This document shows positions 1-54,905 of a stretch of DNA of 54,905 bases, one piece after another (the stretch's first letter is position 1; each line of letters opens with the position of its first letter). Source of the stretch: a virus; IMG/VR virus record IMGVR_UViG_3300035138_000057, positions 1-54,905 of that record. The stretch is one strand, 5' to 3'. The notes under the pieces were generated by a model that searched no databases, was not told the origin of the DNA, and saw only the letters and a list, made by a program, of their open reading frames with translations. The position numbers were made by a program, and so were the translations under genes.

Positions 1-232
1 TTTCATGTGAGAAGCTCTTACAACCCATGAGGCGGTTGACGGTGATCCTGGGACCCTTCGCCCCCAGGCAACCCCGCATGTAATTCATGAGGTTGGCCTG
101 CAGCTCGCATAGCCACAACCGCTGGCGGTGCAAACCACGGTTGAAAGCTCTTACCACGAGCTGCACCTCGACAGGAGTCAGGTCCCAGATCTCGTCGATG
201 CTTAGACCTGCCTCGAGCCCCAGCAAGGTCAA
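1..232 (-). CDS. Tail assembly chaperone second ORF (gpT-like), partial left copy
   Basis: This is the truncated left copy of the gene that is complete at 54611-54898. It starts at TTG (232-230), which overlaps the TGA stop of the upstream chaperone ORF (231-229), and runs off the window at base 1. It lies in the -1 frame relative to the upstream ORF. The only difference from the right copy, at base 112, turns a TTA leucine codon (residue 41) into CTA, so the protein is unchanged. It is described in full at its right-hand copy. Confidence 0.85.
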   Translation of the reverse strand, partial: MTLLGLEAGLSIDEIWDLTPVEVQLVVRAFNRGLHRQRLWLCELQANLMNYMRGCLGAKGPRITVNRLMGCKSFSHE

Positions 233-239
233 CTCGTCG
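1..239. repeat. Left copy of 239-bp terminal direct repeat
   Basis: Bases 1-239 match 54667-54905 at an offset of 54666, with one difference: G at 112 and A at 54778. The unique genome length is therefore about 54,666 bp. The repeat most likely reflects circular permutation or an assembly overlap; a true short terminal repeat cannot be excluded from sequence alone. Confidence 0.95.
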
Positions 240-585
240 TAGTCGAAGTCGTAGGGTCCTCGCCGTCGGGCTGCTTCTCCTCCTTCCCTCCGAGAGCCTT
301 GCGCATCGCTAGCACGTAGTCGTACGCGTGCGCTACGTCGAGCTGATCGAGCAACTCGTCTTCGCTCAGGGGATTGCCCCCGTGCCTCAGCCCCACCTCG
401 AGGATCTTCGTGAGCCCTTCGAGGTCTACGTCGTCTTCAGGCATCTGACCTAGGTACTTCTGCACGGACATACCGAAGTGCTCTTTGAGCTCCTTCATCG
501 CCCGGAAGCTTAGCCGCAGTACGTAAGCCTGCTCCCCGATCACGATCGCAGCCTCACCTCGCTTGTCGTTCGCCGTCCTTCCCAT
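229..585 (-). CDS. Tail assembly chaperone, first ORF (gpG-like)
   Basis: The 118-residue protein sits between the major tail protein and the tape measure gene, where lambda G/GT-type tail assembly chaperones lie. Such proteins bind the tape measure and help tail tube assembly without entering the virion. Residues 20-50 and 65-95 look helical, as in the family. Start ATG at 585 follows a GAGAGGTGAAG binding site. The final ten codons read a low-complexity Thr/Ser run, whereas the -1 frame over the same DNA reads a coding-like acidic and aromatic peptide that runs straight into the downstream ORF. The natural product is therefore probably a mixture of this protein and a longer -1 fusion. Assignment rests mainly on position and architecture. 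Confidence 0.8.
   Translation of the reverse strand: MGRTANDKRGEAAIVIGEQAYVLRLSFRAMKELKEHFGMSVQKYLGQMPEDDVDLEGLTKILEVGLRHGGNPLSEDELLDQLDVAHAYDYVLAMRKALGGKEEKQPDGEDPTTSTTTS
250..291 (-). promoter_or_regulatory. Candidate -1 ribosomal frameshift region in tail chaperone mRNA
   Basis: On the minus strand a purine-rich Shine-Dalgarno-like tract (GGAGGGAAGGAGGAG, about 291-277) lies some 20 nt upstream of the codons GAC-CCT-ACG (258-250). From the CCT onward the -1 frame reads CCC TAC GAC TTC GAC TAC GAC GAG, which fits this genome's codon preference far better than the zero frame. A proline tRNA slipping from CCU to CCC would give the fusion. No perfect X-XXY-YYZ heptamer is present, so the exact slip site is uncertain. 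Confidence 0.55.
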
Positions 586-595
586 GCTTCACCTC

Positions 596-1015
596 TCAAC
601 TCTGCGCCTGCTCGGTCAGCGCACCGCTCTTCGCCACCTCGAAGGATACCTCAGCCGCTGCGTCCTGCGACGATGACTCCTCGAAGCTCGTCACGGTACC
701 GGAGAGCAGGTACTCCTGGTAACCAGCGGTGTTTCCCCGCGGACGCCACCGAATATAGCACGTGGTCCCAGCATGGAAGGCATCGTGCACGACCATGAGC
801 CCCTGGTCGTCCTCATCCCAGTGCGCCGTCGCGCTGAACGACCCGCTGCGCCGCGCCGCGAGGTGCTCTTCGTCCCCTCCGCTGTCGAAATCCGTCGTGT
901 CGATCGTGTTACGGCTCATCGGCAACGATGCATCAGTGAGCCCTCCGATCTCGTAGTAGGTCACTCCATCGGAGCTCGCCGCGGCCTTGCCTTCGTAACC
1001 CTTCGTGTCACCCAT
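596..1015 (-). CDS. Major tail (tube) protein
   Basis: The 139-residue protein has the look of phage tail tube subunits. An N-terminal stretch contains tail-tube-typical words such as IGGLTDASLPMSRNTIDTTD, followed by a beta-rich core (SGSFSATAHWDEDD) and a C-terminal strand region ending in GTVTSFEESSSQDAAAEVSF. Polymerised subunits would form the tail tube around the tape measure protein. It lies just upstream of the frameshifted chaperones and tape measure, the standard order for long-tailed phages. Start ATG at 1015 is preceded by GGAGCAGGACG. Confidence 0.85.
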   Translation of the reverse strand: MGDTKGYEGKAAASSDGVTYYEIGGLTDASLPMSRNTIDTTDFDSGGDEEHLAARRSGSFSATAHWDEDDQGLMVVHDAFHAGTTCYIRWRPRGNTAGYQEYLLSGTVTSFEESSSQDAAAEVSFEVAKSGALTEQAQS

Positions 1016-1030
1016 CGTCCTGCTCCTTCT

Positions 1031-1384
1031 TTAGCTCTTCGCGAACCGGACCACCGCGAACGATACGCCGGTATCATCCGACAGATCAACGTACATCTTA
1101 CCGATCGCGCTGTTCCAATGTGGGGGTTTGAATGGCCCCGCAATCGAAATCCCTGTGGTAGCATCGGGAGCCAGAGTCACGTCACCTGTCCGACCGTACT
1201 CATCTGCCACACTGACCCCCGTAGCTGATTGCTCACTCGAATGCGTGTTTTTCATGAGCAACAGCTCGTTGCCGGTGTTCTCGAACTCGTGATCATTCGC
1301 CGCGTCCCCGGCCGTCCACGAAACGTCGTCCAACACCCCGCCATTGGTGGGGATCTCCTGAACTGGTATCGCCGTACGTGCCAT
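1031..1384 (-). CDS. Conserved structural protein of the head-tail region
   Basis: This 117-residue protein begins MARTAIPVQEIPTNGG and ends with a GPFKPPHWNS..GKMYVDLSDDTGVSFAVVRF pattern (gap inserted), the style of a small beta-sandwich protein often found near the tail tube gene of siphoviruses. The exact role is unknown; a decoration or tail-completion function is possible. Start ATG at 1384 has a strong GAGGAGG binding site. It sits 15 bp upstream of the major tail protein and 3 bp downstream of the 85-residue gene, so it is part of the late operon. Confidence 0.6.
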   Translation of the reverse strand: MARTAIPVQEIPTNGGVLDDVSWTAGDAANDHEFENTGNELLLMKNTHSSEQSATGVSVADEYGRTGDVTLAPDATTGISIAGPFKPPHWNSAIGKMYVDLSDDTGVSFAVVRFAKS

Positions 1385-1387
1385 CGC

Positions 1388-1645
1388 CTAGTCCTCCTCT
1401 GCTTTCTCCGAGAGCCGGATCTCAGGATAAAGCTTTTCGTGCTCCCGATGCCAGTCAAACATAACTGCCTCAGACGTCCCTTTGATCGGCTCGTCGTTCG
1501 CGTCCACCAGGAACGCATCACCGGATCTGATCCAGGTGTTAGCCAACGAGTCCTCGACGTTGTGATGACCTACCCCGTAACGCGTCGAGCCGCCTTTCGG
1601 TGCTTTGCTCACCCGTTGCCCCTTCCTCAGGTAAACTCTCTTCAT
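1388..1645 (-). CDS. Hypothetical protein, tail region
   Basis: An 85-residue protein with a basic N-terminus (MKRVYLRKGQRVSKAPKGG) and an acidic end (SEKAEED). I recognise no domain. Start ATG at 1645 is preceded by GGGAGTGATCG. It lies between the tail terminator-like gene and the small structural protein gene, inside the late operon, so a virion or assembly role is plausible but unproven. Confidence 0.6.
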   Translation of the reverse strand: MKRVYLRKGQRVSKAPKGGSTRYGVGHHNVEDSLANTWIRSGDAFLVDANDEPIKGTSEAVMFDWHREHEKLYPEIRLSEKAEED

Positions 1646-1648
1646 CGA

Positions 1649-2068
1649 TCACTCCCTATGCCAGAGCCGAAAGTTGTTCGTCCACCGGTGCCGCCGATGC
1701 CTGTCCATCCCGAGGTAGTTCGGAGCATCCTGCAAGGCAACGCATTCAGTATAATCTCCCCCGACACCGCGCGCGATCACCTGCCGGTGCAGCGCATCGC
1801 GGACCGCCCTTGCTTGTGCCTCACCCCCGTCGTAGTCATCCGGATCGGAACGCGTGGTCGCTTGCACGTACGGGTGTCTCAGCTCCACGCTCATTCCGAT
1901 GAACGGCATCGGTGCGGGACCACCCGTTGGAAGTACGAACGTTGCCGCGTGAGGTACACCCGTTCCCTGAGGCTGCTCGGGCCCATCGAACAAGTTGGTG
2001 CCCGAGGTCAAACCGATCCCAGCCCCGTTCAACGCGGTTCGTACGTCACCTCCGGGATCAGCGCTCAT
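1649..2068 (-). CDS. Tail terminator / minor capsid-like protein
   Basis: This 139-residue protein occupies the slot of the tail terminator between the HK97 gp10-like protein and the tail tube genes. The central segment (PMPFIGMSVELRHPYVQATTRSDPDDYDGGEAQARAV, split here by position about residues 53-89) resembles the phage minor capsid or tail-terminator family in which a virion-interface strand is followed by a helix of aligned Ala/Arg. Terminators cap the finished tube and join it to the neck. Its ATG (2068-2066) overlaps the TGA of the preceding gene (ATGA coupling). Confidence 0.6.
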   Translation of the reverse strand: MSADPGGDVRTALNGAGIGLTSGTNLFDGPEQPQGTGVPHAATFVLPTGGPAPMPFIGMSVELRHPYVQATTRSDPDDYDGGEAQARAVRDALHRQVIARGVGGDYTECVALQDAPNYLGMDRHRRHRWTNNFRLWHRE

Positions 2069-2517
2069 CGGCCGCCCTCCCCGATGTCGCCTTCGTCAGG
2101 CGTAGCCGGCTGATGCTTGGGAACCGCTCGTACCCCGATCCCCAGCTGGAAGTTGTGCTCGGTCTGGTCTCCGACCCGTTTCCGATACCCTTTCTGCGCG
2201 TCGTTCACCGCGCTCTCGAGAAACTTGGGCCCACCCACGACGTGAAACACCTCGACGCGCTCGTGCACCGCCAGCCCGTAGTCCGTCCCGAACCCGATCT
2301 CGCATTCAGGCTTGCCGGTGATCGTCACCGACGGTGGAGCCGCGTAGCCGGTGGACCGCAGTCGCCCGACGTCAACCGGAGTCCGTTCCTGCGCCTCCCC
2401 GATGATCTCCTGCCCTTCTTGGTACAGCGCAGCGGCTAAAGCAGCCTGGTAGCCAGCGCTGGCCTTACGCATGTTGCGCTTGATCCGTTCCAAGCCTTTG
2501 ACCCTCGATCCTCTCAC
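2065..2517 (-). CDS. HK97 gp10-like tail completion / neck protein
   Basis: The 150-residue product begins with a helical basic region (GLERIKRNMRKASAGYQAAL) and has a central TPVDVGRLRSTGYAAPP motif, the signature of HK97 gp10-like proteins in which a conserved T-P-V-D-TG-L-R-S segment precedes beta strands. These proteins complete the tail or join head and tail. I chose the GTG at 2517 because it overlaps the upstream TGA as GTGA, the coupling pattern used throughout this genome; a GTG two codons earlier (2523) is possible. Confidence 0.75.
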   Translation of the reverse strand: MRGSRVKGLERIKRNMRKASAGYQAALAAALYQEGQEIIGEAQERTPVDVGRLRSTGYAAPPSVTITGKPECEIGFGTDYGLAVHERVEVFHVVGGPKFLESAVNDAQKGYRKRVGDQTEHNFQLGIGVRAVPKHQPATPDEGDIGEGGR

Positions 2518-2822
2518 AACCACACCTCGTAGTGCGTCACAGCTCCGCGCTTGTCCTTCCCTTCCGCCACCGCGATCGCTCGCCGGTAGAAGCTCTCCTC
2601 ACTCAACTGGATCCGATCCTCCACCTTTACCTCAGTCTGAGTCATCAACCAGTGCGACGCAAAGACCCGCTCTCCCTGCGCGTTGACCACCGCCTTCGTC
2701 TTGATCTCGACGCGCGCCGGCACCCCCGTCTGCGGCGTGCCGTACGACGGATTGCCGCTCGCAGCCAAACCGGTGCGAGCGGCAAGCGTGATCGTATCGT
2801 TGAGCCACGACGCGACGTTCAC
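2514..2822 (-). CDS. Head-tail stopper / neck protein
   Basis: A 102-residue protein located between the connector (gp6-like) and gp10-like genes, the position of the head closure protein that plugs DNA in the filled head. It is beta-rich with patterns such as VPARVEIKTKAVVNAQGERV and VKVEDRIQLSEESFYRRA, as expected for the SPP1 gp16/HK97 gp7 type of fold. It starts at GTG (2822-2820), overlapping the previous TGA by GTGA. Assignment relies on gene order plus general fold impression. Confidence 0.6.
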   Translation of the reverse strand: MNVASWLNDTITLAARTGLAASGNPSYGTPQTGVPARVEIKTKAVVNAQGERVFASHWLMTQTEVKVEDRIQLSEESFYRRAIAVAEGKDKRGAVTHYEVWL

Positions 2823-3484
2823 GTGATCCTCCGGTACCGCTTCACCGCCGAACGGGTCAACGAGGGTAGATCGCCATCGGAATCCGAAGCATCACTGCGT
2901 GAATCGAAGTACGTAAACGCCGCGGACAACACCTTCTCCGACTTGATAGTCGGGTCTCGGGGCATCGAGTGATACAGCTGCGCTACGAACTGCCTGCACG
3001 CCAGCTCGAGGTCACGCGGCAACGACCTAGTCCCAACCGTATCGTTAGGCAACACGTAGCCCCCGGTATACGTCACCTCGTAGAGTTTGCGCTCCGACCC
3101 GGGCAACAGGTCGTACCCGATGTTAGGTAACGCCCGCGCGGTCCACGTCCAAACACCCTCGACGTACCGGATGAATCCTAGCTGGGCGTCATCCGTCACT
3201 ACCTTGTAGTTAGTGGCATCGACCTCATCCCCGTCGTAGGTCACCGTGATGTCGGCGGTGATGTCGATGGGGGTCCGGGCAACCACGAGGAGCTCAGTAC
3301 CCAGTCCGGGGAGCTGCTCCGTGACCTCTTCCTTCCGGAACTGCCTGTTGGTTCGCGACTCGATCAGCTCCGATACGGTGAGGATCAGCTCCTCGAGCTT
3401 AGCGGTCTCGCTGCCTGGGGTGATCCCCAGATCGGTTTCCACCTGAGTTACCGTCGTCAACGCGTTGGTGTCGGTGAGACTCAT
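2819..3484 (-). CDS. Head-tail connector protein (gp6-like)
   Basis: This 221-residue protein opens with a helical ALTTVTQVETDLGI segment followed by LEELILTVSELIESRTNRQF, the typical beginning of phage gp6-like connectors whose N-terminal helices pack under the portal. A Y-rich middle and C-terminal helix (LELACRQFVAQLYHS) follow. It would form the first ring below the portal. ATG start at 3484; its first 86 bp overlap the end of the upstream 91-residue ORF in another frame. Confidence 0.75.
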   Translation of the reverse strand: MSLTDTNALTTVTQVETDLGITPGSETAKLEELILTVSELIESRTNRQFRKEEVTEQLPGLGTELLVVARTPIDITADITVTYDGDEVDATNYKVVTDDAQLGFIRYVEGVWTWTARALPNIGYDLLPGSERKLYEVTYTGGYVLPNDTVGTRSLPRDLELACRQFVAQLYHSMPRDPTIKSEKVLSAAFTYFDSRSDASDSDGDLPSLTRSAVKRYRRIT

Positions 3485-3674
3485 GCTTCACCAACTCCCG
3501 AGCCATCGTGAGGTTCGAAGCGATCCCCTCCTTGACCAAACGCTCCGCCTCGGCGTCCCGTGCAGCCAACCTGAGCTTCCGCGCTTCGTCATCGCTCTGC
3601 CTCACGATCGCACGGGCCGTAGCCAGGTCAACGGCCAACCCGCGATCCACCAAGCTCCGCGCCGCGTCGTCCAC
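3399..3674 (-). CDS. Small helical protein with repeated LV..GxA motifs
   Basis: A 91-residue ORF with GTG start at 3674 and a GAGG site upstream. Two similar helical units are visible: RSLVDRGLAVDLATARAIVR near residue 6 and AERLVKEGIASNLTMARELV near residue 43. Similar LV-x-x-G-I/V-A units occur in small SAP/HeH-like phage proteins and also in the next gene upstream. The last 25 residues overlap the connector gene in another frame and look like run-through. Function unknown. Confidence 0.5.
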   Translation of the reverse strand: MDDAARSLVDRGLAVDLATARAIVRQSDDEARKLRLAARDAEAERLVKEGIASNLTMARELVKHESHRHQRVDDGNSGGNRSGDHPRQRDR

Positions 3675-3686
3675 AATGCCTCGACC

Positions 3687-3926
3687 TCAACGGCGCTTCG
3701 GGTCGTTGCCGCGGGGCTCCTCGCCACCCTTGAGCACCGCTACCCGCGTGAGCACGTCCTCCTTCGGGTACTTCTTGCGCAACTCGTCGAGGGTCACCGC
3801 CCTGGCGATCCCTCTCTTCACTAGGTCCTCCGATGTCTTCCGGTCGAAGCCTGCGGTCTCCCCGACGCTGTAAACCCCGAACCGCTGCTCGAAGGTCACC
3901 GGCACCGGTTTCTGCTTGTTGTTCAT
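3687..3926 (-). CDS. Small HeH-like head-region protein
   Basis: A 79-residue protein with the pattern GVYSVGETAGFDRKTSEDLV followed by KRGIARAV. The Y-x-x-GE-x-AGF ... LV-x-x-G-I/V-A pattern recurs in short phage proteins found between capsid and connector genes, possibly a helix-extension-helix unit. Start ATG at 3926 with a GAGAGGAGCG site. It lies in the head module; the role is not known. Confidence 0.6.
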   Translation of the reverse strand: MNNKQKPVPVTFEQRFGVYSVGETAGFDRKTSEDLVKRGIARAVTLDELRKKYPKEDVLTRVAVLKGGEEPRGNDPKRR

Positions 3927-3952
3927 CGCTCGCTCCTCTCAGCTCTCGGCTT

Positions 3953-4366
3953 TTAGGCAGCCGGCAGCTTGTCCGCCCCACCCAGGATGACTCCGCTCTG
4001 CACCGGCCACGCCGGGGACGAGCCTCCGGTGAACGCCACGGTGTGCACGGCCCGGATGTATTGCTTGACCGTCTCGAGGCTCACGTGCACCGACCCGTAA
4101 CCGTTGTCCGCCGCTACCTGGGTGATCGCGGCGCTGGTGATATCCGTCCAAGCGCTGGTGCCCGTCGAGCTCTCCTGCAACTTCAGATCGAAGGTCTGCG
4201 TGGTCGGCGACCCCGTGGCCACTCCCGTCGAGCCCTCCAGCACGCAGCTGTTGTAGCCCGTCCGATCAACGGCCGCACCCTCCACCGCGGCTGACCCGTC
4301 GTCGTTCGTCGGAACGGTGCCCACCACCCTCTTGATGTAAGCACCGATGTCGGTCGAAGGATTCAT
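3953..4366 (-). CDS. Putative head decoration or minor capsid protein
   Basis: A 137-residue beta-rich protein directly downstream of the major capsid gene. It contains TFDLKLQESSTGTSAWTDI and VKQYIRAVHTVAFTGG segments typical of a jelly-roll-like small virion protein that compares with decoration or tube-like proteins in other phages. No enzymatic motif is seen. Start ATG at 4366 with a GGAACGGAG site. Virion location is inferred from position and composition. Confidence 0.5.
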   Translation of the reverse strand: MNPSTDIGAYIKRVVGTVPTNDDGSAAVEGAAVDRTGYNSCVLEGSTGVATGSPTTQTFDLKLQESSTGTSAWTDITSAAITQVAADNGYGSVHVSLETVKQYIRAVHTVAFTGGSSPAWPVQSGVILGGADKLPAA

Positions 4367-4402
4367 GTTTCACTCCGTTCCGCTGCACGTGGCAGCTACT
4401 TC

Positions 4403-5644
4403 TTAGGCGCCCCAATCCACCTCGGTCAGCACGCCGACCTCGTTCCCGTCATACCGCACCTGCAGGTCGATCTCCATCATGAGGCGCATAACGGTCTCGT
4501 CCTGCGAGATCCCGCTGACCACCGCCCCGCTCACGGAGTACGCACCCCCGTCGAAGGTATCAGTCCGGATCCCGCCCTCACGACCAACGATCAGCCGCGC
4601 GAAGTCGGCGAAGTAGACCTCCGACTCATCCGAAGTGCCCCCGAGGTTCCGCGGCACGAGGGATGTCGACTTGAAGGGCGACCCGAACAACTCGCCGCGA
4701 CCGACCTCGTCCTTGAAGGCGTAGTTGCCGTTCCCATCACGGATGGTGTACAAGTGCCACTTCGTCCGCGGAGCGAAGATCCAACCCGGTCGCCTGGTCC
4801 GGATCTTAGCTTCCTCCACCAACCGTTGCACCGTCGCGAGGTCAGTCGTGATCTCGTCGAGCGTGGCCGCCGCCGCCGCGTGCGTGATCGCGAACTTGTG
4901 GGTCGACGCCACGTGGTAGAGCAGACCCTTCGGCCGGCCCTCCGACCCTGCGCTGCGTAGCAACGTCGAGTCGAGCTCCTCGGTCGTGGTGCCCATCATG
5001 TCGTCCAAAATGAGCATGTCGGAATCGAACCCCACCCCATCCGAGTGCCGTAACAACTTGTTGCTCACCGGTACCAGCACCGCCAAGGTCTTCGAGCTGA
5101 GCTTGACTTGGCCAGTAGTTTGCTGGCTCGGCGTGATGATCTCACCCTCACCCACCCAGTAGGCGGTCGCCCCCGCGGTCGCCTTGCGCAGCGTGAGGTT
5201 GCCCCCGGGCATCGGAGCCATATTCGGGTTGAGCGCCAGTACCGTCGAATCCTCTCGCAACAACGCGATGAACTCTGCGGCCATCTGCTCGGGGATCAAC
5301 GCCCCGCCGGACTCGAAGTCCGCCTCCTGTAGCGCCTTGGCAACGTACTCGTCATTCAAGGTCTGCTTGGCAAACCGAATCGCGGCGTCCGGGTTACCTC
5401 GACCAGCGATCACCGATCGCGCGAACCGAGCCGCTTGAACCCCCTTCCGCGGATAGCCGTTGCTCGGAAACTGTTTGTCGTGCTCCGCACGCATCGCTAC
5501 GAGCTCCTGGTACAGCTTCTCGTAGCGGTCTTGGCTCTCCTTCTTGATGTCCTCCACCGTACGCTGCACGATCTCCTCGAAGAGCTCTTTGGCCTGCTCC
5601 TTGGTGATCTGCTTGGTGGCGTTTTGCTTGGCTGGCTCAGGCAT
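4403..5644 (-). CDS. Major capsid protein, HK97 fold
   Basis: The 413-residue protein starts with a charged helical region of about 100 residues (MPEPAKQNATKQ... EEIVQRTVEDIKKESQDRYE), the delta/scaffolding domain that the prohead protease normally removes, followed by the HK97-fold core with typical words GGALIPEQMAAEFIALLRE, ATAYWVGEGEIITPS and TLAVLVPVSNKLLRHS. It forms the icosahedral shell. I prefer the ATG at 5644, seven bases after AAGGAG, over the GTG at 5659 which lies within that binding site. The gene follows the protease, as in HK97. Confidence 0.92.
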   Translation of the reverse strand: MPEPAKQNATKQITKEQAKELFEEIVQRTVEDIKKESQDRYEKLYQELVAMRAEHDKQFPSNGYPRKGVQAARFARSVIAGRGNPDAAIRFAKQTLNDEYVAKALQEADFESGGALIPEQMAAEFIALLREDSTVLALNPNMAPMPGGNLTLRKATAGATAYWVGEGEIITPSQQTTGQVKLSSKTLAVLVPVSNKLLRHSDGVGFDSDMLILDDMMGTTTEELDSTLLRSAGSEGRPKGLLYHVASTHKFAITHAAAAATLDEITTDLATVQRLVEEAKIRTRRPGWIFAPRTKWHLYTIRDGNGNYAFKDEVGRGELFGSPFKSTSLVPRNLGGTSDESEVYFADFARLIVGREGGIRTDTFDGGAYSVSGAVVSGISQDETVMRLMMEIDLQVRYDGNEVGVLTEVDWGA

Positions 5645-5655
5645 CGTGCTCTCCT

Positions 5656-7251
5656 TCACTGCACCGGTGGAAGCTGATCCGGTAACCTCCCGGTCAGCTG
5701 CGTAAGGGCTTCCCCTAGCACCTCACTGGCTATGTCGCGAAGCTGTTCGGCGGTTACCCCATCACCGACAACTTCTGTTGAAGCGTTCTCGACGGTTGTC
5801 CCAGGCCACTCCTCGAGAGCTTCAAAAGCTCGATCGAAAGCCGAAGGCTCATCCAAACTACCATCGACCTGGTTACCGACCACCTCGTAGCGTTGAAGTA
5901 CTTCTCCAAGGCTGGCTTGAACGGACCTCAAACGAGCTACGCACTCATCACTGAGCGGAGATCTGCCAAACGCCTTCACCGTACTCTCCACGGCTCCAAC
6001 GAGCTTCGTCGCCAGCTGCTCGACCGAGGTCAGCACCGATGTCAACCGCTTGTTCAGCTGATCGATCTCCTCCTGAATATCGATCTCGTCGGGCTCGGCG
6101 TCGTCGACCGACGACGCTGGTGCCCCCCAGCACTTTCCTTCGTCGGTCAGCTCTTTGAACTCGGGAACCTCTTTATCAAACTCCTTGTAGTGCTTCGCCA
6201 GGTGGTTGTACACCGCTTTGCGGTCCTCATTTGGGATGTCAACACCACCCCGAGCACCGAGCAACGCGCCCATCGCCGCGCTCACCCCGTTCCAAACCAC
6301 AGCGTGTTGGCCGGCGGCCCGGTGGTGCGGCAACTTGTAAGCACCCTTGGTGTCCGAGCTCTCGCTGTCCAACCATGTACACATGACCTTGAGATCAACC
6401 ACCTCGGCCGCAGCTGTTTCTTTCGGCCCGCTCCACGCTTCGTCCTCAGCAGCTTTCGGTGTCCCCTCGCTGTGAGCTGATCCGTAACTGATCGCACCCT
6501 TGTCGACGACAGCCGGCAGTACAACCGTCGACCTCGAAGTCTTCCCTTTCACAACCTGCCACGAAGCTTCAACGATGTCCCGCGACACCACGACTAGATC
6601 GGTATCGCTATCAAGCACCTCTTCCGCCCACGGTACAAACGGAGTCAGATCGATCCCCGCATCCTTTGCTCCAACCAAAGCTTCGGGGTTTGCCGGTACT
6701 GGAGTAACCGACCACTCTAAGAGCTCCTTACGCCCGTAGTTGATCGGCATCCAGCCATCTCGGTCCTTCGCCTCCTCGAACTCGATCGGTCGAAAACCAA
6801 CGGACGACCCACGCAGTGCGTTGAAGTCAATGAGCTGCAACACCATGTAACCGAGAGGGTTGATGTCCCGTGGAGTGAACTCAGCCCGACTACGCAACCT
6901 CTTTTCCTCGAGCCACGTAGACTTAGGAGCAGCAACAATGTGACGAGGGTCATGCAGATTGTGCCCGAAGAGCACCGAACCACCCTTGTTGAAATTGTCT
7001 AGCTCCCACTGCGTATCGAGTATGTCCCCGTCGCGGTCCACTACCGGAGTGCTAATCGTGAACGTTCGCTCCAGACCACTTTCACCCGAAACCGCCGGCA
7101 CCAGCTGCCCGTCCGCCTCCCGCAGCTCGAGCTCGAACGGCTCGCTCCGGCACACGATGAGCTGCGACAGCTGCTTACTCAGATCCTGGTCCGGATCAGC
7201 GAGTAGCTCCTTGAACTTCTTCGTTCCGATGCGCTTGCGTCGCTTTCCCAT
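5656..7251 (-). CDS. Prohead protease (U35/S78 family) with long C-terminal extension
   Basis: Residues about 55-200 match phage prohead proteases: FTISTPVVDRDGDILDTQ, a histidine in VLFGHNLHDP and the serine in LRGSSVGFRPIEF, the His/Ser pair of the herpesvirus-assemblin-like fold. Residues about 285-375 form a second module seen in many phage head proteins (GAYKLPHHRAAGQHAVVWNG ... ARGGVDIPNEDRKAVYNHLA). The rest (about 390-531) is acidic and helical and may scaffold assembly. At 531 residues it is much longer than the usual 180-250. ATG at 7251; the binding site is weak. Confidence 0.85.
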   Translation of the reverse strand: MGKRRKRIGTKKFKELLADPDQDLSKQLSQLIVCRSEPFELELREADGQLVPAVSGESGLERTFTISTPVVDRDGDILDTQWELDNFNKGGSVLFGHNLHDPRHIVAAPKSTWLEEKRLRSRAEFTPRDINPLGYMVLQLIDFNALRGSSVGFRPIEFEEAKDRDGWMPINYGRKELLEWSVTPVPANPEALVGAKDAGIDLTPFVPWAEEVLDSDTDLVVVSRDIVEASWQVVKGKTSRSTVVLPAVVDKGAISYGSAHSEGTPKAAEDEAWSGPKETAAAEVVDLKVMCTWLDSESSDTKGAYKLPHHRAAGQHAVVWNGVSAAMGALLGARGGVDIPNEDRKAVYNHLAKHYKEFDKEVPEFKELTDEGKCWGAPASSVDDAEPDEIDIQEEIDQLNKRLTSVLTSVEQLATKLVGAVESTVKAFGRSPLSDECVARLRSVQASLGEVLQRYEVVGNQVDGSLDEPSAFDRAFEALEEWPGTTVENASTEVVGDGVTAEQLRDIASEVLGEALTQLTGRLPDQLPPVQ

Positions 7252-7372
7252 GTACTGCCAACGCTAGCACGGATCACACATACCTTTGAACAGATCTAAA
7301 CAAAACAGGGATCCGGTGGTCTCAAGATCAGAGCTAGTAGAATGTATTTACTATAAGATCAGAACTACCAGG
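7252..7372 (-). promoter_or_regulatory. AT-rich gap before protease gene with paired direct repeats
   Basis: This is the longest break in the head part of the late operon. AAGATCAGAGCTA at 7324-7336 and AAGATCAGAACTA at 7355-7367 (plus strand) are near-identical 13-mers whose starts are 31 bp apart, about three helical turns. On the minus strand a TATAGT element (7349-7354) lies between them. This looks like an operator pair over an internal promoter for the protease and capsid genes. Confidence 0.45.
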
Positions 7373-9478
7373 TCACACAACCAGCTGCACTTCGATCGCC
7401 TGCAGCACATCGTTCTCCTGCGCCGCGAAGCCTCGCCGGATCGCCGCCAACGCAGCCCGCTCCCACGGGATCAGCGCTCGGTCGAAGACCTTCCAGTGAG
7501 CGTCGGCCTCCTCGCGAGAAGCAGGGCGATCGATAACTGCGCGGGTTGTGCACCGGCAGGAGATCACGTTCCACGCCGACCCGTTGAAGTCTCCTGGGTA
7601 CATCAACGGCTCACCACCCACGATAAACGGTTCGTCGATACCCACGATGGCGATATCCCCAACCATCTCGGCATGCTCGTCTCGAGTCCTACCATCAGGA
7701 GTTTTGAGCCACTGCCTGCGAGCTACCACCCCGCTCTGCTTGTGTGCTGACCACGTTCCGAAGTTGCTCGAACCCATCACCTCGGTCCGCGCGATCCTCT
7801 CCGCGCGGTAACCACGAGCATCCGCGAACACGCTGCTCACCCGCTTCGACAGCTCCCTCTTACCCTCCCCAGCCTCGAAACCTTCGATCAACTGGAACCG
7901 CAGCTCCTTGCGCGTCGTCGCGTTGACGAGCTCGAAACGACCCTTCGTCGACGAGAAGTTAGCTAGGTGGTCCACGACCAACGGGTTGAGCATGTCGAAC
8001 GAGATCCCGACACCGAGCTCCGCCAGCTGCGCGCTCCCCCAACTCTCGAGCTGCGACGACCACACCGGTTCGACCTCCGTCATGAGCCGCGTAGGTTGCA
8101 ACGCTCGCAGAACGTTTTCCACCCGCTCGTCCTTCGTCACCGCCCGCGACGCAGCCTTCGGCGGCGGGTTCCGAAAAACACGTTGTTCCACGGTAGGTGG
8201 AACACCCAGTGACTGCGGCAGCAGGTTTACCGGCACCATCCGCACGTCTACGTCCCCCACCGGATCCACGTCCTGCAACGTATTCCATTGCCGTAACGTT
8301 AGCGCGTATGGTGCTGCCTTCGCTGCTTCGAGCTGCCGCTCGCGATCCTCAGGGACAGGGCTCTCGTACCAGAGCACGAGGCGCGGATCGAACTGCGGCA
8401 CGAGCTTCGCCTGGAAGTGGGCACGCTGCCGCTCGGCTCGCGGAACCACTACGTATTTACCCATCAGAAAGTCTGCTGTCCGTGCCTTCGCCCAGTTTGA
8501 ATCCTCGATGATTCCCACGACCTCAGGTGGCGTCCCAAAGGTTTCCACCACCGTGTTACGCTCGAACTTACGCAGCTCGATGAGCTCCATATCCTTGAAC
8601 GACCTACCGAGGACGTGGACGTCCACCTTCCCGTTCGTGATCTTGAGCTGATGCGCTCGACGCGGTCCGCGCAGCTGCGCCTTCCACTCCGCATCGATCT
8701 GTTTCACCTGCTCGGCTCGAGCCTCGGGATACGCGACGATCGCATCCGGCAGCGCTCCGTTGTAGAAAAACGCTTTGATGAACTGAGCCGCGTACTCATC
8801 GGTATCGAGCTCATCACCTAGCGCCTCACCGATCCCTGCTCCACGCTTGTACGGATCGTAGGCATCCGGAATCACCAGATCGAGCACGTCCGCTGCTGGA
8901 AACTTTTTCGGTAGGCTGCCCAACCTGATCTCATAAAACCCATCTGGACCCTTTGGCAACTCAGTCACCCAGTGCGAAGGGATCGGCCACTGCCGCACGG
9001 GCATACCCAACGCATTACGCTCGAGCAGCGCGAAAGCCTCACCCTTGAGATCGAGGTACACCTGCGTCAACGCCCGCACGTCGAGACCCGTCAACCGATG
9101 GCATCCAGCATCGAGGAAATCCAGTAACGGATGATCCGGCAGCTCCCGAAATCGGTCGGCGTCCCTCGCCTGCCGAATCAACGTGTTTCGCTTCACGTGA
9201 TCCCCAACTAACTGCAAGGCCTTCGATCGCGTTGGCCTTCCCCGGCTGTCAGTCGCTACTCCCACCTTCCACTCGATTGAGGCAGTGGCATGCGCGATCT
9301 TGCTCACTACCGATTGCAACCACGGCGACCGTCTGTACATCAGAATAAGTTCGGCGCTCCCTCTACGCGGCGGAGCCTTGCGCCTGAACAACTCCTCGAT
9401 GACCGCAGCCGCCTGCGCACCGTCAACCGACTTCGGTGTCAACCACGACGCCAGCTTTTGCCTCACCCCGTTCCACAT
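7373..9478 (-). CDS. Portal protein fused to MuF-like head morphogenesis domain
   Basis: The 701-residue protein contains two head functions. Residues about 1-440 are an SPP1/HK97-type portal: RSPWLQSVVSKIAHATASIEW near the start, GEAFALLERNALGMPVRQWPIP, and the helical stem region with FGTPPEVVGIIEDSNWAKAR. Residues about 480-650 carry the Mu gpF-like minor head domain: AERIARTEVMGSSNFGTWSA, GRTRDEHAEM and the closing NVISCRCT cysteine pair. The portal is the DNA entry ring; MuF proteins sit inside the head. The two are usually separate adjacent genes. ATG at 9478, GAGGG upstream. Confidence 0.88.
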   Translation of the reverse strand: MWNGVRQKLASWLTPKSVDGAQAAAVIEELFRRKAPPRRGSAELILMYRRSPWLQSVVSKIAHATASIEWKVGVATDSRGRPTRSKALQLVGDHVKRNTLIRQARDADRFRELPDHPLLDFLDAGCHRLTGLDVRALTQVYLDLKGEAFALLERNALGMPVRQWPIPSHWVTELPKGPDGFYEIRLGSLPKKFPAADVLDLVIPDAYDPYKRGAGIGEALGDELDTDEYAAQFIKAFFYNGALPDAIVAYPEARAEQVKQIDAEWKAQLRGPRRAHQLKITNGKVDVHVLGRSFKDMELIELRKFERNTVVETFGTPPEVVGIIEDSNWAKARTADFLMGKYVVVPRAERQRAHFQAKLVPQFDPRLVLWYESPVPEDRERQLEAAKAAPYALTLRQWNTLQDVDPVGDVDVRMVPVNLLPQSLGVPPTVEQRVFRNPPPKAASRAVTKDERVENVLRALQPTRLMTEVEPVWSSQLESWGSAQLAELGVGISFDMLNPLVVDHLANFSSTKGRFELVNATTRKELRFQLIEGFEAGEGKRELSKRVSSVFADARGYRAERIARTEVMGSSNFGTWSAHKQSGVVARRQWLKTPDGRTRDEHAEMVGDIAIVGIDEPFIVGGEPLMYPGDFNGSAWNVISCRCTTRAVIDRPASREEADAHWKVFDRALIPWERAALAAIRRGFAAQENDVLQAIEVQLVV

Positions 9479-9485
9479 AGTGCCC

Positions 9486-10895
9486 TCACAGAAGAACGAT
9501 GTCCTTATACTTAATCAAGAGCTCGGTAACCAGCCACACCAACGCATCGATCCGGTTGGGAGACTCGTTCGACCTCGATGCGTCCCAAGTACACATCTCG
9601 TCCTCGAGCAGCGGCAGCTCACCCACGTGATGCACCAAACCCTGCTCGTAGAGAGCGTGCACCGGTTCAGCACGCGCCCGCTTACCCTTCGACGCTCGCA
9701 CACCCTTGCACACCACACCGGGATCAACACCGTTGATAATGGTCTGCACCATGTCACCGCCCTGGTTAGTCTCGTAGACCACCATGTCCAAGTCACTATC
9801 TTGCAACCTGCGTATCGCCACCTTCGCTGCGGTCAACGGTGTCGCCTTCAACGTGTCGTCCCCGCAAACGTACACATGCCCGTCGGTTCCCCTTCCACCC
9901 CAGATCTGACCCCATGCATCGGAAGTTTCGGTGTTCGTTGTAGACGGATCCAACGACGTGATCCCCACCACGAACTCCGGATGACTATCCCGCCGAAACT
10001 GCTGGATCAGCTTACGCGACCACAACGCTCCCGGCACCTCGGCCGACCACGCTTCCTCGGGGGTAGCTGGGTACTCACGCCGAAACCTGTGCACCCCGAA
10101 GAGCTCCCGCACCTTGCCTCGACGCCACACCAGTTGCTCGTTCGTTACCTCATACTTTGTTTTGTACTCGACCTCCTCCGCAGTTAGCTCGAAGTCGTCA
10201 GGTAGCTGCTCCTGGTACTCACTCTGCCAAAACCACGGCACGAAGATCGGAATGTAACCTGAGTCTCCTTTAATGGCATCACTCCAGTATTTCCAAAATA
10301 ATCCGCGTGGTCCAACCGACGTGCTCTCGAGGATCACCTCGGATCCACTACCAGGAACCATCTGAAGAGCTCCAGCCGCGTGGTCCTCCGCGTTCGGCCA
10401 GAACGCCACCTCGCTGCCGTGAAAATACTGAATCGTGTCCGAACGACCAGTACCCTTCCCGCCCGCAGTGGCCACCCGGTAACCGCTGTCGAGCTTCCCG
10501 AAGACCAACTCCTTCGCGTTCGACGCGGCGAGCTTCGGTCGTACCTGCGATGGACTATTGCGGTAGTACCGATCCGTCATATCGAAGATCGTTTGCGTGC
10601 TCTCGTCCTTGTGAGTCAGGATGAAAGCACGCATCCCCCGAGCATGGATCAACTGATGGTAGAACCGAGCCTGCACGTAGGTGGAGATCCCCTGTTGCCG
10701 CCCTTTCAAAATTATCGCCCTCACCCTACCGGTCTGCTTCTTTTGCTTCTCGAGCCACTCGTGTACATACCGCTGCGCGCTGTTCAACCTTAGAGGGATG
10801 ACCTGTCCGTCCTTCGCTCGGATCCGAAGGCATTTCGCCGCGAAAAAATTGAAGTCGTCGCGCAACCGACGACGCATGGTAAGCTCGTCGGTCAT
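9486..10895 (-). CDS. terL: Terminase large subunit
   Basis: The 469-residue packaging ATPase/nuclease shows an N-terminal ATPase with Walker A-like KGRQQGIST (about residues 64-72) after a Q-motif region (RLNSAQRYVHEWL), a coupling/Walker B region ending FHGSEVAFW, and the motif ESTSVG. The nuclease half has an acidic SLDPS strand and a C-terminal acidic RIDALVW. It pumps DNA through the portal and cuts it. It starts at ATG 10895, whose first base is shared with the preceding TAA (TAATG). Order small terminase, zinc protein, large terminase, portal is normal. Confidence 0.93.
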   Translation of the reverse strand: MTDELTMRRRLRDDFNFFAAKCLRIRAKDGQVIPLRLNSAQRYVHEWLEKQKKQTGRVRAIILKGRQQGISTYVQARFYHQLIHARGMRAFILTHKDESTQTIFDMTDRYYRNSPSQVRPKLAASNAKELVFGKLDSGYRVATAGGKGTGRSDTIQYFHGSEVAFWPNAEDHAAGALQMVPGSGSEVILESTSVGPRGLFWKYWSDAIKGDSGYIPIFVPWFWQSEYQEQLPDDFELTAEEVEYKTKYEVTNEQLVWRRGKVRELFGVHRFRREYPATPEEAWSAEVPGALWSRKLIQQFRRDSHPEFVVGITSLDPSTTNTETSDAWGQIWGGRGTDGHVYVCGDDTLKATPLTAAKVAIRRLQDSDLDMVVYETNQGGDMVQTIINGVDPGVVCKGVRASKGKRARAEPVHALYEQGLVHHVGELPLLEDEMCTWDASRSNESPNRIDALVWLVTELLIKYKDIVLL

Positions 10896-11212
10896 TAAAA
10901 AGAACCCGTACGATCTACACCAGCACTGGGTACAGGCGTCGGAGGTGGTTTACTCAAACCACTACCACCTTGAGGAGGGGTCGCCTTCTTCGGTCGCTTG
11001 AACCATGCATAAGCATCGTCGCGCGTCGGACAGCACACAGTGCAGACAAAACGCTCCACCGGACGCCCACGTAAACCTTTAAACCACCAACCAACACCCC
11101 AACCAAACTCACGACGAAACTCTTGCTTGCACTTCTCACACCACAACCACTGAAACAACCTCCACACCTGCCCAACACAAGCCTTCTCTCTATCTTCATG
11201 AGTTCGCTTCAT
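10895..11212 (-). CDS. Zinc-ribbon protein between the terminase genes
   Basis: A 105-residue protein with two cysteine knuckles, CEKC (about 25-28) and CTVCC (about 57-61), predicting one bound zinc, and a tryptophan-rich segment between them (WGVGWWFKGLRG). The C-terminal 30 residues are proline/glycine-rich and probably disordered. ATG at 11212 follows GGAGGAGACGGA and overlaps the end of the small terminase gene. Its place between terminase subunits suggests a role in DNA recognition or cutting during packaging, for example as an HNH-less remnant or adaptor, but this is only inferred. Confidence 0.65.
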   Translation of the reverse strand: MKRTHEDREKACVGQVWRLFQWLWCEKCKQEFRREFGWGVGWWFKGLRGRPVERFVCTVCCPTRDDAYAWFKRPKKATPPQGGSGLSKPPPTPVPSAGVDRTGSF

Positions 11213-11694
11213 TCCGTCTCCTCCATCTTCTTCAACCAGTCCTCGTGGCTGGCCGTCGCATCCACCTTCACCGGCGCGTCGAGCCCCCAGAGCTTCGCCA
11301 TCCGATCCATGAGCTTCACGACCCGATCCACCGCCTTCATGTTGATCTCCTGCTTACCCTTGATCGCCTTGGGAAGCAGGTTCCTCAACATCGCCTCGAT
11401 GCGCCGGGTCTCGATCCTGCGCAACTCGATAGCCTTGTCGGTCGTCGACTGCGCCAGGTCCTCCAACACGCGCTTCACCATCTTATGCGCGGCGGCACCA
11501 GACACCCCGAGCTGCCTGCCGATCTCGCGATATGAATTCCCGAGGATACGGAGGTCAAAAGCTTTATCCTCTTGCGTGCGCGCCTTCGAGCGTCGACCCG
11601 ACGTAGCAGATTCAGCGGTGCGCCGACGAGACTTTTTCGCTCGCGTGACTTTCTTTTGAGTAGCTTTCCTCTTAGTATACTTCTTTCCCGGCAT
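11209..11694 (-). CDS. terS: Terminase small subunit
   Basis: A 161-residue DNA-binding protein. A very basic N-terminus (about 35 residues of Lys/Arg) precedes a helix-turn-helix (FDLRILGNSYREIGRQLGVS, about residues 47-66), then a long helical region (DLAQSTTDKAIELRRIETRR) for oligomerisation. This is the domain order of phage small terminases that select phage DNA and activate the large subunit two genes downstream. ATG at 11694 is preceded by GGAG with a 5-base spacer. Confidence 0.8.
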   Translation of the reverse strand: MPGKKYTKRKATQKKVTRAKKSRRRTAESATSGRRSKARTQEDKAFDLRILGNSYREIGRQLGVSGAAAHKMVKRVLEDLAQSTTDKAIELRRIETRRIEAMLRNLLPKAIKGKQEINMKAVDRVVKLMDRMAKLWGLDAPVKVDATASHEDWLKKMEETE

Positions 11695-11709
11695 GTCAAC
11701 TCCAGACTG

Positions 11710-12072
11710 TCACTGACTGAATACATGCTTCTGCAGCTCGGCGATCGCTTCCGCTGCGGACCAAGCCAGCACCACTTGCCACCCCGCCTCCCGGAACCGC
11801 TCGAGCCACTTGTGCTGCTGCTCGGTAATGTCCTTGCGCCGGCATTTGAGCAACACCACCGCGCCGACGCTTCCTACGCGTACCGGCTGATCCAGGATCA
11901 ACACCGTCGGAGCACCCCGCTGCTTGTCGTGCTCACCAAGACGCAGGTACCACGCCTCACCGTTGCTCAACCACTCGACCAGCTTCGCGAGCTCGAGGTC
12001 TACCGGACGCCGCTTCGTTCTCATGCAACCATGGTACACCCGATCCACCAACGTTTGAAAGTACCGCCGCAC
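11710..12072 (-). CDS. VRR-NUC-like protein lacking catalytic acids
   Basis: The first gene of the leftward operon encodes about 120 residues. Residues 52-100 follow the VRR-NUC pattern (GAPTVLILD, then VVLLKCRRKDITEQQHKWLE and REAGWQVVLAWS). In active members the first motif reads G-x-PD and the second E-x-K; here they read GAPT and LLK, so both metal-binding acids are missing while K and Q are kept. It may be a catalytically dead DNA-binding version. GTG at 12072 gives 120 residues; an ATG at 12024 would give 104 and neither has a strong binding site. Compare the intact VRR-NUC gene at 30375. Confidence 0.6.
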   Translation of the reverse strand: MRRYFQTLVDRVYHGCMRTKRRPVDLELAKLVEWLSNGEAWYLRLGEHDKQRGAPTVLILDQPVRVGSVGAVVLLKCRRKDITEQQHKWLERFREAGWQVVLAWSAAEAIAELQKHVFSQ

Positions 12073-12123
12073 CCTTTTGCCGGCCGATGTCGTGCTAAAC
12101 CGTATTAGTAAACCGGTGTATTT

Positions 12124-12152
12124 AGTATAGGCGGTAAAAACGCACGGGGACA
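12124..12152 (-). promoter_or_regulatory. Candidate late (leftward) promoter
   Basis: On the minus strand TATACT (12129-12124) is a good -10 element with TGTCCC (12152-12147) 17 bp upstream as a poor -35. It points into the packaging operon starting at 12072. The weak -35 suggests activator dependence, possibly through the surrounding G-rich repeats, one of which overlaps it. Confidence 0.4.
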
Positions 12153-12427
12153 GGGTTGGTTCCTTTAAAGTCCCCCTGCTGTACCTTTTTTCTCTATATT
12201 ATTTATATACTTATCTTAGGGGGTCAGGGGGTCAGGGAGAAGTAGTAGTAATAATAGTAATAAAAAACGGTGGTATAGTAATATATATAGGTATTAGGGG
12301 GGAAGGTATAGGGGCGGTTTTCGCTTGTCCCCCCTGACCCCAGGTGTTCTTTCTTGGAAACATTGTGTTTTAGTGGACAGGGTGGTCAGCCGATCACCCT
12401 GATGTTGCTGGTTTCGGTGTTGCTCGT

Positions 12428-12456
12428 TTGCCAAATCGTTCCTTCTATATTATTAT
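12428..12456 (+). promoter_or_regulatory. Rightward promoter for the early operon
   Basis: TTGCCA (12428-12433), a 17-bp spacer and TATTAT (12451-12456) form a near-consensus sigma70-type promoter. The transcript would have a leader of about 48 nt with a GGAGGAGG binding site before the ATG at 12511. Confidence 0.6.
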
Positions 12457-12510
12457 GTATAGGTTTGATGTGCGGTTGCTCAACTAGGTTATCTGGAGGA
12501 GGTGTGGAAA

Positions 12511-12843
12511 ATGGCTCGTGGGACTAACGGTAAGATCTTCGTCGAGATAGATCCGGATCTGAAGTATCGCCTAGGCGTGAAGTTGACACGCGATAAGAGT
12601 ACCCTTAAAAATTGGGTCCGTCGAAAAGCGATCGAGGATACTAAGGACGTACCCGTGAAAACCGCGGACCTCTTGAGTGCGGTTGCAGGTCTTTTGAGCA
12701 CGGCTGTAGATCTTTTGAGCACGGCTCAGAAGACCGGGGGCACAGCCGGCGCCGTTGCTGGTTGCTCGACTGACCACGGAAAGCAGCCCGAAGCCAATGG
12801 TGGGGGCAAGACAGCCAGGAAGTCGCGCAAGTCGAAGTACTGA
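12511..12843 (+). CDS. Ribbon-helix-helix-like protein with heptad repeats and basic tail
   Basis: A 110-residue protein, first in the rightward operon. Residues 8-42 (KIFVEIDPDLKYRLGVKLTR ... LKNWVRRKAIE) look like a strand-helix-helix DNA-binding domain of the MetJ/Arc type. Residues 53-73 are three leucine-rich heptads encoded by tandem 21-bp repeats, a likely coiled coil. The C-terminus is a basic tail, KTARKSRKSKY, almost the same as that of the ssDNA-binding-like protein at 25573. I chose ATG 12511 over GTG 12502, which abuts the binding site. It may regulate the divergent operons or act at the nearby origin. Confidence 0.65.
   Translation: MARGTNGKIFVEIDPDLKYRLGVKLTRDKSTLKNWVRRKAIEDTKDVPVKTADLLSAVAGLLSTAVDLLSTAQKTGGTAGAVAGCSTDHGKQPEANGGGKTARKSRKSKY
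12667..12729 (+). repeat. Three tandem 21-bp repeats inside the RHH-like gene
   Basis: Units of 21 bp centred on CTTTTGAGCACGGCT are repeated three times (12667, 12688, 12709). They encode the heptads DLLSAVA, GLLSTAV and DLLSTAQ, with leucines in register. Unit two and three differ at few positions, so the array is young and could vary in length between relatives. Confidence 0.85.
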
Positions 12844-12863
12844 TCGTGGCGGGCTCCCGTGCC

Positions 12864-12893
12864 TTGCGGTTGTCCTCGTTCTCGTGGTACAGT
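12864..12893 (+). promoter_or_regulatory. Promoter upstream of primase gene
   Basis: TTGCGG (12864-12869) and TACAGT (12888-12893) are separated by 18 bp. The predicted leader of roughly 70 nt is highly structured (next entry) and leads to the ATG at 12973. Confidence 0.5.
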
Positions 12894-12904
12894 CGGCGTA
12901 ACTG

Positions 12905-12972
12905 GCACCCGCGCGTGGCGGTCTTCGGACCTCTCAGCTGCGACCGCGCGCGGGTGCTGAGAACCGCAGCTG
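12905..12972 (+). promoter_or_regulatory. Structured primase leader with competing stems
   Basis: GCACCCGCGCG (12905-12915) pairs perfectly over 11 bp with CGCGCGGGTGC (12947-12957). Within the loop, CAGCTGCG (12935-12942) pairs perfectly with CGCAGCTG (12965-12972), which directly abuts the ATG, and CTCAGC (12933-12938) can instead pair with GCTGAG (12956-12961). The last two pairings exclude each other. This is the architecture of a translational switch or an autoregulatory protein-binding leader, and the gene lacks a clear Shine-Dalgarno site. Confidence 0.5.
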
Positions 12973-14964
12973 ATGACATCACGCAGGAAGAAAGCCAAAC
13001 CAAGCAAGAAGACGTCGTGGTCGGCGCTCGCTCGCGAGCGGTTGGCCACCTACGGGTTGACCGTTGCTGATGCCAAGCAGCTCGGGATCGAGGAGCTCTC
13101 CGCGAAGTGCACCGCGCAGCTGCTCTCGACCATGCGGTCACCTCCTGAGCTGCCCTCCCTGTTGTTTCGGTACCACGACGTGCACGGCACTCAGCGCGAA
13201 GGGGTGTGGCGCTTGCGGCTGCTGGAGTTGCCAACAGGATCCTTCGGAGAGCGCAAGCAGCTCGGCAAGTACCTGCAGGAGCCTGGCACCCCGCCGGTGA
13301 TCTACTGGCCACGGACGCGCGCGTGGTCGAAGCTGATTACGCACCCGAGCGAAACCATCTTGATCACCGAAGGGGAAGGAAAGGCTGCGTGCGCGGCGAA
13401 GCACGGTTACGCGTGCCTCGGGCTCGGTGGCGTGTGGTCCTGGCGCAGCAAGAGGCACGACTGGTCGATCCTGCCGGAGCTGCTCGAAGTGACGTGGGCC
13501 GGGCGCGAGGTGATCGTGGTCTTCGACAGCGACGGGCGGCGCAACGAGCAGGTCTGCTTAGCGGCGGCGCAGCTTACCCGACAGCTGCAGCACCGCGGTG
13601 CTCGGACCAAGGTGGTCTTCCTGCCCGACCTCGACGGTCACGACAAGGTCGGCCTCGACGACTTCATCGTGTTGCGGGGGCCGGAAGCCTTCGACGCCCT
13701 GCTCGAGGACGGGGAGGAGTACGAGGTCTCGTTGCCGAAGCGGCTGACCGTGGCGGACCTCGGGGCCATCCTGAGGTACGACGCGTGGGACGCGCAGCCC
13801 ACCCACTGGTCCGGCGCGCTCGAGTACAACGAGTGCACGCAGGAGCTGTGCTTGGGGCGGCGTCCGTACAAGCTCGACGACCTGATCACCGAGCTGCGTG
13901 CAGAACTAGCTGGCAAGGGAGCACACGCGGCGAAGGAGGACATCGCGGACGTGGCGCTGCACCTCGCGCGGGACCAGGGCTATCACCCGGTGCGGGAGTA
14001 CCTGTTGGAGCTCGGCCCGCCGCCTCGGGGGGCGTGGCTCGAACGCTTGGTGACGCAGGCCTTCCGTCTCGAGCAGGACGAGCTGTCGGTTACCTTAATA
14101 AGGAAGTTCGCGATCAGCGCGGTGGCGCGAGCGCTCGACCCGGGGTGCAAGGTGGACACGGCGCTGATCCTGGTCGGTCCTCAGGGATGGCGCAAGAGCT
14201 CGTTTTTCGGGGCGCTGTTCGGGTCGGATTACCTAGGTGATACGGTGATCGATCTGAGGCAGATCAAAGATTCGATCCTCGCGCTGCACCGATGCTGGTG
14301 CTACGAGTGGCAGGAGATGCATACCTATAGGCGTGCGGATATCGAGAACATCAAAGGCTTCATCACGTCGCGGGCGGACATCGTACGGTTGCCCTACGAG
14401 CGCAGCCCGATCCGCAAGCCGCGGTGGACGGTGGTGGTCGGGTCGACGAACGACGACGCGTTCCTGACGGACCAAACCGGGTCGCGTCGCTTCTGGCCCG
14501 TCCCGGTTCCGTACCCGATCGACCTGGATTGGGTGGAAACGCACCGCGACGCGGTGTGGGCCGAAGCGGTGGAAGCGTACCAGGCTGGGGAGCCGTGGTG
14601 GCTCGATGAGGGGTCAAGGGAGGCCAGGCAGTTGTGGCACCGGCACGAGCAGCACGAGGTCGTCGACATTGTGGAGGAGCGGATCCGGTTGTACCTGCAG
14701 CGGCGGGCGGAGAACGGGATCGAGGAACCGCCGTCGGTGCTCGACGTGATCGACGGGGCGGGGTTGTCGGAGCGGGTTACCTCCTCGAGGATCGGGTTGG
14801 CTATGAAACGCTGCGGATACCGAGGTATTCGGCCTAAGGTAGCGAAGGGGAAGCCGGGGCCGACGCTGTACGTCCCGGAGGCCTGGCAGGGTCAGGTGCG
14901 GGATCTCAAGGGTCGGGCTCTCGAGGAGCTGCAGAAGCAACGGGCGAAGAAAAAGAAGTTTTGA
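12973..14964 (+). CDS. Primase-helicase: TOPRIM/DUF3854-like plus VirE-type ATPase
   Basis: The 663-residue replication protein has an N-terminal TOPRIM-like region: ILITEGEGKAACAAKHGYA (about 125-143), then VIVVFDSDGRRNEQVCLAA (about 180) and DLDGHDKVGLDDFI. The C-terminal half is a VirE/superfamily 3-like ATPase with Walker A ILVGPQGWRKSSFFGALFG (about 397-415), Walker B region CWCYEWQEMH and sensor WTVVVGSTNDDAFLTD. It would prime and unwind DNA at the fork. It ends in a basic tail with terminal phenylalanine (RAKKKKF). ATG at 12973; no clear binding site, see the structured leader. Confidence 0.85.
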   Translation: MTSRRKKAKPSKKTSWSALARERLATYGLTVADAKQLGIEELSAKCTAQLLSTMRSPPELPSLLFRYHDVHGTQREGVWRLRLLELPTGSFGERKQLGKYLQEPGTPPVIYWPRTRAWSKLITHPSETILITEGEGKAACAAKHGYACLGLGGVWSWRSKRHDWSILPELLEVTWAGREVIVVFDSDGRRNEQVCLAAAQLTRQLQHRGARTKVVFLPDLDGHDKVGLDDFIVLRGPEAFDALLEDGEEYEVSLPKRLTVADLGAILRYDAWDAQPTHWSGALEYNECTQELCLGRRPYKLDDLITELRAELAGKGAHAAKEDIADVALHLARDQGYHPVREYLLELGPPPRGAWLERLVTQAFRLEQDELSVTLIRKFAISAVARALDPGCKVDTALILVGPQGWRKSSFFGALFGSDYLGDTVIDLRQIKDSILALHRCWCYEWQEMHTYRRADIENIKGFITSRADIVRLPYERSPIRKPRWTVVVGSTNDDAFLTDQTGSRRFWPVPVPYPIDLDWVETHRDAVWAEAVEAYQAGEPWWLDEGSREARQLWHRHEQHEVVDIVEERIRLYLQRRAENGIEEPPSVLDVIDGAGLSERVTSSRIGLAMKRCGYRGIRPKVAKGKPGPTLYVPEAWQGQVRDLKGRALEELQKQRAKKKKF

Positions 14965-14970
14965 GGTAAA

Positions 14971-15228
14971 GTGGTGAGTGGTAAGAGGTGCCAGCGGAAT
15001 CCTTCAGACAACGATCAGTCTTTGGACTGCGTTTTGAGTGACTGGCCGTCGCGGACTCTGCGTCGTCGTGGAGACCGGCGGTTGCGGATCATCGACGAGC
15101 AGGTGTTCGTGGTAGAGCGCGTCAAGGTGAGCCAGCTGAGCTACGAGCTGCTGTGTTCGGCGAGCACGCTGGGTGCGGCGGAGCGGTACTGGGGCAGGTG
15201 GGTAGGAGGTAGCGGTGAGGTTGTTTGA
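14971..15228 (+). CDS. Hypothetical basic protein downstream of primase
   Basis: An 85-residue basic protein with no domain I recognise. GTG start at 14971, seven bases after the primase stop region, with GAGGTAAAG as binding site. The central part RRRGDRRLRIIDEQVFVVER suggests strands after a basic patch. It overlaps the next small gene by 14 bp, in keeping with a tightly packed early operon. Confidence 0.55.
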   Translation: MVSGKRCQRNPSDNDQSLDCVLSDWPSRTLRRRGDRRLRIIDEQVFVVERVKVSQLSYELLCSASTLGAAERYWGRWVGGSGEVV

Positions 15229-15395
15229 GAAGTTTGTATATCACCATCATCCGAATTCGCGTAGGTTCAAGTGCCGGTGCGGCAGGGTTCACGAGTGGGG
15301 TAGGGACCCTACCGTACCAAAGAGGTGGCAGCCGGTACACAAGATAGTATGTTCGTGCGCTAGGATCCACCTTCGTGGGTAGGAGGTAGCGGTGA
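15198..15395 (+). repeat. Duplicated 21-bp ribosome-binding segment
   Basis: Positions 15198-15218 and 15375-15395 are identical over 21 bp (core TAGGAGGTAGCGGTGA). Each copy supplies the Shine-Dalgarno site and GTG start of the following gene (15215 and 15392). The intervening segment is exactly one small gene, as if a cassette with its own translation signal had been inserted by recombination between the repeats. Confidence 0.85.
15215..15382 (+). CDS. Zinc-ribbon miniprotein (55 residues)
   Basis: A 55-residue ORF, starting at GTG 15215 six bases after AGGAGG and ending TAG at 15380-15382. It carries two CxC knuckles, FKCRCGRVHEW and IVCSCARIH, predicting one zinc site, and is rich in His/Arg. 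It fills what would otherwise be a gap between its neighbours. Function unknown; small zinc-ribbon proteins are very numerous in this phage's early region. Confidence 0.65.
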   Translation: MRLFEKFVYHHHPNSRRFKCRCGRVHEWGRDPTVPKRWQPVHKIVCSCARIHLRG

Positions 15396-15694
15396 TTGCC
15401 AAGTTGGTTGAACAGCTCCGCGAGCTGAAGGACAACGACGCGCGGGCGCTGGAGCTCGCGGTGCAGCTCTGGAACGAGTGCGTTCCGGTGGGGAGTCGGG
15501 TGAGCTACGATCGTTGGGGCGCGTGGCATGCGCAGGACTGGTCGGTCACCCGCGGGCCGGCGTTCGTGTGTAACGGGTTGCCGGTCGTGCGGATCAAGGG
15601 TATCATGGGTCCGGTGAGGTTGGATCGGGTAGAACCAAGGGACTACGATTCACGTGAAGCGATGGAGACCAAGCGGGTGGACTTCGATTTGTAG
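15392..15694 (+). CDS. Hypothetical protein
   Basis: A 100-residue protein with a helical start (MIAKLVEQLRELKDNDARAL) and a beta-rich C-terminal half (VGSRVSYDRWG ... GPAFVCNGLPVVRIKG ... DRVEP). The second part resembles the small SH3-like domain seen in many phage early proteins, in which a 'G-x-x-V-x-Y' strand is followed by V-x-x-V-x-I. The next gene has a related C-terminal domain. Start GTG 15392 with AGGAGG. Role unknown. Confidence 0.6.
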   Translation: MIAKLVEQLRELKDNDARALELAVQLWNECVPVGSRVSYDRWGAWHAQDWSVTRGPAFVCNGLPVVRIKGIMGPVRLDRVEPRDYDSREAMETKRVDFDL

Positions 15695-15702
15695 GAGTAG
15701 AT

Positions 15703-16248
15703 GTGAACGAGATAAAGTTGAAGAGATTTTCCGCTGACTACTGCAACCCTCACAGTTTTCGCATGGTGGAAACCATCGACGGCCCGTGGTGTCACTACGC
15801 CGAGGTGAGTAGATTGCTCGACGTGCTCGTGGATCAGCTACGCCGGTCCGAGGCACAAAGGATTCAGATGGCGGTCAGGTGCACGCACCTCGATACCTGT
15901 CTGCGGGAAGGACATCACTTTGGCAGGTACGCGCACGAGGAAGCTAACTACGAGGAACCCGAGGTGTGCACGCGATGCGGGTACGTGGAGACCGAGGAGG
16001 ACCTGCGCCGGCAGGAGGGGGTTGATAGCCTCGAGCAGCAGGAGCACCTCGTAGCTACCTTTAACGGTAGTTACCCGGTTGGCACCGAGGTCTACTTTTG
16101 GAATTTGCCGCAGGAAGCTGCTCGTCCTCGCCGTTCGCGCACGAGGACCGTGGCACAGATCCTTTTCGGTCGGGCTGTCGTGTGGTTGGTAGGGCAACCC
16201 GGGTGCTGGGACCTGTCTCACGTTAGACCTGTCCCTCCTGGGTTGTGA
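15703..16248 (+). CDS. Zinc-ribbon protein with C-terminal SH3-like domain
   Basis: A 181-residue protein. Residues about 60-100 contain the module CLREGHHFGRYAHEE ... VCTRCGYVE, a C/GHH/CxxC zinc ribbon that also occurs at 36144 and 39441. Residues about 120-180 (NGSYPVGTEVYFWNL ... RTVAQILFGRAVVWLVGQPG) resemble the phage domain found in the preceding gene. Start GTG 15703 is preceded by TAGGAG. A nucleic-acid-binding role is likely for the zinc part; nothing more specific is visible. Confidence 0.6.
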   Translation: MNEIKLKRFSADYCNPHSFRMVETIDGPWCHYAEVSRLLDVLVDQLRRSEAQRIQMAVRCTHLDTCLREGHHFGRYAHEEANYEEPEVCTRCGYVETEEDLRRQEGVDSLEQQEHLVATFNGSYPVGTEVYFWNLPQEAARPRRSRTRTVAQILFGRAVVWLVGQPGCWDLSHVRPVPPGL

Positions 16249-16466
16249 GGAAGGTCCTCGTGGCTGGGCTGGATCCGATAACTTCTGAGCGCGTCAACGA
16301 GCTGTTGACTCAGTTGGCTCGCCTGTTTAGATCGGACTGCGAGTGCACCTTCGTTATGCGTCGACCAGGTGATCCTGAGTGCGAGTTGGTGGCGTCGAAC
16401 GACGACCTGGACGAGGTGATCCAGGTGCTGCAGCGGAGCAAGCAGCGAGAGGGGAACGATGGCTAG
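16245..16466 (+). CDS. Hypothetical protein
   Basis: A 73-residue protein starting at GTG 16245, overlapping the previous TGA as GTGA. The patterns RVNELLTQLARLF and LDEVIQVLQRSKQRE indicate helices flanking a short beta hairpin (CECTFVMRRPG). I recognise no family. It is coupled to the coiled-coil gene that follows, overlapping it by 8 bp. Confidence 0.55.
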   Translation: MRKVLVAGLDPITSERVNELLTQLARLFRSDCECTFVMRRPGDPECELVASNDDLDEVIQVLQRSKQREGNDG

Positions 16467-16644
16467 TAGGAAGCACGCGGACTTGCATGATAGGTTGGGT
16501 TCGCTGAACGTGAAGCTCACCGAGCTCCTGGCTGAGAAGCAGCTGTTGGAAAAGCTGATCGCGAAGCAGGAGGAGATCGAGCGGGTGACGGAAGACATCT
16601 CGAAGCTCAAGGAGAAGTTGAGCGAAGGAGAGCGTGATGGCTAA
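16459..16644 (+). CDS. Small coiled-coil protein
   Basis: A 61-residue, highly charged, entirely helical protein. From residue 12 heptads of leucine and isoleucine run to the end (LGSLNVKLTELLAEKQLLEK and LIAKQEEIERVTEDISKLKE), so it should form a coiled-coil dimer. ATG at 16459 is preceded by GAGAGGGG. Small coiled-coil proteins of early phage operons often bind or inhibit host proteins, but there is no direct evidence here. Confidence 0.6.
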   Translation: MASRKHADLHDRLGSLNVKLTELLAEKQLLEKLIAKQEEIERVTEDISKLKEKLSEGERDG

Positions 16645-17089
16645 AAGGGACATCGTGGTGCGGATCGAGTTGGATCCGGAGAACCAAGCTCAGCTGCAGG
16701 AGTTGTTCAACGTGCACTTGCTCGAGGTGCTCAACCGGGCCGTGGCGGAGGACCATGAAGCGGTGGAGGCACTGCTCCTGCACAGGGTGAAATGCAATCG
16801 GGCGTTGACGGAGGACCTGACAATTCAGGTGGGGTTGATTGATGTTGAATCTGAGGAATTCGATGTTGGTCTGATGGGCATCTTGTCGGGTTTAGCTGGG
16901 ACGCGTGAGGACGGGTATTCGCGGATTGCGTCGGTGTGGGACATATATTGTTCGGTCTGCGATCAGGTCATTCTTAACATCAATACTATTGAGTTTCCAT
17001 GCAATGTTTGTGGTGGAGAGCTCATACGTCGCTTACGCGGCTTCGAGCGAACGCGGGAGTGTCCGGAAAACGGTCCGCGTATGGTGTGA
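16637..17089 (+). CDS. Hypothetical protein with C-terminal zinc ribbon
   Basis: A 150-residue protein. The N-terminal half is helical (QAQLQELFNVHLLEVLNRAV); the C-terminal part has IYCSVCDQVILN and FPCNVCGGELIRRL, two CxxC knuckles about 20 residues apart forming a classical zinc ribbon. ATG 16637 is preceded by AAGGAG; a GTG directly before it (16634) is possible. It overlaps the coiled-coil gene. A nucleic-acid- or protein-binding role is likely. Confidence 0.6.
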   Translation: MAKRDIVVRIELDPENQAQLQELFNVHLLEVLNRAVAEDHEAVEALLLHRVKCNRALTEDLTIQVGLIDVESEEFDVGLMGILSGLAGTREDGYSRIASVWDIYCSVCDQVILNINTIEFPCNVCGGELIRRLRGFERTRECPENGPRMV

Positions 17090-17100
17090 TGGAGATCGCT

Positions 17101-17301
17101 ATGAAGGTGTTTCGGGTATACAACGGCATGATGGGTTTTAGCGCGGTACACCGGATCGTTGTAGCGGAGAGCAGTGAGGAGGCCGTAAAGATGGTGGTCG
17201 CGGCGGTATCCGTTATTAAAGATACGTGGTCTAATATAACTAAACTTAGTGCTGAGGAAGTGGTACTGATCGACGGGGTGGAGGTCGAGGACTACGATTA
17301 A
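17101..17301 (+). CDS. Small hypothetical protein
   Basis: A 66-residue protein ([19 protein letters not shown] ...) with a beta-alpha-beta look: a first strand, a strand VHRIVVAES, a helix [16 protein letters not shown] and a final [11 protein letters not shown] strand. This pattern is common in short phage proteins with E-A-V after SS. I chose ATG 17101 with GGAGAT upstream; an ATG at 17089 is also in frame. Function unknown. Confidence 0.6.
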
Positions 17302-17304
17302 GCT

Positions 17305-17323
17305 CGCGAGCACGTCGCTCGCG
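17305..17323 (+). terminator. Hairpin before cold-shock gene, terminator or attenuator
   Basis: CGCGAGC (17305-17311), loop ACGTC, GCTCGCG (17317-17323), followed by TTTCG. A perfect 7-bp GC-rich stem with a short T run just after a stop codon (17299-17301) resembles a weak intrinsic terminator. Being upstream of a cold-shock-type gene, it could also be temperature- or protein-responsive. Confidence 0.45.
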
Positions 17324-17351
17324 TTTCGTGAAGGTGAAAGGTAGGTACGTC

Positions 17352-17555
17352 GTGAGAGGATCTTGTAAGTGGTTCAACGATCAAAAAGGCTTTGGTTTCA
17401 TCACTCCCGACGAGGGTGGTTCGGACGTGTTCGTGCATTTCTCGGCGATTCAAGGGGATGGCTTCAGAACCCTGTCCGAGGGGCAGAGGGTGGAGTACGA
17501 CCAGGTGAAGGGTCCGAAGGGGATCAGTGCCGAGCGCGTGCGGGTGCTGCGGTGA
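17352..17555 (+). CDS. Cold-shock domain protein
   Basis: A 67-residue CspA-type protein, the usual length. It shows both RNA-binding motifs: KGFGFITP (RNP1) and VFVHFSAI (RNP2), after CKWFNDQ. It would bind single-stranded RNA or DNA and melt structure. I prefer GTG 17352, giving the canonical N-terminus directly before CKWFN, with AGGTAGG upstream; GTG 17328 would add eight residues. A hairpin lies just upstream, and the HNH gene is coupled to its stop. Phage Csp homologues are uncommon but known. Confidence 0.88.
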
Positions 17556-18058
17556 GGGTGCTAGATGGAAGGAGAAGACCTCGGGAACAACAGAAGTATG
17601 GTTGTCTATGGTCCCTAGTGAGGATTGATCCTGAGGATCGACACTTGCTCGATGAGCATGCCTGGAGTATCCAGAGAAGTAGGGGTAAATATTATGTAGT
17701 AGGTAATGATTGGGTGGGAGGTACGTATAGAAAAAGACATTTGCACAGGATGATTCTCGGAGATTTGGCAGGTGTAGAGGTTGATCATCGTAATGGTGAC
17801 GGGCTCGATAACCGTCGTTGTAACTTGCGTCTGTGTACCAGGGCACAAAATTGTCAATCCATGAAAATAGCCCCAGGTAAAGCCTCCTTGTTTCGTGGTG
17901 TTACCTGGCATGCAGCTAGTAACTCTTGGCGGGCACGCATATCTTTAGTTGGTAAACGATTGCATCTTGGTTTGTTCAGTGAGGAGCGTGCTGCAGCTAA
18001 AGCATATGATGATGCAGCTAAAGAACTACATGGGGAGTTCGCTATTTTGAATTTTTAG
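17552..18058 (+). CDS. HNH homing endonuclease with AP2 DNA-binding domain
   Basis: A 168-residue protein. Residues about 58-95 give the HNH core (HLHRMILGD ... [20 protein letters not shown]) and residues about 110-160 the AP2 domain ([19 protein letters not shown] ... [18 protein letters not shown]). This combination is typical of free-standing homing endonucleases. The GTG start overlaps the cold-shock TGA (GTGA). The second half of the gene is visibly richer in A/T than its neighbours, a sign of recent arrival. It separates the cold-shock and amidase genes. Confidence 0.9.
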
Positions 18059-18068
18059 GAGGTGGGCG

Positions 18069-18758
18069 GTGGTCGAACCATTAAAAGTTTTTCATTGTCC
18101 TGGGCACGGAGGCCTGCGTAATCGCGGCCTCGAGTACGCGGGGTTCGTCGAGCGGGACTGGGTGGTGGAGCTCGCCTGTGGTTACCTTCAGTGGCGCTTC
18201 AACCAGCTGGAGAGCGATACCTCGCGCCTGGCCGCTGAGCAACATCGGCTGGCGCGGTTCCGCGACGAATACCTTCCGTATACGTACCGCGCGCGGGCAG
18301 CGGAGGAGTGGGGTGCTGATGTCGCGGTGCTTCATCATGTCAACGGTGTATTCTTTCCGAAGGATCACCCGCGTGCGGGCCAAGCTAACGCAGCGGAGAG
18401 CGGCCTGGCGGTGTTCGTCGTGAAGGGCGATCTCCACCTCGACGTGCATCAGCGTAGCTACGATCTAGCTCGGCAGCTGCTGCTCGCGGTGTGGCGGCCT
18501 CTGCAGCTGTGGAAGGGCCGCACCACGCCGCACCGGGCGAAGCGGTTCGGACACGATGGGAAGCCGCACTGGACCCGGCGGGCGCGGAGTCACCTGCGGC
18601 ACTACGTCAACCGGGGGATCCCGGCGGTGCTGGTGGAGTGGAGCTTCGCGACGAACGACGCCGACCGGCGAACGCTGTTGGATCCATCCCTTCGAGCGAG
18701 GTTTTATCGACCTCTCGACGCATTGGTAGACCACGCATTAAAGTACCGATCACGGTAA
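18069..18758 (+). CDS. N-acetylmuramoyl-L-alanine amidase (Amidase_3), endolysin candidate
   Basis: A 229-residue zinc amidase. Expected ligands and catalytic residues are in place: H13 (FHCPGHGG), E28 (YAGFVERDW), H90 (VLHHVNG) and E190 (AVLVEWSFATN). The enzyme cuts the amide bond between muramic acid and the stem peptide. There is no signal peptide or membrane segment, so release would need a holin; holin- and spanin-like genes lie far away at 44-45.4 kb on the other strand. AGGAGG precedes GTG 18069. Its position in the early strand is unusual for an endolysin. Confidence 0.85.
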   Translation: MVEPLKVFHCPGHGGLRNRGLEYAGFVERDWVVELACGYLQWRFNQLESDTSRLAAEQHRLARFRDEYLPYTYRARAAEEWGADVAVLHHVNGVFFPKDHPRAGQANAAESGLAVFVVKGDLHLDVHQRSYDLARQLLLAVWRPLQLWKGRTTPHRAKRFGHDGKPHWTRRARSHLRHYVNRGIPAVLVEWSFATNDADRRTLLDPSLRARFYRPLDALVDHALKYRSR

Positions 18759-18771
18759 GCAAATCTTTCGC

Positions 18772-18800
18772 TTGACACCCGGTCGCGCTTGGTTCAGACT
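18772..18800 (+). promoter_or_regulatory. Rightward promoter before the 18823 gene
   Basis: TTGACA (18772-18777), a 17-bp spacer and CAGACT (18795-18800). The -35 is perfect, the -10 poor. Eight bases later comes AGCTGAGAGGTA, a leader/binding-site box shared with the 25163 and 32161 promoters. The GGATC directly after the -10 also follows the -10 of the two leaderless promoters. Confidence 0.55.
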
Positions 18801-18822
18801 CGGATCAGCTGAGAGGTACTTT

Positions 18823-19341
18823 ATGAAACCGAGACAGTTCGCGGTTTTGCAAACGGTTCGTCGGTGGTCGTGGATCATGTTGGTTGGGGTGGATCCTTGG
18901 GACGGTGCTTGTGCTCTGTGCAGGGTGTCGTCCACCGAGGCCCGTGGTTTCTGCTTTAAGTGCGAGCTGTGCCCGTATCCTGAGGTTTTCGAGCAGCGGT
19001 GTTACAAAGATTTTCCTGACCTAAATGATCCGGGCAGCGAACCAGGTCATCCTGGGTTGAAGCTGAATCGGGCTCTAGAGCTCGCGCAGCAGTTCGGAGT
19101 CGGTGACGCTGCCTGGGGGATCTACCGTGGGATCGCGGACTACGCGCTGCAAGTGGCTAGGCTCTCTGTCTGGCGTCGCTGCGATCTGTGTAACGGTGGG
19201 GACGGGGAGCACGAGTGCTCCACCTGCGGGCAGCTCACGTGCTCTGCTTGTGGCGTCGCGATCGAGGTCGATGAGAGCACCGGTACCAAGCAGGACTGGG
19301 AGTGCGATCGTTGTTTGGTCGAGGGGCACAGGTTCGAGTGA
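18823..19341 (+). CDS. Multi-zinc-ribbon protein
   Basis: A 172-residue cysteine-rich protein. The first cluster is CALCRVSSTEARGFCFKCELC (about residues 30-50, written without one flanking residue) and the second RRCDLCNGGDGEHECSTCGQ then SACGVAIEV and CDRCLVEG (about 120-165). At least three zinc sites are likely. The ATG at 18823 follows GAGAGG. It overlaps the J-domain gene by one base (TGATG). Zinc ribbons beside a J-domain protein recall the DnaJ zinc domain, but no function can be assigned. Confidence 0.65.
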   Translation: MKPRQFAVLQTVRRWSWIMLVGVDPWDGACALCRVSSTEARGFCFKCELCPYPEVFEQRCYKDFPDLNDPGSEPGHPGLKLNRALELAQQFGVGDAAWGIYRGIADYALQVARLSVWRRCDLCNGGDGEHECSTCGQLTCSACGVAIEVDESTGTKQDWECDRCLVEGHRFE

Positions 19342-19646
19342 TGACCACGAGTGAAGCTCTCGTCGTCTTCGGATTCGATCCGTTCGCGCGCCCTACCCTC
19401 GCTGCTGCGCGGGCTCGGTACCACGTGCTCGCGCAGCAGCACCACCCTGATCGGGGAGGACGGCAGGAGGACTTCGTCCGGGTGAGTCAGGCGTGGGGGG
19501 TGCTATCGCATGACCTCGTTCCAACGGATGCGTGTTCTAACTGCGGTGGGAGGGGTTTTACTCTTGTGGTCAACGGGTTCCATACCCTTAGGTCACGGTG
19601 TGCAGCGTGTCGTGGTACCGGGAGGACGGATCGGTATGAGCCCTGA
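19341..19646 (+). CDS. J-domain (DnaJ-like) protein with zinc finger
   Basis: A 101-residue protein containing a short J domain (FGFDPFARPTLAAARARYHV, then LAQQHHPDRGG with HPD at 35-37, then DFVRVSQAWGVL) and half of a DnaJ zinc finger: C65-SN-C68-GGRG and C87-AA-C90-RGTG. J domains activate Hsp70 ATPase; the zinc finger binds substrate. It could redirect host DnaK for replication or assembly. ATG 19341 overlaps the previous stop (TGATG). Confidence 0.85.
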   Translation: MTTSEALVVFGFDPFARPTLAAARARYHVLAQQHHPDRGGRQEDFVRVSQAWGVLSHDLVPTDACSNCGGRGFTLVVNGFHTLRSRCAACRGTGRTDRYEP

Positions 19647-19797
19647 GGAGGTTGAGGTACAGGAGCACGTTTGCAGCAGCTGCCGCGTCGTGGTCAGCTA
19701 CGAGCCGTGGCCGCATCCTTTCGACGAGGACCCGTTGTGCACGGAATGCCTCGGAGCTCTGCTCAGGGAGAACGAGGAGGCCGACCGCGATGAGTAG
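19636..19797 (+). CDS. Small zinc-knuckle protein
   Basis: A 53-residue acidic protein with HVCSSCRVV and LCTECLGALL, two CxxC knuckles about 25 residues apart. It starts at ATG 19636 inside the end of the J-domain gene and overlaps the next gene by 8 bp. GGAGG lies 11 bases before the ATG. Unknown function. Confidence 0.55.
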   Translation: MSPEEVEVQEHVCSSCRVVVSYEPWPHPFDEDPLCTECLGALLRENEEADRDE

Positions 19798-19996
19798 GGA
19801 TCAACGGATCCGGTATTACCTGCGACCGGAGGCGGTGACGTCCGACGAGCTGATCTCCCTGCGGTGCCTCAAGGCGGACCGGCAGGGGTTAGCTCGGAGC
19901 ACCGAGTTTACCTGTGACCGCTGCGTTTGGAGGTACCGGTGCACGTTGGTCTTCGACGAGGTCAACGTGGGTGGTCGGTGCCTGGTGGAGAGGTGA
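19790..19996 (+). CDS. Small cysteine-containing protein
   Basis: A 68-residue protein with FTCDRCVWRYRC near residue 40-52 and a further Cys at GGRC. These four cysteines could bind one zinc. ATG at 19790 lies within the end of the preceding gene, with GAGGAGG-like sequence upstream. Its N-terminal half is basic and helical. No known family recognised. Confidence 0.55.
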   Translation: MSRDQRIRYYLRPEAVTSDELISLRCLKADRQGLARSTEFTCDRCVWRYRCTLVFDEVNVGGRCLVER

Positions 19997-19997
19997 G

Positions 19998-20255
19998 ATG
20001 ATCGTTGTGACAAGCGCTTTTGGTTTTGTCTTGGTTTTGCTTGCCTGGGCTTTCTTGGTTATCCGTAACGATGCGAAGGACTACGCGAAGCTCGATACCA
20101 GGCACGAAAAGACGTTGTTCCTGTTGGCTGACTTGTACGATTACTGCGAGCACTGCTGCGGTTCCGATGTCGTGCGGGACGGTTGGTGCGGGGACCACGA
20201 TCCGGATCTGCGTACTCAGGTGAAGGAGTTCCTCGCTGAGGAGGGCTTAGGATGA
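19998..20255 (+). CDS. Small membrane-anchored protein
   Basis: An 85-residue protein with an N-terminal membrane segment (about residues 5-22, SAFGFVLVLLAWAFLVI) followed by a charged soluble part containing CEHCCGSDVV and WCGDHD. The topology with few basic residues before the segment is uncertain. ATG 19998 follows GAGAGGTGAG. It overlaps the oligoribonuclease gene by 4 bp (ATGA). The Cys/His part could bind metal. Confidence 0.6.
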   Translation: MIVVTSAFGFVLVLLAWAFLVIRNDAKDYAKLDTRHEKTLFLLADLYDYCEHCCGSDVVRDGWCGDHDPDLRTQVKEFLAEEGLG

Positions 20256-20845
20256 TCACGAAGCGTAACGATCTGCTGGTGTGGGTAGACCTCGAGACAA
20301 CCGGATTGGATCCGGAGCGCGATGTGGTGCTCGAGGTGGCGCTGCAGCTCACCGACTGGGAGCTGGTCGAGGTGGGTGATCTGTTGCACTTCGTGATCGC
20401 GCGTGATCCGGCGGAGCTGCGAATGAACCGCACGGTCTGGCGTATGCACGAGGAGTCCGGACTGCTGGCGGCCATCGAAGGAAAACTAGGAGCTGGTTGG
20501 GGGTCCCTGCCTGGTGAGGTTGTCAACACTAGGTCGTTCGCATTGCACGTTCTATACGACCACGTAGCGGCGTACTGCGAGCGCGGGACGGCGCGACTCG
20601 CTGGTAGCAGCGTGCACTTCGATCGGAAGTTCCTCGCTCGGTACTTTCCAGGTCTGCTGGAGCACCTGCACTACCGGCAGGTCGACGTGTCGTCGGTCAA
20701 GGAGTTGGTCAAGCGCTGGTACGGGCAAGAGTTTCAGAAGCAGGCTAAGCACCGAGCGGCGGCTGACTTGCAGGAATCGATCGCCGAGCTGCGTTGGCTG
20801 CGCCGGTTCTTCGCGGATCCGGATCTGGTAAAGGTGCTTGACTAA
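20252..20845 (+). CDS. orn: Oligoribonuclease (DEDDh 3'-5' exonuclease)
   Basis: The 197-residue enzyme shows all DEDDh motifs: VDLETTGLD (D13, E15), the middle motif SSVHFDRKFLARYFP and the last HRAAADLQESIAEL (His and Asp). Oligoribonucleases degrade di- to pentanucleotides produced by RNA decay and recycle nucleotides. Length matches the family (about 180-200), though an insertion near residues 75-100 is present. ATG 20252 overlaps the previous stop. Phage copies may aid host RNA turnover for nucleotide supply. Confidence 0.88.
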   Translation: MITKRNDLLVWVDLETTGLDPERDVVLEVALQLTDWELVEVGDLLHFVIARDPAELRMNRTVWRMHEESGLLAAIEGKLGAGWGSLPGEVVNTRSFALHVLYDHVAAYCERGTARLAGSSVHFDRKFLARYFPGLLEHLHYRQVDVSSVKELVKRWYGQEFQKQAKHRAAADLQESIAELRWLRRFFADPDLVKVLD

Positions 20846-20879
20846 GGGGTTGATTCGTGCTGCTGACCAGGGATGATTA

Positions 20880-21071
20880 ATGAAGCGGCGAGAGCAGGCA
20901 GTTGACCTGTCGGTGTGTTGTAGTTCCAGGTGTTGTCAACCGGCTGAGATCGTTTACTTGGGCCGCCCACTTTGCTGGAAGCACTGGCAGCAAGTCTGCG
21001 ATCAACAGGAACCAAGGTGGAACCGAGATGGTCCGAAGCGGCGGGCACGTGAAAGGGGTGGGAAGTGTTGA
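20880..21071 (+). CDS. Small cysteine-rich protein
   Basis: A 63-residue protein with VCCSSRCCQPAEIVYLG and PLCWKHWQQVC, a C/CC/C/H arrangement typical of short phage zinc proteins. ATG 20880 is in a TAATG context with only a partial binding site (AGGGATG). The basic end (KRRARERGGK) overlaps the next gene by 7 bp. Confidence 0.5.
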   Translation: MKRREQAVDLSVCCSSRCCQPAEIVYLGRPLCWKHWQQVCDQQEPRWNRDGPKRRARERGGKC

Positions 21072-21715
21072 AGCACATCTTGACCACAGCGTGTCCTCGG
21101 AAGTGCTCGTACTGTCTTACGCGCAACGTGCCGGTGTTGGACGTCGTGGTGAGCCCGAAGAGGATCCAAGAGCGGTACCGACAGCTGCGCGAGGCGGGCC
21201 ACCAGGAGATCATGCTCACCGGTGGGGAGCCGACGTGTCACCCGATCTTTCCGGTAATCGTGCAGCTAGCGTGGTCGGTTTTCCGGCGGGTACACCTCAC
21301 GACGCAGGACACAGGTGTTCTCGACGGGTCACTTCCGCTGAGTCGGCGGTTGCTGAGCAGCGTGGTGCTGTCGGTGCACGACCGGCGTGCGCTGCGTGAT
21401 GTGCTGGATCCGAGCATCGTTTTACCCCCGTGTTCGGTGTACGTAGCGGTGATGGCTGACTTTTACTATCATGGTTTGGTTAGGCAGTTGGAGCTTCGTG
21501 GTTACGCTGGGTTGACGGTCAACGAGAACCAGCGGAGCACTTACGAGACGCTTAACGAAGCTCCTGAGGTGTTGCAAGCATGGACGTGTCGGGCTGAGTT
21601 GTCCGACAACGAAGGGTTCAGCATTCGGGTCAACCGGCGCGGGACGTGTTTGGACGATACTCAGATTCTGTTGCCGGACCTAACTCTGATCGACAGCTTT
21701 CGACCGTACCTGTGA
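21065..21715 (+). CDS. Radical SAM protein (first)
   Basis: A 216-residue protein with the CX3CX2C iron-sulfur motif at C10-C14-C17 (TTACPRKCSYCLTRNV) and the SAM-binding GGEP motif at about 53-56 (IMLTGGEPTCHP). Radical SAM enzymes bind a 4Fe-4S cluster and generate a 5'-deoxyadenosyl radical. It is short, close to a bare TIM-barrel core, and lacks an obvious accessory domain. Substrate unknown; tRNA, nucleotide or peptide modification are all possible. GTG 21065 with AAAGGGGTGGG upstream. Confidence 0.85.
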   Translation: MLKHILTTACPRKCSYCLTRNVPVLDVVVSPKRIQERYRQLREAGHQEIMLTGGEPTCHPIFPVIVQLAWSVFRRVHLTTQDTGVLDGSLPLSRRLLSSVVLSVHDRRALRDVLDPSIVLPPCSVYVAVMADFYYHGLVRQLELRGYAGLTVNENQRSTYETLNEAPEVLQAWTCRAELSDNEGFSIRVNRRGTCLDDTQILLPDLTLIDSFRPYL

Positions 21716-21723
21716 GGTGAGCG

Positions 21724-21927
21724 GTGAGCAGAGAGGTAGCTAGGTTCGCTGGGTGCAACGTTGACCGTGAAACGGATCGCGCTCTGCTGGTGTTTGTTCC
21801 GGATCTCGAGGAGCAGATCTGGGTTCCGAAATCGGTGGTCCACGAGGATTCGGAGGTCTACAAAGCTGATACCGATGGTGAGCTAGTGGTGTTCGAGTGG
21901 TGGGCGACGAAGAAAGGTTTGGTGTAA
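21724..21927 (+). CDS. Conserved small phage protein
   Basis: A 67-residue protein with RALLVFVPDLEEQIWVPKSV and GELVVFEWWATKKGL, a pattern common in phage early genes (short beta barrel ending in a W-aromatic strand). GTG start at 21724, overlapping nothing but only 8 bases after the radical SAM stop. It shares one base with the next gene (TAATG). Function unknown. Confidence 0.6.
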   Translation: MSREVARFAGCNVDRETDRALLVFVPDLEEQIWVPKSVVHEDSEVYKADTDGELVVFEWWATKKGLV

Positions 21928-22304
21928 TGGTGAAGAAGGGTGAAAAGAAGATCGGCGCGGGTGAGCAGTTGTTTAACCAACCTTCACCAGTGCTCCGAGC
22001 GGAGTCGGTTGACCTGCTGCGATTGGCGGTGGCTGCGAAACGGGGTAACGTCAACTTGACGGCTTCGAGGCTCCAGGCCGCGTGGGAGCATCTGTGTGAG
22101 CTGCGATACTGCGCAGCGGTGCTCGAGCTGTGGGACGAGGGGTTGGTGCGCATCACGCCTGACACGGACGAGTCGGTGTTCCTGCGCGTTACCCAGCGGG
22201 GTTTCGCGGAGGGCGAGCGGCAGGAGAAGCTTCTCGAGGAGTTGCCGAAGCAGACGGATGTCGTGATCAGCTTGGATCCGAAGGACGGGGGCGGGTTATC
22301 GTGA
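21927..22304 (+). CDS. Hypothetical helical protein
   Basis: A 125-residue protein with mixed helix content: SVDLLRLAVAAKRGNVNLT, ASRLQAAWEHLCELRYC and AVLELWDEGLVRIT ... VFLRVTQRGF. The end of this series looks like a winged-helix wing, so DNA binding is possible. ATG 21927 (TAATG) with AAAGGT upstream. It is coupled to the next gene by GTGA overlap. Confidence 0.5.
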   Translation: MVKKGEKKIGAGEQLFNQPSPVLRAESVDLLRLAVAAKRGNVNLTASRLQAAWEHLCELRYCAAVLELWDEGLVRITPDTDESVFLRVTQRGFAEGERQEKLLEELPKQTDVVISLDPKDGGGLS

Positions 22305-22717
22305 AGGTGTTCTCGTGCTCCGAGAAGGGGTCAGTGGTCGACTTGACTAGGTTGCTGCCGCCGAACGCTGTGGGTTTGTTCGAGGAGCTGCTCGTGCTCC
22401 CGTGGGTTACCGATCTGGAGATCGTGGTCAGCGGGAAATGGTTCGGGCTCGTGGTCTACCACGCGTACCCGGAGGGTGTTGACATCGAATCGCAGGTCAA
22501 ATGGATCGTTGCCGCTGCGTTGGTAGAGGGCTTCGAGCTGCGGCTCGAGGTGGTGCGCGGGCGGGAGGATCACCGGCGGCAGCTGCGCAGGGAGATCGAG
22601 ATCGGGCGGCGCGGTGGTCAGGAGTACTTACGGAGAACCCATTTGGATCTCCGTAGCAAGGCTCAAAGGGCGAGTGATGAGTTCAGGCGGCAGCTTCCGA
22701 AGAGCTGGCGGGAGTAA
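22301..22717 (+). CDS. Hypothetical protein
   Basis: A 138-residue protein; N-terminal half beta/alpha with TDLEIVVSGKWFGLVVYHA, C-terminal half very basic and helical (RGREDHRRQLRREIEIGRR and SKAQRASDEFRRQLPKSW). Start GTG 22301 overlaps the previous TGA. The basic tail suggests nucleic acid contact. No family recognised. Confidence 0.55.
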   Translation: MKVFSCSEKGSVVDLTRLLPPNAVGLFEELLVLPWVTDLEIVVSGKWFGLVVYHAYPEGVDIESQVKWIVAAALVEGFELRLEVVRGREDHRRQLRREIEIGRRGGQEYLRRTHLDLRSKAQRASDEFRRQLPKSWRE

Positions 22718-22720
22718 TTA

Positions 22721-22885
22721 ATGTTCTGGTTGGAGCAGTTGGTTATGTTCTGGTCGGATCCGTTGGGACCGGTAATCTTCACTTTGATCTCGTGGCGTGA
22801 CCGCAGTTCGGGTACTCGTCGACGCTTCGTTTTGAACTGGGCCTTGACCGTCGCCTACTGCTTGTGGGTGGGGAGCACGTGGTGA
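22721..22885 (+). CDS. Small hydrophobic protein coupled to ligase
   Basis: A 54-residue ORF with ATG 22721, GGGAG six bases upstream, and a TGA at 22883-22885 that overlaps the ligase GTG (GTGA). It is aromatic and hydrophobic (MFWLEQLVMFWSDPLGPVIF and FVLNWALTVAYCLWVG) and may insert in the membrane with two segments flanking a basic loop. The good binding site and stop/start coupling argue that it is real. Function unknown. Confidence 0.55.
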   Translation: MFWLEQLVMFWSDPLGPVIFTLISWRDRSSGTRRRFVLNWALTVAYCLWVGSTW

Positions 22886-23799
22886 GCAAACCGTTCCGAC
22901 CGATGAAGCCCGCGAAGGCGGGTGATCCGGCAACTTTGCGTTACCCGCTGATCGCGCAACCGAAGATCGATGGGATCCGGTGTCTGATCTCGCCGAGCGG
23001 CAAAGCGTTGACGTGCACGCTTAAACCGATCCCGAACAACGCGACGCGGGCCGCGCTGGAGGGCAACCGCTTGCTGCGCGGGCTCGACGGGGAGCTCGTG
23101 GTGCGCGGGGCGAAGTTCCACGAGACGAGCAGCGCGGTGATGAAGCGATCGGGGGAGCCGGTTCTCGACTACGTGGTGTTCGACGATTTGTTCCTCGCGA
23201 GGGACGGTGTCATCTACGGCAAGCGGTGGGATCGGTTGTGGCAGCGATTCAGTCCGAATCGACGAATGCGGGTTGGTAACGTCACCGTTACGCCCGTCAG
23301 GTCGTGGGTGGTGGCGACGCACGAGCAGGTGCTCGAGGCGGAGGAACAGGTGCTCGCCGAGGGTTACGAGGGGTTGATCCTCCGCGATCCGAGCGCACGC
23401 TACAAGTACGGGAGGTCAACGCGTCTCGAGCAGGGGTTGCTCAAGCTCAAACGCTTCGAGGAGGATGGGGAAGCGTTGATCATTGGGTTCGAGCCGCTGT
23501 ACACCAACGAGAACGCGGCGCAGCGCAACGCGTTGGGCCTGACGGAGCGGTCGACGCGGCAGGCTGGGAAGCGCCGTCGGGAGCTGCTCGGGAAGCTCGT
23601 GGTACGCGATCTGAAAACGAACGTCGAGTTCCGGGTAGGCTACGGGTTCACCGACGCGCAGAGGAGGGAGTTCTGGCGGCAGCGCCACCAGCTCCGTGGC
23701 CGGATCGCGAAGTATCGCCACCAGCCGTACGGGGCGAAGGACAAGCCGCGGATCGCTGGGTTCTTAGGGATTCGGGATTCGAGAGACATGTGCGAGTGA
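22882..23799 (+). CDS. ATP-dependent DNA ligase
   Basis: A 305-residue ligase of phage T7 type. The AMP-binding lysine lies in AQPKIDGIRCL (KIDG motif, about residue 29); later nucleotidyltransferase motifs are LDGELVVRG, YVVFDDLF, AEGYEGLILRDPSARYKYG and LLKLKRFEEDGEA. The remainder is the OB-fold. It seals nicks using ATP. GTG 22882 overlaps the stop of the small membrane gene. It belongs to the replication/nucleotide module with kinase and HD phosphatase genes that follow. Confidence 0.93.
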   Translation: MSKPFRPMKPAKAGDPATLRYPLIAQPKIDGIRCLISPSGKALTCTLKPIPNNATRAALEGNRLLRGLDGELVVRGAKFHETSSAVMKRSGEPVLDYVVFDDLFLARDGVIYGKRWDRLWQRFSPNRRMRVGNVTVTPVRSWVVATHEQVLEAEEQVLAEGYEGLILRDPSARYKYGRSTRLEQGLLKLKRFEEDGEALIIGFEPLYTNENAAQRNALGLTERSTRQAGKRRRELLGKLVVRDLKTNVEFRVGYGFTDAQRREFWRQRHQLRGRIAKYRHQPYGAKDKPRIAGFLGIRDSRDMCE

Positions 23800-23861
23800 G
23801 TTATGGGTGCGGCGGTGTTATCGCAAGTGGGTCGGAAACTTGTAGAGGAAGGTAGCTGATC

Positions 23862-24539
23862 ATGCTAATCGTGGTCGAAGGGATCGACGGGAGCGGCAAG
23901 AATACCGTGGCGGATGGGGTGGCAAAGGAGATCAATGCGCTGCGGTTGGATTTTCCTTTAGAGGAAGGTAGTCCAGCTGGTTACGCTGCCCGTATGTATC
24001 TGCAGAACAAGTGGTACGCTTCGCACGAGGAGTGCGATGAGCCTGTCAACGAGCAGGAGTGGCTGTTCTCCAAGCACGGAGCTCTTAACCCGTTGCTGCT
24101 TCAGAGTCTCTTGACGGTCAACAAGTACGAGCAGCTCGAACTCCTGCGGCGGCATGCCGGGGTGCATAACCCGAGTCACCTAGTGCTCGCGTGCTACACG
24201 CCGAGTGCGCTGGTTTACGGGGGCCTGGACGGACTGGACCGCGGGTGGCTCGCAGGGATTCACGCTGGGTTGCCACCAGCGGATCTGAATTTGCTGGTGC
24301 AGGTGAGCACTGAGGTCGCGTTACGGCGGTGCGCGGATCGGGGTACGCCTCGGGAGCTCTACGAACGACGAGAGATCTTGGAGCGGGCCTACGACGCCTA
24401 CCAGGAGCTGTGGTGCGCGAACGGCGGTTTTAAAGGTGGGTGCTACCAGTGGGATATCCTCGACGGAGATCTGCCTGTGGACCAGGTAACCAGCCTAGCA
24501 TTGTTTTGCGTTAGGAGGTTGCTCAGCGATGAGTGCTGA
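23862..24539 (+). CDS. Thymidylate kinase-like dNMP kinase
   Basis: A 225-residue P-loop kinase. It starts MLIVVEGIDGSGKNTVADGV, the thymidylate kinase Walker A with GIDGSGKNT, and has the DR-like region VLACYTPSALVYGGLDGLDR and LID-like RCADRGTPRELYE. It would phosphorylate dTMP or a related dNMP to the diphosphate. N in the usual K(S/T)T position is mildly unusual. ATG 23862 with GAGGAAGG upstream; it overlaps the HD gene by 11 bp. Confidence 0.85.
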   Translation: MLIVVEGIDGSGKNTVADGVAKEINALRLDFPLEEGSPAGYAARMYLQNKWYASHEECDEPVNEQEWLFSKHGALNPLLLQSLLTVNKYEQLELLRRHAGVHNPSHLVLACYTPSALVYGGLDGLDRGWLAGIHAGLPPADLNLLVQVSTEVALRRCADRGTPRELYERREILERAYDAYQELWCANGGFKGGCYQWDILDGDLPVDQVTSLALFCVRRLLSDEC

Positions 24540-25140
24540 AACCACGGTGGTTCAGCTGCACGACGGGTCGCTCTACGACTACCTGCGACCGTCGCTCGCG
24601 GCGCTTACGCTGGCTAACATCACCGTGCAGCTGAGTCGGTTGCCTCGGTTCGTAGGAGCCACCGGTGAGGTGTACACCGTTGGGCAGCACAGCGTGCTGT
24701 GCTCGGAGTTGTTGAAGGCGGATCCGGTCCTAGCCCGGTACGGGCTGCTCCACGATGCTCACGAGATCGTGATGAATGACATCTCCAGACCGTTGAAGAA
24801 CACGGTCCGAGAAGTATGTCGTAGATTTAACATCGGGTTGAACCCTCTGAACTTCGTGAACGAGAAAGCTAGGCTCGCGGTAGCTGCGAAGTTCAACCTC
24901 TCACGAGAGGTGCCGGCCCTGGTGCGTCTCGCGGACCAGCACCTCGTCGCGCTCGAGCGCGAGCAGCTCATGTTTCGGACGGCTGAGCTCGACGAGCGTT
25001 GGAGTACTGTTGTTGGTCGGGTGGAGGGTTTCCCCGACATCGAGATCAAACCGTGGGACGAGACGACTACGCGGAAACGCTTCTGGCAGCTCTGCCAGGT
25101 GTTTTACCCTCGACAGACCGGGGGTGGTAGTGTACCTTAA
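24529..25140 (+). CDS. HD-domain phosphohydrolase (YfbR-like)
   Basis: A 203-residue HD protein with H54 (TVGQHSVLC), H75-D76 (YGLLHDAHEIVMND) and the last Asp in VRLADQHLVALE. The order and the phage-typical N-terminus (YDYLRPSLAALTLANIT) match phage HD proteins that dephosphorylate deoxynucleoside 5'-monophosphates. Together with the kinase just upstream it would adjust nucleotide pools. ATG 24529 lies within the kinase end, AGGAGG upstream. The 25110 promoter lies inside its end. Confidence 0.85.
   Translation: MSAETTVVQLHDGSLYDYLRPSLAALTLANITVQLSRLPRFVGATGEVYTVGQHSVLCSELLKADPVLARYGLLHDAHEIVMNDISRPLKNTVREVCRRFNIGLNPLNFVNEKARLAVAAKFNLSREVPALVRLADQHLVALEREQLMFRTAELDERWSTVVGRVEGFPDIEIKPWDETTTRKRFWQLCQVFYPRQTGGGSVP
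25110..25138 (+). promoter_or_regulatory. Rightward promoter before the 25163 gene
   Basis: TCGACA (25110-25115), 17-bp spacer, TACCTT (25133-25138). Nine bases on is AGCTGAGAGGT (25146-25156), the same leader box as at 18807 and 32147. It lies in the end of the HD gene and would drive the ssDNA-binding protein and polymerase genes. Confidence 0.5.
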
Positions 25141-25162
25141 CGACCAGCTGAGAGGTGTCGTG

Positions 25163-25573
25163 ATGGCCAAGCAGAGAAAACAATCGTTGCCAAAAACCTT
25201 GGGGGCTTGTGCTGACGAGCTCTATAAGATCAAGCAAGAGCGATCGCGAGTGAACCAGCAGCTGGCGAAGCTGGACGATCGCCGCAAGGAGCTCGAGCAG
25301 CACCTGGTGGATCAGCTTAGCGCGCAGGACGCGAAGGGGATCAGCGGGAAGCTGGTGAAAGCCAGCATCGTAGTGGAGCGCGTGGGCACCGCGAAGGACT
25401 GGGGGAAGATCTACGCGTACGTCAAGCGCAACGGGGCCTTTCACCTCCTGCAGCGGCGGTTGTCGAACACCGCGCTCAGGGAGATCTGGGAAGCCGGTAA
25501 AAAGGTTCCCGGGGTGGAGGTCTTCAACCACAAAAAAGTGAGTCTGACGAAGGTCAGGCCGAGGAGCAAGTGA
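25163..25573 (+). CDS. Gp157-like coiled-coil protein
   Basis: A 136-residue protein. Residues 10-55 form a helical coiled coil (ELYKIKQERSRVNQQLAKLD and RRKELEQHLVDQL), followed by a beta region and FHLLQRRLSNTALREIWEAG near the end, which resembles phage proteins of the Gp157 or host-nuclease-inhibitor type. ATG 25163 after GAGAGGTG. It ends overlapping the ssDNA-binding-like gene (GTGATGG). Confidence 0.6.
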   Translation: MAKQRKQSLPKTLGACADELYKIKQERSRVNQQLAKLDDRRKELEQHLVDQLSAQDAKGISGKLVKASIVVERVGTAKDWGKIYAYVKRNGAFHLLQRRLSNTALREIWEAGKKVPGVEVFNHKKVSLTKVRPRSK

Positions 25574-26466
25574 TGGCACGACGAAAGAGTGAGACGAAAG
25601 CGATGACGAGGTGGGATGCGCAGCTGGCCGAAGCCGCCAAGCGGATGCAGGACCAGGCGGCTGACTTCGGTGGTGGGCGGTTTATCTCTGTGCGGGGAGG
25701 TCAACTGTCGATTGACGGAGACGCGGTGCCGGGAAACCGGATCGCAGTGGTGGTTCTGGACTCTTTGCGGGAAAACGTCTACTACGACGGCGATTTCGAT
25801 CCGGATGACCCGCAGGCTCCGCTGTGCTTCGCGTTCGACGTAGGGGGCCAGCTCGCGCCGCACGCCGATGCGCAGGACCCGCAGTGCGACACCTGCAAGG
25901 ACTGCCGGTGGGCGGAGTGGGGATCGGCTGACCGGGGGCGCGGGAAGGCGTGCCGGAACCGGATCCGGTTGGCGGTGCTGGCCGCAGGGAAGCTCGACAG
26001 CCGCGGGGCGTTCGAGGCTTACGACGATCCGGGCCACTTCGCGGGGGACGCGATCTACCAGCTGAGCGTGCCGCCCACTTCGGGGAAGATCTGGAAGCGG
26101 TACCTTGGAGGTCTCGGAGGGGCTCACCCGGCGACGGTCTACACGCTGATCGACGTGGTACCCGATCCCAAGGACCAGTGGCACTTCGCTTTCGAGCGGT
26201 TGGATCGGGTGCCGGACCAGATCGGTCAGGTGCTCGTCGAACGGTTGGGTGACGCGCGCGAAGCGATCAGCCAGCCGTACCAGCTGATCGAGCGCGAGGA
26301 GCAACCCAAGCCGAAACGCAGAAAAAAGGTTCGACGAGCGAGCGATGACAACCGGGCTCGACCGGCTGCGACGGGTAGACGGGTGACCTCGACGACGCGA
26401 AAGACGAAGACCGCAGCTCGAGGTGATGGTGAGACGACCAGGAAATCGCGTAAGACGAAATTTTAG
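25573..26466 (+). CDS. Phage ssDNA-binding-like protein with basic aromatic tail
   Basis: The 297-residue protein is of the phage type annotated as single-strand DNA-binding: MTRWDAQLAEAAKRMQDQA, GRFISVRGGQLSIDG, NVYYDGDFDPDDPQAPLCFA, then a cysteine cluster CDTCKDCRWAEWGS ... GKACRNRIRL that binds zinc, and LSVPPTSGKIWKRYLGGL. The last 60 residues are basic and disordered, ending in RKSRKTKF. E. coli SSB and T7 gp2.5 have acidic tails, so this one is opposite in charge. ATG 25573 (GTGATG). It stands directly upstream of the polymerase block. Confidence 0.75.
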   Translation: MARRKSETKAMTRWDAQLAEAAKRMQDQAADFGGGRFISVRGGQLSIDGDAVPGNRIAVVVLDSLRENVYYDGDFDPDDPQAPLCFAFDVGGQLAPHADAQDPQCDTCKDCRWAEWGSADRGRGKACRNRIRLAVLAAGKLDSRGAFEAYDDPGHFAGDAIYQLSVPPTSGKIWKRYLGGLGGAHPATVYTLIDVVPDPKDQWHFAFERLDRVPDQIGQVLVERLGDAREAISQPYQLIEREEQPKPKRRKKVRRASDDNRARPAATGRRVTSTTRKTKTAARGDGETTRKSRKTKF

Positions 26467-26633
26467 TGCCTCTGACTTGGTACGTGAGGTTGAGTGGTAG
26501 GGTCGTCGGATCGGTTATCGCTCGTAACGAGGAGGAGGCTCTTCGCGCTTCCGTGGTGAAGTATCCAGGTTGGGGGATCGAGGAAGATAGATCCGTCGAG
26601 ATCAAGAAAAACAGAAGAAGGAGGAAGAAGTGA
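26466..26633 (+). CDS. Small basic protein (55 residues)
   Basis: A 55-residue ORF starting at GTG 26466, overlapping the previous TAG by one base, and ending TGA 26631-26633 which overlaps the next GTG (GTGA). The N-terminal half has a strand-helix pattern (TWYVRLSGRVVGSVIA then RNEEEALRASVV), the end is a run of Lys/Arg (KKNRRRRKK). Coupling on both sides supports it. Function unknown; nucleic-acid binding is suggested by charge. Confidence 0.6.
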   Translation: MPLTWYVRLSGRVVGSVIARNEEEALRASVVKYPGWGIEEDRSVEIKKNRRRRKK

Positions 26634-27025
26634 GTAGGGATAAGAGCCGTGAACTGGTTTACCTAGCGATTGACAGTGAGCGCGATTACCAGGAGGCGCT
26701 GTGGGAAAAAGCGGCTTCTGGGGGGAAGCATTCCGAGGGGGAATTCCTTCTTTACATCGAGGAGTACGTACAGCGAGCTCGTTGGGTCTGTACGCAGAAA
26801 GCTGATCCGGAGGGAAGGGTCGAAGCTCTAAAAGAGATCCGCAAGGTGGCAGCGCTGTGCGTTGCCTGTATGGAGAAGCACGGTGCTCCGCAGCGTGACC
26901 TAGCTGATCTGAACGCCCACGCCTTTCGCCGTCACGCAATCGCGGTGGAGAGGTCTGTTGATCCTGAAACCGAGATCCAAGAACACTTCGTGTCTGTCTT
27001 AAATGGTGAGCAGGGTTATCGGTGA
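26630..27025 (+). CDS. Hypothetical helical protein, MazG-like candidate
   Basis: A 131-residue all-helical protein: VYLAIDSERDYQEALWEK, FLLYIEEYVQRARWVCTQK and EALKEIRKVAALCVACMEKH. The E-x-x-Y-x-x-x-A and E-I-R-K-V-A-A pattern recalls all-alpha NTP pyrophosphohydrolases found beside phage polymerases, although the full EExxExxD signature is not evident. GTG 26630; overlaps polA by GTGA. Confidence 0.5.
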   Translation: MSRDKSRELVYLAIDSERDYQEALWEKAASGGKHSEGEFLLYIEEYVQRARWVCTQKADPEGRVEALKEIRKVAALCVACMEKHGAPQRDLADLNAHAFRRHAIAVERSVDPETEIQEHFVSVLNGEQGYR

Positions 27026-28935
27026 ACAGCTGGCTTCGCGACGCAGCGGTAATCGATTTCGAGGCTCTGCCGATCCGCAATCGACCGACTTACCCGCCGG
27101 CGCCGGTCGGGGTGGCTCTCGACGTACCAGGGCGGCGTGCACGTTACCTGGCGTGGGGTCACCCGACCGGCCGCAATAACTCGACGTGGGAAGAGGCTCG
27201 GCGAGAAGTGGGTGACTTGCAGGCATCAGGTCGTCCGCTGCTCTATCACAACGCGAAGTTCGACGTCGAGGTGCAGACTACGCACCTAGATCTGCCGTTA
27301 CCGCCGTGGGAGCAGGTGCACGACACGCTGCCGATGCTCTTCCTCCAGGACCCCAGGGCACCAGATTATCAGCTGAAACCGTCGGCGGAACGGTTACTCG
27401 GGGAGGCTCCCGAGGAGCGTGATGATCTGATTGATTGGTTGGTCGAGCATCAACCGGTGCCTGAGGTAAAGCTCGTTCCGACCAGAACGAAATCACGTAG
27501 TAAGAAGGTGAAAACCACCACGTACGCGGGGGCATATGTCGCTCTTGCTCCACCATCGGTAGCTGGTCCGTACGCGATCGGCGACGTGCGTCTGACGAAG
27601 TTTATAGCACGTCACGCTTATCCCTACATTGAAAAGATGGGCATGGTCGGAGCGTACGACCTCGAACGCGCGCTGCTGCCAACGCTCCTGGCTATGGAGA
27701 AGCGCGGGGTGCGGGTGGACCTCAAGCGGCTCGGGAAGGACATCGATCTCTACCAGCGAGCGCTGGTCAAGCTGGCTGCGTGGATCCGGCAGCGGCTCGG
27801 GGTGAAGGAGGACTTCAATCTCAATTCGCCGAAGCTGGGTGAAGCGTTGGTGAAGGCGCAGGTGGCGGATCCGACGAAGCTCGGACGCAACTCGAAGGGG
27901 TACGAGGTCAACAAGGACGCGTTGGAGCGCGGGGTGACCGACCCGCAGATGCTCGCGGCGCTGCGGTACTACGGGTCGATGACTTCTTATCTCAGCAACC
28001 CGCTGACACCGTGGTACGAGCAGGCTAGCGTCACGGGTGGACTGATCTATACGACGTGGCACTCGACGCGGCGATCGCACGACGGAGGGGGCTTGGCGGG
28101 GGCGCGTACCGGGCGACTGAGTTGCACGCCGAACCTGATGAACCTACGCAAGAAGGTAGAGCAGCACTTTCGATCGCGTAGGGATAAGTCTTTGCCGCTA
28201 GCCCCGGTGAAGCTACCTCCGCTGCCAGTCATTCGTCAGTACATCGTACCGCATGACGAGGGGGAGGTGCTCTTTGGGAGGGATTTCAACGGGCAGGAGC
28301 CACGGGTCTTCGCCCACTTTGAGGACGGCCCTCTCTGTCAGCGGTTCAACGAGGAACCGGAGACCGATCTCCATCAGGAGGTGGCCGATCAGGTGAGTGC
28401 TTTCGGTTATCCTATTCCGCGCAAGAAAGCTAAGATTATCAATCTAGCTACTATGTATTCCATGGGGATCGGCACGCTGGCTGAGCGGTTGGGTTGTAGT
28501 ATCGGTGAAGCGAAGAGCATCCGAAAGGCGTACTTCGAGTGCTTTCCCTCAATCCGATCGTTGTCGGATGAAGCTCGTAACCGATTCAGGCAGAAAGCCT
28601 TCATTCGAACGTTCGCCGGTCGGGTGTACTACGCGGAACAGGGTAAGCTTGTTAATGGTCGATGGCAGGATTTTGCTTATAAAGCGTTGAACATTCTGAT
28701 CCAAGGATCGAGTGCGGATCTCACTAAGCTAGCGATGAGGGACTTCGATCGCGTGGCCCGAGCCAAACTGCTGATCTCGGTACACGACGAGATAGTTTGC
28801 AGCGCTCCGAAGGAGATCTGGCGTGAGGAGATGGATCTTCTTCGATCTGTCATGAACTTGCCCAGGTTAGATGTACCGATCCTGAGTGAAGGTTACAAAG
28901 GATTTAACTGGGCGGAGATCGAATCGTGCGCGTAG
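27022..28935 (+). CDS. polA: Family A DNA polymerase with 3'-5' exonuclease
   Basis: A 637-residue polymerase. The exonuclease domain has VIDFEALPI, LLYHNAKFDVEV and YAIGDVRLTK. Polymerase motif A is FGRDFNGQEPRVFAH, motif B is RKKAKIINLATMYSMG, motif C is LISVHDEIVCSAP. It lacks a 5' nuclease domain. In motif B the residue matching E. coli Phe762 is Leu475 here; that position differs among phage polymerases (Phe, Tyr, Leu) and Leu is the form associated with slower, often temperate life styles. GTG 27022 overlaps the previous stop. It is the replicative polymerase. Confidence 0.92.
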   Translation: MNSWLRDAAVIDFEALPIRNRPTYPPAPVGVALDVPGRRARYLAWGHPTGRNNSTWEEARREVGDLQASGRPLLYHNAKFDVEVQTTHLDLPLPPWEQVHDTLPMLFLQDPRAPDYQLKPSAERLLGEAPEERDDLIDWLVEHQPVPEVKLVPTRTKSRSKKVKTTTYAGAYVALAPPSVAGPYAIGDVRLTKFIARHAYPYIEKMGMVGAYDLERALLPTLLAMEKRGVRVDLKRLGKDIDLYQRALVKLAAWIRQRLGVKEDFNLNSPKLGEALVKAQVADPTKLGRNSKGYEVNKDALERGVTDPQMLAALRYYGSMTSYLSNPLTPWYEQASVTGGLIYTTWHSTRRSHDGGGLAGARTGRLSCTPNLMNLRKKVEQHFRSRRDKSLPLAPVKLPPLPVIRQYIVPHDEGEVLFGRDFNGQEPRVFAHFEDGPLCQRFNEEPETDLHQEVADQVSAFGYPIPRKKAKIINLATMYSMGIGTLAERLGCSIGEAKSIRKAYFECFPSIRSLSDEARNRFRQKAFIRTFAGRVYYAEQGKLVNGRWQDFAYKALNILIQGSSADLTKLAMRDFDRVARAKLLISVHDEIVCSAPKEIWREEMDLLRSVMNLPRLDVPILSEGYKGFNWAEIESCA

Positions 28936-29402
28936 TAATCTGTTGTAGATGCGGTGTTAGATGCGAGCGCACCGGACGAAACCAAAGGTATTGCGTTAAA
29001 TGCAGAAAGGAGATCGGTAGAGAGGTTAGTTATCAGTACGCCGTGAGAAGCGGGCGCATTAAGAACCCTGGTGTTGGTAAAGGCAAAGCACAAGGTCGAG
29101 GTTTGGATCATTATAGTTACAAAAATGGCACAGGGTCCTACAAAGGATGTGTGAAATCGTTTTGTGAACGATGCGGATCACAAGCTTTCTTGTGCGTGCA
29201 TCACCGTGATCGCGATCGAGCTAACAACGAGCTGAGCAACCTCGTAACGTTGTGCAGGAGCTGTCATCAGAGGGAGCACGGAGCTGCCGATCACTTGAAC
29301 ACAGACGAAGCTATTAAAGCTAGACACCGGAGCAGGTCTAGGTTAGCCAAGCGTTTGAACAGAAAACGACCTCGAGATGACCGAGGAAGGTTTATCGGGT
29401 AG
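28926..29402 (+). CDS. HNH endonuclease
   Basis: A 158-residue protein with an N-terminal zinc knuckle pair (VICCRCGVRC ... RYCVKCRKEIG) and an HNH core at about 85-120: FCERCGSQAFLCVHHRDRDR then NNELSNLVTLCRSCHQREHG. The C-terminus is very basic. Its GTG overlaps the end of polA by 10 bp. Free-standing HNH genes next to polymerase genes are typical homing endonucleases; an intron-associated origin is possible but polA is intact. Confidence 0.85.
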   Translation: MRVVICCRCGVRCERTGRNQRYCVKCRKEIGREVSYQYAVRSGRIKNPGVGKGKAQGRGLDHYSYKNGTGSYKGCVKSFCERCGSQAFLCVHHRDRDRANNELSNLVTLCRSCHQREHGAADHLNTDEAIKARHRSRSRLAKRLNRKRPRDDRGRFIG

Positions 29403-29414
29403 AAAGGCGGTGTG

Positions 29415-30110
29415 ATGTCTCGAAAGCCAATGAAACGAATTGTTGCCTGGTCCGACAGTCGGAAGCGTGATTACGATATGTGTCCGTTGAAGGCCTTTTT
29501 CAAGCACGTGCAGAAGATCCGCGAACCGGAGAACGAAGCAATGGCTCGTGGACAACTGATCCATACCGAGGGGGAGGAGTACGCGATCGGTAAGCGTAAG
29601 AAGCTGCCGAAGTCTTGTGAGCTCTTCGAGGAGGAGTTCGCCGAGCTGCGGGCGGTGCGCAAGCGGATCGAGCGGGAGAAGGAGTACGCGGTTGATCGGT
29701 ACTGGCATCCGTGCAGCTGGTTTGCGCCGGAAACCTGGCTGCGGGTCAAGGCTGATTTGGGTTACCTGCTAGACGATGAGACCTACCGGGTGATCGACCT
29801 GAAGACCGGCAAGGTGCGGCCGGAGAACGTGACGCAGCTCGACATCTACGCCCCGGTGGTGCACGCACACCAACCTGAGCACGTGCTCGTGGTGCAGGCG
29901 GAGCTCTGGTACCTCGACTGGGGGGAGATCGAGGAGCGGCGGTACTCGCGAGCTGATTCGTTACGGTTGCAAAAGCAATGGGAGAAGGAGACGAAGCGAA
30001 TGCTCAGCGACACACAGTTCAAGCCGACACCCAGTCGGCTCTGCGCGTGGTGCTGGTACGGTCAAGCGAAGAAGGATGAAGGCGGTCCGGGGCTCTGCGA
30101 GCACGGATAG
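29415..30110 (+). CDS. RecB/Cas4-like PD-(D/E)XK nuclease with Fe-S cysteines
   Basis: A 231-residue nuclease. DMCPLKAFFKH gives the first cysteine, ARGQLIHTEGEEYAI is motif I-like, the catalytic core is YRVIDLKTGKVRP (D-x-K), and the end has LCAWCWYGQAKKDEGGPGLC with three further cysteines. One N-terminal plus three C-terminal cysteines is the 4Fe-4S arrangement of Cas4 and AddB. It would resect DNA 5' ends during recombination. ATG 29415 (after GTG). It sits in the same run as VRR-NUC and SNF2 genes. Confidence 0.85.
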   Translation: MSRKPMKRIVAWSDSRKRDYDMCPLKAFFKHVQKIREPENEAMARGQLIHTEGEEYAIGKRKKLPKSCELFEEEFAELRAVRKRIEREKEYAVDRYWHPCSWFAPETWLRVKADLGYLLDDETYRVIDLKTGKVRPENVTQLDIYAPVVHAHQPEHVLVVQAELWYLDWGEIEERRYSRADSLRLQKQWEKETKRMLSDTQFKPTPSRLCAWCWYGQAKKDEGGPGLCEHG

Positions 30111-30120
30111 GAGGTGAGAG

Positions 30121-30378
30121 ATGCCGAGTACATCGGACGAGCAACGAGCGCGATGGCCAGGCGGCGACGCCGAGGCTGTTAGGGTGCTGGAGCGAGCTGG
30201 TTACCAATTGAATCAGTATTGGTCCTGGGAAGCGCCAGAGGGTCATACACCGACCGCGAGGGAGCTGGATGCGATTGGGTACCTGGTGCACGAATGGGAT
30301 TACGGTACGTTGGTGCGTGCTACACCAGACCAAATACATTCGATTTGGAGCAGTCCTTGGCAGGAGCCATCAGCGTGA
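30121..30378 (+). CDS. Hypothetical protein
   Basis: An 85-residue protein rich in Trp and Tyr. GHTPTARELDAIGYLVHEWD may be a helical hairpin. ATG 30121 follows AGGAGGTGAG. The end overlaps the nuclease GTG by 4 bp. No homologous family is apparent to me. Confidence 0.55.
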   Translation: MPSTSDEQRARWPGGDAEAVRVLERAGYQLNQYWSWEAPEGHTPTARELDAIGYLVHEWDYGTLVRATPDQIHSIWSSPWQEPSA

Positions 30379-30671
30379 AGCGGTTGGAGAGATCGGTGGA
30401 ACGACGCTTCGTGCAGCTGCTCGACGACCGCGGGCTCGAGCACGTTAAGTTCACGCCGTGGAGCCGGACAGGTCGGCCGGATCGCTTGGTGCTACTGCCT
30501 GGCGGTCGGCCGGTGTTCGTGGAGCTCAAGCGATCGGGCGAGGTTCCTCGTCCGTTACAGGATCATGTGATCAACGAACTGCGCCAGCTGGGTTACCCGG
30601 TGATCGTCGAGGACGACGCGGACCGCGCGTTTCTCCTGGTGCTGCAGCACGGAGGGTTAACGCGTGAGTGA
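30375..30671 (+). CDS. VRR-NUC nuclease
   Basis: A 98-residue protein that is essentially one VRR-NUC domain: helix RLERSVERRFVQLLDDRGLE, motif GRPDRLVLL (33-41) with the catalytic Asp, E50-L-K52 in VFVELKRSGE, then Q62 and LGYPVIVEDDAD. The active site is complete, in contrast to the gene at 11710. Such stand-alone nucleases cut structured DNA, e.g. branched or flapped intermediates. GTG 30375; overlaps the SNF2 gene by 8 bp. Confidence 0.88.
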   Translation: MKRLERSVERRFVQLLDDRGLEHVKFTPWSRTGRPDRLVLLPGGRPVFVELKRSGEVPRPLQDHVINELRQLGYPVIVEDDADRAFLLVLQHGGLTRE

Positions 30672-32112
30672 CTTGCTCGAGGTGAGACCCGAGTCCTGGC
30701 AACCGTACGCGTACCACAAGCGCGCGGTGAAGTGGTTGGTCGAGCACCAGTATGGGTTGCTGCTGCTCGACCTCGGACTCGGGAAGACCGCGTGCACCCT
30801 TAAGGCATTTGACATTTTGCGCGAAGCGAAAGTGGTTCGCCGAGCGCTGGTGGTCGCTCCGCGCCGGCCGTGCTACGAGGTGTGGAGCGCGAAGGAGGGG
30901 GGTGAGCTCTGGCGGTGGACGGACTTCCACCACCTGCGCGTGGTCCTCCTGCATGGTCCGAAGAAGGATCGACGTCTCGAGGACGACGCGGACCTCTACG
31001 TGGTCAACTGGAGCGGGCTGCGGTGGCTCGACGAGAGCGGTGGTTTTCGATCGTTGCTGCGACGCGGGCTCGACCTGTTGGTGCTGGACGAAGGGAGCAA
31101 GATCAAGAACCTACGGACCGAGCGAGCGCGAGCGGTGAAGCCGCACCTGTCGCGATTCGCGCGGCGGTGGTTGCTGACGGGTACCCCCGAGTCGAACTCG
31201 CTGCTGGACGTCTTCGGGGAGACGTTCGCGGTGGATCTGGGGAAGACGTTCGGACCGTACATCACACACTTTCGTACTCAGTACTTCCAACCCTGTGGGT
31301 ACATGGGTAAACAATGGAAGCCTCATGAGGATACTGAAAAGAAGATCTTCAAGCGCCTGAAACCGATCTCCCTTTCGATGCGAGCGAAAGACCACCTCGA
31401 TCTCCCGTCGCTCGTCGAGCGAAACACCTGGATCGACCTGCCAGCTAAAGCTCGTAAGGCCTACGACGAGCTCGAGCGGGACCTGATCACGCAGCTGGAT
31501 GACGGGACGCTGACCGCGGCGAACGCGGGGGTGGCTAGTATCAAGTGTCGGCAGGTAGCGAGCGGCGGGGTTTACCGGGAGAAGCTGATCCGAGTTAGGG
31601 GTGCGTCGAAGCGCGGCAGGGAGACCGTGCACCTGCACGACGCGAAGACCGAGGCGCTGGTTGACATCGTAGACGAGCTGCAGGGGTCGCCGTTGCTGGT
31701 GCTCTTCGAGTTCGGTCACGACCTCGAGCGCATCCGGAAGGCGCTGGGGCGGAGCACGCCATCGCTCGACGGGAGGACGTCGGACAAGGAGGCCTCGCGG
31801 TTGATCGTGAGGTGGAACGCTGGGAAGCTCCGGGTACTTTGCGGTCACCCGGCGTCGATGGGCCACGGGTTGAACCTGCAGCGCAGCGGGCATCACGTGT
31901 GTTGTTACTCGATAGGGTGGAACTTAGAGTTGTATTCTCAGGCGATCAAGCGAGTCCACCGACTAGGGCAGAAAAAGCGAGTGATCGTCCACCGGTTGCT
32001 CGCGCGGGACACGGTGGACGAGGCGATTGCTACGGCGCTGCAGCGCAAGCACAGTGCGCAGGAACGCTTACTCGACGCGCTGCGGGGCTACCTGCGTCGG
32101 CGAAAAATTTGA
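30664..32112 (+). CDS. SNF2-type helicase
   Basis: A 482-residue superfamily 2 ATPase: motif I LLDLGLGKTACTLKAF, motif II LVLDEGSKIKN (DEGS in place of the common DEAH), motif III WLLTGTPESNSLLDVF, motif V GHGLNLQRSGHHV and motif VI SQAIKRVHRLGQKK. The VHRLGQ signature is characteristic of SNF2 proteins of phages. It translocates on double-stranded DNA, possibly for recombination-dependent replication with the preceding nucleases. GTG 30664. Confidence 0.92.
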   Translation: MSDLLEVRPESWQPYAYHKRAVKWLVEHQYGLLLLDLGLGKTACTLKAFDILREAKVVRRALVVAPRRPCYEVWSAKEGGELWRWTDFHHLRVVLLHGPKKDRRLEDDADLYVVNWSGLRWLDESGGFRSLLRRGLDLLVLDEGSKIKNLRTERARAVKPHLSRFARRWLLTGTPESNSLLDVFGETFAVDLGKTFGPYITHFRTQYFQPCGYMGKQWKPHEDTEKKIFKRLKPISLSMRAKDHLDLPSLVERNTWIDLPAKARKAYDELERDLITQLDDGTLTAANAGVASIKCRQVASGGVYREKLIRVRGASKRGRETVHLHDAKTEALVDIVDELQGSPLLVLFEFGHDLERIRKALGRSTPSLDGRTSDKEASRLIVRWNAGKLRVLCGHPASMGHGLNLQRSGHHVCCYSIGWNLELYSQAIKRVHRLGQKKRVIVHRLLARDTVDEAIATALQRKHSAQERLLDALRGYLRRRKI

Positions 32113-32137
32113 TTACGCGGATCGGGTGTGGTATCGT
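32109..32137 (+). promoter_or_regulatory. Rightward promoter before the 32161 gene
   Basis: TTGATT (32109-32114), 17-bp spacer, TATCGT (32132-32137). Ten bases later GCTGAGAGGTA (32147-32157) repeats the leader box of the 18772 and 25110 promoters. It starts within the last codons of the SNF2 gene. Confidence 0.55.
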
Positions 32138-32160
32138 TGGGAGAACGCTGAGAGGTAAGA

Positions 32161-32376
32161 GTGAGCAAACCACGTTCCCAGATCGAGTTTCCCTGTCCGG
32201 CGTGCGGTAAGCGCTTCCCTCTCCCGACACTGCTTACTCACGTTGAGCAGGGAAGGTGTAGACAACGACTGAACAAGCTGCGTAGCAAGCTGTTCAAGCG
32301 GAGTGGGAAGCGATCGGCAGCGCAGGTGCTGAAAGCGGAGATCCACGAGGTGCTGACCAAAGGGGGTGCGGTGTGA
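32161..32376 (+). CDS. Zinc-finger protein
   Basis: A 71-residue protein starting with a finger-like motif FPCPACGKRFPLPTLLTHVE followed by a distant Cys (CRQRLNKL), so a C2H-C type zinc site. The C-terminal half is basic and helical. GTG 32161 after GAGAGGTAAGA. The next frame begins at a GTGA overlap with a broken HNH gene. Confidence 0.6.
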   Translation: MSKPRSQIEFPCPACGKRFPLPTLLTHVEQGRCRQRLNKLRSKLFKRSGKRSAAQVLKAEIHEVLTKGGAV

Positions 32377-32561
32377 AACGCCGCCCTCTTACTGAACGAT
32401 TTTGGGAAAAGGTGTTAATCACTACACCCAAGGATTGTTGGCTATGGCCCGAATTACTATATTTTGCGGCCCGGATGGCTCAGGCAAGAGCACGTTGGCT
32501 CACCAATATGCCGATCGTACCGGAGCGCGTTACTTCCATCACGGACCGTGCTCGCGGGTAA
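32373..32561 (+). pseudogene. Truncated HNH endonuclease start (remnant)
   Basis: The reading frame opens at GTG 32373 (GTGA overlap) with RPLTERFWEKVLITTPKDCWLW, whose core matches the conserved N-terminus of one large group of phage HNH homing endonucleases (R-F-W-x-K-V ... CWLW-x-G). After that motif (by about 32447) the frame carries no further HNH sequence and runs in a shadow frame over the kinase gene. It therefore looks like the scar of a homing endonuclease, most of which was deleted. Confidence 0.5.
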
Positions 32562-33385
32562 CTGGTAATCACCTGCTCAAGGTGTACCTCGAGATGCTGC
32601 TGCCGGCGCTGTGGGGTTACCAGGACGTGGTGCTCGACCGCGCGTGGCCCTCCGAGCAGGTTTACGGATCGGTGATCCGAGGCAAGGACCGCGTCGGGTC
32701 GATCGGGGCGCGGTTGCTCGAGCGTCACGCGCTGCGCTGCGAGGTAGCGGTGGTGCTCTGCCTTCCGACGCTGGAGACCTGCCGCGAGGTGTGGCAGCGG
32801 CATGGGCGCGTCGAGCTCTACAGCCACGAATTGCTGGTACGCGTGCACGGGGAGTACCAGCGCCGGTGGCACGACGGGTGTTTTACGGAGCTGCCGCTGG
32901 TGACCCACGCAGTGCACGGGCACGAGGAAACGCTGTGGCGCGAGCTCGCGGCGGTGCACGAGCACCAGGAGGCGCACTACACCCTGCGAGGCATGGGTGG
33001 AAACCTGCTAGCTCCGGTGGCCCTGGTAGGTGACGAGCTCGGACCGATGCGCAACGAGGACCTCGCGATGCGCGTGCCGTTCGGATCGTTTAGCGGCGCT
33101 GGGTGCAGTCGGTGGTTGACGCAGCAACTACAGCTTAACGGGATCCGCGAGGACCAGCTGCTGTGGGTGAGCGCGGACAACCCGCAATTCCAGGATATAG
33201 CCACTGAGTGGCTTATGCATAAGAGTGCGGTGTATGCTCTTGGGAAGCAAGCCAGTCAGCGTTTGTACGAGGCTGGAATTTCGCACGTCGAAGTGGAACA
33301 TCCGCGAAACGCAAAACGGGTTTGTCATCGGCGGGCGTACGAGCTCCCACGGTTGATCAAGGAAGTGCTCGATGAGGAAGGCTAG
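32444..33385 (+). CDS. P-loop nucleotide kinase fused to UDG-like domain
   Basis: A 313-residue two-domain protein. Residues 1-170 are a thymidylate-kinase-like P-loop domain (ITIFCGPDGSGKSTLAHQYA; VVLDRAWPSEQVYG as DR motif). Residues 183-313 resemble the uracil-DNA-glycosylase superfamily: ALVGDELGPMRNEDLAM (G-E-x-P-G-like, 194-210), VPFGSFSGAG, an Asn in ADNPQF (246) and HPRN (286-289). The glycosylase water-activating motifs are not exact, so it might bind rather than cut. ATG 32444 with AAGGA upstream. Base modification or nucleotide screening are possible roles. Confidence 0.6.
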   Translation: MARITIFCGPDGSGKSTLAHQYADRTGARYFHHGPCSRVTGNHLLKVYLEMLLPALWGYQDVVLDRAWPSEQVYGSVIRGKDRVGSIGARLLERHALRCEVAVVLCLPTLETCREVWQRHGRVELYSHELLVRVHGEYQRRWHDGCFTELPLVTHAVHGHEETLWRELAAVHEHQEAHYTLRGMGGNLLAPVALVGDELGPMRNEDLAMRVPFGSFSGAGCSRWLTQQLQLNGIREDQLLWVSADNPQFQDIATEWLMHKSAVYALGKQASQRLYEAGISHVEVEHPRNAKRVCHRRAYELPRLIKEVLDEEG

Positions 33386-33932
33386 ACCGAAGAGTCGTCA
33401 GGACCGGCGTAGCCCGGAGTGGCTCGTGCGGTGCTTGGAGCGCGAGGTGCTGGGGGGAAAGCGCTTCCTGCTCGACCCGGCGGCGTCGAATCACAATGCT
33501 GTGTGTAAGCGCTACTATACCGAAGAACACGACGGGCTCGTGCCCAGGTGGGCGAGGTACAACTACGTCAATCCCGGGTTCGCCAAGGAAGCGTTGTGGC
33601 TGGAGAAGGCGATCGCGGAGTGGCGGGACCGAGGTTTTACCTCGTGCGTGCTCGGACCGACGGGTTGTTCGCAGGAGTGGTTCCACGAGCTCGCGCGGCT
33701 AGGGACGGTTTACGCTCCGAACGGACGGATCTCGTTCTGCGACCCGGGGACCGGAGCTCCGCACGCGCCAGACGAGACGGGGGCGGACCGTGACACGATG
33801 ATCTACGTCTTCGGGCCGGAGTTCGTCAATCGTCGGCGCGACGGATGGACGATCCGGCCGCTCGACGTGCGCGGCTTCCTCGAGACGTGGGATGGCCACC
33901 TCGGTGCGGTCGGGTGGAAGGGAGGCCGGTGA
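33372..33932 (+). CDS. Dam-like phage adenine methyltransferase with NPGF motif
   Basis: A 186-residue protein matching the phage N6-adenine methyltransferase family: FLLDPAASNHNAVCKRYYT, EEHDGLVPRWARYNYVNPGF, LWLEKAIAEW, LGPTGCSQEWFHE and GRISFCDPGTG. The catalytic (D/N)PP(Y/F) box is NPGF (67-70), i.e. the second Pro is Gly. The family normally methylates adenine in phage DNA against restriction. ATG 33372 overlaps the kinase end; TGATG coupling to the HTH gene that follows. Confidence 0.8.
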   Translation: MRKARPKSRQDRRSPEWLVRCLEREVLGGKRFLLDPAASNHNAVCKRYYTEEHDGLVPRWARYNYVNPGFAKEALWLEKAIAEWRDRGFTSCVLGPTGCSQEWFHELARLGTVYAPNGRISFCDPGTGAPHAPDETGADRDTMIYVFGPEFVNRRRDGWTIRPLDVRGFLETWDGHLGAVGWKGGR

Positions 33933-34183
33933 TGCCATCGACCGACCGAGCGATGCTCGCTGACCTGGCAAGGTGGCTGCTCGAGCCTCGGACTATCTCG
34001 AGTATAACCGAGCACTGCGGGATCGGCGTGTCGGGGGTGTACCGGCGGCTCCGCGCGCTCGAGCGGGAAGGGTACGTGATCTACCGGAGGCGGGACCGTG
34101 AGACGGGGGAGCTCGTCCGACAGGCAGCTGGGCGGGACGGGATCCCGGTGCAAGTGGTTGATCCTGTTGACGAAAAAAGATGA
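33932..34183 (+). CDS. Winged helix-turn-helix protein
   Basis: An 83-residue protein with LADLARWLLEPRTISSITEH, then CGIGVSGVYRRLRALEREGY and VIYRRRDRETGELV, the standard helix, recognition helix and wing of a winged HTH as in ArsR or MarR proteins. It starts at ATG 33932 (TGATG). A transcriptional role is likely. The leaderless promoter at 34204 follows just behind it, a possible target. Confidence 0.75.
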   Translation: MPSTDRAMLADLARWLLEPRTISSITEHCGIGVSGVYRRLRALEREGYVIYRRRDRETGELVRQAAGRDGIPVQVVDPVDEKR

Positions 34184-34203
34184 TTCCTCCGATGTCGATT
34201 TAG

Positions 34204-34238
34204 TTGAAGTCAGCGAAAAAATCGCCGATACTAGGATC
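34204..34238 (+). promoter_or_regulatory. Leaderless promoter A
   Basis: TTGAAG (34204-34209), 17-bp spacer starting TCAGCGAAA, GATACT (34227-34232), then AGGATC and ATG at 34239. The expected transcription start, about seven bases after the -10, is the A of the ATG, so the message would have no leader. The block matches the one before 38969 almost base for base. Confidence 0.7.
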
Positions 34239-34670
34239 ATGAAGACAACGCGAGAGATGCAGATAGCCTACCGACACGGCAAAGCGCATGCTGGCCAAGA
34301 CATGATGGGTATCGCTTACGGTCCGGATGGCGAGCGTTGGGGTTGTTGGATGGATGACCCAGTGCTGCGTTTATTTTGGGGCGCCGGGCACGAAGAGGAG
34401 CAAATGCCTCGCTGGGTCGAGGCCGAGCGCTACGGGGATCTACCCGCGGAAGGTGTGTCACGTAACTATACAGATGACCGAGCTGAGGCAGGTGTGTCGG
34501 TGGCACGGTTGCTCGACGGTAGCGATGACTACAATTGGATGATGGGTGCGTGGGGTGAGGACAGTGCTTACGCCCGCCCAGTCCGCAAGGTGGCGGGGTG
34601 GTTGCACCACGATCGCGGCAGTGACGGCGAGCCGTTGTTGGTGGGCGCTGTGGAGGTGCACTGTGGCTAA
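34239..34670 (+). CDS. Hypothetical protein from leaderless promoter
   Basis: A 143-residue acidic, Trp-rich protein (MQIAYRHGKAHAGQDMMGI, WGCWMDDPVLRLFWGAGHEE). No family recognised. The ATG at 34239 has no Shine-Dalgarno site; it directly follows a promoter and is likely translated leaderless. The end overlaps the next gene by 8 bp. Confidence 0.6.
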   Translation: MKTTREMQIAYRHGKAHAGQDMMGIAYGPDGERWGCWMDDPVLRLFWGAGHEEEQMPRWVEAERYGDLPAEGVSRNYTDDRAEAGVSVARLLDGSDDYNWMMGAWGEDSAYARPVRKVAGWLHHDRGSDGEPLLVGAVEVHCG

Positions 34671-34857
34671 GCTTAATCCCCGTGACGTCAAGCAGATAGC
34701 GATTGACGCGCTCACGACCGATGACACCCTGGCGGTGACTACGCGAGACGGAGAGCGCTTTATCGAGCTGAGCCCACGGGACATCCTGCACGTGGCCACC
34801 CGGATCGCCATCGAGATCGCCAGCAACCACGCTGGTAAAGTTGTCGAGGAGCTGTGA
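34663..34857 (+). CDS. Small hypothetical protein
   Basis: A 64-residue protein starting at GTG 34663 (GGAGG eight bases upstream). Helix AKLNPRDVKQIAIDALTTDD and beta hairpin LAVTTRDGERFIELSP followed by a C-terminal helix DILHVATRIAIEIA. Unrecognised family. Confidence 0.55.
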   Translation: MAKLNPRDVKQIAIDALTTDDTLAVTTRDGERFIELSPRDILHVATRIAIEIASNHAGKVVEEL

Positions 34858-34858
34858 G

Positions 34859-35050
34859 ATGCGTGCGATCGAGGGATCACGAGCTGGACGACCGGTAGCG
34901 CGGGACGACCTCCTCGAGGAGGAGCGCCGGCGCTACCGCGAGGCGAGCACCCCGTCAGACGCACAGCTCGCGTACCGTAGCTTGCTCCGGTCGGCTGCGC
35001 GGAGCTGCCTGGTGCTCAAGGCGATCGAGCAGCGCAGGGGTGTTAAGTGA
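34859..35050 (+). CDS. Small basic helical protein
   Basis: A 63-residue, Arg- and Glu-rich helical protein (LLEEERRRYREASTPSDAQL, AYRSLLRSAARS). ATG 34859 with GAGGAG upstream. It overlaps the next gene by 4 bp. Unknown function. Confidence 0.5.
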   Translation: MRAIEGSRAGRPVARDDLLEEERRRYREASTPSDAQLAYRSLLRSAARSCLVLKAIEQRRGVK

Positions 35051-35052
35051 GA

Positions 35053-35424
35053 ATGGACATCACCAGCGATGACCTCGATCTCGCCGCGAGGCGGTTGTGC
35101 CTCCAGCACCTGTTAGGCAACCACGGGGAGTTACACAAGCACCGGCACGTCTTCGTCAGGCAACACTCGATCACCGGCAGGTTGGGTCAGATCGAACCGC
35201 TAGCGATGCAAACGTGGCACGATGCGCTCGCGCGGGAGCTGCTCCGGCGTGGTTACCGGCACGAGAGCCCGTACACGCTGCCTCCGCTGGATTACCTGCC
35301 GTTGAAAGATCGCTTGGGTCGAGTTGACCGGGAGACAGCGTTGGAGAACCTTACCAGGAGGTGCGCAGCGTGCCGCGAGCGGATCTTCCGGCTGAACGCG
35401 TGGCTGCTTGGTTGGAGGAAGTAA
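35053..35424 (+). CDS. Pyrimidine-dimer glycosylase-like (Pyr_excise) protein
   Basis: A 123-residue protein with LCLQHLLGNHGELHKHRHVF, IEPLAMQTWHDALARELLRR and GYRHESPYTLPPLDYL, which parallels the pyrimidine dimer glycosylase family (hallmarks H-L-x-x-E-x-R-E-L-H and R-G-Y-x-H-x-S-P). T4 DenV has a nucleophilic Thr2 and Glu23; here the Glu of G-E-L-H is kept but residue 2 is Asp (or Arg for the GTG at 35047) and the preceding acidic residue is Asn. It may therefore recognise rather than cut dimers. TAATG couples it to the next gene. Confidence 0.65.
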   Translation: MDITSDDLDLAARRLCLQHLLGNHGELHKHRHVFVRQHSITGRLGQIEPLAMQTWHDALARELLRRGYRHESPYTLPPLDYLPLKDRLGRVDRETALENLTRRCAACRERIFRLNAWLLGWRK

Positions 35425-35702
35425 TGAAGAGGTATCGTTGGATGGTTTTTCAAAAACTTCGGACCGAGCTGTTACATCAACTCGTATGTCGAGCGGTTGA
35501 GAACGGGTGGACGCCGGTGCAAGTCGTCGTGATACCTGGTCGGACGTACTCGAAAGTAGATTTCAATCATCCTTACCCGGGGCAGCGTACCGCTCCCATG
35601 ACAGCTACAGAAGACTCAACTGTGCTCCTTCTGGCGAAGAGGGGTTGGCTGCGTCACCAACTCCGACGGCTGATCGACTGGTTGACCGGCCGTAGGAAGT
35701 AA
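35424..35702 (+). CDS. Hypothetical protein
   Basis: A 92-residue protein; helical start KRYRWMVFQKLRTELLHQLV, strand VQVVVIPGRTYSKV, and a C-terminal LLLAKRGWLRHQLRRLIDWL helix. ATG 35424 (TAATG) after GGAGG. No family recognised. An ATG overlapping its stop (35702) opens a 16-codon ORF ending at 35752, too short to call. Confidence 0.55.
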   Translation: MKRYRWMVFQKLRTELLHQLVCRAVENGWTPVQVVVIPGRTYSKVDFNHPYPGQRTAPMTATEDSTVLLLAKRGWLRHQLRRLIDWLTGRRK

Positions 35703-35752
35703 TGGCGTTCGACCAAACCCCGAGCCGGCCGTGGAGGTCACGAGGTAGATAG

Positions 35753-35968
35753 ATGATCACCGTACGCACAAATACCGACTCCTTGGGGATCACCTATTGC
35801 GTGGTTTTGCACGAGGGGTGGACCTTGCTGGTGTTGGCTGTTGTGCGTTCTGAGTCGCGAGATGTCTTACCGTGGCGTACCACACACTTCGAGCCTCATA
35901 AAAGTGACGCGCAGAAGGGGTTTTTGATTCATGCGCACGAGGCACTCGATGAACGCGGGCCCGGGTGA
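35753..35968 (+). CDS. Hypothetical protein
   Basis: A 71-residue protein with a beta-rich start (ITVRTNTDSLGITYCVVLHE and TLLVLAVVRSES). ATG 35753 with GAGGTAG upstream. The stop codon lies in the loop of a strong hairpin (GCCCGG/CCGGGC), suggesting transcription attenuation right at its end. Confidence 0.5.
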   Translation: MITVRTNTDSLGITYCVVLHEGWTLLVLAVVRSESRDVLPWRTTHFEPHKSDAQKGFLIHAHEALDERGPG

Positions 35969-36138
35969 GCCGGGCGCCCCGAGAGGGTACACCTACTAAA
36001 CACCGGCCATACGATGCCGGAGAACTTTAGCCAGCGTGGGTGCTGGAAGGAATGACCGAGGGGTGAAGCAGCTACGGGGTTCGCAGTTGTTTCACCACCT
36101 CCTCGAGCTGCCCGTTACGACGAGCGGTTGGAGGAGGT
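35957..36138 (+). ncRNA. Four-hairpin structured leader, riboswitch-like candidate
   Basis: Four stems follow in order: GCCCGG/CCGGGC (35959-35975); CCGGC/GCCGG (36003-36020); CCAGC/GCTGG (36031-36046); and a 12-bp stem with two G-U pairs, GGTGAAGCAGCT/AGTTGTTTCACC (36062-36096). Then ACCTCCTC (36097-36104) is perfectly complementary to the Shine-Dalgarno GAGGAGGT (36131-36138) of the 36144 gene. GCAGCT in the fourth stem can also pair with AGCTGC (36106-36111), so alternative folds exist. This has the parts of an aptamer with an expression platform. I match no known class. Confidence 0.5.
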
Positions 36139-36143
36139 AGACA

Positions 36144-37046
36144 ATGGCTCTCGATCGAATTCTCTGCAGTCAGTGTGAATCAGCACTTCCGCCTAATGAC
36201 ATCGTAGATTGTGCTTGTGGTCTACCGTTCTGTGTGGACTGTTATGACGGACATTTTCTTAATTGCCCATTGGCGCTCGAAGCTGCAGGGTTTCACTCGG
36301 ACCCAACTGAGGAGGTCGTGCACTCGTCCGAGGTCAAACTGGATCGTTATAACTTGATCGACGGAGCATTGACCGTCGACAACTCGAACGGAGTTTGGTA
36401 CCTGCGCGCGGCTGCAGACCAGCGCTTCGAGCTCCTCGAAAGGGAGTACGACGAAACCCTTCTGGCGCAGAAGCGAGCTGAACAGCTCGTTTTAGATCGT
36501 GATAAGCACTGCGAGCAGTACTACCTGGAACGCGGTGAAGCCCGAGCACTGGTGCTGCGACTCATCGCGGCGCAGGGACGCGTGGGGTGGGAGCAGGGAG
36601 AGACCGAGCAGGAGATCGTCGATCACGCGTTCAACCAGCTCCACAACTGGGGACTCGACCCGCACAACGACGTCGAGGCGTGCCGAGCGCTGCTCGAGCA
36701 GCATAACCCGCAGGCGGACCTCGAGCTGATCCGCACGCGCGAGGAGCTGCTCGAAGAAACTGCGGAGATCCTGCGTACGACTGAGCAGGAGCTGGGGGAG
36801 CTCAACGGGAAGCTGGACGATCTGCGTATGTGCATCGAGGGAGGGCACGACTACGGATCAGGACCGACGGCCGACGAGATCTGTTATCGCTGCGGCCACC
36901 GCGGACCAGGTGACCGCGAGCACGCGTTGCGGTTGGGGAACGAGCAGTTGAAAGCGATGTGCGAAACCTGGCAAAAGGCTTACAACGAGTTGTGGCAGAC
37001 GGCGCGCAGGCAGCTCGATGATTTCAAAAAGGAACTCGGGTTATAG
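36144..37046 (+). CDS. Zinc-finger, coiled-coil protein with C-GHD-CxxC module
   Basis: A 300-residue protein. Residues 8-41 (LCSQCESALPPNDIVDCACG, LPFCVDCYDGHFLNC) form a B-box/RING-like zinc cluster. Residues 95-220 are long charged helices (RFELLEREYDETLLAQKRAE; TREELLEETAEILRTTEQEL), a coiled coil. Residues about 230-255 hold MCIEGGHDYGSGP ... ICYRCGHRGPG, the same zinc module as at 15703 and 39441. ATG 36144 with GGAGGAGG that can be sequestered by the leader. It heads the lipoprotein/radical SAM operon. Confidence 0.65.
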   Translation: MALDRILCSQCESALPPNDIVDCACGLPFCVDCYDGHFLNCPLALEAAGFHSDPTEEVVHSSEVKLDRYNLIDGALTVDNSNGVWYLRAAADQRFELLEREYDETLLAQKRAEQLVLDRDKHCEQYYLERGEARALVLRLIAAQGRVGWEQGETEQEIVDHAFNQLHNWGLDPHNDVEACRALLEQHNPQADLELIRTREELLEETAEILRTTEQELGELNGKLDDLRMCIEGGHDYGSGPTADEICYRCGHRGPGDREHALRLGNEQLKAMCETWQKAYNELWQTARRQLDDFKKELGL

Positions 37047-37074
37047 TCCTGATAACAGATCAAAGGAGTGAAGC

Positions 37075-37911
37075 ATGAGGCGGTTGAGCAAGTGGGGAGT
37101 GGTCAAGAGTTGGTTGCGGTACTGGTTGATCGACGACGTGCACCCGGGTTACGAACCGGGGCGCTTCGCCACACGGTGGACGGTGTTCGTACTGCTGGCG
37201 ATCGCCGTGATCGTACTGCTAGGGGTGGGAGCGATCGCGCTGACCGGGTGCGATCCCGAGTGCACGGTAGCGTACCCCAACGTAGGGAACTACAAAGGCC
37301 AACCGGGTTACTACACCTTCCGCGCGACGCACCGGTTGAGCAACGGGGCGTTGGTCGAGCTCCACCAGCCGTGGTTGATCGAAGAGCTCGACGACGCGGT
37401 TACCCGAGCGCTGGATCTGGCCAAGGCGGTCGGTCCGACGTTGACCGACGAGGAGCTGGACGACGAGCACGGGTTCTGCGTAGCGCACTTGGCGCGTAAC
37501 CCGCGCTGCGACGTTCGGGAGTGCTTGCGGATCCGGATTCTCCCGTTTCGATCGGTACACGTTAGCCGGCTCGATGGGGTGACGTTGCTGCTCAACGATT
37601 CGGTTGACCGAGCGCAGAACCACGGGTGCTGGGTACGAAAGCCTTGGCTCGACCCGAGCCTGCCGATCTACTGGCCGGCGGGCTGCCAGGAGGACAGCGT
37701 GTGCGTCGCGCCGGTGCCCAGCGGTGAGTATTTCACCGACGCCGACTGGCGACCTGTTGAAGGCGCGTACGGCCGGTGGTCCGCGCTGCAGCGAGCGGTG
37801 ATCGACTGGTACCTCGGGTGCTACAACTCGCCGTTGATCCCTGCGGTAGGGGGTTCCTCGCAGCGGAGGTGGCACGATGAGCTATCGCGAGAACCCGAAG
37901 ACGAAGGGTAG
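37075..37911 (+). CDS. Putative lipoprotein, cysteine-rich
   Basis: A 278-residue protein with a basic N-terminal 34 residues, a hydrophobic segment (VFVLLAIAVIVLLGVGAIAL, about 37-56) and LTGC, a perfect lipobox whose cysteine (about 59) would carry lipid. The next residue is Asp, the inner-membrane retention signal in E. coli. The exported part has many cysteines that could pair. AAGGAG precedes ATG 37075. It overlaps the radical SAM gene by 35 bp. Superinfection exclusion or a surface role is possible; unproven. Confidence 0.65.
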   Translation: MRRLSKWGVVKSWLRYWLIDDVHPGYEPGRFATRWTVFVLLAIAVIVLLGVGAIALTGCDPECTVAYPNVGNYKGQPGYYTFRATHRLSNGALVELHQPWLIEELDDAVTRALDLAKAVGPTLTDEELDDEHGFCVAHLARNPRCDVRECLRIRILPFRSVHVSRLDGVTLLLNDSVDRAQNHGCWVRKPWLDPSLPIYWPAGCQEDSVCVAPVPSGEYFTDADWRPVEGAYGRWSALQRAVIDWYLGCYNSPLIPAVGGSSQRRWHDELSREPEDEG

Positions 37912-38605
37912 CGGGATCGTCTGCTGTATCCCGCAGCGTGGGCGGTGTCCTATCGGCTGCGAGGACTGTTTTTTCCAGGGTGGTCGGTCGTACCTCGAGC
38001 CGCTGAACGAGCGTACGCCGAACCTTCCACCTCTTAAAGATACTGAGTATACCGTCGTGCGCGTGAACGACGGGAACGACTCGGACCACCAACGGGGGCT
38101 CGTGCTCGAGCGTACTCAGTTGTACCGCCATAAGTTCTATAACACATCAGTTTCTCGGGATCTCGAGGGCTTCGGTGCGCCGGTGGTGTTGACGGTCAAC
38201 CCAGGGAAGTTGACTGACGGGTGTGCGCACTTGCTCGAGGAGGTCCCGCCGAATCTCATGTTCGTGCGATTTCGCGCGAACACCTGGAACACCTCATTAC
38301 TGATCGACGTGATCAAGCATTACGAGCCACGTCGGGTTCCGGTGGTGCTCACCTTCATAGCGTATTATACTCATGAGATTCCTGAGCAACATCAACGATG
38401 GTATACCTTCCGTAAACGCGTGCAAAATCCCTCGTGGGTGATCACGCAGGACGGGTGGCACTTCGTTCGGGGTCCTTACCGCGATTATCCTTGGGTGCGC
38501 ACCTGCGGACTCAGCGCGGACGTGCACGAGTGTCGGTTCTGCGGTACCTGCCTGCGGGAGTACTTCGCGACGGCAGAGCGGTTGCGTACAGGAGCACCTC
38601 GGTGA
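37877..38605 (+). CDS. Radical SAM protein (second)
   Basis: A 242-residue protein with CX3CX2C at C24-C28-C31 (RGRCPIGCEDCFFQGG), the radical SAM cluster motif, and a C-terminal cysteine set (CGLSADVHECRFCGTCLRE) that could bind a second Fe-S cluster. The CPIGCEDCFFQ.GRSYLEP start (gap inserted) is found in a phage-borne radical SAM group. ATG 37877 lies within the lipoprotein gene, so the two are co-translated. Substrate unknown. Confidence 0.75.
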   Translation: MSYRENPKTKGSGIVCCIPQRGRCPIGCEDCFFQGGRSYLEPLNERTPNLPPLKDTEYTVVRVNDGNDSDHQRGLVLERTQLYRHKFYNTSVSRDLEGFGAPVVLTVNPGKLTDGCAHLLEEVPPNLMFVRFRANTWNTSLLIDVIKHYEPRRVPVVLTFIAYYTHEIPEQHQRWYTFRKRVQNPSWVITQDGWHFVRGPYRDYPWVRTCGLSADVHECRFCGTCLREYFATAERLRTGAPR

Positions 38606-38933
38606 GCGTGCGAATAGCACATTTGACCCCTAAATAAACCATTGTTTTTAGTGGGATACGTATCGCGATCTACCCCCTTATCTTTCTGCGACAGACCAGG
38701 CTCACCCAACCCAACGGCCTCGCGCAGACCGCGAGGCTCACCACACGGTTCGTGCGCGCAGGTGGAAACTGGTGGGTCACACAGGCCACCTGGTGCCTCG
38801 TGACCGGTGTTTCACGGTCGGATCGTCGTTTTGTACCACACGAATGAAAATCGTCTCAGAACGGCTCTCAGTGGCACGTTCTAACCACCTGGAATGATTA
38901 ACAAAAATAATTCATTTTAACTGTCGTTTCCGG
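38606..38933. other. Intergenic region with strong hairpins
   Basis: No gene is seen in this stretch. GCCTCGCG/CGCGAGGC (38717-38737) is a perfect 8-bp stem with a five-base loop, CAGAC. GGTCAC/GTGACC (38775-38805) encloses AGGC/GCCT. Both lack a long T run. The final 70 bases are AT-rich. The 3' end merges with leaderless promoter B. It may terminate the early transcript and could mark the terminus of strand composition. Confidence 0.6.
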
Positions 38934-38968
38934 TTGACGTCAGCGAAAGATTCGCTTACTCTAGGATC
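38934..38968 (+). promoter_or_regulatory. Leaderless promoter B
   Basis: TTGACG (38934-38939), 17-bp spacer starting TCAGCGAAA, TACTCT (38957-38962), then AGGATC and ATG at 38969. Geometry and flanking sequence are the same as in promoter A at 34204. It is followed by genes of a different composition. Confidence 0.7.
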
Positions 38969-39421
38969 ATGACGACGACACAAGACAAGAAGCAGCTCAC
39001 CTGGACAATCACCCCTACAGCACTGCGCAGCGGCACCTCCGGCGACGTGGCTGGTACCAAGCTTCCGGCCGCTAAGACCGGCCTCACTAAACAACAGGCG
39101 GCCGGTGTGGCCAAGAGGCTGCGGGGCTACGAGCTCGAGATCACTGACTCCGATGGGGGATGCTGGGCGATCAAGGGCGGTCGCCTCGTACGCGGTAAGT
39201 CCACCAAAATCGAGCTGTCGTCCGAGCAGCAGGCCAAACTGGACGACGCCCGCCTGCGGCGTGACCTCCGCACTGATCGCGAGCAAGTGGGTGCTGACCG
39301 CAGCCCCCTGGATGTGCTCGAGCTCGAGGACCTAGGCGACTACAGCCGGTCCTACGACGTGTACGGTAGCCCGGCGGACCCCGCCTCGGCGACCGAGGGT
39401 AATCGCAGATCTAAATTCTAA
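38969..39421 (+). CDS. Hypothetical protein with basic aromatic tail
   Basis: A 150-residue protein. Middle region TKQQAAGVAKRLRGYELEIT and GGCWAIKGGRLVRGKSTKIE is alpha/beta. It ends EGNRRSKF, resembling the basic, Phe- or Tyr-ended tails of the 12511, 12973 and 25573 proteins. ATG 38969 is leaderless (no binding site). No family recognised. Confidence 0.6.
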   Translation: MTTTQDKKQLTWTITPTALRSGTSGDVAGTKLPAAKTGLTKQQAAGVAKRLRGYELEITDSDGGCWAIKGGRLVRGKSTKIELSSEQQAKLDDARLRRDLRTDREQVGADRSPLDVLELEDLGDYSRSYDVYGSPADPASATEGNRRSKF

Positions 39422-39440
39422 CCTATCAGAGGAGACGAAG

Positions 39441-40481
39441 ATGAGAGCCAGCAATCTAGTAGTAGTCGAGACGATCCCCGAGAGCCTCCGAGCCAGCCAC
39501 GCGGCCGCGGGCAACTCAGGCTCCTGGCCCCACAATGGCGCCGAGCGTATCGTGATGGACCGTGCCGACGCCGAGGAGCTCGTCGAGCACGATCCCGAGT
39601 GGTCGGAGATCCTCGAGGGTGAGGACCCCGCGGACTACGGCGATAACGACGAAACGATGAAAGAGATCACCGACGAGCAAATCGAGGCCCTGCGATCCGA
39701 GGCTGCCCAGGCAGGCGATACCCTGCAGGTGGCGCTGTGCGACGTCGCCCTCGCCAGCGGCCTGACCGACATGGCCGAGGTGGGTGAGCACCGCGCCGAG
39801 CTCGAGACCCTAGGCGTCGTACCCGAGCATGTGGATGCCGATGTGAAGGCACGCAAGCTCTGCGCTCAGGCTATCGCCGACGACGAGCCAACAACGACAC
39901 GTGATGAACAAATCGATAACATGGAGCTCATTATAGAACAGCAACTGCGCGTCATCGAGGGGCTCGAAAGAAAGACGAATCTTCTCCGGCGATGTATTGA
40001 GGAGGGTCATGATATGCACGATGGTCTCATTGCTCCCCGCATTTGCCACAGATGCGGCTATATACCCCGTGAGCTCTGCGCCCGAGCCGACGTGCGGGAC
40101 CAGACGACTCTCGAGGAGCAGTGGTGGGCCTGGCACGACGAGGACTACAGCAGGTGGGAGTATGAGACGGTGCAAGAGGCTGAGATCGCCTGCGCCGCAT
40201 GGGTGCGAGGTGAGTCGGATGTCGGGCCTGACCGCAATCGCGACGACGGCGACGACGAGCAGGAGACGATGTACCATCTAGACAACGGACCACCCCACCC
40301 ATTGGCGTATCTGATGAGACGCGCTGCACGGGATTGCCGCACGCAGGATCTCGAGGCTTTACGGATCTGGGCTACGGATCCTGCCCGAAAAAGCGGCGAC
40401 AGGTGGCTGTCACCGCTCCGATATAGGTATGGGACATCTGCAGGGCAGCCGCGTCTGGTGGTCACGGTAGCCAAGCAATAG
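39441..40481 (+). CDS. Hypothetical acidic protein with zinc ribbon
   Basis: A 346-residue acidic protein. Residues about 75-105 read EITDEQIEALRSEAAQAGDT, a pattern of phage and plasmid proteins of unknown role. Residues about 190-215 hold RCIEEGHDMHDGLIAPRICH and RCGYIP, the C-GHD-CxxC module shared with 15703 and 36144. The end has a helix (PLAYLMRRAARDCRTQDLEA). ATG 39441 with AGAGGAG. Codon use differs from the 12-38 kb genes. Confidence 0.6.
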   Translation: MRASNLVVVETIPESLRASHAAAGNSGSWPHNGAERIVMDRADAEELVEHDPEWSEILEGEDPADYGDNDETMKEITDEQIEALRSEAAQAGDTLQVALCDVALASGLTDMAEVGEHRAELETLGVVPEHVDADVKARKLCAQAIADDEPTTTRDEQIDNMELIIEQQLRVIEGLERKTNLLRRCIEEGHDMHDGLIAPRICHRCGYIPRELCARADVRDQTTLEEQWWAWHDEDYSRWEYETVQEAEIACAAWVRGESDVGPDRNRDDGDDEQETMYHLDNGPPHPLAYLMRRAARDCRTQDLEALRIWATDPARKSGDRWLSPLRYRYGTSAGQPRLVVTVAKQ

Positions 40482-40486
40482 CCCGT

Positions 40487-40528
40487 CTGCCACGCCCTCC
40501 CGCCGTCGGGGGCCGGAGGGTATGGCAG
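40487..40528 (+). terminator. GC-rich hairpin before DUF932 gene
   Basis: CTGCCA (40487-40492) pairs with TGGCAG (40523-40528), and CCCTCC (40495-40500) with GGAGGG (40515-40520). There is no T run. It may protect or attenuate the message between the two genes; AAAGGAG of the next gene lies outside the stem. Confidence 0.5.
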
Positions 40529-40554
40529 CGCTATCGCTCGAAAGGAGACCTATT

Positions 40555-41739
40555 ATGTCACACGAGATCGACGATACCAACGCCGTTTACACCGACCAGC
40601 AGGCCTGGCACCGCATCGGGACCGAGATCCCCCGATCCGAGACTTTCGCAGATGAGCTCCGCGCCGTCCGGGACGTCATGCCCGTCCTGTTCAGCGAGTA
40701 CGACGAGTACGACGCGTTCATCGTCACGAGTGACCCGACGTTCGTCGGGGGGAAGACCTACACCGTGAGGAACGGCGGAAAGCCGAAGCCCTGCCGCATC
40801 GCCCCGGTCCCCGACGTCAAGGCGATCGTTCGCCGGCAGGACGGCCGCGTCATGCGCCGCACGGTGGGCGCCGAGTCGTTCTACCTGCGCCAACCAGCTG
40901 ACCTCTGGCAGCGCGCCGAGACCTTCGCCCGCAACGCGCCTAACGCGCACCTGTCCTTCGCGGCTTACCTCTACCAAGGGTCGCGGCTCTTCGTCTGCCT
41001 CGACCTCGGGTCGGTCGAGATCAACGGGGAGGAACACCAGCGCTACCTGACCCTGGTGACCGGGTTCGACGGCTCCAAGGCCGAGGAGGTGATCCTCAGC
41101 GTGCAACGCGCGGTGTGCGCCAACACGGTGGCCGTGGCTCGCTACGACGCGCAGTCCGATGACCCAGCCAAGGCTTACTTCAAGACCAAGCACACCAAGT
41201 ACGCCGACCGCCGGATCCGTAAAGCTGACCTCGAGATCGCCAAGGTGCTCGAGCAGTTCGGCTTCATCCAGCGCCAGCTCGAGGCGCTGCCACGGATTAC
41301 GGTCGACCCTCGCATCGCTAGGGACCTCATCAGCGAGTGCCTCGAGCGCACTGGCCGGTTCGACACCGCGTCGGACTCGCCCAAGGCCCGAGCCAAGTCG
41401 GTCATCGACGAGATCCTCGACCTCTACGAGGACCCCCGAGCGGACCACGCGAAGTGGCACGGGACCGCGAATGGTGTGTACCAGGCTGTGACCGCGTACT
41501 GGAGTCATCACAGCACGGTGCGCGGTGCTCGCAGCGCGAAGACCGGTACGACTAGGTCACCAGCAGCAAGGACTCGTCTGACCGAGTACGCCTACGACAC
41601 CGGAGCGAAATCGGTGATGGCCGCGACCGAGGTCATGGCGGAGCTCGTCGAGCACCGCGGTATCACCCTCGAGGAGGCTGGTGTGCACGTCGGGGAGCAG
41701 CTCGACGGTTCGGGCGCCGTCGCTGCTAAGGTGATCTAA
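40555..41739 (+). CDS. DUF932 (TIGR03299-like) phage/plasmid protein
   Basis: A 394-residue protein that fits the DUF932 family of phage and plasmid proteins: QQAWHRIGTEIP at the start, VRRQDGRVMRRTVGAESFYL, LVTGFDGSKAEEVILSV, and QRAVCANTVAVA, the hallmark C-A-N-T motif. Its function is not known; these often sit in mobile DNA near conjugation or replication genes. ATG 40555 with AAAGGAG. I rejected an in-frame ATG at 40522, 11 codons upstream, because it has no binding site. Confidence 0.85.
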   Translation: MSHEIDDTNAVYTDQQAWHRIGTEIPRSETFADELRAVRDVMPVLFSEYDEYDAFIVTSDPTFVGGKTYTVRNGGKPKPCRIAPVPDVKAIVRRQDGRVMRRTVGAESFYLRQPADLWQRAETFARNAPNAHLSFAAYLYQGSRLFVCLDLGSVEINGEEHQRYLTLVTGFDGSKAEEVILSVQRAVCANTVAVARYDAQSDDPAKAYFKTKHTKYADRRIRKADLEIAKVLEQFGFIQRQLEALPRITVDPRIARDLISECLERTGRFDTASDSPKARAKSVIDEILDLYEDPRADHAKWHGTANGVYQAVTAYWSHHSTVRGARSAKTGTTRSPAARTRLTEYAYDTGAKSVMAATEVMAELVEHRGITLEEAGVHVGEQLDGSGAVAAKVI

Positions 41740-41745
41740 TTCCAA

Positions 41746-41794
41746 GGCCCTCCGGGGCCCACCGGTGCTCCTCGGTCGCGGGTGGTGCCGGTGG
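41746..41794 (+). terminator. Tandem hairpins before metallopeptidase gene
   Basis: GGCCC-TCCG-GGGCC (41746-41759) is followed by CCACCGG/CCGGTGG (41759-41794). They share boundary bases, so only one may form at a time. No T run. They lie between the DUF932 gene and the metallopeptidase gene. Confidence 0.45.
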
Positions 41795-41825
41795 TTCCCG
41801 GATGGACCGGGGACGGGAGGTAGAG

Positions 41826-42599
41826 ATGAAGGACTACACCGTCTATGTTGTGAAAGAGCTCGGCACAGGGCGCTATTTTCGAAAAAGGTCCATCGTGCAC
41901 GGCCTGCGCATGGTAGATTGGACCTACACGAGCGACAGAGCTTTCAAGACAGATCGCCGTGGCGAGGCCAAGGATGTCGTGCGCCAATTGATCATCGACG
42001 GTTATGCCGTCGACATCTACGTACACAGCAAAGGTGCTCAGTGCAAGCCCGGAACCGGGATCTCTCGACGTCGCATCGCGTGGTGTCTGTCGTTGTCGAT
42101 CGTGTTTGCCTTTCAAATCGCGTGCGTCACCTCTCAGGGGGTGGCGTTCGTCGACCACACCGGGTGGGCCGACGAGGCGGACGTTCGCCGCGCGGTGGAG
42201 CTCGTACTCGGTCCCGACGCGTGGACCAACGCCGACCCGCTGCTCGAGATCTCCTTGGTGACTACCACTGAGGACCTCGGGCGGGGTTGCGATGGGGACA
42301 CCGAGCACCACGGGTGCTTCCACCGCCGGAGCACCTTATTTGGTGTTACTGATACAATCACCGTACTATTGCCGGAGTACGCGGTTTGTTTCGCCGACGC
42401 GGGTTACTCGGTGCTCGTGCACGAGCTCGTGCACCGTTGGCAGCACGATCATAGGTTTCCGAGCGGCCACCCTATCGAGCTTTTTGGAGATCGGCGAGAC
42501 AACGGTCACGGGGGTCTTACCGGTCAGCTCGAGTGCAAGCTAGCGGAGGAGATCTGCCCCTGGTACGCCGAGCTCAGCCCGCGGTGTGCCGGTGATTGA
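41826..42599 (+). CDS. Membrane-anchored zinc metallopeptidase candidate
   Basis: A 257-residue protein. Residues 1-80 are cytosolic and basic; 84-104 form a membrane segment (IAWCLSLSIVFAFQIACVTS). The rest would lie outside and contains HELVH at 199-203 (VLVHELVHRWQHDH), the HExxH zinc motif, with extra His and Asp downstream, and cysteines (CDGDTEHHGCF; ECKLAEEICPW). The FQIAC segment is near a lipobox but not exact. ATG 41826 with GGGAGGTAG. An extracytoplasmic protease with a positive N-terminal domain is uncommon in phages. Confidence 0.7.
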   Translation: MKDYTVYVVKELGTGRYFRKRSIVHGLRMVDWTYTSDRAFKTDRRGEAKDVVRQLIIDGYAVDIYVHSKGAQCKPGTGISRRRIAWCLSLSIVFAFQIACVTSQGVAFVDHTGWADEADVRRAVELVLGPDAWTNADPLLEISLVTTTEDLGRGCDGDTEHHGCFHRRSTLFGVTDTITVLLPEYAVCFADAGYSVLVHELVHRWQHDHRFPSGHPIELFGDRRDNGHGGLTGQLECKLAEEICPWYAELSPRCAGD

Positions 42600-42837
42600 G
42601 CTCTGGCTAGTGCTCTCCTACCTCGCGATGTTCGGAGTGGGTGTGGTCCTCGGAATCGGTCTCGCGCAGCGCTACCGTATCCTGTGGTGGTTCGTGACAT
42701 CTCGCGCTGACGACTACGCTCCGGCGTGCCTTGAAACTCCGATCGGCTTTAGTCGTCACGCGACCACGCGAGATGATTCCCAGCCAGCCCGTGAGGCAGG
42801 TAGCGCCAGGCGATCGCCATGCGATCGGCGCCCGTGA
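42586..42837 (+). CDS. Small membrane protein, convergent overlap
   Basis: An 83-residue ORF whose first 25 residues are a membrane segment (LWLVLSYLAMFGVGVVLGIG) followed by a basic patch. GTG 42586 (or 42592) overlaps the metallopeptidase end. The last 88 bp overlap, in antisense, the end of the metallophosphoesterase gene, and the C-terminal part looks random, so the true product may be shorter or absent. No terminator is clear here. Confidence 0.4.
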   Translation: MPVIELWLVLSYLAMFGVGVVLGIGLAQRYRILWWFVTSRADDYAPACLETPIGFSRHATTRDDSQPAREAGSARRSPCDRRP

Positions 42838-44047
42838 AACCCCTCCCGTAATGCCAGGCGTCGGTGCTGGCCAGGCTCGGGTTACGACGTAAGGTGATCG
42901 CGTGCTCGTTGGAGAGTACGCGCGAGAGCTCGAACTCCTCGCGGTGGTGCTTGTGCCCCGTGTGGATCTCGCAGTACGTCGAGCTGCTGATGTGCTCGCG
43001 CGCTTCGCTGAACAGGTTCCCAATAGCTTTGTTGGGTTGGATCAGGTGCCCGTGCGCGAAGCCTAGCAGCACCTGCTCCCAGAGAAAGTATTTTCGCGGG
43101 ATGGCACGGATGTCGAAGGTGATCCCTGGGGTCTCACGATAGTGGGCCTCGAGCACCTGGCAGAGCCACCAGGACGAGGTCTCATCGTGGTTGCCTGGAA
43201 TGAGCACCACACGCACATCGTTGCAGATCCGTCGAAGGCGATCGATGATGTGCTTCTGAATGAGAATGCCAGCCTTCCAAACCTTGGCTGAGCGGGTATC
43301 TTTATCCAACAGAAATCCATCGGTGGGAGTCTCCCCTCGGCTGTTGTCCATGTGGTAGAAGTCGTTACCAACCACGTAGAAAACAGTTTGCACGTTGTAC
43401 AAAGATAGGTTAGCTACCAGGTCATCCGTAGCGTTGAACAACCGCTTAGTGGCGATCTTCGTGTCGTAGTCGTCACCGGTTTCCTCGTGCCACGCGAAGT
43501 TACCTAGGTGCGCGTCCCAGAAACCGAAGACACCCATCTGAGGGGGTCCGCGCTTCGGTACGGTGACCGGGGGCAACTGCTTGTTGAGCAGCCCAACGGC
43601 GTTTGCTTCTAAGAACTCCTGCACCGCCTCAGCGAAACCCACCGGCAATCTACGTCGAAGCGTTAACGAAGAATGCCAGACCTTCGTGTGCGTAGTGCGG
43701 TCCTTCGATCTGTAAAAGGAGCTCCACACCTTGAACTTCTCCGTCTCCCAGATCGTGGTATCAACCTGCGCCAGGTCGAGCACCTCGGGCTCGCTGTACG
43801 GTCGATCCACGCTACCTGCAGTGATCTCGTCCCCATGATGAGACACAGCTAGCAGAGCGTCGTCGAGCTCAGGTGGATCCGGGTAGGCAGTATCAGTCTT
43901 CTTGATACCTCGATTGCTCGCGTATCTCTGAACGGTCTCGTGGTGACACCCCAAATGACGAGCAACGGATCGAAACGAGTGGCCGGCCTCGAGCAGCTGC
44001 TTGATCTTTTGTTGTTCGTTGGTCGTGAATTCCTTGGCTTTACTCAC
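42749..44047 (-). CDS. HTH and calcineurin-like metallophosphoesterase
   Basis: A 432-residue protein. Residues about 5-50 are a helix-turn-helix (KIKQLLEAGHSFRSVARHLG, then HHETVQRYASNRG). Residues about 170-400 are a metallophosphoesterase with FGFWDAHLGNFAW, VVGNDFYHMD, IPGNHDETSS, FAHGHLIQP and HTGHKHHREE, the full two-metal set. I place the start at GTG 44047, six bases after GGAGG and sharing one base with the upstream TAG. It is last in the late operon. A DNA-directed phosphatase or nuclease is plausible. Confidence 0.85.
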   Translation of the reverse strand: MSKAKEFTTNEQQKIKQLLEAGHSFRSVARHLGCHHETVQRYASNRGIKKTDTAYPDPPELDDALLAVSHHGDEITAGSVDRPYSEPEVLDLAQVDTTIWETEKFKVWSSFYRSKDRTTHTKVWHSSLTLRRRLPVGFAEAVQEFLEANAVGLLNKQLPPVTVPKRGPPQMGVFGFWDAHLGNFAWHEETGDDYDTKIATKRLFNATDDLVANLSLYNVQTVFYVVGNDFYHMDNSRGETPTDGFLLDKDTRSAKVWKAGILIQKHIIDRLRRICNDVRVVLIPGNHDETSSWWLCQVLEAHYRETPGITFDIRAIPRKYFLWEQVLLGFAHGHLIQPNKAIGNLFSEAREHISSSTYCEIHTGHKHHREEFELSRVLSNEHAITLRRNPSLASTDAWHYGRGFTGADRMAIAWRYLPHGLAGNHLAWSRDD

Positions 44048-44553
44048 TAACGACCTCCATGCAGGATGGCGTAGGCTCCGGCGTAGAGGAGCGCACCCAT
44101 CACAGCGGAACCTATCACCAACACACCTACGAACCAATCTTGAAAGCTTCCCTGGTGCTCGCCCTTTCGTTCGCACAACCATCGAGCTTTGGCCGCCACC
44201 AGGTGGCGTTTTAACTCAGCATCGACTAGCGCTGGCACTTCGATCAATCGCAAATCATCTAGCTGCAACTGAAAGCGCCTGGGTAGGTCGAGAGCCAGCT
44301 CGAGAACGTGACTTTCGAAATCGCTTCGCTCGATCGACAACCACACCCCTTCACCGAGCTCGAAACCCATCGGTGTGGCGAAGCACACGGCATCCTGCGG
44401 CGTAGCATACAGCGGCGGGAGATCAGAGGGCCACGATGGGAGCTGCGGCGCTCGCCAGACGCTACGGGTCGCGTCGATCGGGATCCGGTCGTTTGGCTCG
44501 AGCAGCTGCGTCGAGCCGGCGGTGCAGGTCAACCAAACCATCATCGGGAACAT
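44047..44553 (-). CDS. Candidate u-spanin: Cys near N-terminus, C-terminal TM
   Basis: A 168-residue protein with ATG 44553 (GGAG upstream) that starts inside the spanin-like gene (44462-44791) in another frame, with 92 bp overlap. MFPMMVWLTC is a short hydrophobic start with a cysteine at 10, followed by a soluble region and a C-terminal membrane segment (WFVGVLVIGSAVMGALLYAG, about 138-160). N-terminal lipidated Cys plus C-terminal TM is the topology of single-protein spanins such as T1 gp11. The lipobox (W-L-T-C) is imperfect, so this is tentative. Confidence 0.45.
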   Translation of the reverse strand: MFPMMVWLTCTAGSTQLLEPNDRIPIDATRSVWRAPQLPSWPSDLPPLYATPQDAVCFATPMGFELGEGVWLSIERSDFESHVLELALDLPRRFQLQLDDLRLIEVPALVDAELKRHLVAAKARWLCERKGEHQGSFQDWFVGVLVIGSAVMGALLYAGAYAILHGGR

Positions 44554-44791
44554 GCTTCGTCTCCGCTTCGGTGTTTCTCGCTCGGGTTTGCTCATCCACC
44601 AGTTGCTGGGTGCGCGCCAGCTCGTCGCGGGACCGCTGGTCGACCTCGACCGCTGCGCGTTCGGCCTCCTCGAGCTCTCGTTGCTGGGCTCTTCGAGCTC
44701 GCAGCGCACGAGTGAGCAGCTGCCACCCGAACAGGACGACGGAAACGGCTCCGACCACGACTACCAAAAAGCGATTCCTTAACCAGCTCAC
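44462..44791 (-). CDS. Spanin-like inner membrane coiled-coil protein
   Basis: A 109-residue protein with one N-terminal membrane segment (FLVVVVGAVSVVLFGW, about 8-23) and a long charged coiled coil (RARRAQQRELEEAERAAVEV, DQRSRDELARTQQLVDEQ). This is i-spanin architecture. GTG 44791 overlaps the previous stop (GTGA). Its downstream neighbour starts within it in a different frame, as o-spanins do. Family identity is only inferred from architecture. Confidence 0.55.
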   Translation of the reverse strand: MSWLRNRFLVVVVGAVSVVLFGWQLLTRALRARRAQQRELEEAERAAVEVDQRSRDELARTQQLVDEQTRARNTEAETKHVPDDGLVDLHRRLDAAARAKRPDPDRRDP

Positions 44792-45078
44792 TTCTGCGTA
44801 CCCTCTTTACCTGGGGTAGCGCGTCGCATAGCCTCGATCACCTTCGGGGCGTGCTCGAATGCGTTGCCGGCCGCGAGGATCCCTCCGAAGGTGGCTGCGA
44901 TCGTCGACGACCCGTCGATGAACTGCGCGGAGCTCATCTTTTCGGTGAACAGGAAAGCGTAGGAGAGCACTACCTCAGCCAGGAAGAAGGGTGGTACGAA
45001 AGCGGCGATCTTGCGTCGGCCAACCTTCGTAGCGATCTCCATCAGCCCTTCGACCAGAGTTAGCAGCTTAGCGATCAT
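44788..45078 (-). CDS. Holin-like membrane protein
   Basis: A 96-residue protein with two hydrophobic segments (AAFVPPFFLAEVVLSYAFLF, about 26-45, and STIAATFGGILAAGNAF, about 56-73) and a charged C-terminus. ATG 45078 with GGAG; the longer ORF from 45144 has no good site. Two segments with charged ends is a class II holin pattern. It sits in a block of membrane proteins that would make pores or disrupt the envelope for lysis. Confidence 0.55.
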   Translation of the reverse strand: MIAKLLTLVEGLMEIATKVGRRKIAAFVPPFFLAEVVLSYAFLFTEKMSSAQFIDGSSTIAATFGGILAAGNAFEHAPKVIEAMRRATPGKEGTQK

Positions 45079-45127
45079 GAGAGCTCCGCACGACGTGACC
45101 TCCAGCCGATCCAGATGGTACCACGTG

Positions 45128-45385
45128 CTACGGCGGAGCGTCAACCGGAGGTTCGTAGCGGGCCCCTGTCGCTTCGATCACAGCGCGGAGCATGCCCTTG
45201 ATGTCTTCCTGGCTGTTCTCGAGAACGGTCACCCGCGCATCGAGCTCATCGATCTCCTTCCGTGCCGACCACGGATCCGCAGCGTTGACTCTATCGCAAA
45301 GGGTAAAGCCGGCGATCGCTCCGCCGAGCAGCGACGCGGCGATCCCTATCGAGGTTACGTACCATTTTGTCCTGCGTGCTGCCAT
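45128..45385 (-). CDS. Membrane protein with coiled coil
   Basis: An 85-residue protein: basic N-terminus (MAARRTKWYV), membrane segment (TSIGIAASLLGGAIAGFTLC, about 11-30), then a helix ARKEIDELDARVTVLENSQE that predicts a coiled coil. ATG 45385 with AGGAG; the longer ORF from 45472 is not supported. It could be a second spanin-like or holin-associated protein. It ends just before the holin-like gene. Confidence 0.55.
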   Translation of the reverse strand: MAARRTKWYVTSIGIAASLLGGAIAGFTLCDRVNAADPWSARKEIDELDARVTVLENSQEDIKGMLRAVIEATGARYEPPVDAPP

Positions 45386-45393
45386 TGCTGCTC

Positions 45394-45705
45394 CTACGGA
45401 ACGGTTACCTCGAATTGTCCAGGCGGATCGTAGGTCACGGTGAAGACAGTCTTGCCTGTGTCTGTGTTGCATGTCGCACTGACCACGGTCCGATCGATGC
45501 AGGGATCCATCATGGTTGCGCAGGTTCCCGGCGTTTTTCCATATTCAGTGTCGAAGTCACTGCAGGTAACGTTCTCGATTTTGGCCCAGAAGTCGATGAC
45601 CTGTTGGTTGCTGTTGTTCACAGTCTTGATGAATGTCTTCGGGACATTAGCCGCAATACTGCCAAGCAACAAACCAGAGATCAAAGCAATGATTTTCTCT
45701 GTCAT
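45394..45705 (-). CDS. Small exported cysteine-rich protein
   Basis: A 103-residue protein with a signal-like start (TEKIIALISGLLLGSIAANV) then a body with five cysteines (VTCSDFD, GTCATMMDPC, SATC) and a beta-rich end (GKTVFTVTYDPPGQFEVTV). Cysteines could form disulfides outside the cytoplasm. ATG 45705 with AAGGAGGG. Unknown function. Confidence 0.55.
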   Translation of the reverse strand: MTEKIIALISGLLLGSIAANVPKTFIKTVNNSNQQVIDFWAKIENVTCSDFDTEYGKTPGTCATMMDPCIDRTVVSATCNTDTGKTVFTVTYDPPGQFEVTVP

Positions 45706-45718
45706 GGTAATCCCTCCT

Positions 45719-46996
45719 TTATGGTGACCAGTAGCAAATAACTACTGTCGCTTCCCCAGCTGAAATCGTACTCCAGTCATTATCGACTGTGATAGTAACG
45801 GTTACGCTCTTCGCGGCGTCATGCCAAGCTGTACCTGACGGAACACCCAAATCGACGCCACCTGCATTAGTCGTGTAAACATCAGGAGTGCCTGTGCTAT
45901 ATCGGTCCGGATCAGTACCATCGCCTATTTGCACAGTCGCGGTCGAGTTAGCGCCACCTGCAAACCCTGTCAAGTCGTGCAAGATAGCACGCTGCGCAAC
46001 CGCACCACTCGGAATACCGTTATTCAGAACGAGCGTCCCGACAACACCGCCTCCGTCCACGAAGTCCGCGTAGGATATGGTTTGGTTGATGCAACCGAAA
46101 CCCCCACCGTCGCCGCCAAGAGCGAATCGATTACCGCTAACCAACAGGTTGGCCGGCCCATCCTCTTCGTCATAGATGGCGAGCTCTCCGTCGGTTGTGT
46201 TGCCATCCAGTTGAATGGCTTGGGATCTATCCCCAACGAAGAAGTCCTGATCCCCGTCATTCATAAACCAAATCTCGCCGGTTGTTGTTCTTATCGATAA
46301 CCCAGTGTATGCGGGCTCGTACTCCATGATGTAGTCAAGGCCGCTACCAAGATATACTTCCTCGTTATCCTTAATCCACAAGTGCCCTTCTATGACAACC
46401 CGCCCATCAAAACGGGTTTCCGCGTCCACCTCCATTTTGACGCCTGTGATGTGTACATCATTCGCACCCACGCTGAATCCGGAGGCCGCAGGCGGCCCAA
46501 ACGTCATTTTGGCGTCGGGGTTCGTCACTGACGATGCCCGTAGGACTATCACATTAGCACCAGCGTCCTTGTAGAATTCCAGCGGATCGCACGGCGATCC
46601 CTCGCAGTCTTTCTGGGTAAGCCGTAGTCCATCAGGAGTGCCGCCCGTATCGTGCTCGATGCAAAAGTCATCATCGTCGCCCAGGCACAACGGGATATCG
46701 TCGGGCACCTTGATGCCCGTGGATGTGATGTCTACTACGTCCGCACCACCTGCCACGCAGCGCCACGTGTCTGCTGCCGCGTGCCAGCAGTACGTGTTGG
46801 GATCAGCCCCGTAGTTTCCGTAGAACTTGTTACCAGCGAGATCGGCGTCAGCGACGAACGTTCCGTCGAAGTCCGGCACGGGTAGCGTATCCCCGATCGT
46901 ACCCTGTTGAGCTCGAGCTCCAGCTTCTCTTGACCACAAACCCACAACCGTGGCGATAACGATCGCCGTTACCCAAGTGATCAGCCAACGATTCAT
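45719..46996 (-). CDS. Beta-rich protein with signal peptide, tail-fibre-like body
   Basis: A 425-residue protein starting with a signal or anchor (RWLITWVTAIVIATVVGLW) and an AQQG cleavage-like site. The body is a repetitive beta structure as in tail fibres (VYLGSGLDYIMEYEPAYTGL; IYDEEDGPANLLVSGNRFAL; VVGTLVLNNGIPSG). Fibre proteins rarely have signal peptides; it may be exported to the envelope. ATG 46996 overlaps the previous stop and has GGGAG. Confidence 0.6.
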   Translation of the reverse strand: MNRWLITWVTAIVIATVVGLWSREAGARAQQGTIGDTLPVPDFDGTFVADADLAGNKFYGNYGADPNTYCWHAAADTWRCVAGGADVVDITSTGIKVPDDIPLCLGDDDDFCIEHDTGGTPDGLRLTQKDCEGSPCDPLEFYKDAGANVIVLRASSVTNPDAKMTFGPPAASGFSVGANDVHITGVKMEVDAETRFDGRVVIEGHLWIKDNEEVYLGSGLDYIMEYEPAYTGLSIRTTTGEIWFMNDGDQDFFVGDRSQAIQLDGNTTDGELAIYDEEDGPANLLVSGNRFALGGDGGGFGCINQTISYADFVDGGGVVGTLVLNNGIPSGAVAQRAILHDLTGFAGGANSTATVQIGDGTDPDRYSTGTPDVYTTNAGGVDLGVPSGTAWHDAAKSVTVTITVDNDWSTISAGEATVVICYWSP

Positions 46997-47454
46997 CGCT
47001 GCACTCCCGCTCGCATAGAGATGGACTTCACCAAGTCAGTTCCGTCCGGTGTGCCCAACGCGGCTACAGTACACTGAAAGTACTCCGCGCTGAGCCCGAC
47101 GAGCGACCACCGCAGTGCGCCCGATGCGCTCACCGGGATCCGCAACAGCTGGTTGCTCCCGTCGTAGGTGCCATCCGTCGAGGTTTCCTTGAACGACTGG
47201 TGCGTTCCGAGGGCCGAGGTTGACGGGCCGTCCGCGCAGCTCAACGTCACGTGGGTGACGTTACCGCTCCCGTGCTCGTAGTCCACCCAAACGGTTACCG
47301 TGTCCCAACCTCCGATAGCGATCGGATCGAAGGTCACCGCCGAGGTCAACGGCGCGTCGCTGATCAGCGTTCCGCTCGCCAGCGCTACGTAGTCCGCGTA
47401 AGGTTGCGGGCCCGGACCAGTTGCCAGGACCAACGCCAGTAGAACTGCTCTCAT
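46993..47454 (-). CDS. Exported small beta-rich protein
   Basis: A 153-residue protein with a signal-like N-terminus (MRAVLLALVLATGPGPQPYA) followed by beta-rich sequence (LTSAVTFDPIAIGGWDTVTV; GNVTHVTLSCADGPS; ALRWSLVGLSAEYFQCTV). I chose ATG 47454, preceded by AGGAGGAGG, over the longer ORF from 47505. It is coupled to the next gene by ATGA. A structural or envelope role is possible. Confidence 0.6.
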   Translation of the reverse strand: MRAVLLALVLATGPGPQPYADYVALASGTLISDAPLTSAVTFDPIAIGGWDTVTVWVDYEHGSGNVTHVTLSCADGPSTSALGTHQSFKETSTDGTYDGSNQLLRIPVSASGALRWSLVGLSAEYFQCTVAALGTPDGTDLVKSISMRAGVQR

Positions 47455-47473
47455 AGGCCTCCTCCTGCTTACC

Positions 47474-50239
47474 TTAGAGTTGCACCTGCTGTCCCGCGAA
47501 GTCAATACCCACGGTCTGAGTGGTACCGAAGGCGTGCCTCAGGTAACCTCTGATCTTGTCTCCAGCTAAGAATCGTTGCGGCCCTGAGATGGCGTAAACT
47601 CTCGCGTAGACCGTTGCGCTGGCTGTTCCGTTAGCGATCACTAGGTCGGTCTCGGATCCACCCACCTGCTGGTACGTCAGCTTCGTCATGATCTCGTAAG
47701 CCGTGGCCGACGTGGGAAAGATACCGGCGAAGACGAACGAGTACAACCCATCACGAGGGACCACGTAATAGTCATTCGTCAGATCGAGGTTTCCGCCGTA
47801 GTCAAAACCGTTGTAGGGCGAAGCCGCCTCGATATCAGCTTGCACCCAGGTACCCGTTGCCACGGAGGTGCCAGAAGTGCTAACCCCTTGGAAGGCATCT
47901 AGCTGCCTGACGAGCTCAGCTCGGTCAACGTAGATGTTCGGTGAAACGGATCCCCCGCTGTACGTTCGGTAAACCAGCACTCTCCCGTAACGAGCTGTCG
48001 ACGGAGCCACTACCTGAATGTAGTTCTCCACGTCGTACCAAACGTCAGCTGTAACCGATCCGATGTCGTAGGTGCCGTAGAAACTGCTCAGGGGGGGCGC
48101 TGTTTTGTTGATGTCCTCAAACTCCACCATGACGTAGATCTGCGCGTCGCTGTCCACCGCATCAGAGAGGAACCTAGCCCGCACCTTATACAGATCTCCC
48201 TCGGTCACCGGGAACCACTCCGAAACCGCACCAACCGATGCGGTCGCGACGGCTCTGAAGTGCAGCGAACGACCTCCTGACAGCTGTACCGAGGTCGAGT
48301 AATAGATGTCAGCCGAAGCCCCGTACGACCCATAGTGCTCCGCCCAGCGATCGGGCATGTGCGTAGTGGGGTCCAACGTTTGAGCGTTGAAGTCCGGATT
48401 AAACGTTAGGGTAGCCTTCTCCGACTCGGGGTTCTCGTGGTAGGGGCCCACCAGTTGCGTAGCCACGAGTACTTGCGTACTCGTCGCTGCGACGTTCCCA
48501 GCCTCGTCGATGATGATCAGCTTCGCGTAGTACGTCTGCCCTGGAACGAGCCCTGCGACCTCGAACCGAGTCTGCCTACCCGAACCCTTGAGGTTCGCCG
48601 CCGACGGCGTGAACCCGCTCGAGGTAGCTACATGACACCGGGTGTAAGCCCAATCATCGATCGGCGGATCCATCGTCCGGGGATCGTCGTAAGTCACGAT
48701 GATCCCCATCAGGTTAGATTCGATAGCCACATTGCTCGCTGCTGCGTCCGCGTAGTGGTCCGCCTCCGGAGCGATGCCCGGCAGGGTCTCCAGCTCGAGC
48801 CACCTGCGCAGACCTCCGGACGGCTTCCCACGCACCTCGACCGTAGTCCGGCTAGCTTGTTTGTGGCTAACCGCGTGCACCACGCTGCTCACCGCGAGGT
48901 CCTGGTCCGAATCGAAGTACCGACTCGTCGCGAGCCACCGGTAGAGATCCCCAACCTCCGCCGGCCAGAACAGCGGAAGCACGAACCCCGCGAGCGCCGT
49001 AGGCTCCGCGAGATCCGATAGCGCGGCATCCCCTAACGCGTTCGCTTCGATCAGCGTGTCGATTAGCGAACTGCTGCTCTCTGCGATATCCATCGCGCGC
49101 AGCCCGTACTTGTCCTGCGACGACGTGTCGTTACGGGTAGTCGTGGTCCGGTCGTCCGCGGTTCCGTACGTTACCCGCACCCGGTTCCGGATATCGGCGA
49201 TCGATAAACCTACCTCCGAGAGGTCCGCGATGAAGTCATCGCTGAACTCCTCGTCCGGCGTGGTCTTGCTGCGGTCGGGTTCGTAGAACGTCAGCGCGAA
49301 GGCCGCGAGGTTCGAGTGCCACCGGTACCGCACCTGCCAACCGATCTGTCGCGCGATGTCCTCCTGCAGCGCAGTGAGGAGACGCCGCTTACCTTGTTTG
49401 AACGTCTTCACCAACCAGTCAGGACTGTCGTCCCACGTCCCCCCGTTACGGTAGAGCGGATCGGACAATGTGCCGTTGACAGCGTAGAGCGTCACCCGGC
49501 TCTCCCCCGCGATCCACACCGTGGCGCTCGAACCGGTCGGGATGGTTCTATTAGACGGATTCGAGATCGTGATACTCGTGTTAGGCACGATCGACGCGAT
49601 CTCGAATAAAGGTGCCTCGGTCAAGCCTACGTAGTCCCCCACGTCCACCTCCGACGTGTCCGACGTCGTAACGGTGGTAGTGCCGTTCCACGTGTACGTC
49701 GCGACCAGGGTCTCTAGGTCCTGGCTGTAGTCGTCGAGGAGGTCCTGCATCACGAGCTCAGCGCGTACCCCGGACGCCGTCCCGTACACCCGTTGGGTCT
49801 CCATCCAGGTATCGAGCAGCCGTCCGCCTTGGTCCCGGCCGCGGATCTCGATCGTCGCGCGGTTGATCTTGTAAGCGTCGATCGCTCCTCGGAACACCTC
49901 GTGCCAGTCCGTTGCCTGCGGCTGCACGTCCAGCGGCACCACCGCCATCTCGATCACTACCGGACGGTTCAACACGATCAGCGCTCCGCTAGCGTTGAGC
50001 TTCGAGGCATCGACGAACGGCGAGAGGTTGAGGAAGAACTGCGCCAGCTCGAGCGTTGCCTTGAACTGCACGCACGCCGCGTCGACGCCGTCCTGCACCC
50101 GCACCTCGTGCACCCAGTCGCGTCCCTCGAGGTCCGATAGGTTCACCCAAGTACCTGACCGCAACACCTTCACCCGTGCGTGCGCCGCTCGCTCCTGCTT
50201 GAGGAGCACAGCTAGCTCGTTGGCCGTTACGCTTCTCAC
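47474..50239 (-). CDS. Tail hub / receptor-binding protein with FN3 and C1q-like domains
   Basis: A 921-residue tail tip protein. The N-terminal about 400 residues resemble tail-hub proteins (VNLSDLEGRDWVHEVRVQDG; EVFRGAIDAYKINRATIEIRG). Around 540-610 lies a fibronectin-III-like domain (WAYTRCHVATSSGFTPSAAN; RFEVAGLVPGQTYYAKLIII). A jelly-roll region occupies about 640-770, and the last 140 residues look C1q/TNF-like (PRDGLYSFVFAGIFPTSATA). These are receptor- or glycan-binding parts. GTG 50239 overlaps the previous TGA. Confidence 0.75.
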   Translation of the reverse strand: MRSVTANELAVLLKQERAAHARVKVLRSGTWVNLSDLEGRDWVHEVRVQDGVDAACVQFKATLELAQFFLNLSPFVDASKLNASGALIVLNRPVVIEMAVVPLDVQPQATDWHEVFRGAIDAYKINRATIEIRGRDQGGRLLDTWMETQRVYGTASGVRAELVMQDLLDDYSQDLETLVATYTWNGTTTVTTSDTSEVDVGDYVGLTEAPLFEIASIVPNTSITISNPSNRTIPTGSSATVWIAGESRVTLYAVNGTLSDPLYRNGGTWDDSPDWLVKTFKQGKRRLLTALQEDIARQIGWQVRYRWHSNLAAFALTFYEPDRSKTTPDEEFSDDFIADLSEVGLSIADIRNRVRVTYGTADDRTTTTRNDTSSQDKYGLRAMDIAESSSSLIDTLIEANALGDAALSDLAEPTALAGFVLPLFWPAEVGDLYRWLATSRYFDSDQDLAVSSVVHAVSHKQASRTTVEVRGKPSGGLRRWLELETLPGIAPEADHYADAAASNVAIESNLMGIIVTYDDPRTMDPPIDDWAYTRCHVATSSGFTPSAANLKGSGRQTRFEVAGLVPGQTYYAKLIIIDEAGNVAATSTQVLVATQLVGPYHENPESEKATLTFNPDFNAQTLDPTTHMPDRWAEHYGSYGASADIYYSTSVQLSGGRSLHFRAVATASVGAVSEWFPVTEGDLYKVRARFLSDAVDSDAQIYVMVEFEDINKTAPPLSSFYGTYDIGSVTADVWYDVENYIQVVAPSTARYGRVLVYRTYSGGSVSPNIYVDRAELVRQLDAFQGVSTSGTSVATGTWVQADIEAASPYNGFDYGGNLDLTNDYYVVPRDGLYSFVFAGIFPTSATAYEIMTKLTYQQVGGSETDLVIANGTASATVYARVYAISGPQRFLAGDKIRGYLRHAFGTTQTVGIDFAGQQVQL

Positions 50240-51762
50240 CGCTCCTCCAGCTCGAACGAGAGCCGCTCGAGGTGCACTTGCCAGCTCCCGTCGGCCACCG
50301 CTTGCACGTAGGGACCCCCGGCTAGCTTCCCGATCGCTTCCACCGACAGATCGGTCTCACGGATCGCGTCCCCGTGCACCAGCACCCGCGGAAGCGCTGA
50401 CTGCGCGCGGCCGAACGCGTACCAGTTCGCGATCTGAGCAGCGCTCGCGGCGTAAGGTACGATCAACAGGTCGTCGATCAAACCACCGCTGAACTGTGCA
50501 CCCCCGTAGGTATTACCGATCTTTAAAAAACCAGCTGAAGCTATAGCTGGGATCCCTGCCGGATCGGAGTAATCAACTAGAATACTATCAACATACAACT
50601 CCTTGATGTGCTCAAGCGATGTCGGAGAAGTTCGTAAAACAGCGGTAATCATATGCCATTCCTCGTCATTCCAGATACCGGTATCACTTAACATATCCCA
50701 ATTACCAGCCGACGCATCAGTAGTAATAAAGGAAACATTATCAACTGATGCATCTCTAAATACTACAAAGCTATTAGCGCCGACGGTCGTACCGATGGCA
50801 AATACATACCTAATGTCAGTAGAATTATGATAGAGGCTCCTGGCCCAACAGCTGAAGGTTAGATCACGATAACCACTCAGAACCGATGAATCGTATTCCA
50901 ACACCCCCGCTGCCCGCGAACCGTCCACCCACGAGGTGGGTACTTCGCCTTCCTCGATCTGAAGCCCGTCGCAGTAAAACACGCTAATGGCGTTTCCTAC
51001 CTGCTCCTCGATCTCTAATCGGATGCTACGACAATCGCTTCCCCCGATCGTGATCGTGCAGACGAGCCAGTACCAGGTATCAGCGGTCATCGCTAGGGAG
51101 TACGTCCACGCTCCGGCTGCAGCGTTAGTCACGTCGTACAAACGAATCTTCACCAACTCGTTGTCCGACGGCGCCTTGACGTACACGCTCCCAGAATAGG
51201 TCTTCCCAGCGCTACCCGCACCCGGATCAACTGCAGTGGTATAAGCACCGTCAGTGGGAAAAGACCCGTTCGTGGTCACCTTGAGGGACTTAGTGCCCTG
51301 CCAGTAGTTGCTGGTATCGACGGCGAGCACCGCCGCGTTGATCGCGCTGTACCCCGTGGGGGCGTTCTCCGCATCTCTGGAGTCCGCCCCCAAGATGTTG
51401 GTAGTCGCACGTTCTACAGCCACCGCTCCGGTGTACTTGCTCTCGAGGTACACCGGGGCTCCGTCCGCCGCGGTCCCGCTGCGCAGCGTTCGCACCGCAC
51501 CGCTCTCTGCCGGAAGCCCTTTACCGCTGTAGTCGTCAACGTCGAACGGCCAGCTGTGACCGAGCCCCTGCACGATCGCCTTTACGGCGGTAGCTTCCCC
51601 CCGTAACAACGGAGTGGTCTCCACCTTCCACACACGCTTCTGCGTCAAGCGGTCCACCAAGGGCGTCCCAACCAATCCGTACGCCCGCGAACCGACTTCG
51701 CGCACGCTTTCCTCGAAGCTCGCCACGCTGATCGGCCGGCCGTTGAGCTCTAGAAAACTCAC
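50236..51762 (-). CDS. Distal-tail-like protein with carbohydrate-binding modules
   Basis: A 508-residue protein. The N-terminal about 90 residues and the C-terminal 40 resemble a Dit-type ring domain split by insertions. Residues about 115-270 form a CBM_4_9-like jelly roll (YWQGTKSLKVTTNGSFPTDG; YSGSVYVKAPSDNELVKIRL) and 290-450 a LamG/concanavalin-like domain (LTFSCWARSLYHN; EWHMITAVLRTSP; FSGGLIDDLLIVPYAAS). Inserted CBMs in Dit add host binding. The LamG segment is AT-richer than the rest. GTG 51762 overlaps the tape measure TGA. Confidence 0.75.
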   Translation of the reverse strand: MSFLELNGRPISVASFEESVREVGSRAYGLVGTPLVDRLTQKRVWKVETTPLLRGEATAVKAIVQGLGHSWPFDVDDYSGKGLPAESGAVRTLRSGTAADGAPVYLESKYTGAVAVERATTNILGADSRDAENAPTGYSAINAAVLAVDTSNYWQGTKSLKVTTNGSFPTDGAYTTAVDPGAGSAGKTYSGSVYVKAPSDNELVKIRLYDVTNAAAGAWTYSLAMTADTWYWLVCTITIGGSDCRSIRLEIEEQVGNAISVFYCDGLQIEEGEVPTSWVDGSRAAGVLEYDSSVLSGYRDLTFSCWARSLYHNSTDIRYVFAIGTTVGANSFVVFRDASVDNVSFITTDASAGNWDMLSDTGIWNDEEWHMITAVLRTSPTSLEHIKELYVDSILVDYSDPAGIPAIASAGFLKIGNTYGGAQFSGGLIDDLLIVPYAASAAQIANWYAFGRAQSALPRVLVHGDAIRETDLSVEAIGKLAGGPYVQAVADGSWQVHLERLSFELEER

Positions 51763-54611
51763 TTTGATACGCTCCGTGGTGCTCCTATCACCGTTGTACC
51801 CCGTTCCCCGAAGTTCCGATTGCGCGCCGCTGCCGCCAATCGGTCCGCCGCCTCCTCAGGATCACTGACCTGCACGATGATCGTAGCACCCTCAAAGGGT
51901 GCCGAACCCCCACCTGCGCCAGCCACCGCCGCGGGCACCACGTCCTCACCGACAATCGCTCCGAAGCGAGCCGAAGCTACCTTGAAGACGTCGGGTACGT
52001 TGCCCAACGAGGCGTTGACCTCCTTCACGGTGGAGTTCAGGTCACCCATCGACGACGTGCTCTCGTCCACCGCCTCGGTGTTATCCTCGACTGAGCTCGT
52101 CGCCTCATCGTAGGCGGACGACGTGTCGTACATGTTTATCTTTGATCTCCGCAGAGCACGTGCTGCTCCGCCAGAGAAGATACCCACTATCTTGGCAACG
52201 ATCTCGATCAAGGTGTTCCAGATCTTGGCCACCACCGACATGATCGCATGAAGAATCTTCCCCACCACCATCAGCACACGACCTACCAAATCAATTATTG
52301 GAATCAACAGCTTGAGAATTGAAAACAGACCTAACAACGGCGTCAGGATGTTACCCAAAGCGGCGATCACCGGGCCGAGCGCGTTGAAGAAAGGCTCAAG
52401 CACCTTCACCAAAACACCAAAGATCCTCGCCCCGACCTTCAGAAGTGTCTTGAAAGCTTTTGACTCCTTGAACAACGACGTAAAAGCTGCGGCTGCAGCA
52501 CCCCAGACACCACCCTTAGTAAAACCTTCCACGGTACTCGTGATCAGTTCCCCGGCGCTCCCAAGCGAGTCCACCACCGAGTTAACCATACCCCCTGCAG
52601 CGCCCATAACTTTCGCAGGGCCTTCCCCCCTCGCCTCACCTTCGGACACAGCTGCTTTGAGCTCGAGGTCCGCCGACGCTTGCCTGAATGCATCAGCCAT
52701 CGCAGCGCTTAACTCTGAAACCATCATACCACGATCTACCTTGCCACCAGGAGCACCAGGCACCGTTGCCATCGCAGGTGCAGTAGCTGCAGCGAGCTGC
52801 GCAGGCATGTCGAAGGCATCCTGCATCAATTCGTCGAAAGTGGCGGTAAACAAACTCTTGATCGTCGCGAAACCGTCCTTGAACGAATCCACGAAGAACC
52901 CACCAATGGTTTTCGCCCCCTCAGCCAGGTCGTCGACGTAGTACCCAAACACCTCACCCGCATCGCTGAAAGCATCACCCAGAACCTTGCCTATATCCTT
53001 CGCCTTGTCCTTCACGTCGTCGAACAACTCATCGGCGGTCGTAGGCAGCTGGATGTCGATCTTCCCCATGGTGATCTTCTCGATCGCGGTGGTCACCCAA
53101 CCCAGACCCTTCAAGGCCATGTTGACCATTTCCTTAACCACGATCACCACCCACTTCTTTACGAAGACAAAGGCTTCGTAGATCTTCTGCGCAATTGTCT
53201 TCGTCGTATCCACGAAGCTCATCACGATCGTTCTAATATAACCGAAGTCAGCTTTCCACGCCTTTTTCAGCAACCCAACATAGAGGATCACTCCAGCGAT
53301 GGCTCCTACCACCACCCCAATTGCCACGACAACAGGCCAGAACGCAGCAGTGATAGCTGCGCCAACACCTGTAGCCACGGTGCCCAGAAAAGCGAAGCCG
53401 GTAGCTAACCCTGGGATCGCCAGCCCCACTAAAGCCAGCACCGCGGTCAGCCCAGCTACCGCAGCCGTCACCCCTCCTAAGATCACAGCCGCGACCTTCC
53501 ACCCCTTGCCTAGATCTTGAAACCAACCGATCGCCGCGCGGGCCCATTCGTTCAGCTTCCGCGCTGCGGGCATGAGGATCTCCCCGATCTCGATCGCGAG
53601 TCGTTCCACCTGGCTCCCCAGGATCAGCATCTGCCCTGAGAACGTTTTCATCTCCGCCTCGGCGATCCGCTTCGCAATGCCACCTGAGTCCTCGAGCTTG
53701 GTGATCAACTGATCCAAGGCGTCCGAACCCATACCGATCAACGCAGCCATACCGGGACCAGCGCGCAGCCCGAAGATCTGCATGATGGCTCCGGTGTTCG
53801 CCGCGTGTGGTTCGAGACGTTTGATGATCTCAGTCATGCCGAGCAGCTTGCCGCTCGAGTCCGTGAGCTTCACCCCGAGCGAGGCCAGCGCGTCCCGAAC
53901 CTCGGCCGAGGGGTTGAGCAGCCGCGCGAACGCGCCTCGCAACGTAGTACCAGCCATGCTTCCTTGGATACCTGCGTTACCCAGCAACGCGATCGAAGCC
54001 GCGGTGTCCTCAAAACTTATCCCGGCGCTCTTTGCCACCGGACCGACGTACTTGAAAGCCGACCCCAGCTGCGCGACGTCAACGTTCGCGCTGGTGATCG
54101 CCTTTACCATTACGTCAACGCTCCCTCCCAACTGCTCCGTGCTCTGCCCGAACCCCGCCATGATGTTCGTAACGATGTCCGCCGCGGAGCCCAGGTCGAT
54201 CGCTCCGGCCGCAGCGAGATCCAATACGTGCGGCATTCCCCCCACGATTTGATTGGTCTTCATACCAGCCATCGCCATGAACTGCATACCCTGCGACACC
54301 TGCACCGCAGTGTACTTCGTCCCCGACGCGAGGTCGAGTGCACTCTGTCGCAGACGTCCGAACTCCTGCGTCGTAGCCTGCGACACCGCGCGCACGCGAG
54401 TCATCCCCGCCTCGAACTGCGACGCGGTTCGTAGAGCCTTAACCCCCACAGCTGTCAACGCACCACTTAGGACCCCGGCTCCGACGGCAACCTTGGTGAG
54501 CTGACCTTTCATTGCGTCCAGCTGAGCTACGGATCCCTTCATCGACGTAGCGAACTGCGCAGCGTCCGCCCGCAGCTTAACTACTAAGGTGCCTAGAACC
54601 GTAGCCCCCAC
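51759..54611 (-). CDS. Tape measure protein (TP901 family)
   Basis: The 950-residue protein shows TP901-type tape measure motifs at about residues 64-250 (ASQFEAGMTRVRAVSQATTQ; ALDLASGTKYTAVQVSQGMQ; GISFEDTAASIALLGNAGIQ), membrane-like segments at about 372-448 and 750-815, and coiled regions. At roughly 0.15 nm per residue the tail would be about 140 nm. It sets tail length and exits first at infection. GTG 54611 overlaps the chaperone TAG by one base. Confidence 0.92.
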   Translation of the reverse strand: MGATVLGTLVVKLRADAAQFATSMKGSVAQLDAMKGQLTKVAVGAGVLSGALTAVGVKALRTASQFEAGMTRVRAVSQATTQEFGRLRQSALDLASGTKYTAVQVSQGMQFMAMAGMKTNQIVGGMPHVLDLAAAGAIDLGSAADIVTNIMAGFGQSTEQLGGSVDVMVKAITSANVDVAQLGSAFKYVGPVAKSAGISFEDTAASIALLGNAGIQGSMAGTTLRGAFARLLNPSAEVRDALASLGVKLTDSSGKLLGMTEIIKRLEPHAANTGAIMQIFGLRAGPGMAALIGMGSDALDQLITKLEDSGGIAKRIAEAEMKTFSGQMLILGSQVERLAIEIGEILMPAARKLNEWARAAIGWFQDLGKGWKVAAVILGGVTAAVAGLTAVLALVGLAIPGLATGFAFLGTVATGVGAAITAAFWPVVVAIGVVVGAIAGVILYVGLLKKAWKADFGYIRTIVMSFVDTTKTIAQKIYEAFVFVKKWVVIVVKEMVNMALKGLGWVTTAIEKITMGKIDIQLPTTADELFDDVKDKAKDIGKVLGDAFSDAGEVFGYYVDDLAEGAKTIGGFFVDSFKDGFATIKSLFTATFDELMQDAFDMPAQLAAATAPAMATVPGAPGGKVDRGMMVSELSAAMADAFRQASADLELKAAVSEGEARGEGPAKVMGAAGGMVNSVVDSLGSAGELITSTVEGFTKGGVWGAAAAAFTSLFKESKAFKTLLKVGARIFGVLVKVLEPFFNALGPVIAALGNILTPLLGLFSILKLLIPIIDLVGRVLMVVGKILHAIMSVVAKIWNTLIEIVAKIVGIFSGGAARALRRSKINMYDTSSAYDEATSSVEDNTEAVDESTSSMGDLNSTVKEVNASLGNVPDVFKVASARFGAIVGEDVVPAAVAGAGGGSAPFEGATIIVQVSDPEEAADRLAAAARNRNFGERGTTVIGAPRSVSK

Positions 54612-54898
54612 TACCTACCTCGCTCCCGCTTTTGCTGAAAGTACTCCGTGATCTCCTGCCTAGTCATTTCATGTGAGAAGCTCTTACAACCCATGAGGCG
54701 GTTGACGGTGATCCTGGGACCCTTCGCCCCCAGGCAACCCCGCATGTAATTCATGAGGTTGGCCTGCAGCTCGCATAACCACAACCGCTGGCGGTGCAAA
54801 CCACGGTTGAAAGCTCTTACCACGAGCTGCACCTCGACAGGAGTCAGGTCCCAGATCTCGTCGATGCTTAGACCTGCCTCGAGCCCCAGCAAGGTCAA
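54611..54898 (-). CDS. Tail assembly chaperone second ORF (gpT-like)
   Basis: A 95-residue frame that is the downstream part of the tail chaperone pair, between gpG-like and tape measure. It is helical with IDEIWDLTPVEVQLVVRAFN and LWLCELQANLMNYMRGCLGA. TTG 54898 overlaps the TGA of the first ORF (unit position 231-229). In most phages the second part is made only by -1 frameshift, and upstream the same frame stays open through a coding-like peptide, so the main product is probably a G-T fusion. The start TTG is a coordinate convention. Confidence 0.8.
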   Translation of the reverse strand: MTLLGLEAGLSIDEIWDLTPVEVQLVVRAFNRGLHRQRLWLCELQANLMNYMRGCLGAKGPRITVNRLMGCKSFSHEMTRQEITEYFQQKRERGR

Positions 54899-54905
54899 CT
54901 CGTCG
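54667..54905. repeat. Right copy of 239-bp terminal direct repeat
   Basis: Same sequence as 1-239 apart from A at 54778 in place of G at 112. See the left copy. Confidence 0.95.

Follow-up and report, generated by a model that had tools for sequence, protein, structure and literature searches.

Comparative sequence analysis and structure modelling identify what we conclude is a real, conserved and undescribed cis-regulatory RNA with a bistable platform that masks a Shine-Dalgarno (SD) sequence. The element (35957-36144) is flanked by an ORF of 71 aa (35753-35968) and the gene for a Cys-rich protein of 300 aa (36144-37046) in the virus record IMGVR_UViG_3300035138_000057, analysed over its full 54,905 bases (the window, hereafter W). 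We consider it probable that the element is a cis-acting translational gate within a polycistronic phage mRNA, with two alternative states at the SD. The mechanism at the SD itself is well supported by the modelled folds, a sensor role for the domain upstream of it is one that we infer, and riboswitch is as yet an unproven label for a group of two members. The features of the region are as follows.

35753-35968, plus strand: upstream small ORF of 71 aa (ORF list), its stop codon inside the H1 loop
35956-36058, plus strand: conserved upstream domain, a putative sensor, comprising H1, H1b, H2 and H3 with possible closing pairs 35956-35958/36056-36058 (alignment A2, consensus fold)
35959-35975, plus strand: H1, GCCCGG-GUGAG-CCGGGC, identical in both phages (A2, consensus fold)
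35978-35987, plus strand: mini-stem H1b, CCC/GGG, 3 bp, loop CGAG-A, identical in both phages (A2, consensus fold)
36003-36020, plus strand: H2, one two-sided compensation, C-G to U-A (consensus fold, covariation)
36031-36046, plus strand: H3, one two-sided compensation, A-U to G-C (consensus fold, covariation)
36057-36065, plus strand: invariant CGAGGGGUG, an SD mimic containing GAGG (36058-36061) (A2, competing-fold computation)
36062-36096, plus strand: H4, 12 bp and three more past a mismatch, two two-sided and three one-sided compensations (fold, covariation)
36063-36140, plus strand: open frame GTG..TAG spanning H4 and H5, a possible coupled leader ORF
36097-36138, plus strand: H5, the sequestor, two two-sided compensations close to the loop (fold, accessibility, covariation)
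36130-36138, plus strand: SD GGAGGAGGT of the 36144 gene (sequence, accessibility)
36144-37046, plus strand: gene for a Cys-rich (zinc-type) protein of 300 aa, putative first controlled gene

The element and its homologue in a second phage

An earlier note on this DNA had described four consecutive stems, the last of 12 bp, followed by a strand perfectly complementary to the SD. All four are present as H1, H2, H3 and H4, and the anti-SD strand ACCTCCTC (36097-36104) is perfectly complementary to the SD strand GAGGAGGT (36131-36138). A pattern scan of viral contigs (ACCTCCTC N18-45 GAGGAGGT N3-8 ATG) returned 69 stretches, among which a single true homologue was found, L120 (IMGVR_UViG_3300042731_009922, 50,410 bases), with 72 % identity to W over 221 nt (E about 2e-26). 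Homology begins within the upstream ORF, 15 codons from its end, and stops exactly with the last base of the SD; the C-terminal part of this ORF is also homologous at the protein level (tblastn 39.5 % over 43 aa, E 2.6e-5). In L120 the gene that follows the RNA encodes a DUF4031 protein (E 8.8e-19), unlike the zinc protein in W, and the element is therefore not tied to the zinc/lipoprotein/radical SAM operon to which the earlier note had assigned it. Tail-region genes of W (45147-46692) share 70-75 % DNA identity with the phage of L120 (locus L160), and a promoter-like segment is also common to the two, which are thus mosaic relatives.

No further homologue was found in 50,697 phages, in plasmids, in genome contigs (exact core pattern, 0 matches) or, using a covariance model, in ~50 whole viral records. 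The covariance model, run over the collected loci and the 50 whole records, matched W and L120 only, while a pattern restricted to H4 gave 27 matches, about chance level and none a homologue. The model (A2 structure) and CGGGTGAGCCGGGCNCCCCGAGAGGG provide search queries for the element. Strong and perfect SD-sequestering hairpins before an ATG (z -6.4 to -7.8) were seen in six unrelated viral contigs (L137, L107, L086, L096, L119 and L108), which form a starting set for a survey of phage SD gates.

The earlier note had proposed that compensatory changes in a relative would support the structure, and L120 provides them. The consensus fold, derived from the alignment (A2) of W and L120 and therefore from the same pair of sequences in which covariation was scored, contains 53 pairs, none of which is broken in either phage, with differences at 16 stem positions. 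Six two-sided compensations (one each in H2 and H3, two each in H4 and H5) and four one-sided ones were counted. When the 16 stem substitutions were placed at random, all pairs stayed intact in 0 of 200,000 simulations. The shuffle control is weak with n = 2 sequences. Changes fell in 16 of 106 paired columns vs 35 of 79 unpaired columns, all 16 gap columns were unpaired, and sliding the 3′ partners by 1-3 columns left 0-1 double changes, so that nearly all of the covariation was lost. H1 and H1b do not vary, and covariation is therefore uninformative for these two. Two G-U pairs in H5 occur in W and L120 alike, and folding is more favourable on the plus strand (-48.1 vs -37.0); both observations point to an RNA of the coding strand.

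Folding at the Shine-Dalgarno sequence

The proposal that the SD is masked by structure was borne out by the computed folds. The start of the 36144 gene (-85 to +3, 88 bases ending at the ATG) has a z of -7.16, the extreme of 76 gene starts in W (next -2.64), and its mean SD accessibility is 0.01, or 0.02-0.04 in a longer fold. The sequestor has a computed stability of -28.4 kcal/mol. H4 and H5 together (36060-36139) reach z -6.2 (H4 alone -4.8, H5 alone -5.3) and a z of -3.4 was obtained for the full stretch of 228 nt, with a folding energy of -97.8 kcal/mol. The energy of H1-H3 taken together does not exceed that of shuffles (z -0.8); support for the upstream stems appears to be comparative rather than energetic, with one compensation each in H2 and H3 between two sequences. 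A few equally stable 86-base stretches were found in a scan of both strands of W, and none of the 24 others listed has a comparable z. Other very stable intergenic hairpins lie at 41729-41814, 40468-40553 and 19401-19486 (-48 to -51 kcal/mol, z about -4 to -4.5); two of these directly precede gene starts, where the SD is mostly open.

The two mutually exclusive folds that govern the SD, computed in both phages, are H5 and an extended H4. Immediately before and into H4, CGAGGGGTGAAGC is kept in W and L120, and in the computed folds of both phages the GAGG within it (36058-36061) can take up CCUC (36098-36101) from the anti-SD strand, so that H4 becomes longer and the 3′ half of the SD is released. 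The earlier note had also argued for a competing fold, through the pair GCAGCT (36068)/AGCTGC (36106). A conserved competitor does exist in GAGG/CCUC, but the pair named in the note is present in W and broken in L120 (GCTGGT vs AGCTGC). In model energies the competing fold lies above the best fold by 6.2 kcal/mol in W and 4.2 kcal/mol in L120. Folding of truncated transcripts gave the competing fold a probability mostly >0.9 before the SD is transcribed, and of 0.005-0.017 in W and 0.2-0.4 in L120 once the SD has been made.

These computations suggest how a gate of this kind would work. In the closed state the base of H5 would hold the SD of the following gene paired to the anti-SD strand, as covariation in H5 also indicates, and in the open or primed state the SD mimic 5′ of H4 would capture CCUC instead. 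The competitor precedes the SD in the growing transcript, so the open arrangement would form first during transcription, and the truncated folds suggest that completion of the SD then lets H5 close. The ~100-nt upstream domain (H1, H1b, H2 and H3) has the position of a riboswitch sensor, or of an operator to which an RNA-binding protein attaches, and it probably shifts the balance of 4-6 kcal/mol between the two states.

Genomic setting

The nearest recognisable promoter-like motif, TTGAAG-N17-GATACT-AGGATCATG at 34204, is ~1.7 kb upstream of the element, which therefore probably belongs to the interior of a long transcript and not to its 5′ end; 'intercistronic element' is a better description than the 'leader' of the earlier note. 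The 34204 motif is kept in the relative (83 % conserved with a contig end of L120's phage), and a similar promoter-like motif occurs again in W at 38934. The two (34204-34241 and 38934-38971) are near-identical, TTGA(A/C)G-N17-(GATACT/TACTCT)-AGGATCATG, with a start codon soon after the -10-like element, and possibly represent a class of phage promoters that yields short or leaderless mRNAs. Using the sigma-70 consensus only, from which phage-specific promoters may differ, no promoter was found inside the H4/H5 arms or near the element. No T run of a terminator follows H4 or H5, and no tRNA or tmRNA was found in the window.

The protein encoded at 36144-37046 has a weak PHROG match to its N-terminus as its sole match, with no relatives in viral contigs, phages or genome contigs. 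A zinc-ribbon-like segment (C-x3-GH...C-x-RCG) is common to this protein and to those encoded at 15703-16248 and 39441-40481, possibly an in-genome paralogous module within otherwise different proteins. The protein at 37877-38605 belongs to a CxxxCxxC family, radical SAM-like by motif, of which 40 viral loci (L007-L046) have a member; four additional Cys residues are invariant in the six sequences aligned, and there is no match in Pfam, PHROG, NCBIfam or PDB; none of the 40 loci has the leader RNA or the zinc gene. The portal and methyltransferase genes of W have no relatives in the viral contigs. The nearest relatives of its DNA polymerase (38 %) are from a Manatee Spring phage, Stenotrophomonas phage AXL_3 and Pseudoxanthomonas phage PW916, and the covariance model had no match in the parts searched of these three records.

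Alternative explanations and comparison with known systems

The earlier statement that no protein-coding frame explains the stretch was too strong. A frame that starts at GTG 36063 crosses both hairpins uninterrupted and stops at TAG 36140, 3 bases before the ATG; its codon score lies in a coding-like range, reached by 74 % of coding samples and ~6 % of non-coding ones. L120 has the same GTG, keeps the frame with one 3-nt indel and again has a stop right after the SD, while indels 5′ of the GTG are mostly not multiples of 3. Such a pattern would fit a ribosome-operated switch, in which a ribosome on this leader ORF (or one starting at GTG 36036) melts H5 and the 36144 gene is started by coupling or by erm-like stalling. 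However, neither GTG 36063 nor GTG 36036 has an SD 4-10 nt before it in the sequence, and the W-L120 comparison yielded no conserved leader peptide or stalling motif. Changed codons in the GTG 36063 frame are 12 non-synonymous vs 1 synonymous (the stop), changes at the three codon positions number 8, 7 and 5 with no third-position excess, and the substitutions are better explained by stem pairing. The RNA fold rather than a peptide is, judged from sequence comparison, the conserved feature of the H4/H5 region; coupling through a passing ribosome is possible, and we regard a ribosome-operated switch as decidedly improbable.

A static timing gate of the kind described for T4 genes e, soc, 49 and I-TevI would silence the gene on read-through mRNA by the hairpin, with expression relying on a different promoter or on cleavage of the RNA (e.g. 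by RNase III) to take away the 5′ arm, and would involve no sensing. The great stability of the sequestor, the intercistronic position ~1.7 kb past the nearest promoter-like motif and the well documented T4 precedent (PMC3014915) speak for it. We nevertheless hold it to be unlikely, as no promoter-like site was seen between the arms or nearby (sigma-70 consensus only) and as it leaves unexplained the conserved 100 nt 5′ of H4, the invariant 20-base core and the GAGG competitor. A third alternative is that the structure has no part in regulating the next gene and adjoins the SD only by position, serving the upstream ORF as a folded 3′ end or a stabilising element, or acting at the level of DNA. 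In its favour, the two phages share a homologous upstream ORF but not the gene downstream, and the stop codon of that ORF lies in H1. Homology and pairing end exactly at the last SD base, however, the SD forms half of H5, and the conserved G-U pairs speak against a DNA-level palindrome, making this a very remote prospect.

The element is a compact RNA that no Rfam family matches, backed by compensatory evidence and common to two distinct phages before unrelated genes, a distribution that suggests a modular exchange of translation switches among phages. It yields a specific prediction for a short sequence, namely that GAGG and the SD compete for one and the same CCUC. Should a small molecule or a phage protein prove to bind the upstream domain, this domain would represent a new sensor class. 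We raise only tentatively the broader idea of a new riboswitch or protein-sensing RNA class, an exchangeable cassette of environmental phages in which an invariant sensor and SD-mimic platform is set before whichever gene needs gating.

No Rfam 15 family reached its gathering threshold in W, and relaxed thresholds gave only far sub-threshold matches in W and L120. Among the candidates rejected, Ms_IGR-8 is a sub-threshold match covering essentially H4 only, a single hairpin. The ROSE RNA thermometer (RF00435), which resembles the element in having a hairpin that masks the SD, scored 19.1 bits in L120 vs 45 needed and had no match in W; the GC-rich stem is too stable and there is no heat-shock gene.

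Riboswitches are described as rare in phages, and the known ones, e.g. the glutamine riboswitches of marine phages, fall in established classes (PMC9004378). Like translational riboswitches, the element combines a conserved upstream domain with two helices 3′ of it that exclude each other, the SD being hidden in one of them, but it matches no Rfam 15 family, lies between two genes and precedes unrelated downstream genes. Tandem hairpins over an open frame, with the SD within the second, recall erm-type stalling leaders, although here the frame has neither an SD of its own nor a conserved peptide. As in the autogenous operators of T4 gp43 and gp32 (PMC3014915), an RNA upstream of the ribosome-binding site also overlaps it; those operators travel with the gene of the binding protein, whereas the gene downstream of the element differs between the two phages. 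The T4 initiation hairpins of e, soc, 49 and I-TevI likewise act between genes and, on mRNA that reads through from upstream, lock the SD of a phage gene into a stable helix, but carry a late promoter within the 5′ arm, of which none was seen here (sigma-70 consensus only). To such SD-masking structures, which in T4 are not described with an upstream domain (PMC3014915), the element adds both a conserved upstream domain and a competitor strand.
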